NCBI GenBank assembly: GCA_903821875.1
Contig: CAIJMU010000052.1
Span: forward strand, 1 to 38,838
From: an uncultured Spirochaetota bacterium
Lineage (GTDB): Bacteria > Spirochaetota > Spirochaetia > Treponematales > Rectinemataceae
Direction of reading: 5' to 3'
Length of the DNA stretch: 38,838 nt
This document shows positions 1 to 38,838 of this stretch, one piece after another. A model generated the notes under the pieces. It had not been told where the DNA came from and searched no databases. It saw only the letters and a program-made list of their open reading frames with translations. The first letter of the stretch is position 1; every line of letters starts with the position of its first letter. A program made the position numbers and the translations under genes.

Positions 1-2
1 AC

Positions 3-188
3 TTGCATCAATATGGCGCCGAACGCGATTCCAAGCTGCTCAAGCGCCTCGAGGACCAATCGCGGATGTACGGTGACAGCCTGCCAAATGTCAACTCCAC
101 ACTGCGCATCGACCTCCCCGATTTCGAGCCGAGCCCGTCAGATACTCCGCCGACGCAGACTCCGGACACGAACTCCTTGCTCAACTAG
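3..188 (+). CDS. C-terminal fragment of an unidentified protein (5' end outside window)
   Basis: An open frame enters from the left edge and stops with TAG at 186-188, giving about 61 visible residues. The first part is charged and probably helical (residues DSKLLKRLEDQSRMYG). The tail is rich in Pro, Ser and Thr (PSPSDTPPTQTPDT), like a disordered C-terminus. No start codon with a ribosome binding site is visible, so this is most likely the end of a longer gene. It converges on the FtsB-like gene at 227. I do not recognise the family. Confidence 0.45.
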   Translation: MHQYGAERDSKLLKRLEDQSRMYGDSLPNVNSTLRIDLPDFEPSPSDTPPTQTPDTNSLLN

Positions 189-226
189 CCCTGCTGCTTC
201 CGAGGCGTGATGGTAGTGGCCGGGGC

Positions 227-793
227 TTAGGGTGCCTGAGCGATATCCGGCACGGGCCCATCCGTCTGCGGCTTTTCTCGGGCCTTGGAACTGCGGACTG
301 GCTTGCGCCGACCCTTCGGACTCCTCAGGTCCGCCATCGAAGGGATATCGGCGAAAACGAAGAACACAAGACCGACCCCGAGAGCAATGCTCTTGATCAG
401 GCTGTCCGGAGCCGAATCGGGGCGCTCGAAGGCCAGCGCTTCTCCAGGCCCAACCGCATTCTTGACTGTTTCACCTGACCTGGAGAGGACCACCTCATAT
501 TCACCCTCGGGGAGGTACCCCAGTGCCCTCGCCTCACGCTGCGCCCTGTCGGGATCGGAGCGAAGTGAGGCGAAATCGGAACTGAGCTCAAGATTCCGCT
601 CTTTCAGGGTCTCCATATTGGTCCGCATCGCATCAATGCTCCTGCCCATGGCCTGCCACGCGAAGAGGCCTCCGGGACCAGTGCTTATGGCAAGCAACGA
701 GTAGCTGCCAAAAGCAATCCAGATAGATGTGATCGCCCTGGAGGCGAGGATCCTCTTCATCTTCCAATTTTCGGAAGGCTTATTCATTTTCAT
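227..793 (-). CDS. FtsB/DivIC-like septum formation initiator protein
   Basis: A 188-residue bitopic protein resembling the FtsB/DivIC family, which forms a coiled-coil subcomplex with FtsL and FtsQ in the divisome. An N-terminal transmembrane helix (about residues 21-37) is followed by a charged coiled coil (about 47-88). The segment ending in ALGY..EGE (90-98) matches the usual junction after the FtsB coil. Unlike classical FtsB (about 100 residues) it carries an extra hydrophobic segment near 132-148 and a basic, Pro-rich tail. The frame is open upstream to 928, but that extra stretch looks non-coding. I chose the ATG at 793, with ATG 787 as an alternative; neither has a good Shine-Dalgarno. 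It is divergent from the acidic protein at 986. The family call rests on architecture plus the ALGY motif. Confidence 0.6.
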   Translation of the reverse strand: MKMNKPSENWKMKRILASRAITSIWIAFGSYSLLAISTGPGGLFAWQAMGRSIDAMRTNMETLKERNLELSSDFASLRSDPDRAQREARALGYLPEGEYEVVLSRSGETVKNAVGPGEALAFERPDSAPDSLIKSIALGVGLVFFVFADIPSMADLRSPKGRRKPVRSSKAREKPQTDGPVPDIAQAP

Positions 794-985
794 GACCCGG
801 AACAGCGATTCCCCTGCCGCGGCCACGGACCATGATGGACGCAGCTGCGGACCTTCATGACCCCGGTCCCGGGCGATCCTCGCATTGACAAGGGGAAAAG
901 CGAGACATACAGTAGAAGTTGCCGTCACTATGGATGGAATTTCTGCCGATATTGAGTTGAACGACCGTCTCTATACGGAGTAGAC

Positions 986-3517
986 ATGGCAGCACGTCCC
1001 GAAACCGATCCCTCAGCCAAGAGATCGAGTCCGTCAACCAAGAAGGACGAACTCGAGCAGTATGGCGTCTGGGTCAAGGCAGAACCCGAGGATATCTCGG
1101 GGGATGACGACCTCGAATTGGGTCTTGACGACTTCAGCCTGCCTGTAGACGGCGACCGCCTGCCCGAGGACTCCTTCCTCAGCGAAGAGGAGGAGAAACT
1201 GTTGGGATCCTTTGACGATATCGAGGAAAGTCCTAGTGGCGCTTCGTCCGCAGTCAAGGTTCCGGACCTTGAGGACGATTTCATGTCACTGCCCGATATG
1301 GAGGACTTCGAGCCTGGCGAGGATGCTCCGACAGGAGCTCGCAAGAAAGCGGCAGAGGTCGCTTCGGCGGTCGAAGAATCGGAAGATTTCGATTTCACGA
1401 TGGATGACCTCGATTCCGGACTCTCTGCGCCGGATATCAATCCCTCCTCGGAACTTGATCTCTCGCAGGTAGAAGGGCTTGCAGAAGGTACTCCTGAACC
1501 CTTCGAGCCTGATGAGCTTCCACAACTCGAGGATTTCTCCATGGACATCGAAGAAGATTTGGCCAAGACAGGGGCAGTAGAGAATGCCGGAACTGGATCC
1601 AAGGCTCCGGAACTCGAGGATGTCTCCTCAGATTTCCTCGATATGGATTCAACGGCTCCTTCCAGAAAATCTGCTTCCGACCTCACCCACGATGTAAGCG
1701 ATGAGTTTATGGATGATGAAGAGGAACCTGTGATCGGTGAACCGGCCTCGACTGATGACGATGCGGGATTCGACGCCAACGACATCGATCTCCAGTTTGA
1801 TGACACGATCCAGGCCCCGGAATTCGAGGATTCCTCCGATCCCGGTAGTGCCGAGACTACAGGCTTCGATAATTTCCTTGACACATCCGATGCGGAAGCG
1901 GCAGGTTTCGATGACATGGCAGCCCTCGAAAAGGATCTTTCAACACCTTCCAAGCCCCAGGCGCCACGGCGCGCGGCCGCCTCTGCCCCAGTCGCAGTAG
2001 CCCCCGCCCAGGCCGAGACCAGCCTCGCAAATGAACTCCTCCTCAAGATTGCCAATGAGCTCTCATCGATTCGTTCGGAGCTTGTAGCCCTGAAATCGCA
2101 GCTAGTATCGGTTCGCCCTGAAGCATATCCGGCTCCATTGCCGGCTGCGCCTGAAAGCGCGCCCGTGATTCCCCTTCCGATTCCCGTCCCTGAGCCCCTG
2201 ACCCCCACCGTCGGAGGCTTCTTCGATGACGAGGACGACGAGAAGATCACGCTGACCGGCGACGAACTCGACAATATGCTGAGCAGTGCTGCGTTTACGG
2301 AAGAAAGCCCCGGTGAAAGCGTTGCACCGCCCTCGGATGAGATTGATTTCCTGGCCGCCGCTGGCTTGGCTCCTGATTCCAGCCTTCCTGATGAGCCTCT
2401 CCTGCCAGAATCCGGTGACTACTCCGAGGTTTCCTCAAAAGTCGCAGCAGAAGCGATGGATGAGCCTGTTGCACGCATCAGCCTTGAAGACGAGCCATTA
2501 GTTCCGGAATCCTCCCTCGATCAAGCAGCTGCACCCGATGAATCGGAGTTCCTCTCCCAGCTCGCTGACGAAGGGGTCGCTCCGAGCACCCAGGCGCCGG
2601 ACGATACGAGCTATCTTGAAGAGCCCATCGCCGACGACTCCATATTTGACGATACCGATGACAGTGGTTTCGCGGAAGTTTCCTTAGTCGAACCCGATTT
2701 CTCTGAGCTCGCACTCGAGGCTGATCTGGGAGAAGACGACCTTTCCGGAGACCTGCCACTTGACGAGGATGATGCAGCAGGTCTGCCTGATATCACCCTC
2801 GAGATGCCGCCGAATGTTCCCTCCTTTGAAAGCGGTACCTTTGATCTCGGACCGAGCGCGGAAGCGGTCGAGGAAATCGATGACGAGGATTTCGGGGAAA
2901 TTGCCCTGCTCGACGGAGAGACCGCGAACAAGGCCGGCTTGGTCGCTGATCCGCTTGATGCTGAGTTCGAGGATCTCGAGTCCGATCTTTCGCCTGAGGA
3001 TAGCCTCCATCACGAAATACGGTCTGATGGGCATCTTGCCAAGGAATCTTCCAAGGGAAGGCCTGACCGGAGTGAGGACGAGGTTGTCTCTCCTGACCTC
3101 TCTGATGACATGCCAAGCGCACTTGATGATTCCCTCTTTGTCGATTCGCCGGATGCGGACGGGAATGAAGACATCAGTTTCTCGTCCATGCCAGGGTCGG
3201 AAGGCAGCTTCGAAGTTGCAGACAGCCTCGAGAATGAAATCGGCCTCGACGAGGGACTGGATGAGGAAGAAATAGTCCCCGCATCGAAGCACCTCAGCTC
3301 AGTCGACGATGCTTCAGCACCCTCGGGTAGCCTCATGGCAGCTGCTGCAGCCAAACCGGTCGATGCTTCGGACAAGCTCAAGAGTGATATCAGAAGCGTT
3401 CTGTCCTATCTTGATGCCTTGCTTGATTCGCTCCCGGAAGAAAAGATCGAGGAATTCGCACACTCCCAGCACTTTGACACCTACAAAAGGCTATTTGAGG
3501 AACTGGGCCTGGTGTAG
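986..3517 (+). CDS. very acidic low-complexity protein, probably spirochaete-specific
   Basis: An 843-residue protein dominated by Asp, Glu, Ser and Pro, with no signal peptide or membrane segment. The start is ATG 986, preceded by GGAG at 976-979. Visible layout: a short N-terminal motif (DELEQYGVWVKAEPEDI, about 22-38); a long disordered acidic region; a possible amphipathic or coiled segment (ELLLKIANELSSIRSELVALKSQL, about 350-373); a Pro-rich linker; a motif GGFFDDEDDEKITLTGDELD (about 411-430); more acidic sequence; and a folded-looking C-terminal helical domain (about 793-843, ending in FDTYKRLFEELGLV). The ends look conserved-domain-like while the middle is repetitive. It leads a tight run with an unknown 180-residue protein and two Maf/MptE-like genes, which suggests a scaffold or regulatory partner. 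That role is inference; I cannot assign a function. Confidence 0.8.
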   Translation: MAARPETDPSAKRSSPSTKKDELEQYGVWVKAEPEDISGDDDLELGLDDFSLPVDGDRLPEDSFLSEEEEKLLGSFDDIEESPSGASSAVKVPDLEDDFMSLPDMEDFEPGEDAPTGARKKAAEVASAVEESEDFDFTMDDLDSGLSAPDINPSSELDLSQVEGLAEGTPEPFEPDELPQLEDFSMDIEEDLAKTGAVENAGTGSKAPELEDVSSDFLDMDSTAPSRKSASDLTHDVSDEFMDDEEEPVIGEPASTDDDAGFDANDIDLQFDDTIQAPEFEDSSDPGSAETTGFDNFLDTSDAEAAGFDDMAALEKDLSTPSKPQAPRRAAASAPVAVAPAQAETSLANELLLKIANELSSIRSELVALKSQLVSVRPEAYPAPLPAAPESAPVIPLPIPVPEPLTPTVGGFFDDEDDEKITLTGDELDNMLSSAAFTEESPGESVAPPSDEIDFLAAAGLAPDSSLPDEPLLPESGDYSEVSSKVAAEAMDEPVARISLEDEPLVPESSLDQAAAPDESEFLSQLADEGVAPSTQAPDDTSYLEEPIADDSIFDDTDDSGFAEVSLVEPDFSELALEADLGEDDLSGDLPLDEDDAAGLPDITLEMPPNVPSFESGTFDLGPSAEAVEEIDDEDFGEIALLDGETANKAGLVADPLDAEFEDLESDLSPEDSLHHEIRSDGHLAKESSKGRPDRSEDEVVSPDLSDDMPSALDDSLFVDSPDADGNEDISFSSMPGSEGSFEVADSLENEIGLDEGLDEEEIVPASKHLSSVDDASAPSGSLMAAAAAKPVDASDKLKSDIRSVLSYLDALLDSLPEEKIEEFAHSQHFDTYKRLFEELGLV

Positions 3518-3519
3518 GT

Positions 3520-4062
3520 ATGGGGCTCCTTATGAAGGCGAGCCGCCAAACCGGCATCGCCCTGCATCAGACGGCCCCGGGAGGGGCCGTTCCTTTCGGT
3601 TCTGGCATTCCTCCTCCCTCGGACATAGCTGGACAGGTATCGCAGCTTTCCAGAAGACGCGATCCCCTTCCACCCCTCGAACGTGCAGCGCTTCGAAGCG
3701 CCCTGGAATCGATGGACAAGGCTGAAGGCGTCATTGGCCTCAGGATAGCGCGGGAAGAGCTCATTGCTGCCAAGGGTCACAGCTCCCTGACTTTGGAAGA
3801 AACCAGCGCCACCTTAGCCGTAGCCATTGAAAATGCCTTGGGTGATCCCTGTCTGTCCTTTTACAGTTCCGGTCACCTCATTACGGTCGCCGCTCCTTCG
3901 TATCCCTGGGATCCTGAAATAGTGGTAGCTCAGCTCCTACGCTCGCTCAGGCTTGCCCTAGCCTCGCATCCTTCGCTATCGAAGGCCCATATCGATGCGG
4001 CCCGCTTTTCCGCCCAGGACTCCCAGCTAGACGCCGCGATCATCAGCTTCGCACACGGCTAA
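3520..4062 (+). CDS. hypothetical protein in the Maf-like operon
   Basis: A 180-residue soluble protein of unknown family. It follows the acidic gene after only 2 bases, so translation is probably coupled; a second possible start is ATG 3532 after a G-rich stretch. The N-terminal 45 residues are Gly/Pro-rich and probably flexible. The remainder looks like an alpha/beta domain, with a helix (PLERAALRSALESMDKAEG), a strand pair (CLSFYSSGHLITVAAPS) and a C-terminal amphipathic helix. No catalytic motif, signal peptide or membrane segment is visible. The position between the acidic protein and two Maf/MptE-like genes suggests a shared pathway, but the function cannot be read from the sequence. 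Confidence 0.75.
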   Translation: MGLLMKASRQTGIALHQTAPGGAVPFGSGIPPPSDIAGQVSQLSRRRDPLPPLERAALRSALESMDKAEGVIGLRIAREELIAAKGHSSLTLEETSATLAVAIENALGDPCLSFYSSGHLITVAAPSYPWDPEIVVAQLLRSLRLALASHPSLSKAHIDAARFSAQDSQLDAAIISFAHG

Positions 4063-4066
4063 TGCC

Positions 4067-5689
4067 GTGATTGCGCTGGCCCTTACACCTGTCTTTTCGA
4101 GCGCCCGCAATGGACAGCCGACCTGCAGCTATGCTGGCAGGAACCTGCACTCGACCTGGGATCCCGAGCAGGAAGCGCGGCGTTTCATCGATGGGCAGGG
4201 CGAGTTCCGCCTCCCGGAATTGCCTGGCTCGCGGCCAGTAACGACTATTCTCATCCTGGGCGCGTGCATGGGCTACCTTGCCTCAGAGCTCAGGAAGCGG
4301 CACCCTGGAGCCGCTATCCTGTCCCTGCAGTTCAGCCCTGCCTTTCGCGGCCGGGAGCTTCCTGGTGCGACCGCATCCTGGTTCCCTGACTCCTGTATAT
4401 CCCTGGATGGATTCCTGACTTCCTACCTCGATGACGATGGGGTGGGCTCGCCGAGGCTCATAGCCTGGCCTCCTGCCGAGGAAGCCTTCTCCGTGCAAGC
4501 CCGTGCAGCGAGGGAAAGCTTCCGAAATGTGCTCGATCGGATCGCGTCGAGCGCGGCTACCATCCGCGTGAACGGAAAACGCTGGATCCGGAATGCCTGC
4601 CGATCCTTTCTTTCCCTCGAATCCACGGTGAGTGCGGGAAGGACCCGGGCACCGGTGCTTGTCCTGGCCGCAGGGCCGAGCCTTGCCGAGGCGGCCACCG
4701 CACTAGCAGCCAAGGCCGAGCGATTCCTCATCATAGCTGTCTCCTCCGCACTCAGCGCCCTCCTCGCACGGGGCATCGAGCCGGATATCGTCATTTCGAC
4801 AGACCCTGGGTTCTGGAGCCAGGCCCATCTTTCCGGCTTGGGAGGACGCGACATAGTGCGAGCCTCGCCCTTTTCAGCCTGCCCGGTAGGGGCCCTGTCC
4901 CGGAGGATCCTCATACTCGACCAGGGTTGGTTTCCGGAGCATGGCCTGTCGGCCCTTATTCCCGGATCCGTTCCGATTCACGGACACGGCACAGTGGCAG
5001 GAAGTGCCTTGTCGCTCGCGGCAAGCCTTTCCGAAGGACCGATCGTCGTTGCGGGCTTTGACTTCGCTTCGAACAGGGGCCTCGACCATGCCCCTCCCCA
5101 CGCCTTCGATGACTTCGTTACCTCTGGCTCCCGGCGCATCCTGCCGATCGAGACAAAGCGCTGGGACCGACTGCTCTCAGGTCAGCCCCTGTCCCTCGGA
5201 GAGGGCGGATGGAGGACCAGCCGATCGCTGAAAGTGTACGCCGCTTCGCTGGCTCCAGAGTGGCTGCATGGCAAGGCGCGGGGGTCTGGCCCGGGGCATT
5301 CGGGCTTCTTCCGCCTCTGTCCCTCGCCGATGGAACTTCCGGGTTTCGACGTCCTCGAGACCGGAGACCTTGACAGGATAGCTGCCAAGGAGAGGTATAA
5401 GCAGCATTTCCAGGAGCAGAGTCGACCTCCCCTCGAAGAAAGGAGGCGCCTTCTGGCCGAGGCTGTCGCCTCATGGCGCGCTGCCCTTCCAGCTGCGCTC
5501 AAGAACCTCCGGGCGGGGACCCCTCCCGATCCAGATATGGCAGACCTCCTCCGCTCGGTGGACCTACCCTGGTACGCGGCTGTCCGCAGGGCCGTCGTCC
5601 TGGGCAAGGATCCCGGAGAGGCCCTGCAGCTCCTTGAATCCGAGGCCGGGTCCTTCGTGAAGGATATCGAAGAAAGGTACGTACTATGA
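4067..5689 (+). CDS. Maf/MptE-like (DUF115) protein, paralog 1
   Basis: A 540-residue protein of the MptE-like superfamily. It includes archaeal 6-hydroxymethyl-dihydropterin pyrophosphokinase and the bacterial Maf motility-associated proteins that attach nonulosonic acids to flagellin. An N-terminal domain carries LHSTWDPEQEARR, a motif shared with both paralogs in this window. A Rossmann-like segment follows (TTILILGACMGYLASEL). The DUF115 core begins at LAAGPSLAEA and contains GIEPDIVISTDPG and VAGFDFA. The start is GTG 4067, four bases after the upstream stop; no Shine-Dalgarno is visible, so coupling is likely. Compared with the paralogs it lacks roughly 30 N-terminal residues. It overlaps the next gene by ATGA. 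A flagellin glycosyltransferase-type role is inferred; pyrophosphokinase activity is the alternative. Confidence 0.8.
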   Translation: MIALALTPVFSSARNGQPTCSYAGRNLHSTWDPEQEARRFIDGQGEFRLPELPGSRPVTTILILGACMGYLASELRKRHPGAAILSLQFSPAFRGRELPGATASWFPDSCISLDGFLTSYLDDDGVGSPRLIAWPPAEEAFSVQARAARESFRNVLDRIASSAATIRVNGKRWIRNACRSFLSLESTVSAGRTRAPVLVLAAGPSLAEAATALAAKAERFLIIAVSSALSALLARGIEPDIVISTDPGFWSQAHLSGLGGRDIVRASPFSACPVGALSRRILILDQGWFPEHGLSALIPGSVPIHGHGTVAGSALSLAASLSEGPIVVAGFDFASNRGLDHAPPHAFDDFVTSGSRRILPIETKRWDRLLSGQPLSLGEGGWRTSRSLKVYAASLAPEWLHGKARGSGPGHSGFFRLCPSPMELPGFDVLETGDLDRIAAKERYKQHFQEQSRPPLEERRRLLAEAVASWRAALPAALKNLRAGTPPDPDMADLLRSVDLPWYAAVRRAVVLGKDPGEALQLLESEAGSFVKDIEERYVL

Positions 5690-7383
5690 ACGAACATGTC
5701 TTCAACAGGAACCTCCTGGCCCTGTCCGCGAAAAATGAGCGTTTGGGCTCGATACTCTCTTCCGCACGCCCCGACCCCTGCCTGAGCTTCGAGACCTCCA
5801 GAACGGGCCTTCCGGTGCCGCTCTACGAGTCGAAGGGGAGGCGCATCGCCCTCCATTCCCTCATCGATCCGGAGCGCGAGGGAGAGCGGCTCGCCACGGC
5901 CCAGCCGCCTGAGGGTTTTGTCGTCGCCCTCGGACTCGGCGGAGCCTACCAGCTCAGGCCTTATCTCCTGAGTCCCGCGACCAGCGGCGTCCTTCTCATC
6001 GAGTATTCGGCGCCCCTGCTCCGCGCCATCCTTGAAAACCTCGATCTTTCCGAGCTCTTCGTCGATCCGCGCGTCTCCATCCTCCTCGATCCGAAACCTG
6101 CGGACATAGCCCTGGCCCTTCTCTCAGCCTACATCCCACCGCTTGCCGGGGACCTCAGGACCCTGCCCCTGGTACCGCGCACCAAGCTCGAGCCGGAGGC
6201 CTTCGCACTGGCATCGGATGCTGTCCGGGCAGTCCTCGAAAGGATCTCGGACGATTACAGTGTGCAGGCCTTTTTCGGCCGCATATGGTTCCGCAATGCG
6301 ATCCGCAACCTTTTCCTCGCCGAGAGACCGACCATCCCGATGAAGCCGGCACGGCGGGCGGTGATCACTGCCGCCGGCCCCTCACTCGAGGCAGGCATCG
6401 ACGAGCTCCTCGCCGAGCGCAGGCGGGGAGCCATGGTCATCGCCACGGATACAAGCCTCCCTGCCCTCCTCGACCGCGGCATCAGGCCAGATGCCGTGGT
6501 GTCCATCGACTGCCAGGCGATCAGCTACTACCATTTCATGAAAGGCATACCAGAAGGGATACCGCTGATCCTCGATCTCGCCTCACCGAACCGCCTCGCG
6601 CGCCTCAGTCCCTCGGTCCGCTTCTTTTCCTCGGGACATCCCCTCTGTGGCTTCATATCCTCCCGCTGGCGGCGCTTTCCGGCCCTCGACACTTCAGGAG
6701 GCAATGTATCGCACGCAGCCATATCGTTGGCCGAGGCCCTCGGCGCGGACAGGGCCCTGCTTATAGGCGCGGATTTCTCCTATCCAGACGGCAAGAGCTA
6801 TGCACGGGGAACGTATATCTATGACTACTTCGGGAAGGCCCAGGAGCGGCTCGATCCCCTGGAGTCGCGCTTCTCAGGCTTTGTGTTCAGGACACCGTCG
6901 GTGCTGCGCGAGGAGGAGACGGGGCCGGATGGCCGGAAATGGTACCGTTACGTAACCAAGCCCCTCATGGCCTACCGCGAGCACCTCGAGCGTTTCGCCG
7001 CCGACTCCACCATCGTGGTCAGCGCATTCAGGGGACGCGGGGTGGAAATCAGGATCCCGCCACGCGAGGTCGGTCGCCGCGAATCGCGGCCCATCTTCGC
7101 GGCAGGGGCAGCCAACGAACCTGCGGCAGCCTTCCTGGAACGATATGCGAAACTCCTTCGCGCCTTGCCGACGGCCACTGAGCCGGCTTCGCGCCATCTG
7201 AGTTCCCTTGACCACGAGGGCAGGGACCTCTGGACAACCCTGCTTCCCTCCGCAGCTGCCTTCCAGCGGCTTGCCCGCCAGAACGGTGAGGGGTCCCCCC
7301 GGAGGGTACCGAGTGCCGAACTCCTCGAAAACACCCGTGCCTGGGCCCTCGCGGAAATCGCCCTCGCCCTCGACGCGCGTTAG
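5686..7383 (+). CDS. Maf/MptE-like (DUF115) protein, paralog 2
   Basis: A 565-residue member of the same family. The start ATG 5686 overlaps the preceding stop (ATGA), showing translational coupling. The N-terminal domain has LHSLIDPEREGERL. The DUF115 core has TAAGPSLEAGIDELL, GIRPDAVVSIDCQ and a nucleotide-binding-like stretch ending ALLIGADFSYPDGKSYARG. The last 100 residues are helical and probably a separate C-terminal region. The core is closely comparable to paralogs 1 and 3, yet the three are clearly diverged, so these are not recent copies. In bacteria such proteins modify flagellin with sugar acids, and spirochaete flagellins are reported to be glycosylated. No flagellin gene lies in this window, so the substrate remains inferred. 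Confidence 0.82.
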   Translation: MNEHVFNRNLLALSAKNERLGSILSSARPDPCLSFETSRTGLPVPLYESKGRRIALHSLIDPEREGERLATAQPPEGFVVALGLGGAYQLRPYLLSPATSGVLLIEYSAPLLRAILENLDLSELFVDPRVSILLDPKPADIALALLSAYIPPLAGDLRTLPLVPRTKLEPEAFALASDAVRAVLERISDDYSVQAFFGRIWFRNAIRNLFLAERPTIPMKPARRAVITAAGPSLEAGIDELLAERRRGAMVIATDTSLPALLDRGIRPDAVVSIDCQAISYYHFMKGIPEGIPLILDLASPNRLARLSPSVRFFSSGHPLCGFISSRWRRFPALDTSGGNVSHAAISLAEALGADRALLIGADFSYPDGKSYARGTYIYDYFGKAQERLDPLESRFSGFVFRTPSVLREEETGPDGRKWYRYVTKPLMAYREHLERFAADSTIVVSAFRGRGVEIRIPPREVGRRESRPIFAAGAANEPAAAFLERYAKLLRALPTATEPASRHLSSLDHEGRDLWTTLLPSAAAFQRLARQNGEGSPRRVPSAELLENTRAWALAEIALALDAR

Positions 7384-7416
7384 CCAGGCCTGGCGGGGCA
7401 ATGACCCTGGCCTGGC
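7383..7416. terminator. candidate bidirectional hairpin between convergent genes
   Basis: GCCAGGCC (7383-7390) pairs perfectly with GGCCTGGC (7409-7416), and the inner GGG/CCC can extend the stem. It lies between the stop at 7383 and the convergent lipoprotein gene ending at 7451. There is no T tract on either side, so intrinsic termination would be weak. Confidence 0.3.
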
Positions 7417-7450
7417 AAATGCGTTGGCCGAAATATTCAGGGTCCCGATG

Positions 7451-9076
7451 CTAGCGGAAGGACCAGGGACGGGCTGAGGCAAAGCCATAGTGGCTCGCGA
7501 GCCAGGCATCGATCTCTGCGGCGTATCGCTCGAAGCTGTCCGCATGGGACGTCATCCAGGCCTCGATGGCTGCCTCGAGTTCCGGGTGGCGTTCCAGGAG
7601 CCGCTCGGGCAGGGTCTTCGTGAAATACTCCCGGACCGCCGGAAGGGGACGCTGCCAGAGGTAGGCCATGAACTCATTGGCCATGAGGTCCTCGTCAGTG
7701 GTCTCATAGTTCATCCATCCGAAATAGAGGATCCAGAACCAGCGTTCCTCCCTCCCCACGGAGGACCAGAGCTTCCTCACGAAATCCCGGAAGTCCGCGT
7801 CGGTGAAATAGAGGGCATGGCTCGACTCGTGGGCCATGAAGGTGGCCCGGAGGTCGGGAGCCGATTCGCGGGAGACGGAAATGAGGGCGCCACGACCCTC
7901 CGCGAAGCCCCTTCCCTCGGCACGTATGATGCCCGCACCTGAGAGGAGGTCGCGGAGCCTGGTCTCGGATTGTCCTAATTGAAAGGACTGTGCGGCAGCC
8001 TCCGAGAAGAAGGCTGCGAGGTCGGCCGCCCGGTAATCGTGGGCGTTCCATCCATGGAGGCCCTCGATCTCGGCGTCAGGCGCGAGCCTGCCCTTGAAAC
8101 CCTTCTTCTCGACATAGAATGCAAGGCGCTTCAAGGCCCGGTCCTGAGCTGCATAATCGGCGAAATCGAGGACCAGGATCTCGGGACGACGGTCCCAGCG
8201 GTACGACGCCCACTCTCCCTTTGGAACCGGCAGGGCGAGGATCACGCCGAGGTCGAGGCTTCCGAGCGCTGGTTCGCGGACTTCGGACGCGGCAAAGGCC
8301 AGGATTTCGAGCAAAGCGGATCCCCGTGCCTCGATGAGACCGGGGTCGGCGGAAAACAAGGCTCGGGGCAGGAGGATCGAGCCGCCTGCGTCATCGAGGG
8401 TGATGGCTCTCTCCGACCCGTCGCCCATGCGAAGCTCGAGGGTACCGAGCTGCGTCCCTGGCGCCCAGGCGATGCGCAGGGCCTGTCCCGCGCCGTCCTT
8501 CGGCGATGGTAGCCCCTTGAAGGGCGAGTCGAGGCGGGCCACCAGAAATGAACCCTGCCGGATGAGGGCGAAGCCCGGAGAAATGGTGGTCATAACTGGA
8601 GTCTTCTCGAAACCACGGAAGGGCTTCACGAAGGAGAGGGCGAGGAGTGATACGGAGGTTTCCCTCCTGCGACTCGAAGCCTCGACCTCAAGACCCAGGG
8701 AAGCGAGGGCCTGCCCCGCCGGCAGCGGCAGGATGAGCCGCATCGAGGGATCGGAGAGGCTGGGGTTCCATTCAGCCAGATGCGTCCTTTCATCCCTGGC
8801 AGCCGCTGAAAGCAGAACCGAAGGAACGGGACCGCTTCCGCGGGAAAGCTCCACGGAAAGCCAGGCTGGCTCGGGAGGGACATAGGGCCGGGCCAGGCGG
8901 TAGACGTTTTTCCAATGCCCCTCGCCGAAAAGACCTTCTCCCCCTTCCTTGAAGCCCCCCTCCTCGCTGAAGGCCAGATGTCTGCCGTCTCTGGCTGTCC
9001 AGGAAAAGGAGCGCACCTCGGGCCTGCCACAGGAGCCAGACAAGAGGAGAACAAGGACGAGGGACAGGAATCTCAT
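7451..9076 (-). CDS. lipoprotein with a zincin-like HExxH motif
   Basis: A 541-residue probable lipoprotein. A hydrophobic N-terminus ends in LLSGSC, a relaxed spirochaetal-type lipobox with Cys16. The middle is beta-rich and unrecognised. The C-terminal third carries MAHESSHALYF, an HExxH zinc-binding signature (H416, E417, H420). Further on is DLMANEFMAYLW, where E468 could be the third ligand as in gluzincins. This would make it a membrane-anchored, periplasmic or surface metallopeptidase. Family knowledge supports only the motif; the protease assignment is inference. The start ATG overlaps the stop of the upstream gene (9073-9843) by ATGA, so the two are co-transcribed. No close family is recognised. 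Confidence 0.72.
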   Translation of the reverse strand: MRFLSLVLVLLLSGSCGRPEVRSFSWTARDGRHLAFSEEGGFKEGGEGLFGEGHWKNVYRLARPYVPPEPAWLSVELSRGSGPVPSVLLSAAARDERTHLAEWNPSLSDPSMRLILPLPAGQALASLGLEVEASSRRRETSVSLLALSFVKPFRGFEKTPVMTTISPGFALIRQGSFLVARLDSPFKGLPSPKDGAGQALRIAWAPGTQLGTLELRMGDGSERAITLDDAGGSILLPRALFSADPGLIEARGSALLEILAFAASEVREPALGSLDLGVILALPVPKGEWASYRWDRRPEILVLDFADYAAQDRALKRLAFYVEKKGFKGRLAPDAEIEGLHGWNAHDYRAADLAAFFSEAAAQSFQLGQSETRLRDLLSGAGIIRAEGRGFAEGRGALISVSRESAPDLRATFMAHESSHALYFTDADFRDFVRKLWSSVGREERWFWILYFGWMNYETTDEDLMANEFMAYLWQRPLPAVREYFTKTLPERLLERHPELEAAIEAWMTSHADSFERYAAEIDAWLASHYGFASARPWSFR

Positions 9077-9843
9077 CGAAGGGACATGAGGCTCTTGGTT
9101 ATCAGGCTGGCGATCTTGAAGCGGCGATCATGGGAAAGTCCCGAATCGACCTCGAGGAAGCTCTCCCAGCGGCCCTGGAAATCGTCAGGGAGCTTAGGGA
9201 GGGATTTCAGCCTGACGTCGATGGCGCGTGGGCCCGGATCGAAGGTACGATTTGCCGCCAGGAGGGCCAGGGCTACATTGCGGGTAAAGGATGTGGCGGA
9301 TTCGAGGAAGAAAAAAGCGTCGGATTTCCTGGTGGCGGCGCCGAGGTCCGCTACGCAGTGCTCCATCCTCGCCTCGTGAAGCGAACGGAGTTCCTTCCAG
9401 AGACGATCGGGGAAGTCGGCGAGACGGTCGCTTACTCCCGCAAGCCAGCCCGAGCGGTCGAAGAGGTGGCGCCCGCCGGCAATTCGATGGAATTGGTAGG
9501 TTCCCAGGGCGAGCACGAGGCGGTCGCCGCCGTGCCCGAAATCACAGGAAGCGTCGATTTCCGCCACGGACTTGTACTCGATATGAACGGGGAGGTCGTC
9601 CAGGAGAAAGCGGTCCTTGGCCTTCACGCGTCCTGTCTCAAAGGCCCCCGCAGCGGGAAAGGCAGCGCCGCGCTCCTCCTCGCCGGGAAGGCGACCTGAG
9701 TGAAAGACGTCGAAGGCGAGCACGAAATAGGGATCGAGGGTATCTACCTCGGCGAGGCCAGAGAGGGACACCGCCTCGACGCCAGCCCAGGAGGAGCAGA
9801 CCTCGGCGATCGAATGGACGACCGGCTCCACTTTTTGCTTCAC
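9073..9843 (-). CDS. conserved hypothetical, nucleotidyltransferase-like
   Basis: A 256-residue soluble protein. The frame is open to 9933, but a strong AGGAG sits seven bases before GTG 9843, which fixes the start there (VKQKVEPVVH). The sequence VSLSGLAEVDTLDPYFVLAF followed by DVF resembles the G-S...D-x-D region of nucleotidyltransferase-fold proteins. Later segments (KDRFLLDDLPVHIEYK, ALGTYQFHRI, NRTFDPG) look like a conserved family rather than a chance frame. The classical GSxxxG-DxD signature is not fully present, so catalysis is uncertain. It is translationally coupled to the HExxH lipoprotein (ATGA overlap). It may act on a small molecule or RNA, but the substrate cannot be inferred. 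Confidence 0.65.
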   Translation of the reverse strand: MKQKVEPVVHSIAEVCSSWAGVEAVSLSGLAEVDTLDPYFVLAFDVFHSGRLPGEEERGAAFPAAGAFETGRVKAKDRFLLDDLPVHIEYKSVAEIDASCDFGHGGDRLVLALGTYQFHRIAGGRHLFDRSGWLAGVSDRLADFPDRLWKELRSLHEARMEHCVADLGAATRKSDAFFFLESATSFTRNVALALLAANRTFDPGPRAIDVRLKSLPKLPDDFQGRWESFLEVDSGLSHDRRFKIASLITKSLMSLR

Positions 9844-9914
9844 CTCGACACTCCTTGGATTCCCGTCTCGCGCCGAGCCTTGCCCAGCGCCAGCACTGAT
9901 TGTAGCATGACCTC

Positions 9915-10481
9915 GTGGCATTGAAAACTTCAAGAACCCTCGCGCTGGCTATCAGTCCCCCAGGCCCCCAGGAACGCGAAGCGAACCTCCTGGCTTCCCG
10001 GCTCTTCGCGTTGACGGGCGAGCCGACCACCCTTGCCCTTCCCGGCCTCATCGTCCTGGCGGCGGGACAGGCTGCGGGAAAAACCCTGGATTCCTCGATA
10101 CTGCAAGGCTTGTGGGAGGGAATCGAAGGTGGCTTTTCCTCGGCAGGCCTCGCCGTTGGAAGTGATGGCTGCCTGGTACTCGAGGTGGAGGGCCCGCTCC
10201 CCGAACTCAGGGAGCGCGCCAGGGGTTTTCTTCCATCCCCCCTGGATTTCGCCCCAGCCCGGGCGGGGGCTTTTTTCCTGGGAATCCATGGAAGTTCGAG
10301 GGAAGCCCTTCGAGGACAGATCGCCCGAGTCGCCATTCCGCGCTTCTCCTGGTACGCTGCCCGCCTGCTGCTGCTGGAACTGGATGGCGACCTCAGTGGC
10401 CTCCGGATGCTCTCCTATACCGAACTGGGGCAGAGCCACAGGAAAAGGAAAAAGCGTTCCGGAATCCATCCGCCAGAGTAA
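9915..10481 (+). CDS. hypothetical protein
   Basis: A 188-residue soluble protein, divergent from the gene at 9843. The likely start is GTG 9915, with TTG 9921 as an alternative; neither has a clear ribosome binding site. The pattern of strands (LALAISPPG, TTLALPGLIVLAAG, AFFLGIH, FSWYAARLLLLELDGD) is faintly like the 2H phosphoesterase (LigT/ThpR) fold, which ends in a similar F-x-A-x-x-L-x-L stretch. The two diagnostic HxT/S motifs are absent, however, so this would at best be an inactive relative. The tail is basic (SHRKRKKRSG). Function unknown. Confidence 0.5.
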   Translation: MALKTSRTLALAISPPGPQEREANLLASRLFALTGEPTTLALPGLIVLAAGQAAGKTLDSSILQGLWEGIEGGFSSAGLAVGSDGCLVLEVEGPLPELRERARGFLPSPLDFAPARAGAFFLGIHGSSREALRGQIARVAIPRFSWYAARLLLLELDGDLSGLRMLSYTELGQSHRKRKKRSGIHPPE

Positions 10482-10554
10482 CCGCAGAGCTCTTCCGCGC
10501 CTTTTCCACGCAGGGGCGCCCATGCTAGGCTCCGGCTCCCCAACTGGAGGAACC

Positions 10555-11181
10555 ATGTATCGTCTTCCCGCCATCCTGGCCTTCGCCCTCATGGGAGCAG
10601 CAGCCCTGGCAGCCCAGGATGCCCAGATGCCTCCTGATGCCGCCGATGCTGCTGCCTCTGAAATAAGCGACAAGGGCATGACCGGCTCACCCTACAAGCA
10701 GGGTGACCAGGCTATTTCCCTCGATGCCGACGCCTCGGTTCCGATTATCATCATCGGAGGAACAGAGACTGCCGGCCTCTCTGTCGGTGCCGGTTTTGGC
10801 TTTTCGTACCGCTACTTCCTCGATTCAGCATGGTCGATCGGTGGCAGCGTGTCTGGCGCCTTCAACGGCACGCGTTCCGGACGCAGCCTCTTCATCGCGC
10901 CGCTTGCTGCGGAGCTTTCATACTGGAGGGCCCTCGTGCCCTTCGAAGGCTTTGCCACATTCGGCCTCGGCAGCTACATCTCACGGCTCGCCAACTATGG
11001 GATGATCGGTCCCTATGCTTCGCTCGGACTCGCCCTGCTCTGGCAGACAGGCTCGGGCTGGAGCGTCGGCGGCAAGGTAACAGGGCAGGTGATCCCCGAG
11101 ATCCACATCAGCAGCTACTCGGGGCTCACCAGGACCGGCCTTTCCCTCCAGACAGGCTTCATCGCCGTCTATCACCTGTAG
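10555..11181 (+). CDS. outer-membrane beta-barrel protein, OmpW-like size
   Basis: A 208-residue exported protein. The start is ATG 10555, preceded by GGAGG at 10546-10550. A signal peptide (MYRLPAILAFALMGAAALAA) is followed by an acidic linker and then alternating hydrophobic/polar strands: ISLDADASVPIIII, LSVGAGFGFSYRYF, WSIGGSVSGAFNG, LIAPLAAELSYW. It ends in LSLQTGFIAVYHL, a terminal strand that lacks the classical aromatic C-terminal residue. Size and pattern fit a small eight-stranded barrel, as described for OmpW-type treponemal proteins. The gene is followed after 9 bases by a lipoprotein gene, so the pair probably forms an operon. Confidence 0.7.
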   Translation: MYRLPAILAFALMGAAALAAQDAQMPPDAADAAASEISDKGMTGSPYKQGDQAISLDADASVPIIIIGGTETAGLSVGAGFGFSYRYFLDSAWSIGGSVSGAFNGTRSGRSLFIAPLAAELSYWRALVPFEGFATFGLGSYISRLANYGMIGPYASLGLALLWQTGSGWSVGGKVTGQVIPEIHISSYSGLTRTGLSLQTGFIAVYHL

Positions 11182-11190
11182 GAGTCCACG

Positions 11191-12327
11191 ATGAACAAGA
11201 GACAATACGCTGTCCCCCTGCTCGGCCTCGTCGCGGCCTCCCTGCTGGCCCTTGCCTGCAACAATGACTACGGGATCTACGCGAGCATCCAGGAAGAGCC
11301 CGCAGGCGCAAGCTCCGGTCCCTTCTACAGGTCGAGCGTCTTCGAGATCACCTCCTTCAACCTTTCCCTCTTCGCCCGCCGCTCGACCATCGCGAAAATG
11401 ACGGGGGGCAGCTGGTCCACGCTGCCGGTAGCGGACCTTGGCAAGGACTATTCCTGCATCGGCCTGGCCAATGTGGCAGATACGACGCTCTATGCGGCAA
11501 TCTATGGGAAGGGGCTCTATTCCTCCACAGATGGAAGCAATTGGTCCTGTCTTGTCGAAGATGCCTCGATCGATTCCATCGTCGCAGCCAACGGGAAGCT
11601 CTTCCTCTCCGACCACAACGAGATGGGAACGCCCACGGTCACGACCGACGATCAGTGGACCCTCCATGCCGTCACAGGCGGCGTCAAATCCGCGGCACTC
11701 GCTGGCCTGCCCCTCGGTTCTCCGCTGGCAGGCCTCGTCCACGATGGATCGGTCTACTGGGCGATTGCGGGAAGCACTCTGTACTCAGCCGCCTCGGAAG
11801 CAGGCCCCTTCACCGCCTGCGTGGAGGCTGGCGCTCCATCTGGGGCCTTCTCGTGCATCTCATCCTCTGCCACAGCCGGAGTGATCTATGTCGGCGGTGC
11901 GACTGGTACGGTCTACAGGCGGAGCGGCGCCGCCTCCTGGATCTCCGCCACGGCCTCGAGCTCGTCCTATCCAGTCGAGGCCATCAGGGAAATCCCCGGC
12001 GCCACAGCCAGTATCCTCCTCGTCGGATTCGGATCCACCACCGCTGGCGGCGGAGGCTATCTCGAAGCCAACCCCCTTGACCTGGTGATTCTGAAGGACC
12101 GACACACGAGTACGACAGCCGTATACGCCACGACGCCCGCCACGAACTACGACACCACTATGAGCGGAAGACCGGTCAACGACTTTACCTACATTCAAGC
12201 GGGCACGGGCGGCAAACTCTACGCATCCCTCGCGACGGCTGGCATCACCGGTGCCTCCGGCCTGTACAGCGTCGAATTCGACGGGACTGCCTCAGCCTGG
12301 TCGAGCCTCGGCTGGCAGGCACAATGA
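11191..12327 (+). CDS. surface or periplasmic lipoprotein, beta-propeller-like
   Basis: A 378-residue lipoprotein. The start is ATG 11191 with GGAG about eight bases upstream. A signal peptide ends in LLALAC (relaxed lipobox). The mature part is rich in Gly, Ser, Thr and short strands, with a repeat feel: TLYAAIYGKGLYSSTDGSNW, where SSTDGSNW looks like an Asp-box (S-x-D-x-G-x-x-W) of BNR-type propellers, then similar LYSAASEAGPFTACV and IYVGGATGTVYRR units. That points to a beta-propeller fold, which is inferred. It lies between the barrel protein and the RarA-type gene, with only four bases before the latter. Confidence 0.68.
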   Translation: MNKRQYAVPLLGLVAASLLALACNNDYGIYASIQEEPAGASSGPFYRSSVFEITSFNLSLFARRSTIAKMTGGSWSTLPVADLGKDYSCIGLANVADTTLYAAIYGKGLYSSTDGSNWSCLVEDASIDSIVAANGKLFLSDHNEMGTPTVTTDDQWTLHAVTGGVKSAALAGLPLGSPLAGLVHDGSVYWAIAGSTLYSAASEAGPFTACVEAGAPSGAFSCISSSATAGVIYVGGATGTVYRRSGAASWISATASSSSYPVEAIREIPGATASILLVGFGSTTAGGGGYLEANPLDLVILKDRHTSTTAVYATTPATNYDTTMSGRPVNDFTYIQAGTGGKLYASLATAGITGASGLYSVEFDGTASAWSSLGWQAQ

Positions 12328-12331
12328 CGCG

Positions 12332-14554
12332 ATGAGGGAAGCGGGCGATCCCCTCTTCGATGCGGCGCAGGCCGCTCGGGGGGGACCCCTCGCCGACAGG
12401 ATGCGCCCCCGGAACCTCGACGAGGTCGCAGGGCAGGACGCCATCGTCGGTCCGGGACGGCTGCTAAGGCGGGCGATACAAAAGGACCAACTAGGATCGA
12501 TTCTCCTTTCCGGGCCTCCAGGCACCGGAAAGACCACCCTCGCCCGCGTGATCGCCAACACGACTGCTGCCCGTTTCGTGAGCCTCAACGCGGTGCTCTC
12601 CGGCATAGCTGACATCAGGAAGGCCGTCGAAGAGGCAAAGAGCCACCGGGACCTCCACGACAGGAAGACGATCCTCTTTGTGGACGAGGTACACCGCTGG
12701 AACAAGGCGCAGCAGGACGCACTCCTGCCCTGGGTGGAGAACGGCACAATAGTGCTCATCGGCGCCACCACCGAGAACCCGTTCTTCGAAGTGAACCGCG
12801 CCCTCGTCTCGCGCTCGCGGGTCTTCCAGCTCAGGTCCCTCGGCCCCTCCGATCTCAGGAAGGTCGCCGACCGTGCCCTCGGCGACGCCGAGCGCGGCTA
12901 CGGCTCCTGGAATGTAGGCTTCGCCGAGGGGGCACTCGAACACCTGGTGTCAGTGTCGGATGGCGACGCGAGGAGCCTCCTCAACGCCCTCGAGCTGGCC
13001 GTGGAGACGAGCGTGGAGCGCTGGCCTCCACAGCCGGGTTCTTCCATCACGGTGGACATGGCAGCTGCCGAGGAGAGCATCCAACGCCGGGCCATACTCT
13101 ACGACAAGGATGGTGACTTCCACTACGACGCGGCGAGCGCCTTCATCAAGAGCATCCGGGGCTCCGATCCCGATGCAGCCCTGTACTGGCTGGCCCGCAT
13201 GGTCTATGCAGGGGAGGATCCCAACTTCGCCTTTCGCCGCATGCTCATATCGGCTGGCGAGGACATCGGGCTGGCCGACCCCCAGGCCCTCACAATTGTT
13301 ACTGCAGCGGCAGCTGCCTTCGACAGGGTCGGCATGCCCGAGGGGCAGTACCACCTCGCAGAGGCAGCGCTCTACCTTGCGACCGCGCCGAAATCCAATT
13401 CCGCACTTGGATATTTCGACGCCCTGGCGGCGGTGCAGGCCGAGGGCGCGGAGGTTCCAAACCACTTAAAGGACGCCAGCCGCGACGCCAAGGGTTTTGG
13501 TCACGGCGAAGGGTACCAGTATCCCCATGCATGGAAGGACCACTGGGTACGCCAGGACTACCTGCCTTCGAGCATGAAAAACCGCTTCTTCTACAAGCCT
13601 GGCAGTCTCGGACTTGAAGGCGAGCGCCGCGCCCTCGTGCTCGGAAGACGCGAGGAGCAATTTGCCGCTGCCCTCGAATCTGAGGCACCGGCCGCTGAGG
13701 CTCTCACCTGGTCGCGGGAGGGTGAGCTGCGATCCGAGTGGAAGACGCGTGCGGAGTCTGGCGCAGCTGAGCGGCTCAAGGCTTCGCGGGAGCTCCTCTT
13801 CGACCGTGCAAAGCCTGCCAGGGGCGACAGGATCCTCATCATCGATAATGGGACAGGCTTCCTGGTCTGGGAAGCCCTGCGCCGCGCCCCCGAGGGCACA
13901 GTGGTCGCCCTCGTCAACGATGCAGCCGCCCTGGAAAGGATTGATTCCATGGCCTCGGGCCTCCCCGAGCTCGCTCGCCCCCTGGTCGTGCGTGCCCCCG
14001 ATATGTCCCTGGCCGATGCAGCTTCACTGCTGGCTGCCCTCGTCGGCACGGCGGGCTTTGCCGAGTTCGAGCTCGTCCTCGGACTCGACATCCTTTCTTT
14101 CCGGCCTGACCAGGAAGCCACCCTTTCAGCCCTCGCGCTGGCCTTTCCAGAATCCCGCATCATCCTCGGCGAGACCCTGCGGAGGAAGGGAGGAAGGCTT
14201 TCTTGTTTGCTTGTCCCCGGATCGCCCGAACGGCTTTTGCTCGAGGCCGCCGAGTCGGGCTTCTACGCGCGCGGGGATCTGCCCTCGCTCGGAGCCCTGC
14301 CGGGAACTGCCGCGGTTCCGGCGCTGTGGCCACGGAGCAGCCCCTATGACTATGAGGAGCTCGTCTCGGAGTACCCTCGCAGGTTCTCGGAGGAAGAGCT
14401 CTCCTCCTGGCTGTCGCCGGCCTCCCCCTTCGGCGCCTGGCTGGTGCAAAGCCATGATGAGGCCGCACGAGCCAGGCTGGCCGCCCTGCTCTCCGCCGGC
14501 TCAAGGCGCGGGCCTGTCCCATGGAGGCTCGCGCTTGGAATATCGCAACACTGA
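12332..14554 (+). CDS. rarA: RarA/MgsA AAA+ ATPase fused to a methyltransferase-like domain
   Basis: A 740-residue protein. Residues 1 to about 430 are a RarA (MgsA) replication-fork ATPase, a clamp-loader relative acting at stalled forks. Visible motifs are Walker A GPPGTGKTT (61-69), Walker B ILFVDEVHR (114-122), sensor 1 GATTENP (144-150), and VSRSRVF near the arginine finger. The RarA C-terminal segment with EDIGLADPQAL and NSALGYFDAL follows. The remaining 300 residues are not in ordinary RarA. GDRILIIDNGTGFLVWEAL followed by VVALVNDAAALERI resembles motif I and II of a class I methyltransferase fold, though the usual GxGxG is degenerate. Long RarA fusions with an uncharacterised C-terminal domain are known in several bacteria. 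The start ATG 12332 lies four bases after the lipoprotein stop. Confidence 0.88.
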   Translation: MREAGDPLFDAAQAARGGPLADRMRPRNLDEVAGQDAIVGPGRLLRRAIQKDQLGSILLSGPPGTGKTTLARVIANTTAARFVSLNAVLSGIADIRKAVEEAKSHRDLHDRKTILFVDEVHRWNKAQQDALLPWVENGTIVLIGATTENPFFEVNRALVSRSRVFQLRSLGPSDLRKVADRALGDAERGYGSWNVGFAEGALEHLVSVSDGDARSLLNALELAVETSVERWPPQPGSSITVDMAAAEESIQRRAILYDKDGDFHYDAASAFIKSIRGSDPDAALYWLARMVYAGEDPNFAFRRMLISAGEDIGLADPQALTIVTAAAAAFDRVGMPEGQYHLAEAALYLATAPKSNSALGYFDALAAVQAEGAEVPNHLKDASRDAKGFGHGEGYQYPHAWKDHWVRQDYLPSSMKNRFFYKPGSLGLEGERRALVLGRREEQFAAALESEAPAAEALTWSREGELRSEWKTRAESGAAERLKASRELLFDRAKPARGDRILIIDNGTGFLVWEALRRAPEGTVVALVNDAAALERIDSMASGLPELARPLVVRAPDMSLADAASLLAALVGTAGFAEFELVLGLDILSFRPDQEATLSALALAFPESRIILGETLRRKGGRLSCLLVPGSPERLLLEAAESGFYARGDLPSLGALPGTAAVPALWPRSSPYDYEELVSEYPRRFSEEELSSWLSPASPFGAWLVQSHDEAARARLAALLSAGSRRGPVPWRLALGISQH

Positions 14555-14806
14555 CAGCTTCATGTCCGAGCGTATTCCCGGCATGTCAGACAGGCCTCCC
14601 GGGCAACGGAGCCTGCCGGAAACCGGCATCCGGGGACGGGGGGAACAGGGCCGTCACAGGGTCAAGGCAAGGATCGTAATAATACTTAGTTCATTATCAT
14701 AATTGGTATCATGTGCACACAATTATTAGATTGTTATACCAGTTAGTATCATGTTGCGAGACACCCTTCCGGCGCCGCACGGACTGCCTTTCCCGCCCCG
14801 TGCCGG
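14555..14806. other. intergenic gap with an AT-rich island and repeats
   Basis: This space between two convergent genes contains no convincing gene. A short hairpin (TGCCGG-AAA-CCGGCA, 14614-14628) lacks a T tract. From about 14675 to 14755 the sequence is strikingly AT-rich for this genome and contains the repeats annotated separately. No tRNA cloverleaf was recognisable. Confidence 0.5.
14703..14753. repeat. near-identical 11-base direct repeats with an inverted half-site
   Basis: TTGGTATCATG (14703-14713) and TTAGTATCATG (14743-14753) differ at one base and lie exactly 40 bases apart. Between them, TTATACCAG (14735-14743) is partly inverted relative to the first unit. A related TTATCAT occurs at 14695-14701. 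The palindrome TGTGCACA lies just after the first repeat. They could be operator half-sites or the remnant of an insertion. Confidence 0.45.
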
Positions 14807-15757
14807 TCAGGGATCGGTGGTGGCATCCGCTTGGGGGGGGTCCCCGGCCTGTCCGCAGGAAAGATCAAGGGAGACCGCTGGCGTGGAGGCGATTCCGAGC
14901 ACTGCGTTGAGCCCATCCTCGAGTGCCAGCCATTCGTGGCGCGAATCAGCGTCCCAGACAGGAAGGAAACGCGCGCAGAGCACCTGGGCAAGCTGGCGGT
15001 CGGCGATGGAGTCTCCTATCACGGCAATCCTCCCGCGCTCGAAGCGAGGTGGGTTTCCCCGCTCTGCCTCATCGAGGGAGCGGGCGATTCCTGCCCAGGC
15101 AGCGATGGTCTCGGCGCCGGAACCAGCCCATCCGCGGAACACACGCGAAACCTTGGGTGCTCCAGGCAACGATGCGAGGGATCTACGTACAAAGACTGTT
15201 GGCAGACTCGTCACGACAATGGGCTTGGCCCAGGGTGGAAGGCAGCCCAGAATCCTCGAAACCTGGCTGCGCGGCTCCAGTGCCTCTGCAGCCCTGAGCC
15301 GCCTGTCGACCTCGAGCACAAAGCCTCGCACCGGAACGAGGATGCGGCCGAGCTCGCCACGGGTGGCAGTCTTCCGGGCAAGCGTAACCGGGTCGGGCGA
15401 GCGCTCAAGGGCGAGCCAGGCCCCGAGCATCCGGCCGATCCGTCCATAACTGGATGCAGAGGGGCCCTCCTCCTCGCCGAGCAGGGTGAGAACTGCGGCG
15501 AGCTGGCGCATCAGTCCTCCTGATCGGAGGGCACGGCCATCGAAGGCTGCGATCCATGCAGCTCTGAGGGTCAGTTCTGGAACAGGACCGGCGAAAGAGA
15601 ACTGGAAGGCGGGAATCAGGACTCCAGCGACCAGGGTGTTGACTGCTTCGAAGAGAAGGCGCTCACCGGAGAGCACAACCAGGAAGCCGGGAGAGGAACT
15701 CCGTCTCGCCCGACCGGGCGTTCGTAAAACTCTGCGTTCGCGGGACATGGGACTCAC
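14807..15757 (-). CDS. hypothetical protein with a HAD-like C-terminal motif
   Basis: A 316-residue protein. The start is GTG 15757, preceded by a GGAGG-rich Shine-Dalgarno six to nine bases upstream. Residues 180-270 contain PIVVTSLPTVFVRR and then GRIAVIGDSIADRQLAQ, which look like HAD phosphatase motif II (T/S) and motif IV (GDxxxD). No DxDxT/V nucleophile motif is seen upstream, so the protein is probably degenerate or a distant relative. The codons near the C-terminus contain a run of eight G on the plus strand (14833-14840). It is divergent from folC. Function unknown. Confidence 0.6.
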   Translation of the reverse strand: MSPMSRERRVLRTPGRARRSSSPGFLVVLSGERLLFEAVNTLVAGVLIPAFQFSFAGPVPELTLRAAWIAAFDGRALRSGGLMRQLAAVLTLLGEEEGPSASSYGRIGRMLGAWLALERSPDPVTLARKTATRGELGRILVPVRGFVLEVDRRLRAAEALEPRSQVSRILGCLPPWAKPIVVTSLPTVFVRRSLASLPGAPKVSRVFRGWAGSGAETIAAWAGIARSLDEAERGNPPRFERGRIAVIGDSIADRQLAQVLCARFLPVWDADSRHEWLALEDGLNAVLGIASTPAVSLDLSCGQAGDPPQADATTDP

Positions 15758-15838
15758 TCGTTTCCCCCTCCAATGAGTTATCGACCCGCAAAGACCTCCC
15801 CTTGACCTTCTGCGTTGTGGAAGTCACCATCCGCGCCC

Positions 15839-17188
15839 ATGAGCAACGCAGGTTTCAGGGATTCGGAGGCTGTTTTCGAGTTCCTTCTCGGTTTCGTGAA
15901 CCTCGAGAAGGGCCAGGCTACCGAACTCAAGCTCGACCGCATGAGGAACCTCGCCCTGGCCATGGACTCGCCAGAGCTCGCCTACCCGAGCATCCATGTC
16001 GCAGGATCCAAGGGCAAGGGTTCGGTTTCCATGATGATCTCCAGGATCCTAGAGGCTTCGGGCTGGAAGGTCGGGCTCTACACCTCGCCCCACATCCTCC
16101 GCTGGAAGGAACGCATCAGCCTGGCTGGTGAGGAAATGCCCGAGGCGCTTATCCTGGAGGCGGCCGAAAGGGTGGCTGCCCTGGTCGACGGAAAGACCCC
16201 CTCAGACTTTGAGGGAAACGAACTTCCTACCTATTTCGAGCTATCCACCCTCCTGGCCTTCGAGGCCTTCCGACTGGCCGGCTGCGACATTGCAGTGATA
16301 GAAACAGGGCTTGGCGGAAGGTTCGACTCGACCAACATCGTCGAACCCCTGGTGAGCGTCATTACGCCCATCGAACTCGAGCATACCGAATGGCTCGGCG
16401 ATACCGTGGCAAAGATAGCCTTCGAAAAGGCAGGGATCATCAAGGCGGGGAAGCCGGTCGCGATCGCCAACCAGGTACCTGAGGCTGACCAGGTCTTCGC
16501 CCGGATTGCTGCGGAACGGGGGAGTTCCCTGCACAGGTTTGGAGACTGTCTTCGTGTGCTTTCGGTCGAGCTTTCCAGAAGCGGTACGACTGCCTGCCTC
16601 GAGGCCTTTGGCTGTCCCTGGCTCGGCGAGCGGAGCTACACGACTCCCCTCATAGGGGAGGTGCAGGCAGCCAACATGGGCCTTGCACTCCTGGCCACCT
16701 CCCTTGCCCTGGAGGGCCTTGGGGAAAGAGCCCTTGAAGATACGGCTGCCAGGAAGGGCCTTGCCAAGGCACGCCTTCCCGCGCGCTTTGAACTCCTCTG
16801 CGAATCCCCCCCCCTCGTGGTCGACGGAGCGCACACTCCGGTCTCGGTGGGCCACGGACTTGCCGCTTTCACGAAACTCTTTCCCGGCCCCGCGATACTC
16901 CTGTTCGCCTGCGCAAAGGACAAGAAGCATGGACAGATGGCAAGGATCCTGGCTCCACATTTCAGGGACATAGTCATAACCACGCCGGGAACCTTCAAGC
17001 AGAGCGATCCGGCCGAGGTCTATCAGAGTTTCAGGGTCGAGGAACCAGCGACGAGACTTGTCACCGACACCTCAGGTGCCTTCGCGGAATGCCTGGCACT
17101 ATCGAGGGAAAGGAAGCTTCCCCTCTTTGTGACGGGTTCGTTCTATCTGGCCGCAGAGGTGATGCGGGCTTTTTCCGGTAGGGAATGA
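15839..17188 (+). CDS. folC: folylpolyglutamate synthase / dihydrofolate synthase
   Basis: A 449-residue Mur-ligase-family enzyme that adds glutamate to (dihydro)folate or dihydropteroate using ATP in the cytoplasm. Visible motifs are the P-loop GSKGKGSV (56-63), LGGRFDSTNIV, the metal/substrate region TPIELEHTEWLGDTVAKIA followed by FEKAGIIK, and the C-terminal domain VDGAHTPVSV. Length fits the family (about 420-450). I chose ATG 15839; a GTG at 15815 would add eight residues, and neither has a good ribosome binding site. A run of nine C (16806-16814, around residue 323) just before the VDGAHTP motif is a possible slippage site. The gene converges on the DUF445-like gene. Confidence 0.92.
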   Translation: MSNAGFRDSEAVFEFLLGFVNLEKGQATELKLDRMRNLALAMDSPELAYPSIHVAGSKGKGSVSMMISRILEASGWKVGLYTSPHILRWKERISLAGEEMPEALILEAAERVAALVDGKTPSDFEGNELPTYFELSTLLAFEAFRLAGCDIAVIETGLGGRFDSTNIVEPLVSVITPIELEHTEWLGDTVAKIAFEKAGIIKAGKPVAIANQVPEADQVFARIAAERGSSLHRFGDCLRVLSVELSRSGTTACLEAFGCPWLGERSYTTPLIGEVQAANMGLALLATSLALEGLGERALEDTAARKGLAKARLPARFELLCESPPLVVDGAHTPVSVGHGLAAFTKLFPGPAILLFACAKDKKHGQMARILAPHFRDIVITTPGTFKQSDPAEVYQSFRVEEPATRLVTDTSGAFAECLALSRERKLPLFVTGSFYLAAEVMRAFSGRE

Positions 17189-17193
17189 GGGAT

Positions 17194-18768
17194 TCATCCG
17201 GGGATGAGGCTGGAAACCAGGACTGCCGCTGCCCCCGAAAAGCCTCCAAGCAGCATCAGGCTGAACATGAAGGCCCGCGAAACGCCACCCAGGTTCGCCT
17301 GGAGGTATCCCTGTGCCGCAGTTTCGTCTATGGCATTGATCCTGGCAATTGCTTCTTCACGAAGGCCAAGGCCCCGAACGATGGTTTCCGATTCAGCGGC
17401 CACAAGTTCAAGGCCACGCTCCGCCAGGACTGTGGCCAGATTGTCCCTGAAGACTGTGTCTACGCCAAGGAGTCCGGAAAGCCTTCGTGGCGCGAGCGAG
17501 CCGAGGAAGGCACTGGCCAGGGCCTTTACCGCACGGGCAGGAAAGGAAGCAGCCTCGTCGCTGGCCCTGAGGAGCTGCGTCAGGCCTGGAGCGGCAGCTT
17601 CGGCGAGATGGGATGGGTCGATGCCCAGAGCGCCGAGGAGGGACGAGAGGCTCGCGTCGGGATGCCTCGCAACAAGCTCCGAAACGCGCTCCGCCAGCTC
17701 CGGCCCCGATCGCCCGAGGGCGTCCACCGCCTGAGCCAGGGCTGTTTCAAGGGCCTGATGCTGAACAAGCGTTGCCCAAAGCGCTCCGAGGCCCTCTATA
17801 CCCTCGCCCTCCTGCCCATGCCATAGGTCCTGGACAGTCGCAAGGACGCGTTCGCGCATCGATGACGAGCGCAGTATCCGGGAAACCATGTCGACCAGGT
17901 CCTCGATAGCCTCTGGCATGGTCTCGGCAAGACTGCGCTCGTAGTTGGCGGCACCGACGATGAGGCGTTGCAGGACATTGAGCCGGGATACCGCACGACG
18001 CACGATCTCAAGGGCGCTGGTACCAATGGTCTGTCGCGTTTCGACATCGTTCAAAAAACCCTCGACGAGGGGTACGGCTGCCGAATAAAGGCTATCAACG
18101 ATCACCGGGACAAAGGGTTCAAGCAGGGGGCTGAGGGTCGAGGGCCTCTGCGCGGAACCGGGACCGCTGATCCTGGGAGCCAGGTTTCCCTGGGCCCTGA
18201 GCCGCTCCTTGATAAGGCCATCGAGGCGGTCAAGATTGGAAGGGGACAGAAGGTCGCGCGTCATCGTGCCGACAGTCTCGACAGGCAGGAGCGAGGAGAG
18301 GGGCAGCTCGGTCACGATGCTGACAGCGCGGGAAAGCGCCGCAGTGACCGCCTGGCTGAAGGCTTCCGAAGCCACAAAGGCCTTCGTAGCCTCCCCCGCA
18401 AGACTTCCCAGGTCCCCGCCTCTTGCGATATCAGCGCTGTCGAGAAGGGAGCTGACTTCCATTTCGAAAAAGAGCTCCAGGCGTTCAGCGATACCGACTG
18501 CGAGCTCATCGTGGACTGCCGGGTCAGAAAGCCTTTCCTTGAGGGTCGCGGCAAGCAGTTTTTCGTCGCCGAGGAGGGAGCCGACAGCCTCCGCGAGCTG
18601 GGGACGGAGTCGCAGCCAGAGATTGAAAGTGCTTTTTTTGATGGTTGCGATATCTTGGGAGTGCTTGGCATGTCGTGGATGGAACATGAAATATCGGATC
18701 AACAAGCCTGCAGAGAGGGCGAGGGCTGCACCTGCGAAAAATCCGAGGGCAAGGCGCAGCGCCATCAT
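17194..18768 (-). CDS. DUF445-like membrane protein
   Basis: A 524-residue protein with hydrophobic helices at both ends: MMALRLALGFFAGAALALSA at the N-terminus and FMFSLMLLGGFSGAAAVLVS at the C-terminus. In between is a long, mostly helical domain with several VxELxxxLLP-like stretches. The C-terminal pattern RINAIDETAAQGYLQANLGG followed by a Gly-rich hairpin resembles the end of DUF445 proteins, whose function is unknown. DUF445 members are usually about 400 residues, so this one is long. The start is ATG 18768, which overlaps the stop of the upstream lipoprotein gene (ATGA), implying coupled expression. The call is moderate; an unrelated two-helix envelope protein is possible. Confidence 0.6.
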   Translation of the reverse strand: MMALRLALGFFAGAALALSAGLLIRYFMFHPRHAKHSQDIATIKKSTFNLWLRLRPQLAEAVGSLLGDEKLLAATLKERLSDPAVHDELAVGIAERLELFFEMEVSSLLDSADIARGGDLGSLAGEATKAFVASEAFSQAVTAALSRAVSIVTELPLSSLLPVETVGTMTRDLLSPSNLDRLDGLIKERLRAQGNLAPRISGPGSAQRPSTLSPLLEPFVPVIVDSLYSAAVPLVEGFLNDVETRQTIGTSALEIVRRAVSRLNVLQRLIVGAANYERSLAETMPEAIEDLVDMVSRILRSSSMRERVLATVQDLWHGQEGEGIEGLGALWATLVQHQALETALAQAVDALGRSGPELAERVSELVARHPDASLSSLLGALGIDPSHLAEAAAPGLTQLLRASDEAASFPARAVKALASAFLGSLAPRRLSGLLGVDTVFRDNLATVLAERGLELVAAESETIVRGLGLREEAIARINAIDETAAQGYLQANLGGVSRAFMFSLMLLGGFSGAAAVLVSSLIPG

Positions 18769-19178
18769 TTTCCGGCACCGCCAGTGTTTTGTGCTGCTTC
18801 GGCCTGCAACTTGGACGAGTAGACCTCCACCTGGCGGGAGGAAACCCAACCCGTGCTGCCCTCGCCGCTGACTCGGTACCAAAGGATGGTTGTTCCATCG
18901 CCGGCCGGCCCATAGTCGCGGGCCTCCACTTTCAGGACGGAGCCATCACAGAGATGCCCGACCTCCGCCAGGGCTTCGGAAGCGCCTGCCTTGACCCGGG
19001 CATAGGCTTCCGTGACGAGGATCCAGCCGAGATTGCCGCTTATCGGAGGCGTGGGGGGGAGAGTGATGGCCTCGCGTTGGGAGGGCGTGCAGGAAATGAG
19101 CATAACGATGCCTAGCGCGAAAAAGGCTGCGCAGAACTGCAACCTGGGCTGCTTGGCTCTACTATTAAAGAGGGTCAT
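18765..19178 (-). CDS. lipoprotein with a bacterial SH3-like domain
   Basis: A 137-residue lipoprotein. AAAGGA six bases before ATG 19178 fixes the start; the frame is open further upstream but without a better site. A signal peptide ends in VMLISC, a good lipobox. The mature part has a typical SH3_3-like pattern: GWILVTEAYARVKAGASEAL, VLKVEARDYGP, TTILWYRVSGEGSTGWVSSR. Such domains often bind cell-wall peptides. It ends in a Gln/Ala-rich tail. It is translationally coupled to the DUF445-like gene downstream and divergent from the small barrel gene at 19231. Confidence 0.75.
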   Translation of the reverse strand: MTLFNSRAKQPRLQFCAAFFALGIVMLISCTPSQREAITLPPTPPISGNLGWILVTEAYARVKAGASEALAEVGHLCDGSVLKVEARDYGPAGDGTTILWYRVSGEGSTGWVSSRQVEVYSSKLQAEAAQNTGGAGK

Positions 19179-19230
19179 GACTGTTCCTTTCCAAGGCCTG
19201 CAGTGTACAACGGGAGTGAGGCTTGTTGAA

Positions 19231-19803
19231 GTGAGTGTACATCGTAGATTGTCCGTCTTCGGTTTTGTCGCGCTCGCGATGGCCAGCCAGCTTGCATGGT
19301 CCCTTGAAATGGCTGTTGCTGTCTCAGGCAAGGGCGGGGCAACGATCGAGGGGAATCGCCCCCTTCTCGCCAGGGGGGAGGGATCGGTAGATACCTCATT
19401 CTCCCTTGAGACAGGCCACTGGATCTTCCCGGAGTTTTCCCTTTCACTGTTCGCCGCAACTCCGAGCAGCCTCGATCCAAGCCTCTACCTGTATCGCGGC
19501 TATCAGGGGCTCTCGCTCTCCGTACTGACGGGTCCCCGGTTCTTTCCATCCCCTGCCCTTTCGATCGACACCCTCTTCGGCATTGGTCTCGCGACGACCG
19601 TCGATTCCGGGACAACCCTGGTGGGGCTCACTCCCCTGCTCCGGGCCGAGGCACGGCTCTCCGCGGCCATCTACAGGGAGTTCTGGCTCCGGATTGGCCT
19701 GCCCCTCGAGGCACTGCGCCAGGGTGCCACGCTGTCCGGCTATGCAGGGCTCTCGGTCGCTCTTGTATACAGGTTAGGCGTTCCGAAGGGAGTTGCGAAA
19801 TGA
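19231..19803 (+). CDS. small exported beta-barrel-like protein
   Basis: A 190-residue protein with a signal peptide (VHRRLSVFGFVALAMASQLAWS), then alternating strands (DTSFSLETGHWIFPEFSLSLF, YQGLSLSVLTGPRFF, LFGIGLATTVDSG, FWLRIGLPLEALR) and a final strand LSVALVYRLGV. The pattern suggests an outer-membrane or periplasmic barrel. The start is probably GTG 19231; GTG 19216 is an alternative. The stop overlaps the start of the caspase-like lipoprotein (ATGA), so the two proteins are probably made together. The family is not recognised. Confidence 0.6.
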   Translation: MSVHRRLSVFGFVALAMASQLAWSLEMAVAVSGKGGATIEGNRPLLARGEGSVDTSFSLETGHWIFPEFSLSLFAATPSSLDPSLYLYRGYQGLSLSVLTGPRFFPSPALSIDTLFGIGLATTVDSGTTLVGLTPLLRAEARLSAAIYREFWLRIGLPLEALRQGATLSGYAGLSVALVYRLGVPKGVAK

Positions 19804-20738
19804 AGCGCTTCCACCTCGCCTCCCTCGCAGTCCTCATCCTCGGCTTCGCGGGATGCAGCCTCCCGGCAGCCCCGGGCAACCGGCATGCCATTCTCATCGG
19901 AATAACCAACTACAAGGAAGTGCGCAGCCTCGTCTATCCTGTCAACGACCTCGCCGACATGAAGGCCCTCCTCGCGAAAAGCGGATGGACCGTCGACCTC
20001 GTGCTCTCGGATGCCAAGGCTACAAAGGCGGGGATCCGCAACGGGATCTCAGGCATGGCTGGAAACCTCGACGCCGATTCATCGGTAGTGGTCTATTATT
20101 CCGGCCACGGGGACTCCGAGGACGGGACGGGCTACATCATTCCCTACGATACCCGCATTTCCGGCAGCGATCCGGTTGTCAGCACCATGATCTCCACGAC
20201 CGAGCTCAAATCCTGGATCTCCGCCCTCCCCGCACGGAACAAGCTCCTCATCCTCGATTCCTGCTACTCGGGTACCTTTGTGGACCAAGTGACCACCATC
20301 GATTCAGCACCTCCCAACTATGGCCCGAAGGACGGGGGAGTGGACGCGGGGATGCTTGCCACTGCCTTGACCAACGGGGCTCGGCTCCTTTCGATGGCCC
20401 TCTCCGACGCTGGCGACCCGGCCATACTCACGATCTCCGCAGCCGGTTCCGAGGAGCTCTCCTATGACGACAATGACAACAAGAATGGTGCCTTCAGCTA
20501 CTATTTGATCCAGGCTGGCAGCGATGCAGCCGCAGACGCCGACGGAAATGGCCTTGTGACTGCCCTCGAGGCCTATGCCTACGCAAAAACCATGCTCATC
20601 GCACGGTGGAATTCACTCAACTATAACCAATTGTCCGGTTCCTACGACCTGGTCACGGGGCTCCCCCTCTACCAGGATTTCCTGCCGCGGGTCTCCGGCG
20701 GCTCGGGGGACTTCGTGCTCTACGACAAGCGCTTCTAG
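19800..20738 (+). CDS. caspase-like (peptidase C14) lipoprotein
   Basis: A 312-residue lipoprotein of the bacterial caspase/metacaspase clan. The signal peptide ends in GFAGC (Cys19). The catalytic dyad is visible: H103 in YYSGHGD and C155 in LDSCYSG. The early strand NRHAILIGITNYKE and PVNDLADMKALL match the family. Residues 246-257 (DADGNGLVTALE) fit a canonical EF-hand loop with D246, D248, N250, T254 and E257. This suggests calcium dependence, a known property of metacaspases. Specificity is expected to be Arg/Lys rather than Asp, by family. It is coupled to the barrel protein upstream (ATGA) and converges with the Nudix gene, sharing the last four bases. Target and role are unknown. Confidence 0.85.
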   Translation: MKRFHLASLAVLILGFAGCSLPAAPGNRHAILIGITNYKEVRSLVYPVNDLADMKALLAKSGWTVDLVLSDAKATKAGIRNGISGMAGNLDADSSVVVYYSGHGDSEDGTGYIIPYDTRISGSDPVVSTMISTTELKSWISALPARNKLLILDSCYSGTFVDQVTTIDSAPPNYGPKDGGVDAGMLATALTNGARLLSMALSDAGDPAILTISAAGSEELSYDDNDNKNGAFSYYLIQAGSDAAADADGNGLVTALEAYAYAKTMLIARWNSLNYNQLSGSYDLVTGLPLYQDFLPRVSGGSGDFVLYDKRF

Positions 20739-21166
20739 GCTCCACTCACAGGCGGCGCATCGAAGCTGCCTTCTACCCACTGCCTGAGGGCCTCGGCGTC
20801 GAGGGGCGCAAGCCGGTCCCAGGGCAGGGCCTCCCGCGCAAAGGATTGCAGCGCTTCGTGGACAGGCAGCTCCGATGGCTCTCCGTCGAGGACCGAGGGA
20901 AAGACAGAAAAGAGGGCTTCGGCCCCGTCGAGGGCGGATGCATAGGTGATGGGCCTTCCCATCCATGCGAGGCCCACCCCGAGTTCCTCGAAGATCTCAC
21001 GACGGAGCGCAGCCTCATCGGTCTCTCCCTGCTCGACCTTGCCCCCCGGCAATTCCCACAGCCCACCATGGCGCAGGCCCATCCTCCGCCTGGCTAGCAG
21101 CACCCGAGGACCAGATCCGCCAGACTCGACAAGCAGGGCCGCGACAATCTTCTGCGGCTGCCTCAC
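20735..21166 (-). CDS. Nudix hydrolase, MutT-like
   Basis: A 143-residue Nudix enzyme. The Nudix box reads GGKVEQGETDEAALRREIFE followed by ELGV, with all key acidic residues present. The preceding VLLARRRMGLRHGGLWELPG is typical of MutT-type 8-oxo-dGTP diphosphatases, which clean oxidised nucleotides from the pool. The start is GTG 21166, which overlaps the stop of the PC4-like gene, so expression is coupled. Substrate specificity among (d)NTP Nudix enzymes cannot be settled from the sequence. Confidence 0.85.
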   Translation of the reverse strand: MRQPQKIVAALLVESGGSGPRVLLARRRMGLRHGGLWELPGGKVEQGETDEAALRREIFEELGVGLAWMGRPITYASALDGAEALFSVFPSVLDGEPSELPVHEALQSFAREALPWDRLAPLDAEALRQWVEGSFDAPPVSGA

Positions 21167-21396
21167 TTCTGGGCAAGAAACGAGGACAAAAGGGCGACAA
21201 GGGCCTTCGCCTCATCCTGGGAAAGCGTCACGCCCTTGCCCATTTTCTGATGATCAGGCGACCATTCCCGCAGGTCGAGCTTGGCCTCGCGCCCGTTCCA
21301 CGAAACCATGTTGAGCTCCTTGCGCCAGCCCTTGGAGCCCTCGCCGACGACGCCGAGCTGTCGGCTTACCTCGAACTTGAATTCCTTGTCATCCAT
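21163..21396 (-). CDS. PC4/YdbC-like single-stranded DNA-binding protein
   Basis: A 77-residue protein matching the bacterial YdbC family, which has the fold of the eukaryotic coactivator PC4 and binds single-stranded DNA. The diagnostic stretch is NMVSWNGREAKLDLREWSPD followed by HQKMGKGVTL. The full family length is present. It is followed directly by the MutT-like Nudix gene with a start/stop overlap, so both probably act in nucleic-acid maintenance. No transfer signs. Confidence 0.85.
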   Translation of the reverse strand: MDDKEFKFEVSRQLGVVGEGSKGWRKELNMVSWNGREAKLDLREWSPDHQKMGKGVTLSQDEAKALVALLSSFLAQK

Positions 21397-21497
21397 TCCC
21401 TTTTCCTCCCCTAAGCGGGCCTGCCACTCGGGCGCCCACCTGCAGTACGCCCTCGCAGTCGCTCCCTGCTTGCGTCAGAGCGGGACATTCGAAGCTT

Positions 21498-21980
21498 CTA
21501 GACAACAAAATTGCGATCGCCCTCGCCGAATTCGGAAAATACGTAGACGACAACGCCGCTCGCCCGGACCCGCATCTCTGCCGCACCTCGGGCAGCGAGC
21601 TTCTCGAGTTCGCGTTTCGCCTCCTCGATCGTGCAATCACCCTCGAGCGCAACTTCACCTGGGGTCACCTGGCCATGGTTCTTGCTCGCAACCTTGAGGA
21701 TAGTCCGCTCGATCGGCTCATGCTCCTGCACGGACCTCATCGGTGCTTCTCCTCCGCCGTAGGACACCAGGCCCCTCCGGATCGCGTCTTCTATATTTGC
21801 GCGCTCAACCTGGTTGCGAAGCGTGACGAAATCATAGATGGAACCAACCATGCCAAGCCCGCCGGTCAGGAACCAGAGAACTCCTGTTGGCACCTTGCCG
21901 AGATAGAAGCGGTGGAAACCCAAGGCCCCAAGACCGGAAAACAGCCAGAGCACATAGGCGACGGTGACGTTGTATCGCAC
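21498..21980 (-). CDS. TM2-domain membrane protein with a winged-helix-like C-terminus
   Basis: A 160-residue protein. The start is GTG 21980, set by a strong GGAGG six bases upstream; the frame is open further to 22028. The TM2 domain has the usual helix pair around [20 protein letters not shown] and a second helix with [19 protein letters not shown]. After a short linker, residues about 92-155 ([20 protein letters not shown], then [16 protein letters not shown] and [10 protein letters not shown]) look like a winged-helix fold. That suggests a membrane-tethered sensor or nucleic-acid-binding protein, which is inference. It is divergent from asnS. Confidence 0.75.
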
Positions 21981-22020
21981 TGGGCACCTCCACCTCACCA
22001 AGGTAACAGAAGGCGGGGAT

Positions 22021-22050
22021 TTGACCAAGGCTTCGGCGACATGGTATCAA
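22021..22050 (+). promoter_or_regulatory. candidate sigma-70 promoter for asnS
   Basis: TTGACC (22021-22026) and TATCAA (22045-22050) are separated by 18 bases and lie about 31 bases upstream of the asnS start, which fits a housekeeping promoter. Confidence 0.45.
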
Positions 22051-22080
22051 TTTGCGTTCAATGCCAAGGAGTATAGCGAC

Positions 22081-23469
<1,389 letters not shown>

Positions 23470-23488
23470 AAGAAATGCGGCAAGGGGA

Positions 23489-24802
23489 ATGAAAACAGGC
23501 AGGGGCGGTCGTGCAGGGGCGTCCTTTCATGCGTCCACTCGGGCACGCTTCGGGGGACTGGCCCTGGCGCTTGTCCTCGGGCTTGCCTTCCCTCCCCTTC
23601 CCCTCCACGCCGCAGGCAGGGGGTCGGCCACCTCGCCCCCAGGCGTCCCTGCGGTCTCCGCGAGGGCGGTCGTCATCATGGACCAGGCTACAGGCAGCAT
23701 CCTCTACGCGAAGTCACCTGACCTTGCCATACCGCCAGCCAGCCTGACAAAGCTCGTAATGCTGCATGTCGTCTATCTCGAGATTGCCGCAGGCCGGCTT
23801 TCCCGCGACGAACTCCTCACGATTGACGCCCGTGACTGCTCGCCCTTTGTACCCTTCGGATCGACCCTCATGTACCTCGCGCCAGGCATGCGGGTGAGTG
23901 TCATCGACCTCATGCGCGGTGCTGCCGTGGTCTCTGGCAACGACGCGGCCTTCGCCCTGGCACGCCGGGTCTCGGGTTCCAACGAAGATTTCGCCAGGCT
24001 CATGAATGCCGAAATGATGCGCCTGGGGCTGGATGAGCTCCATTTCGTGGAACCCTCGGGCCTCTCGGAGAAGAACCAGGTCACTGCACGGCAGTTTGCG
24101 CAGTTCTGCCGCTACTACATTGCCGCCCACCCCGAGTCCCTCAAGGAACTCCATTCGCTGGGATCGATCGAGTTTCCCCGCCTCGAACATGCTACGGCTA
24201 GCTTCAAGCCGAAGGTGGGGATCATCCAGCGCAACAAGAACAACCTCATAGCTGACTACCTCGGTTGCGACGGACTCAAGACAGGCTACATCTTCGAATC
24301 GGGATTCAACCTGGCTGCTACCGCCAGCCGCGAAGGAACGCGCTTTGTCATGGTCACCCTCGGTGGCGGCAGCGGCAGCTCAGCCTCAGGAGGGGGCGAC
24401 CAGCGCGTGCGTGACGGCACGAGGCTTTTGGACTTCGCCTTTGCTGGCTGGAAAACCGCCAGCCCGGCGCTGCCGCCATTTCCCGTCCTCAGGGCCTGGT
24501 ATGGCGAAGAACCCCGCCTTGCCCTGCAAGCAACCAGCCCGCTCGCGGTGACGATTCCTCCCGACCAGCTATCCGACCTGGCTGTCCGTGTCGAAGTCCC
24601 CCGCTACGTGGAGGCTCCGATCAAGGCCGGGGAAAAGCTTGGCGAGGTTGTCTACACCAGCGGCAGCCGCGTTGTCAGGCGAGTCGACCTTGTCGCGGCG
24701 AAGGCCGTCGAACGCGGAAATTTCTTCACAGTACTCAAGGATTCGACTGGGAGGCTCATCGAGGCCATCCTGCATGGCGAAGACCGCAGCCACCTGCCCT
24801 GA
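23489..24802 (+). CDS. dacA: D-alanyl-D-alanine carboxypeptidase (PBP5/DacA family)
   Basis: A 437-residue serine peptidase that trims the terminal D-Ala from peptidoglycan pentapeptides in the periplasm. The signal peptide lies at about 20-42. Active-site motifs are S85-LT-K88 in PPASLTK, S149-G-N151 in VVSGNDAAF, and K264-T-G266 in DGLKTGY. A PBP5_C-type beta domain (about 345-420) follows. There is no obvious hydrophobic C-terminal anchor, so it may be soluble or held by an amphipathic tail. It starts at ATG 23489, shortly after asnS, with an AAGGGG that is unusually close to the start. Confidence 0.92.
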   Translation: MKTGRGGRAGASFHASTRARFGGLALALVLGLAFPPLPLHAAGRGSATSPPGVPAVSARAVVIMDQATGSILYAKSPDLAIPPASLTKLVMLHVVYLEIAAGRLSRDELLTIDARDCSPFVPFGSTLMYLAPGMRVSVIDLMRGAAVVSGNDAAFALARRVSGSNEDFARLMNAEMMRLGLDELHFVEPSGLSEKNQVTARQFAQFCRYYIAAHPESLKELHSLGSIEFPRLEHATASFKPKVGIIQRNKNNLIADYLGCDGLKTGYIFESGFNLAATASREGTRFVMVTLGGGSGSSASGGGDQRVRDGTRLLDFAFAGWKTASPALPPFPVLRAWYGEEPRLALQATSPLAVTIPPDQLSDLAVRVEVPRYVEAPIKAGEKLGEVVYTSGSRVVRRVDLVAAKAVERGNFFTVLKDSTGRLIEAILHGEDRSHLP

Positions 24803-24820
24803 GGGCTCCGGAACCCTCAG
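24799..24820. terminator. hairpin spanning both stop codons of convergent genes
   Basis: CTGAGGG (24799-24805) pairs with CCCTCAG (24814-24820) around an eight-base loop. It includes the dacA stop (24800-24802) and the mutY stop (24817-24819). It lacks a T tract, so bidirectional termination is only plausible. Confidence 0.35.
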
Positions 24821-25671
24821 TCCCCTCCGAGGTCATGGTTTCCATCCGGCAGCTGCCCTGCAAGACCCAGTTCCACTCCATAGCGTTCCAGGAAGCCCTC
24901 AGCCACGAGCTCTGCGGCGGCTTTCTCCACCCGCTCGCGGGCAAAGGGGAGCCGCTGTGCCAGGGTAACCTCATGGAGGACACCACCTGCCAGGGCCTTG
25001 AGGACCTCCCCACGCACGCGGCGGTGCGATCCGGCGAAGGCTGACTGCTTCGTGTAATGCGCGGACCTCCTGCCCGGGTTGGGAAGCCTCTTCTTGAGGT
25101 CGGCCCCATAGTCCATGAGGGCATAGTACCAATTGCGGGGATCGCCGCGGTCGAGGGCCTCAGCCACGAGGGGGAGTATCTGCCGGTCGGAGACCTCTGA
25201 CCTGTCTGGGAAAAAGTGGTGGATGAAGGCCGCTCGGACGTTGGTCTCCAGGAGGACCACAGCCTGGCCAAAGGCGAAGGCCCTGACTGCTGCGGAGGTG
25301 TAGGGACCTATGCCGGGCAGGGAAAGAAGTTCTTCCTCGCTGGAGGGGACTGTCCCGCCAAAGCGCAATGTGATTTCCTCGGCTGCCCGCTTGAGTCCGA
25401 GGGCACGCCTGTTGTAGCCAAGCCCGGACCAGAGGGTGAGGAGCCCAGATATCGGAGCAGCTGCAAGGGCCCCAGGTTCTGGAAAGGCTTCAAGGAAGGC
25501 GAGGTACTTGGGAACGACGCGTTGGGTCTGGGTCTGCTGCAGCATGACTTCTGACAGCAGGATCGCCCAGGGATCGCGGGTTTCCCGCCAGGGAAAGTCC
25601 CTTCGGTGGTCCCTGTACCAGGCCAGGATCATTTTCCGGAATTCCGAAGATGTCATGGCTTGTGTCGACAT
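24817..25671 (-). CDS. MutY-like HhH-GPD DNA glycosylase lacking the Fe-S cluster
   Basis: A 284-residue HhH-GPD protein. The start is ATG 25671 with AAGG five bases ahead; GTG 25677 is an alternative. MutY-like features are LSEVMLQQTQ with catalytic Glu41 and the helix-hairpin-helix LPGIGPYTSAAV (118-129). At the usual catalytic Asp position the sequence reads LETNVRAAF, so Glu142 replaces Asp. The [4Fe-4S] region is gone: ALMDYGADLKKRLPNPGRRS contains no Cys, and the whole protein has no Cys. FeS-less MutY-type proteins are known in some lineages, especially anaerobes. It probably excises a base opposite damaged guanine, but specificity is uncertain. It follows nifU after 39 bases and may belong to the iscR operon. 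Confidence 0.82.
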   Translation of the reverse strand: MSTQAMTSSEFRKMILAWYRDHRRDFPWRETRDPWAILLSEVMLQQTQTQRVVPKYLAFLEAFPEPGALAAAPISGLLTLWSGLGYNRRALGLKRAAEEITLRFGGTVPSSEEELLSLPGIGPYTSAAVRAFAFGQAVVLLETNVRAAFIHHFFPDRSEVSDRQILPLVAEALDRGDPRNWYYALMDYGADLKKRLPNPGRRSAHYTKQSAFAGSHRRVRGEVLKALAGGVLHEVTLAQRLPFARERVEKAAAELVAEGFLERYGVELGLAGQLPDGNHDLGGD

Positions 25672-25710
25672 TTCCACCTTAGCCAGTCAGATCCTGCGAC
25701 AGGAATGCAA

Positions 25711-26313
25711 TCACTCCCCGTAGATGTGGGAGAACCCGTGCAGGAGTTCCTCTGCCTTGCCCCTGCAGTCGCCACAGACGGTGCCGATCTTTGTCGCCTC
25801 CTGCAAGGCGCCCCAGTCGCGTGCGCCAGCCTTTACCGCGTCCTCGATGTCGACATCGGTGATGCCAAGGCAGTTGCAGATGACCACTGCGTCGTCCCCC
25901 TTGAAGGCTCCAGGGCGGCCGGTCTTGTCGAGGTAGACATCGATGGCTGCACGGAGGGCCTTGTCCCCAAGCACCGAGCAGTGGATCTTGTTTTCAGGCA
26001 GCCCGCCCAGGCGCCGGGCGATATCGGCGGGCTTGATTGTATAGGCCTCGGCGATGGGCATGCCCTTGACGACCTCGGAGAGCATGGAGGTCGAAGCGAT
26101 GGCACTCGCGCAGCCATAGGTCTGCCAGCGGACATCCGTGATCACGTCGGCATCGATCTTGAGGTGAAAGGCCATCTTGTCGCCGCACTTGATGTTTCCT
26201 ACCATGCCCTCGGCATCGCCGACGAATACCTCGTCGGGGTCATAGACGTTGCGAGGGTTGGTAAAATGGTCCTTGACGACATCGGAATAGAGCCATTTGA
26301 AGGCATCGTTCAT
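25711..26313 (-). CDS. nifU: NifU-like Fe-S scaffold (IscU domain + BFD-type [2Fe-2S] domain)
   Basis: A 200-residue protein on which Fe-S clusters are assembled. The N-terminal IscU domain has its three cysteines: C43 in IKCGDK (with D45), C68 in YGCASA, and C112 in HCSVLGDKAL. It is joined to a BFD/Fer2_BFD domain with C146 and C148 (VICNCLG) and C180 and C183 (TVCGDC) for a [2Fe-2S] centre. The third Nfu domain of classical NifU is absent. ATG 26313 has a strong GAGGAG six bases upstream. It sits in the order iscR-nifS-nifU, so NifS supplies the sulfur. Confidence 0.93.
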   Translation of the reverse strand: MNDAFKWLYSDVVKDHFTNPRNVYDPDEVFVGDAEGMVGNIKCGDKMAFHLKIDADVITDVRWQTYGCASAIASTSMLSEVVKGMPIAEAYTIKPADIARRLGGLPENKIHCSVLGDKALRAAIDVYLDKTGRPGAFKGDDAVVICNCLGITDVDIEDAVKAGARDWGALQEATKIGTVCGDCRGKAEELLHGFSHIYGE

Positions 26314-26323
26314 GCAGGTCTCC

Positions 26324-26339
26324 TCTGATGGAAATCAGA
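26324..26339 (-). other. small mRNA hairpin in front of nifU
   Basis: TCTGAT-GGAA-ATCAGA forms a six-base-pair stem with a GNRA-type loop, overlapping the outer edge of the nifU Shine-Dalgarno (26320-26325). It might tune translation or processing of the nifS-nifU messenger; this is speculation. Confidence 0.25.
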
Positions 26340-26358
26340 AAGCGAGGGAGGATATCGC

Positions 26359-27558
26359 TCAGTCATCGCAGGCCGCCTTGGGCCGGAGGGTCGAGAAGCG
26401 GCGTAATCTCTTGATGATTGGGGGCAGTTTTTCAAGGACATAGTCCACCTCGGCTTCGGTGCTGCTCCGGCCCAGGGAAAAGCGGATGGAACCGTGGGCA
26501 AGCTCCGGACCGACGCCGGTGGCCATCAGGACATGGGAGGGCTCGAGGCTTCCGGAGGCGCAGGCTGAACCGGTGGAGGCCTCGATGCCTTCAAGGTCGA
26601 GGGAAAGGAGGATGGCCTCGCCCTCGGCGCCGGGAAAGGAAACATTGAGGGTATTGGGAAGGTGATGCGTCACGTGGCCGTTGACATGGATGTCCGGAAC
26701 GGCTGCCACAATACCCTCGCGCAATCGTTCCCGAAGTCCCTCGAGGCGTGTCGAGTTGTCCTCGAGCTCCAGGAGGGCCAGTTCTGCAGCCTTGCCGAAG
26801 CCCATGATGCCCTGGTTGTTGTAGGTACCCGCGCGGATCCCCTTTTCCTGGTGGCCGCCGTGGATGAGGGCTTCTACAGGCGCTCCCTTGGCTACATAGA
26901 GCGCGCCTATGCCCTTCGGCCCATAGATCTTGTGGCAGGACATCGTCAGGTAGTCCACACCGAGGGCGACGACATCGACGGGGATCTTGCCGACAGCCTG
27001 CGTGGCGTCCGTATGCACGCGGGCTCCGACAGCCTTGGCAAGCCTTGCAACGCCTGCGATGTCCTCTATCGTGCCAATCTCGTTGTTGGCCATCATCACG
27101 GAGACAAGGAAGACTTCCCGTCCCCTCCGGCCGGGATCAAGGGCATCAGCGAGCGCAGACATGTCGAGCCGACCCATGGGATCGACGCCGAGGAACTCGA
27201 CCTCGAAGCCCTCATCCTGCAGTCGTTTTGCTGACTCAATGACACAGGGATGCTCGATCGCCGTCGTGAGAATGCGTTTTCTTCCAGAGCGGGGGCCGTA
27301 CACGCGGGCTGTTTCGAAGACTGTGTTGTTGGATTCCGACCCCCCCGAGGTGAAGTAGATCGACAGAGGATCGGAGGCTCCGACCAAGCGAGAGACCTGG
27401 ATCCTCGCCACCTCGACGCGGTCGCGGGCCCGCCTGCCGGCCTCGTGCATGCTCGAGGCGTTGGCGAAGACTTCGAGGTCCTCCACCATGGCTCGCATCA
27501 CCTCGGGATGGAGGGGTGTGGTAGCGTTGTAGTCCATGTAGATGAAGGGCCTGTCCAT
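26359..27558 (-). CDS. nifS: cysteine desulfurase (NifS/IscS family)
   Basis: A 399-residue PLP enzyme that removes sulfur from cysteine and passes it to NifU as persulfide. GAGGAG six bases before ATG 27558 fixes the start (MDRPFIYMDYNATTPL). The PLP lysine is K210 in SCHKIYGPKG, and the catalytic cysteine is C333 in GSACASGSLEPSHVL. Other family signatures are TSGGSESNN and ANNEIGTIEDI. It starts 10 bases after the iscR stop and is followed by nifU, forming a classical Fe-S operon. Confidence 0.95.
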   Translation of the reverse strand: MDRPFIYMDYNATTPLHPEVMRAMVEDLEVFANASSMHEAGRRARDRVEVARIQVSRLVGASDPLSIYFTSGGSESNNTVFETARVYGPRSGRKRILTTAIEHPCVIESAKRLQDEGFEVEFLGVDPMGRLDMSALADALDPGRRGREVFLVSVMMANNEIGTIEDIAGVARLAKAVGARVHTDATQAVGKIPVDVVALGVDYLTMSCHKIYGPKGIGALYVAKGAPVEALIHGGHQEKGIRAGTYNNQGIMGFGKAAELALLELEDNSTRLEGLRERLREGIVAAVPDIHVNGHVTHHLPNTLNVSFPGAEGEAILLSLDLEGIEASTGSACASGSLEPSHVLMATGVGPELAHGSIRFSLGRSSTEAEVDYVLEKLPPIIKRLRRFSTLRPKAACDD

Positions 27559-27568
27559 GCTGTTCTCC

Positions 27569-28015
27569 TCACGCGCGGCCATCATCCGCCTCACCTTCCA
27601 AGACATCTTTCAGGCTCCTCGACGAGAGGTAGCCATCCACCGATTCCTTGAGGCCGAGCCAGAACAGCCTCGGCAGACAGCTGCCCCCCTGGGCGCAGAC
27701 TTCTCTGCTGTCAATGCAGTCCACTGGCTTGATCTCCCCCTCGAGGGCCTCGACGATTTCGAGCATCGAGACCTCCCGAGGCGGCCGGGCCAGTCGGTAC
27801 CCCCCGTGCTTGCCGCGCTCCGATACAAGGAGTCCCGCGGTCGTGAGGAGGGAAAGTATCCCCTCGAGGTATTTCGGGGATATCGATTCAGATCGGGCAA
27901 TGGCTGCTGCCGTAGCAGCAGGATTGCCCTGGACATGACCCACAACCTCGCCGGCGCGGGCAAGGTGGACAAGGGCGCGGATCCCGTACTGGGTCTTCGT
28001 TGATACGTTGAACAT
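27569..28015 (-). CDS. iscR: Rrf2-family Fe-S regulator, IscR-like
   Basis: A 148-residue winged-helix repressor. The N-terminus (MFNVSTKTQYGIRALVHLA) and the segment KYLEGILSLLTTAGLLVSER followed by GKHGGYRLARP are typical of Rrf2/IscR. Three cysteines in DCIDSREVCAQGGSC (spacing C-x6-C-x5-C) fit a cluster-binding region. By family, the [2Fe-2S] form senses cluster demand and represses its own operon. The upstream sequence supports this, with a promoter and palindrome. The gene leads nifS and nifU. ATG 28015 has only a weak ribosome binding site. Confidence 0.92.
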   Translation of the reverse strand: MFNVSTKTQYGIRALVHLARAGEVVGHVQGNPAATAAAIARSESISPKYLEGILSLLTTAGLLVSERGKHGGYRLARPPREVSMLEIVEALEGEIKPVDCIDSREVCAQGGSCLPRLFWLGLKESVDGYLSSRSLKDVLEGEADDGRA

Positions 28016-28023
28016 CTTAGTCT

Positions 28024-28054
28024 GGTATTCCTATGGGAGTGCTAGGAATATACC
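28024..28054 (-). promoter_or_regulatory. palindromic operator in front of iscR
   Basis: ATTCCTA (28027-28033) and TAGGAAT (28043-28049) form a perfect inverted repeat around nine bases, and GGT/ACC flanks extend it. It overlaps the -10 element and the presumed transcription start, an ideal position for autorepression by the adjacent Rrf2-type protein. Confidence 0.6.
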
Positions 28055-28076
28055 GACGAGGCAGGATTGCGGTCAA
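28047..28076 (-). promoter_or_regulatory. sigma-70 promoter for iscR-nifS-nifU
   Basis: On the minus strand, TTGACC (28076-28071) is followed after 18 bases by TATATT (28052-28047). The distance to the iscR start is about 32 bases. Confidence 0.6.
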
Positions 28077-28142
28077 GACCTGTTTGGATGGAAGCGCTTT
28101 TTGGATGTTCCGGAGTTGTTGCTGGCAGGGCGACGCATCACT

Positions 28143-29651
28143 TCAATCGATGCTGGCCTGCTCCGCGGTCACGATGATCTCGAACATGGCACCCGAGCTC
28201 TTTGCCTCAAGGAGGCGGTCCACGACATATTCGCTGCCCTCGAGCAGTTCAGCGACTCGGGACAGGAGCTTGAGGTGGACCCGGGGCTGGGCAGCAGGGG
28301 TGATAAGGACAAAGAGCAGCCGGGCCCTTTCGGTGGAGTTCTCAACGGGCACCCCTGTCTCGCTCCTGATGACCAGGAGGCTCGGCAGGGATACCGATCC
28401 GAGCTTGGCGTGGGGGATTGCTATGCCCTTGCCCATGTAGGTCGCGGCGAGACGCTCTCGCTCCGCCACAGCCCGGAGGATCTCCTCGGAAGGCGCGGGA
28501 AGTTCACCAGGCATGACGCGGGAGAGGGCGATGCGCACCGCGCCGACGATCGAATGTCCCTCGATGCCGGTTACAACGCGGCCCGGGGAGAGGGTTTCAG
28601 CGAGGGTCATCGGAGGGTCCTCTTCGAACTCGTCGCCGATGGTACCCACGATCTCCTCGAGGATGTCCTCGATCGTGAGGAAGCCCGTCCAACGGCCCTC
28701 CCGGACCATGACCGCCATCTGGACACGACGGGACTGCATCATGGCGAGGAGCTGTTCGAGGAGGATATCCTCCTCGACGAAGATGGGCTGGCGTGTGATG
28801 CGATCGAGCGATGGCACATCCTCGGCGCCCTCCTCTGCCCTGAGGTCCTTGACGTGGACATAGCCGAGGGGAAGCTCCACCGCGTCGCCCACGACCAGGA
28901 AGCGGGAGAAGCGGCGGCGGCGTACCAAGGCGATGATGTCGTCGGCCGGCATCGAGGGAGAGAGGCTTACAGCCTCCTCCTTCGCGCGCATGGCGTCGCG
29001 CGCGCGCATCTCCCCGAGGTCGAAGATGTTCTCCATGAACAGGAGTCGCCTGAAGCTCATGAGGCCCGAGCCCTGGCCGCGCTCAAGGAGGATGCGTAGC
29101 TCGCCCTCGGAAATGTCCTCCCTTTCGCGGAGGTCGCCGAGGCCGATGAGCCGGAGGATCGCGTGGGCAGAGGCGTTCAACACCCACAGCGGAGCCCAGA
29201 AAAGACCGTGGAAGAACGTGAGCGCCCGGGCTGTTGCGAGGGCTGAACGCTGCTCGTCGCGGATGGCTGCAAGCTTGGGTACCTGTTCGCCGAGGAGGAT
29301 ATGGACAAAACTAACGAAGATGACGGATATCGCTGTGGCAACCACGTGGACGGCGAGGGAGCCCCCGTCGGCAGCCCCATGAGCGAAAAAAGGCCTGACG
29401 ATCCCGGCGGCCACCACCTCCCCGACGAAGCCCAGGGCCACGGAAGCGAAGGTGATGCCGACCTGGCAGACCGAGAGGTACTCGTCGAGCTTCGCGTGTA
29501 TGCGCTGGAGAAGGGCCGCATTGCGAAGGCCCTTTTCCAGCATCTCCTCAATCTGGGAACCGCGTATGCGTACGCTCGCGAACTCCGCATACACGAAGAA
29601 GGCGTTGAGCGCCACAAGGAGTACAAAGGAGGCGGCGAGGAGGAGACCCAT
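28143..29651 (-). CDS. CNNM/CBS membrane protein fused to a PTS EIIA (PtsN-like) domain
   Basis: A 502-residue membrane protein. Residues 1 to about 170 form a DUF21/CNNM membrane domain (LLLAASFVLLVALNAFFVYA, a segment around YLSVCQVGITFASVALGFVG, then HILLGEQVPKLAAI). A CBS pair (about 205-335) follows, ending in VREGRWTGFLTIEDILEEIV. Ordinary members (CorC/HlyC, magnesium/cobalt efflux) then carry a CorC_HlyC domain. Here the remaining residues (about 360-495) look like a type-2 EIIA domain, with GKGIAIPHAKLG and the phosphorylatable His at 414. EIIA (PtsN) is known to regulate ion transport, so the fusion could tie cation transport to PTS phosphorylation. That link is inference. It precedes iscR and follows the alpha/beta hydrolase gene by 12 bases. 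Confidence 0.85.
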   Translation of the reverse strand: MGLLLAASFVLLVALNAFFVYAEFASVRIRGSQIEEMLEKGLRNAALLQRIHAKLDEYLSVCQVGITFASVALGFVGEVVAAGIVRPFFAHGAADGGSLAVHVVATAISVIFVSFVHILLGEQVPKLAAIRDEQRSALATARALTFFHGLFWAPLWVLNASAHAILRLIGLGDLREREDISEGELRILLERGQGSGLMSFRRLLFMENIFDLGEMRARDAMRAKEEAVSLSPSMPADDIIALVRRRRFSRFLVVGDAVELPLGYVHVKDLRAEEGAEDVPSLDRITRQPIFVEEDILLEQLLAMMQSRRVQMAVMVREGRWTGFLTIEDILEEIVGTIGDEFEEDPPMTLAETLSPGRVVTGIEGHSIVGAVRIALSRVMPGELPAPSEEILRAVAERERLAATYMGKGIAIPHAKLGSVSLPSLLVIRSETGVPVENSTERARLLFVLITPAAQPRVHLKLLSRVAELLEGSEYVVDRLLEAKSSGAMFEIIVTAEQASID

Positions 29652-29663
29652 TCGCTGTGACAG

Positions 29664-30491
29664 CTACTTCCGCGCAGCCATCCAGGCGAGTACCGAGGCG
29701 AAAAGGGCTTCTTTTTCAGGTTCGTTGTGGAGCTCGTGGTAGCCGCCCTCGTAGCTCCGATACTCGACGTTCGAGCCGGCGGCCTTCGCGAAGCGGTCTG
29801 TGGCCTCGGGTGAAACCAGGCGGTCTGCGCTCCCCTGAAGGAGGAGGAGAGGAAGCGTGATCTCCTTCGCGCGCTCGATCAGGCGAGGCCCCGCCTCGAT
29901 GAGGTCAAGGCCAAGCCGCGCGGACACACGGTCGTGGACGAGGGGGTCGGCCTGGTAGAGGCGGACAACTTCTGGATCTCGGGAAAGGCCGGCGAGTTCG
30001 AGATCATTGGGGAGCGTGAAGGAGGGCGCGATCCCTGCCATCAGTTTCGCAAGAAGGAGCTTGAGGGCAGGAAGGGGCTTGGCTGTAGCAAGCCCGGGAC
30101 TTGTCACGATCGCACCCTTAATCGGAGGCTTCCGTACCACTAGGTAGTTGAGGGCAAGGCTTCCCCCGAGGCTGTGCCCATACAGGAAGACCGGAAGCCC
30201 GGGAAAGCGTGCCTTCGCTTCGTCGAGAAGGTGGTCGATCTGTTCAGTCACCACGGCATAGGAACTGTGTCCGCGTGGTCCGCCGCTCCTCCCGTGGCCA
30301 GGAAGATCGAAGGCGACAACCCCGACCCCGGCCGCTCCGAAGGCCCGAGCCATATGGTCATATCTCTGGCAGTGTTCACCGAGTCCGTGCACCAGGGCCA
30401 CGACAGCCTTCGCGGCTCCGTCGGGCTTCCATTCCGAAGCCTGGATATCGAGGCCGTCCCCTGTACGCCATGCGAAATCTTTTCGTTCCAT
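29664..30491 (-). CDS. alpha/beta hydrolase, monoacylglycerol lipase/lysophospholipase-like
   Basis: A 275-residue serine hydrolase of the Hydrolase_4 type. It has the oxyanion region VALVHGLGEHCQRYDHMA, the nucleophile elbow YGHSLGGSLAL, an acid in LLLLQGSADRLVSP, and a catalytic His in YEGGYHELHNEPE. PGHGRSGGPRGH is typical of monoacylglycerol lipase-like enzymes. GGAGG ahead of ATG 30491 supports the start. No signal peptide is visible, so it is probably cytoplasmic. It is followed by the CNNM-EIIA gene in the same direction. Confidence 0.88.
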   Translation of the reverse strand: MERKDFAWRTGDGLDIQASEWKPDGAAKAVVALVHGLGEHCQRYDHMARAFGAAGVGVVAFDLPGHGRSGGPRGHSSYAVVTEQIDHLLDEAKARFPGLPVFLYGHSLGGSLALNYLVVRKPPIKGAIVTSPGLATAKPLPALKLLLAKLMAGIAPSFTLPNDLELAGLSRDPEVVRLYQADPLVHDRVSARLGLDLIEAGPRLIERAKEITLPLLLLQGSADRLVSPEATDRFAKAAGSNVEYRSYEGGYHELHNEPEKEALFASVLAWMAARK

Positions 30492-30677
30492 GTATTCCCT
30501 CCCTATGACCGAAGCATTCCACGGTCAACCCGGCATCGTGCATCCAGAAGCGGGAATGAAATTCATCCGCCGGCTTCGAGCACCATCATACTCCATGTGT
30601 TGCTACGGCGCCATTCATGGAACGAGGATGGGGTTTCGGGAAGAACAGTTCTGGTAGATCAGGAAACGGAAGGTCCC

Positions 30678-31514
30678 TCAGTCCACTGTCGCATAACCCT
30701 GGCTGGCCTCAGCTGCCACCTTGAGCTTTCTGAGCGCGCGTTTTTCAATCTGCCTGACGGTCTCAGGGGATATGCCCAGTTCGTCGCCAATATTCTTCAG
30801 GGTACGGCGATCACCCCCCGAGAGTTCAAAACGGTACATCAGGATCTTCCTCTCCTTCTCGAGAAGGATTTCGAGCATCCTGACAGTCTCTTCCCGTACA
30901 GAACTGCGCATGAGGGTCTCGTCAGGGCTGTAGGTATAGTCTGCAAAGACATCAATCACGCCCCCGGAATCTGAATCGAAGTCAGAATCGAGGGAAATGG
31001 GAGCAGAGGTCATCCCAAGGAGTTCGCTTACTGACTCTGCGGGAATGCGGAGGTCCGAGGCGATCTCGCTTGCCGTGGGCTCACGTTGCAGGGTCTGGGT
31101 CAGCCAGTTATAGCAGCGCTGAATCCGCCGGAGTAGCTCTTCCTTGCGATGAGGCAAGCGGATTGTCCTCCGGGAGTTTACCAAGGAACGGGTGATGGCT
31201 TGCTTGATCCACCAGGAGGCATAGGTCGAGAAACGTACGTTCCTCTCCCCGTCGAACTTTTCCGCTGCCCGGATGAGTCCGACATTTCCTTCCTGTATAA
31301 GGTCCATGAGGGGCATGTCCGGCGTCACGTAGGCCCTCGCTATCTTGATGACCAGGCGAAGGTTGGCCTCGATGAGCCTTCTCCGGGCAAAACCATCCCC
31401 TGAGGCGATCTGTCTGGAAAGCTTTTTTTCTTCTTCAGCCGAAAGGAGGGGAATCCTCTTGATACCTGCGTAGTAGGACTCAAGCATATTTTCACTTGCA
31501 TCATGCGTTGGCAT
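30678..31514 (-). CDS. sigma-70 family (group 2-type) RNA polymerase sigma factor
   Basis: A 278-residue sigma factor. AAGGAG six bases ahead of ATG 31514 fixes the start (MPTHDASENMLESYYAGI); an ATG five codons earlier has no such site. Region 1.2 is ENMLESYYAGIKRIPLLSAE. Region 2 has NLRLVIKIARAYV, LIQEGNVGLIRAAEKFD and VRFSTYASWWIKQAI. Region 3 follows with EPTASEIASDL. Region 4 has RTLKNIGDELGISPETVRQI and then EKRALRKLK. Region 1.1 is missing, so it is a non-essential group 2 sigma (RpoS-like) rather than the main RpoD. Targets are unknown. Confidence 0.92.
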   Translation of the reverse strand: MPTHDASENMLESYYAGIKRIPLLSAEEEKKLSRQIASGDGFARRRLIEANLRLVIKIARAYVTPDMPLMDLIQEGNVGLIRAAEKFDGERNVRFSTYASWWIKQAITRSLVNSRRTIRLPHRKEELLRRIQRCYNWLTQTLQREPTASEIASDLRIPAESVSELLGMTSAPISLDSDFDSDSGGVIDVFADYTYSPDETLMRSSVREETVRMLEILLEKERKILMYRFELSGGDRRTLKNIGDELGISPETVRQIEKRALRKLKVAAEASQGYATVD

Positions 31515-31572
31515 CTTATTCTCCTTCATGCTTAGGAAGGAGCAGCTATCATGCCAAGATTCTCAGGAAAGG

Positions 31573-31658
31573 ATTATATAACTTCAATGCGTTGCCCTAT
31601 CACAAGATAGCAAAACTTCCTGTGGGGTATTCCTTTGACTCCAGGAAGAATTGTATCA
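31573..31658 (-). promoter_or_regulatory. two candidate promoters and an inverted repeat upstream of the sigma-factor gene
   Basis: On the minus strand, TATAAT lies at 31578-31573, about 55 bases before the start, without a good -35. Further upstream, TGATACAAT (31658-31650) is an extended -10. Between them, CTATC-ACAA-GATAG (31597-31610) is an inverted repeat that covers the -35 position of the first promoter, a possible regulator site. The surrounding gap (31515-31743) is AT-rich and shows no other gene. Confidence 0.4.
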
Positions 31659-31743
31659 AATATAAGACTTTAGTCGGAAAACATGTATTATTTTCTGAAA
31701 GGCTTCAGCTCCATACCGGGCGAGAGAAGCTATGGCATGGCGT

Positions 31744-31869
31744 TCAGTGAGGCGCAGCGAGTGAAATCGAAGCGGTCATAAGGGGCGGACGATCCTTGTC
31801 GATGGAGTCATCCCGAAGAAAGGTGAAAATTGCGAACAAGGCAACGATGACGAGGACCAGCATTCTCAT
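31744..31869 (-). CDS. 41-residue membrane peptide
   Basis: A short frame starting at ATG 31869 behind a near-ideal GGGAGG (five bases before the ATG), ending with TGA at 31746-31744. It begins MRMLVLVIVALFAIFTFLRD, a single membrane helix, followed by a short polar tail (DSIDKDRPPLMTASISLAAPH). It starts 16 bases after the stop of the M23 peptidase gene on the same strand, so it is probably co-transcribed. The ribosome binding site and hydrophobic segment support a real gene; the function is unknown. Confidence 0.6.
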   Translation of the reverse strand: MRMLVLVIVALFAIFTFLRDDSIDKDRPPLMTASISLAAPH

Positions 31870-31885
31870 GGTTTCCTCCCTTTCA

Positions 31886-33361
31886 TCACTTCAGGTATTT
31901 CAGGGGATTCACCGAGGTTCCCCCGCGATAGAGACCAAAATGGAGGTGCGCGGCTGTGCTGAAGCCAGTATTTCCTGATAGACCAAGAAGTTGCCCCTGA
32001 GAAATAGCTTGTCCAGTCCTGACTGAGTGGTCGGAAAGGTGCGCGTAAAGGCTCTGCATCCTGTCGGCATGATTCACGATGATGTAATTACCGAAGGTCT
32101 GGTTGTAGCCGACGTCAGCCACCCGGCCATCCATGATTGCAACTACCCTCGTACCGCTACGAACTACGATGTCGATGCCGCCGTGGAAGCGCCTCATGCC
32201 TGTGAAGGGATCGGGACGATACCCGAAGTAGGAGCTGATCGGCCCCCGGGTCGGCCATGAGACATACTCACCGAACACGCGCTTGAGATCTGCGCTCGAA
32301 AGCTTGCCCCCTGGAATGAAAAGCACCTGTCCAGGTGAAAGAATTCCTGATTTGAGGTTGTTGGTATCGGCGAGCGTCTCAACAGTGCTGCCGTTCGCCC
32401 TGGCGATTCTCCCGAGCGTCTCACCCTTTCTCACGACGTGGATGACACCTCGCATGTTCGGCACCTTGAGTTCAGTGCCCGCGATGAGCGATTTTGCACT
32501 CTTGACCGAGTTCATGCTTATGATCGTGTCGAGATCAATGCCGAAGCGGGATGCGATAGAACCAAGGGAATCCCCCCGCCGAACTATGTACCGTGAAGTC
32601 ACCATGCTCTTCGGGATGGGAGGGAGGCTCTCCTCCGTTGGACCGCTGGCTTCAGGGGTAATGAAATCGAGGAGTGCCTGGTCGCCATACCCGAAGTCCT
32701 TCACGAGTTCGCCCTTGGCCAGGGGAAAGATGGGAACAAAGGTATTGAGGCCGACCATGACCCCGCTTGCGACCAGGATGCAGACAGCGAGTGCGATGGC
32801 CGAGGGGAGAATCAGCGTGGGATCTGGAGTGAAGCCCCAGCTATTTCTGCTCTGGCGGCGCTGGCGAGGCGAAGCGCCTTCATCGGTCGGGCTGCTGTCA
32901 ACAAAGTCCCTGGACGCTGGGCGCACCTTGCTTCGGCTCACTGAAGGCTGGAATGGGCGGCGTGCTGAACGAGTGACCTGCTGGATGCTGCGAGGCAGCA
33001 GAAGGAAAAAAGCGCCGACGGCAGCGAGCCAGACACGACAAAGCGGAAAAAAACCCGAAAGCCTTCTACCGATTGCCGAAAAAAAGCGGGGACTGCGGCG
33101 GGAGGGCCTGGATCCATGGCGCGTACGCCGGAAGCGCTCTGGGGCCGAATCTACTTCGGGTGACGCAGTCCTCGCCTGCACCCGTGAAGCCTCACTGCTT
33201 AGGCGGGAAGCTGCGCCTCCCTCGAGGAGCATGAAATCCGTAGCGGGCCAGCTGCCTTCGCCTGGTTTCGGTGCCGCGCGTGAAAAGTTGGCGCCATGGC
33301 GCCTCCGCGTGCCGCCGCGGGAGGAGCGCCGGGGCGTGTCGAAAAACAGGTAGTTTTCCAT
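31886..33361 (-). CDS. M23 (LytM-type) peptidase with two LysM domains
   Basis: A 491-residue cell-wall hydrolase or divisome activator. It has an unusual basic, Arg/Ser-rich N-terminal 190 residues with a hydrophobic stretch near 105-122. A transmembrane helix follows (LILPSAIALAVCILVASGVM, about 183-203). Two LysM repeats come next (YIVRRGDSLGSIASRFGIDL and HVVRKGETLGRIARANG). The M23 domain has intact zinc ligands: H393 and D397 in HGGIDI, and H472 and H474 in AHLHFGLYRGG. This suggests an active peptidoglycan endopeptidase with LysM binding. The start ATG 33361 lacks a clear Shine-Dalgarno and may lie further downstream. It is divergent from lepB. Confidence 0.88.
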   Translation of the reverse strand: MENYLFFDTPRRSSRGGTRRRHGANFSRAAPKPGEGSWPATDFMLLEGGAASRLSSEASRVQARTASPEVDSAPERFRRTRHGSRPSRRSPRFFSAIGRRLSGFFPLCRVWLAAVGAFFLLLPRSIQQVTRSARRPFQPSVSRSKVRPASRDFVDSSPTDEGASPRQRRQSRNSWGFTPDPTLILPSAIALAVCILVASGVMVGLNTFVPIFPLAKGELVKDFGYGDQALLDFITPEASGPTEESLPPIPKSMVTSRYIVRRGDSLGSIASRFGIDLDTIISMNSVKSAKSLIAGTELKVPNMRGVIHVVRKGETLGRIARANGSTVETLADTNNLKSGILSPGQVLFIPGGKLSSADLKRVFGEYVSWPTRGPISSYFGYRPDPFTGMRRFHGGIDIVVRSGTRVVAIMDGRVADVGYNQTFGNYIIVNHADRMQSLYAHLSDHSVRTGQAISQGQLLGLSGNTGFSTAAHLHFGLYRGGTSVNPLKYLK

Positions 33362-33475
33362 GCTACGCGTTGAGTATCGGTAGGCTTTGCCCCTGCCATT
33401 ACCGAAGCCGCTCGCTCGTTGCCAAGTCGTCTGTCTGCTTGCGCTGTCTGTTCAGATCAGGCCACTCTGTGTCCA

Positions 33476-33907
33476 ATGAGACAGCTGCGGGGGTGGAAGC
33501 CTCTTGGACCAATCATTGCTGCCCTCGCGATCGCGGTGGCTCTCAAGTCCTGGGTCATAGACCTGGCCTTTGTAGAGGGAGCTTCCATGCTCCCGACCTA
33601 TCATCAAGGACAGCTCATCATTCTGTTCCGCGCTGCATATGGCTGGCGATTCCTTCCTGGCCAGCCCTATGTCCTGCGCTGGGCCAGTCCGAAACCGGGA
33701 GACATCGTCGTGGCAGCCAATCCATCAAGCGGGGTCGCAGTCATCAAGCGCGTCGAGTGGAACCACGATGACAATGGCGGACCTACACGCGATTTTATCT
33801 ATCTGCTCGGCGACAATCCCGGGGAATCGCTTGACTCAAGGGCCTATGGTCCCATTCCGGTTGAGAAGGTAGCCGGAAGGGTGCTAATCTTCCAACACCA
33901 CAAATGA
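33476..33907 (+). CDS. lepB: signal peptidase I
   Basis: A 143-residue membrane serine peptidase that removes signal peptides. A TM helix (PIIAALAIAVALKSWVIDLA) is followed by the nucleophile S37 in EGASMLPT and the general base K91 in VIKRVEW. A C-terminal box reads LLGDNPGESLDSRAYGPIP. It is short compared with E. coli LepB but typical of compact bacterial forms. I chose ATG 33476; a TTG at 33419 would add 19 poorly credible residues. It overlaps ftsI by ATGA. Confidence 0.9.
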   Translation: MRQLRGWKPLGPIIAALAIAVALKSWVIDLAFVEGASMLPTYHQGQLIILFRAAYGWRFLPGQPYVLRWASPKPGDIVVAANPSSGVAVIKRVEWNHDDNGGPTRDFIYLLGDNPGESLDSRAYGPIPVEKVAGRVLIFQHHK

Positions 33908-35775
33908 AATGGGACAACCGGACCATACGCTTCGCGCTGGCGATCGCGGCCATCTCCAGCTTCGCCATCGTTATCCTCTTCCGCTACGGCATCCTTGCGT
34001 CCCAGGTCGGAGGCACGGGTCCGCAGATCCCCGAGACGGGAGAGCGGGGAACCATCTCAGACCGCAATGGCCGGGTGCTGGCTATGGATTCCCCCCTGTA
34101 CAACATCGCCATCTGGAGACCTGAAACGGACCAGGAGGCCTTTCCCGTCGAGGTAAGACGCCTGGCCGAGCTCCTTGGAATGGAAAGCGAGGATATCCTT
34201 GCGCGCTGGAAGAACGGTAGCAGCAACTTTTTCTACCTCAAGAAGCGGGTGGTTCCCCAGCTCGCGCGGGCCATCCAGGGCGCCAAGGCCGACGGAGCCT
34301 TTTCCGGGGTAGTGGTGGAAAAGGTTGCCGGACGCTTCTACCCTGAAAAGCGCCTCGGCTCGCACCTCGTCGGCTTTGTCGGAGACGCCAACCGGGGACT
34401 GGCAGGCATTGAGCTCAAATACGATGGCGACCTCAGGCCGCCCAGAAGCCGTCCTGGAGACAAGGCAACCCTGGGCAATTCCATCATCCTCACCATCGAC
34501 GCCAACCTCCAGTTTGCCCTCGAGGAGGTGGCCCGGAAGGCCCAGGTCTCGACCAAGGCCCAGGCAGTCATCCTCCTGGCGGGCGATGCCCGGAATGGAG
34601 AGATCCTTGCCTACGTAGCCATCCCTGATTTCGACCCCAATGAGTACTTCAGTTTTCCCGATACAGCCTGGTACGACTGGGCGGCCGTTTCACACTATGA
34701 GCCCGGCTCGGTCTTCAAGGTCTTTTCCATGGCCTCGGCCCTCGACCTCGGGGCGATCGACCGGAATACCTCCTTCACCTGCGGCGGGGCCTATCGTCGG
34801 ACGACCCCCGGCGGCGAGACGATTACGATAAAGTGCCTCTCCGACCACGGAGTTGTGAACATGACGGGCATCCTCGAATATTCCTGCAATTCCGGCGCTG
34901 GACAGGCAGCAGACAGGGCCGCCTCGGTTGACTTCTACAACAAGCTCATCGATTTCGGTTTTGGAGAACGGAGCGGTGTCACCCTGCCCTCCGAGAGCCC
35001 GGGTAGTCTCCGTTCGCCGGAGGGCTGGTCCCTCCGGTCGAAGCCGACGATCGCGATGGGACAGGAGATCTTTGTCACTGCCACCCAGATGCTCGCTGCG
35101 GCTACAGCCATCGCTGACGGTGGACTCCTCTTGAAGCCGACTGTCGTCCGAAGTGTCATCAAGCCTGACGGAGCGACTGCCTGGGAGTTCCAACCGACTG
35201 TGGTCAGGAGAACGATCTCCAAGGAAACCTCGAAAACGATACTGGCTGCGATGGAAGCAGGGTCTGGCATCAAGGGCACAGGATACCGGGCCAAGGTCGA
35301 TGACATCAGGATGGCAGTCAAGACCGGAACAGCCCAGATGATCGACCAAACCAGCAGGCGCTATTCAGACACCGACTTCATCGCAAGTACCCTCGCGATC
35401 TTCCCGGTCGAGGACCCTCGTATTGTCTTGTATGGTGCCATCGTCAAGCCGGAGGGGGAAACCTTTGGCGGCCGCATAGCCGCGCCGATGATCCGCGAGG
35501 CTGCAGAGGCCATTCTTGAGCAGGAGGACATCCTCCGGGGGAACAGTCAGGTCATCACGCATTCAGGCACCATCAACCTTCCTCGACTTTCCTCTGTCGC
35601 CATTGGTTCGACGATGCCCGATTTGATTGGCACACCGAAGAAACTCCTCCTGGGCCTCCTTTTACGGGATGACCTCAGGGTAAGGATCGAGGGTGATGGT
35701 TACGTAGTTCGCCAGACTCCGGAACCTGGGAGCCCGGTCGAATCTGGAATGGAAATCATGCTGGAGCTGAAATGA
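33904..35775 (+). CDS. ftsI: FtsI-type penicillin-binding transpeptidase with C-terminal PASTA domain
   Basis: A 623-residue class B PBP that cross-links septal or lateral peptidoglycan. It has an N-terminal TM helix (about 10-27) and a dimerisation domain with RGTISDRNGRVLA. The transpeptidase domain has S269-xx-K272 (EPGSVFKVF), S327-C-N329 and K473-T-G475 (VKTGTAQ). A PASTA-like tail (about 575-623: MPDLIGTPKKLL, EPGSPVESG) suggests muropeptide sensing. ATG 33904 overlaps the lepB stop, and its stop overlaps the third Maf-like start. The choice between FtsI and a paralogous elongation PBP cannot be made from sequence alone. Confidence 0.9.
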   Translation: MKWDNRTIRFALAIAAISSFAIVILFRYGILASQVGGTGPQIPETGERGTISDRNGRVLAMDSPLYNIAIWRPETDQEAFPVEVRRLAELLGMESEDILARWKNGSSNFFYLKKRVVPQLARAIQGAKADGAFSGVVVEKVAGRFYPEKRLGSHLVGFVGDANRGLAGIELKYDGDLRPPRSRPGDKATLGNSIILTIDANLQFALEEVARKAQVSTKAQAVILLAGDARNGEILAYVAIPDFDPNEYFSFPDTAWYDWAAVSHYEPGSVFKVFSMASALDLGAIDRNTSFTCGGAYRRTTPGGETITIKCLSDHGVVNMTGILEYSCNSGAGQAADRAASVDFYNKLIDFGFGERSGVTLPSESPGSLRSPEGWSLRSKPTIAMGQEIFVTATQMLAAATAIADGGLLLKPTVVRSVIKPDGATAWEFQPTVVRRTISKETSKTILAAMEAGSGIKGTGYRAKVDDIRMAVKTGTAQMIDQTSRRYSDTDFIASTLAIFPVEDPRIVLYGAIVKPEGETFGGRIAAPMIREAAEAILEQEDILRGNSQVITHSGTINLPRLSSVAIGSTMPDLIGTPKKLLLGLLLRDDLRVRIEGDGYVVRQTPEPGSPVESGMEIMLELK

Positions 35776-37577
35776 GCGGGGATGGGTCTGGAGGCTGGCT
35801 CGCACGCAACCTCATGGAGCTTTCCCAGGTCCAGCCCGCCCTTGCCTCCTTTCTTGCGACCACGGAGCCTGAAGCCTGGCTATGCTCAGCGGCTGCTTCA
35901 GGGGACCTGACGGCGCGGCACGAAGGCAAGCTTCTCCATTCCGCCCGCGATCCACGGAACGAGGCCGCGCGCCTTGTCGCCGCTGCGCTTCCGGGCGGGG
36001 CAGACACGGCGGTCATCCTCGGTGCGGGCCTGGGCTACGCCATCGAAGCAGCCTTCGAGCTGCCCGGCATTGAGCGGGTGATCCTCTGCGAAGCCCTCCC
36101 CCAGCGGATAGTCGCAACCCTCGACGCCCGCGACCTTTCGTCCATCCTGTCGCGCGAAAGCCTGTCCTATGTCGCCGGCGGCGATCCGGGCGCCATCCTG
36201 GCCGCACTCGAGGACACGGGAGCGCGGATCGCCGGTCTGGTAGGGCAGCGCGCCCTCGAGACAGGCGCCGAACCCTGGTACGCCGCAGTCCGCGCTGCCT
36301 TCGAGCGTTTCGCGGCAAAAGAGAGCATCAACGAAAATACCGTCAAGCGCTTCGGCCGCCTCTGGGTGCGGAACATCGCCCGGAACTCGGTGGCAGCAGC
36401 CGCCTTCCACGGCATCCAGGGCCTCGCAAGCCGCTTCGCGGGCTTCCCAGCCCTTGTACTTGCCGCAGGTCCAAGCCTCGACGAGGTCCTCAGCCATATC
36501 CAGGACCTCAGGCAGCGCTGCCTCATCGTGGCAGTCGACACCTCCCTGCGCAGCCTTCTCGCCCGCGGCGTGGAACCGGATTTTGTGCTCGTAGTCGATC
36601 CCCAGTACTGGAACTGGCGACACGTGGCCGACCTCGAATGGAGGACTTCCTACCTCGTCACGGAGCCAGCTGTCTGGCCCCCTGCGCTCCGATGCAGATT
36701 CAAGAGCGCCTTTGTGGCAGCCTCTGTCTTTCCACTGGGAAGGGCCCTTTTCCCCGGCGACCGGGGGGCCCTCGGAGCCGGGGGATCGGTGGCTACAAGC
36801 GCCTGGGACTTTGCCCGACACATTGGCGCAGGGACGATCTACATGGCTGGCCTCGATCTCGGCTACCCGGTGGGTCATACCCATGCCCGGGCGAGCCTCT
36901 TCGAGCAGCGGGCTATCGCCGCTGGGTCCCGCCTCCATCCCTCATCGACGACGCAGGCTGCCGCAGTCTTTGCCATCCCGACGCAGGCAGCGAAGGCCAA
37001 TGACGGAGGCAGCATCCTCACCGATGCACGGATGACCCTCTACGCCTGGTGGTTCGAAGCTCGCCTTGCCAGACGCGAAAGCCCGCCAACCCGCACGCTC
37101 TCGCAAAGGGGATTGGCCATTCCCGGCATGGCACTTTCCGGAATCGAGGCCCTGCTTGAGCTTCCACCCAGAAGAAACGAGCTGGATGCCATCCTCCACG
37201 AAATCGGAGTGAGCGCAGCTTCAACTCCCCAGGGCCTGGCTTCAGCCCTCCCGGAGCTCATCTCCTCGCTCTCCGAAATCGAACAGAGGGCGCGCAAGGG
37301 AGCAGAGGCAGCCGAAGCCTGGCTTTCCCGGGGTTCCAGCGCCAGAGGGGGGCCAGGATTGCTGGCCATCCTCGATGAGGTCGATGCCTTTCTCCGCGAC
37401 TCGGCCGCCCGCGATGTGGTGGGATTTCTCCTGCCCTCGCTCCGAAGCCTGTTTTCGAGGGCTCCTACAAGCTTCGAGGAAAGCGTAGCCAATTCAGCCT
37501 CACTGTACCACCACATCGTAGACTCGGCGCACGAGCACCTCGAGTTGTTCAGTCCCGAAACAGCCCTGGAGGGCTGA
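35772..37577 (+). CDS. Maf/MptE-like (DUF115) protein, paralog 3
   Basis: A 601-residue member of the same family as the genes at 4067 and 5686, encoded 28 kb away. It has the N-terminal motif LHSARDPRNEAARL, a Rossmann-like strand (TAVILGAGLGYAIEAA), a DUF115 core beginning LAAGPSLDEVL, then GVEPDFVLVVDPQYWNW and MAGLDLGYPVGHTHARAS. A helical C-terminal region follows. The start ATG 35772 overlaps the ftsI stop (ATGA), so it is translated with lepB and ftsI. This unusual linkage to wall enzymes is noted in the findings. It could modify flagellin or another exported protein; the substrate is unknown. Confidence 0.82.
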   Translation: MSGDGSGGWLARNLMELSQVQPALASFLATTEPEAWLCSAAASGDLTARHEGKLLHSARDPRNEAARLVAAALPGGADTAVILGAGLGYAIEAAFELPGIERVILCEALPQRIVATLDARDLSSILSRESLSYVAGGDPGAILAALEDTGARIAGLVGQRALETGAEPWYAAVRAAFERFAAKESINENTVKRFGRLWVRNIARNSVAAAAFHGIQGLASRFAGFPALVLAAGPSLDEVLSHIQDLRQRCLIVAVDTSLRSLLARGVEPDFVLVVDPQYWNWRHVADLEWRTSYLVTEPAVWPPALRCRFKSAFVAASVFPLGRALFPGDRGALGAGGSVATSAWDFARHIGAGTIYMAGLDLGYPVGHTHARASLFEQRAIAAGSRLHPSSTTQAAAVFAIPTQAAKANDGGSILTDARMTLYAWWFEARLARRESPPTRTLSQRGLAIPGMALSGIEALLELPPRRNELDAILHEIGVSAASTPQGLASALPELISSLSEIEQRARKGAEAAEAWLSRGSSARGGPGLLAILDEVDAFLRDSAARDVVGFLLPSLRSLFSRAPTSFEESVANSASLYHHIVDSAHEHLELFSPETALEG

Positions 37578-37651
37578 AAACGCCGAAAAGCATGGAAAGC
37601 CCTCAATCCACGCCCAGTCCTGCCGACAATTTTCCTGAGGGAAACCTCGCC

Positions 37652-37690
37652 AACGGTATGCACCCTGACGTCCAGGCATACCGTTTTTTT
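37652..37690 (+). terminator. strong intrinsic terminator after the lepB-ftsI-maf3 operon
   Basis: AACGGTATGC (37652-37661) pairs perfectly over ten bases with GCATACCGTT (37676-37685), followed by a run of T (37684-37690). Confidence 0.85.
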
Positions 37691-37729
37691 ATTGCCCAAA
37701 TCCTTATTGCATAACAACCTAATTTTCGT

Positions 37730-37749
37730 GTAGCCAAATACGTAGCCAA
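37730..37749 (+). repeat. direct repeats just upstream of the integrase
   Basis: GTAGCCAA occurs twice, at 37730-37737 and 37742-37749, spaced by four bases. The larger CGTAGCCAATTC (37741-37752) also appears once inside the maf3 gene at 37484-37495. Such repeats may be integrase arm sites or part of an attachment site. Confidence 0.4.
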
Positions 37750-37782
37750 TTCGATATACTCTTTGCCATCGAGGAGGCCCGT

Positions 37783-38838
37783 ATGCCCCGTACCAAGGAA
37801 GTCTTCACGATCTATCCCCGGAAGCTAAAAAATGGCAAGACCGTCTACTACTACCGGACCTATGACGAAAGCGGCGAGCGAACCACAGGAAGGACTACCA
37901 ATAGGACAACTCCTGCTGCCGCTAGAAATTACGTCATGGGTCTCTATCGGGATGGCACGCTCATCCCGAAGAAAAATGAAACGTTCGATAGCTTTACGGA
38001 GAATTTCTGGGTTTGGGGGAAATGCCGCTATATCGCGCGCTGCAATACGATGGGCAAGAAGTCTATCTCGAAGGAGCATGCCCATATCGAGCGAGGATAT
38101 TTAGAGAATCATGTCAGGCCATGGTTCGGCAAAAAGGCTCTTACTTCAATCACAACCAAGGTCGTAGAGGATTTTGTCATCGACCTCAAGAATAACACTG
38201 CGCTTGCTGACGCTACGATAAACCATCTTCTCAAGATCGTGAAAATCGCTTTCTCTGAGGCGCTCCGGGAAAAATTGGTATATGAGAATCCGACCAAGGA
38301 TATCTCCTACCTCAAGGCCAGCAGCAAAGAGCGCGGGATTCTCAATGTCGAAGAGGTCAAGAAACTTTTCGCGTCTGAGACTATGGCTGCGGTGTGGGGT
38401 GGCGACAAAGTCACATATGCCTTCAACCTATTCGCAGCTTCCACCGGAGTCCGGCGCGGGGAGATCCTGGGCTTGCTCAATAAGTATCTCCACAAGGAAT
38501 ATGTCGAGATAGCCCATTCGTGGGGCATCATCACTGGAATCAAAGAGACAACTAAGACAAAAGAGGCTCGGTTTGTCCCCATCAGTCCTATTGTTTCCAA
38601 GGTCTTGCATGAGATTTCCCAGGGAGGTCCCGAGGCTTACCTTTTCTCACTGGATGGTGGCCAATCCAATTATCCCGCCATGGCTGTCCACACCAAGCTT
38701 TACAAGGCTTTGGGAAATATCGGGATCGACACGGATGAACGCACAGCTCGCAATATCACGTTTCATTCCTGGAGGCATTTCTTCAACACCCTTTGTCTCG
38801 CGCGAAACATCTCCACGAACAAGGTTCAGGCGGTTACG
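37783..38838 (+). CDS. tyrosine recombinase / phage-type integrase (3' end outside window)
   Basis: A gene starting at ATG 37783 with GGAGG five bases ahead, open through the right edge (352 codons visible). It has a short N-terminal arm-binding segment (about 1-60), a core-binding SAM-like domain (about 67-175) and the catalytic domain. The latter has R224 in STGVRRGEILGL, a probable Lys in the hairpin TTKTKEARFVP, and H328-xx-R331 in FHSWRHFF. The nucleophile Tyr lies beyond the window. GC content is visibly lower than in the rest of the window, and codon use is less biased. It is probably the integrase of a prophage or genomic island inserted downstream of the maf3 operon. Confidence 0.92.
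   Translation, partial: MPRTKEVFTIYPRKLKNGKTVYYYRTYDESGERTTGRTTNRTTPAAARNYVMGLYRDGTLIPKKNETFDSFTENFWVWGKCRYIARCNTMGKKSISKEHAHIERGYLENHVRPWFGKKALTSITTKVVEDFVIDLKNNTALADATINHLLKIVKIAFSEALREKLVYENPTKDISYLKASSKERGILNVEEVKKLFASETMAAVWGGDKVTYAFNLFAASTGVRRGEILGLLNKYLHKEYVEIAHSWGIITGIKETTKTKEARFVPISPIVSKVLHEISQGGPEAYLFSLDGGQSNYPAMAVHTKLYKALGNIGIDTDERTARNITFHSWRHFFNTLCLARNISTNKVQAVT

Follow-up and report, generated by a model that had tools for sequence, protein, structure and literature searches.

MtCorB, a transporter of the CNNM/CorB type, carries a C-terminal CorC domain that contacts the second CBS domain (CBS2), as exchange data suggest, and the loss of Mg-ATP from its CBS pair has been proposed to inactivate the transmembrane domain; in the same study the CorC domain is described as having no role in Mg-ATP binding (PMC8242095), and thus a domain occupying that slot need not act through ATP. 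The function of CorC_HlyC in bacterial cation exporters is described as unknown in a 2025 paper (PMC12421838). A second kind of control over cation transport comes from the phosphotransferase system (PTS): in Escherichia coli, unphosphorylated PtsN binds and inhibits the K+/H+ antiporter YcgO, and phosphorylation weakens the contact; the site of PtsN on YcgO is the C-terminal region, probably a CorC domain, although the authors call the CorC assignment putative (PMC11808508). A 2026 review describes the purpose of regulatory-PTS control over potassium homeostasis as unclear (PMC13104625). LacS is named in a 2023 review as the one bacterial case of a transporter whose own phosphorylation regulates it; this phosphorylation takes place on a fused EIIA-Glc-like domain and is carried out by HPr (PMC10710835).

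We analysed a stretch of 38,838 nucleotides from an uncultured Spirochaetota bacterium (hereafter the window), in which an initial annotation made from the letters alone had proposed a CNNM/CBS membrane protein ending in a PTS EIIA domain with an intact phosphorylation motif around H414. That reading is borne out by Pfam, by alignment with PtsN and by fold comparison. On the basis of sequence features and of the analogy with the systems above, we consider it probable that the protein is a CNNM/CorB-type cation exporter gated via EI/HPr phosphorylation of H414, and possibly also by ATP at its CBS pair.

Domain architecture and genomic context of the CNNM-CBS-EIIA protein

The frame holds up as coding and lies on the minus strand, which the initial annotation had left unstated (Table 1): stops interrupt the plus strand over the same positions, and the minus-strand frame is open. 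Pfam assigns to its product a CNNM domain (PF01595; e-value 4.4e-38, 131.2 bits vs a cut-off of 28.4), CBS in two stretches, of which the best spans residues 285-335 (3.8e-12, 46.8 bits vs a cut-off of 24), and PTS_EIIA_2 (PF00359; 1.6e-19, 70.8 bits vs a cut-off of 27), the last being the profile assignment by which the annotation had proposed to check itself. CorC_HlyC gave no Pfam match in this protein up to E=1. The EIIA domain begins about ten residues past CBS2, and H414 sits within the motif GKGIAIPHAK.

Table 1. Features of the CNNM-CBS-EIIA locus, in positions of the window
Feature	Position	Strand	Basis or remark
CNNM-CBS-EIIA gene, 502 aa	28143..29651	minus	ATG at 29651, stop at 28143-28145
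CNNM (DUF21) transmembrane domain, residues 9-198	29058..29627	minus	Pfam and fold match to 7cfg
CBS pair, about residues 214-338	28638..29012	minus	Pfam, PDB sequence search, fold, alignment
PTS EIIA (EIIA-Ntr-like) domain, residues 348-500	28152..28610	minus	PF00359 at 367-493; 1a6j fold match
H414 codon, predicted phosphorylation site	28410..28412	minus	Alignment with residue 73 of 1a6j
Alpha/beta hydrolase (Hydrolase_4) gene	29664..30491	minus	12 bases upstream of the fusion gene, same strand

A sequence search of the PDB recovered MtCorB over residues 8-335 and E. coli PtsN over residues 376-497; when the C-terminal tail was searched alone it recovered E. coli PtsN (1a6j) with an e-value of 3.4e-13, placing H414 opposite residue 73, which we take to be the phosphorylation site of PtsN. 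An AlphaFold model built from six sequences (mean pLDDT 74, pTM 0.38) was compared with known structures as separate stretches, the arrangement of the domains, including the placement of EIIA against the CBS pair, being unreliable at this pTM. The EIIA part matched PtsN structures 3urr (Z 18.4, 2.7 A over 151 residues) and, for residues 348-499, 1a6j (Z 18.1, 2.5 A over 148 residues); the CNNM part matched the CorC transmembrane domain 7cfg (Z 17.7, 2.3 A over 156 residues), and the CBS part the CorC-type CBS pair 3lv9 (Z 17.2). The NCBIfam equivalog model for PtsN, TIGR01419, scored 56.6 bits, under its cut-off of 138.7; by these comparisons the domain appears PtsN-like and is not filed as PtsN.

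The hydrolase gene is possibly co-transcribed with the fusion gene, and this pairing was seen only in the window and its closest relative, L010, among 26 regions compared (the window, five named loci and 20 fetched stretches). In 20 of these the fusion was picked up by a crude gene caller, which gave overlapping frames instead in L087, L090, L093, L097, L101 and L102. The 26 regions contained no widely recurring neighbour, one cluster being present at four loci (PurL-like by Pfam for L086) and the hydrolase at two, and no conserved neighbour that names a cargo. Rfam gave no match at gathering score in the window, and a promoter and terminator scan of 27400-31700 performed no better than on shuffles. 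Elsewhere in the window three large plus-strand ORFs (4067-5689, 5686-7383 and 35772-37577) look like related proteins and bear a resemblance to motility-associated glycosyltransferases.

Distribution and origin of the fusion

The same domain order recurs in other taxa, where the initial annotation had advised looking for it. Sampling beyond three phyla consisted of a pattern scan of named genomes, which gave five relatives whose best segment is 47-65% identical; two are Planctomycetota, two carry the labels Myxococcota and Proteobacteria, and the fifth is a further bacterium. Profile searches found the fusion in each of the three phyla sampled, with Planctomycetota yielding it most often; scoring was confined to a few top candidates in every genome, and the fusion counts that follow are therefore lower bounds. 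Of 392 genomes from the window's phylum, 39 matched the fusion profile at E<=1e-60; four of the matches, the window's included, extend through the EIIA part, and the remaining 35 stop at profile positions 338-357, where the CBS pair ends. The same search listed three more genomes from the family of the window, which had no match. A separate draw from the phylum of L010 gave matches in 4 of 391 genomes at 1e-105, all of them full length: the genome of L010 itself and three with the contig numbers, and nearly the same coordinates, of the window-phylum fusions, the window's own genome being absent among the matches of this draw. Because of these shared contigs L010 is taken to belong to the window's phylum, giving at least five fusion genomes there.

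Among Planctomycetota, the phylum of L011, 49 of 392 genomes matched at 1e-95, with a full-length fusion in at least 37; two more fusions are cut by contig ends, one after the active site and one before it, and ten of the matching genomes have CNNM-CBS only. Two genomes of this phylum, G570 and G666, carry three full-length CNNM-EIIA copies each, and a further partial match adjoins one of those copies, L060. In the phylum of L013, 18 of 377 genomes matched at 1e-95 and two of the matches are full length; one locus, L106, matches up to profile position 423 yet carries CorC_HlyC. The draw made for L012 comprises the same genomes plus L012's own, and 3 of 377 matched at 1e-105, two of them being fusions; the L012 and L013 draws together thus contain at least three fusion genomes.

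A maximum-likelihood tree built on the CNNM-CBS part, with 80 rows, places the 38 fusions in one clade with support of 100/99, and the split between fused and non-fused proteins is present in all 200 bootstrap trees; the fusion is therefore of single origin in the sampled tree. The 42 non-fused rows, apart from the paralogue of the window's own genome and two E. coli proteins, were chosen for resembling the fusion profile, and the tree may therefore lack a non-fused sister that is closer. The window protein pairs with L010 and then with L016 in a six-member set (97/91) that also includes L011 and two further fusions from the phylum of L011, and the two remaining fusions of the window's phylum, L017 and L018, branch in other parts of the clade, L018 next to one from the phylum of L011. 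This scattering of window-phylum proteins among those of another phylum suggests more than one transfer of the fusion between phyla. An assembly chimera or a chance frame is ruled out by the same domain order in 38 sequences of one clade, and the protein is confirmed as a real, conserved variant within the CNNM/CorB family.

The second CNNM protein of the window's genome is a standard CNNM-CBS-CorC_HlyC, and CorC_HlyC fills the slot that EIIA occupies in all ten non-fused relatives scanned out of the 42 non-fused rows; by eye the tails of 40 of the 42 look alike, with those ten and the own-genome paralogue among them. These comparisons uphold the description of the EIIA domain as standing in place of CorC_HlyC, and support the view, drawn from sequence, that an EIIA-Ntr-like domain has replaced the C-terminal CorC_HlyC of a CNNM/CorB-type transporter.

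Conserved sites and the phosphorelay

MtCorB coordinates Mg2+ through S21, S25, S71 and E111 and through the carbonyls of S21 and G110 (PMC8242095). By alignment, S21, S25 and S71 correspond to N16, V20 and I66 of the window protein, E111 to E122 and G110 to G121. N16 and E122 are invariant in the 37 aligned fusions, V20 and I66 are each kept in 36 and G121 in 35; the same N, V and I appear in L019, a non-fused CNNM-CorC_HlyC relative in the same alignment. The top NCBIfam model for the window protein is that of the polyamine exporter PaeA (NF052568; 113.2 bits vs a cut-off of 500), and PaeA also ranks first, far under the cut-off, in three further fusions. Of the cargo proposed in the initial annotation, cation transport thus stands as a family expectation, more precisely a predicted cation export, whereas magnesium or cobalt is less sure, with the serine ligands replaced and PaeA the best model, and Mg2+ is not certain as cargo. 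We hold it possible, if tentatively, that the gating is real and the cargo not Mg2+ but a polyamine, as for PaeA, or Na+ or another cation, a reading that overlaps with the preferred one. The PaeA ranking in four fusions and the residues that stand where MtCorB has serines speak for it, whereas the low scores, the identity of only 20.6% to E. coli PaeA over the CNNM-CBS part, and the retention of the Mg2+-site positions E122 and G121 speak against it.

In the CBS pair, R250 and D329 are kept in all 37 fusions. They correspond to R235 of MtCorB, a phosphate contact, and to D316, a ribose contact, the latter under a numbering offset assumed for the loop deleted from the MtCorB crystal construct. 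Other ATP contacts are less constant among the fusions: Thr207 maps to R222, which is not kept, Phe233 to position 248, which is variable, and Thr313 to T326 (T in 26, S in nine, A in two).

Position 414 is histidine in 36 of the 37 aligned fusions. Within EIIA only P413 (37) is more conserved; F447 and E399 equal it (36 each) and R398 follows at 34, against a median pairwise identity of 36% for the domain. The EIIA domain is under constraint: its dN/dS ratio was 0.063, 0.201 and 0.117 in three of four pairs tried, within the range of the other domains, dS being saturated in the fourth. The sole exception at position 414, L073 (in G429), has Arg for His and is possibly an unphosphorylatable form. 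HPr was found in all eight other fusion genomes tested, out of some 46 found. That EIIA might be a purely structural substitute for CorC_HlyC, serving packing or dimerisation with phosphorylation no longer relevant, would fit its position in the CorC_HlyC slot and the lost histidine of L073; we regard it as unlikely in view of the near-invariance of H414 in so divergent a domain and of the recurrence of HPr.

In the window's own genome (4.68 Mb in 193 contigs, 97% complete) EI, HPr and HPr kinase are each matched once, so that the relay proteins for which the initial annotation had advised a search are both there; EI and HPr kinase were sought in this genome only. The active-site motifs of EI and HPr were recognised by eye against the consensus. 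The HPr kinase gene adjoins that of HPr; rpoN flanks the pair at one end, a histidine kinase and a sigma-54 activator at the other (L119, contig C59), and this row resembles a regulatory PTS locus. PTS_EIIC (PF02378), the one EIIC family covered, had no match in the genome; on this ground a role for the protein as part of a PF02378-type sugar-uptake PTS is rejected and, within that scope, the phosphorelay looks regulatory rather than devoted to sugar uptake. PF00359 occurs over its cut-off in four places, namely the window gene and three HTH-EIIA proteins (L002 and L003 by Pfam, L001 as read from its sequence), and below it in one. The latter is an 839-aa Na+/H+ exchanger (L118:513-3032, contig C25) with a weak C-terminal EIIA-like match of 23.7 and 19.8 bits against the cut-off of 27; no EIIA match was listed at E<=0.001 for its whole ORF, and it may be another ion transporter whose EIIA tail has degenerated. 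In another fusion genome (L084 in G163) the CNNM-EIIA gene has two more EIIA proteins at a distance of no more than about 3 kb (1857-2711 and 9484-10155), of which the first bears a C4 zinc ribbon and the second HTH_17.

The three HTH-EIIA proteins beside a single HPr match would suit a signal running in reverse, in which the CNNM/CBS part acts as the sensor of ions or ATP and EIIA draws or sequesters HPr phosphate, thereby informing the DNA-binding HTH-EIIA proteins, but no neighbour or domain suggests such an output and in MtCorB the CBS pair has been proposed to govern transport (PMC8242095), which makes the idea improbable. Our preferred reading, which we infer, is that phosphorylation controls ion transport directly.

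A proposed two-input exporter and its relation to known systems

Under phosphocontrol of transport, the predicted phosphorylation, ATP binding, gating with its direction, and cargo would combine as follows. The transporter would most likely export Mg2+ or another small cation; phosphate would pass from PEP through EI and HPr to His414 of EIIA, whose phosphorylation state would alter the hold of the CBS pair on the transmembrane domain, such that transport would respond to two signals, ATP through the CBS pair and the PEP/HPr state through EIIA. Because unphosphorylated PtsN inhibits YcgO, the unphosphorylated EIIA is proposed by analogy as the restraining form; as CorC is absent from the CNNM-EIIA protein, the analogy would extend to the control logic and not to the same contact. 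We give even chances to the broader proposal that the fusions constitute a multi-phylum class of cation exporters switched by reversible PTS histidine phosphorylation, with a two-input gate reading ATP at CBS and PEP at EIIA.

If the proposal is true, this would be, to our knowledge, the first ion transporter that the PTS controls through its phosphorylation, doing for ions what LacS does for sugar. It would also link the export of cations to the state of carbon and energy supply, and this in an organism whose genome gave no PTS_EIIC match. The K+ pump KdpFABC, with its serine phosphorylation, is a non-PTS example of direct phosphocontrol. That EIIA has naturally taken the place of CorC_HlyC suggests a regulatory slot, one readable by phosphotransfer, and the protein offers a one-polypeptide system where mutation of one histidine could address the questions of both CorC_HlyC function and PTS control over cations. 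No description of a CNNM-EIIA protein was found in the literature, searched by title and abstract opening; the bare domain order is probably visible in Pfam/InterPro architecture lists.

Among the known systems comparable to the window protein are the SLC4 anion exchangers (BTR1, 7x1i), of which a stretch matches the fold of the window EIIA domain (Z 15.1, 12% identity); unlike the window protein they are eukaryotic, and we know of no phosphohistidine function in them. The domains of LacS-type proteins (GPH sugar transporter and EIIA-Glc) were not found in the window protein, to which Pfam gives CNNM and PF00359, and the EIIA-Glc-like domain of LacS has a different EIIA fold. LacS shares with it the principle of a transporter with a fused EIIA domain, phosphorylated by HPr in LacS, but is a sugar transporter with a domain of the EIIA-Glc-like type (PMC10710835). 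The YcgO system is a close precedent in trans, of the kind to which the initial annotation had referred with PtsN acting on potassium systems: in both cases EIIA-Ntr is brought together with a cation transporter, in YcgO at the putative C-terminal CorC region, but PtsN is a separate protein acting in trans on a CPA1 antiporter, whereas here the domain is covalently part of a CNNM protein, in its CorC slot (PMC11808508). The CNNM/CorB-CorC transporters themselves (MtCorB, TpCorC, MpfA and PaeA) are also close. The MtCorB and TpCorC structures show a CNNM transmembrane domain and a CBS pair of the same fold and in the same order as in the window protein, which differs from MtCorB in the replacement of all three serine Mg2+ ligands and from these transporters in having EIIA in place of CorC_HlyC.
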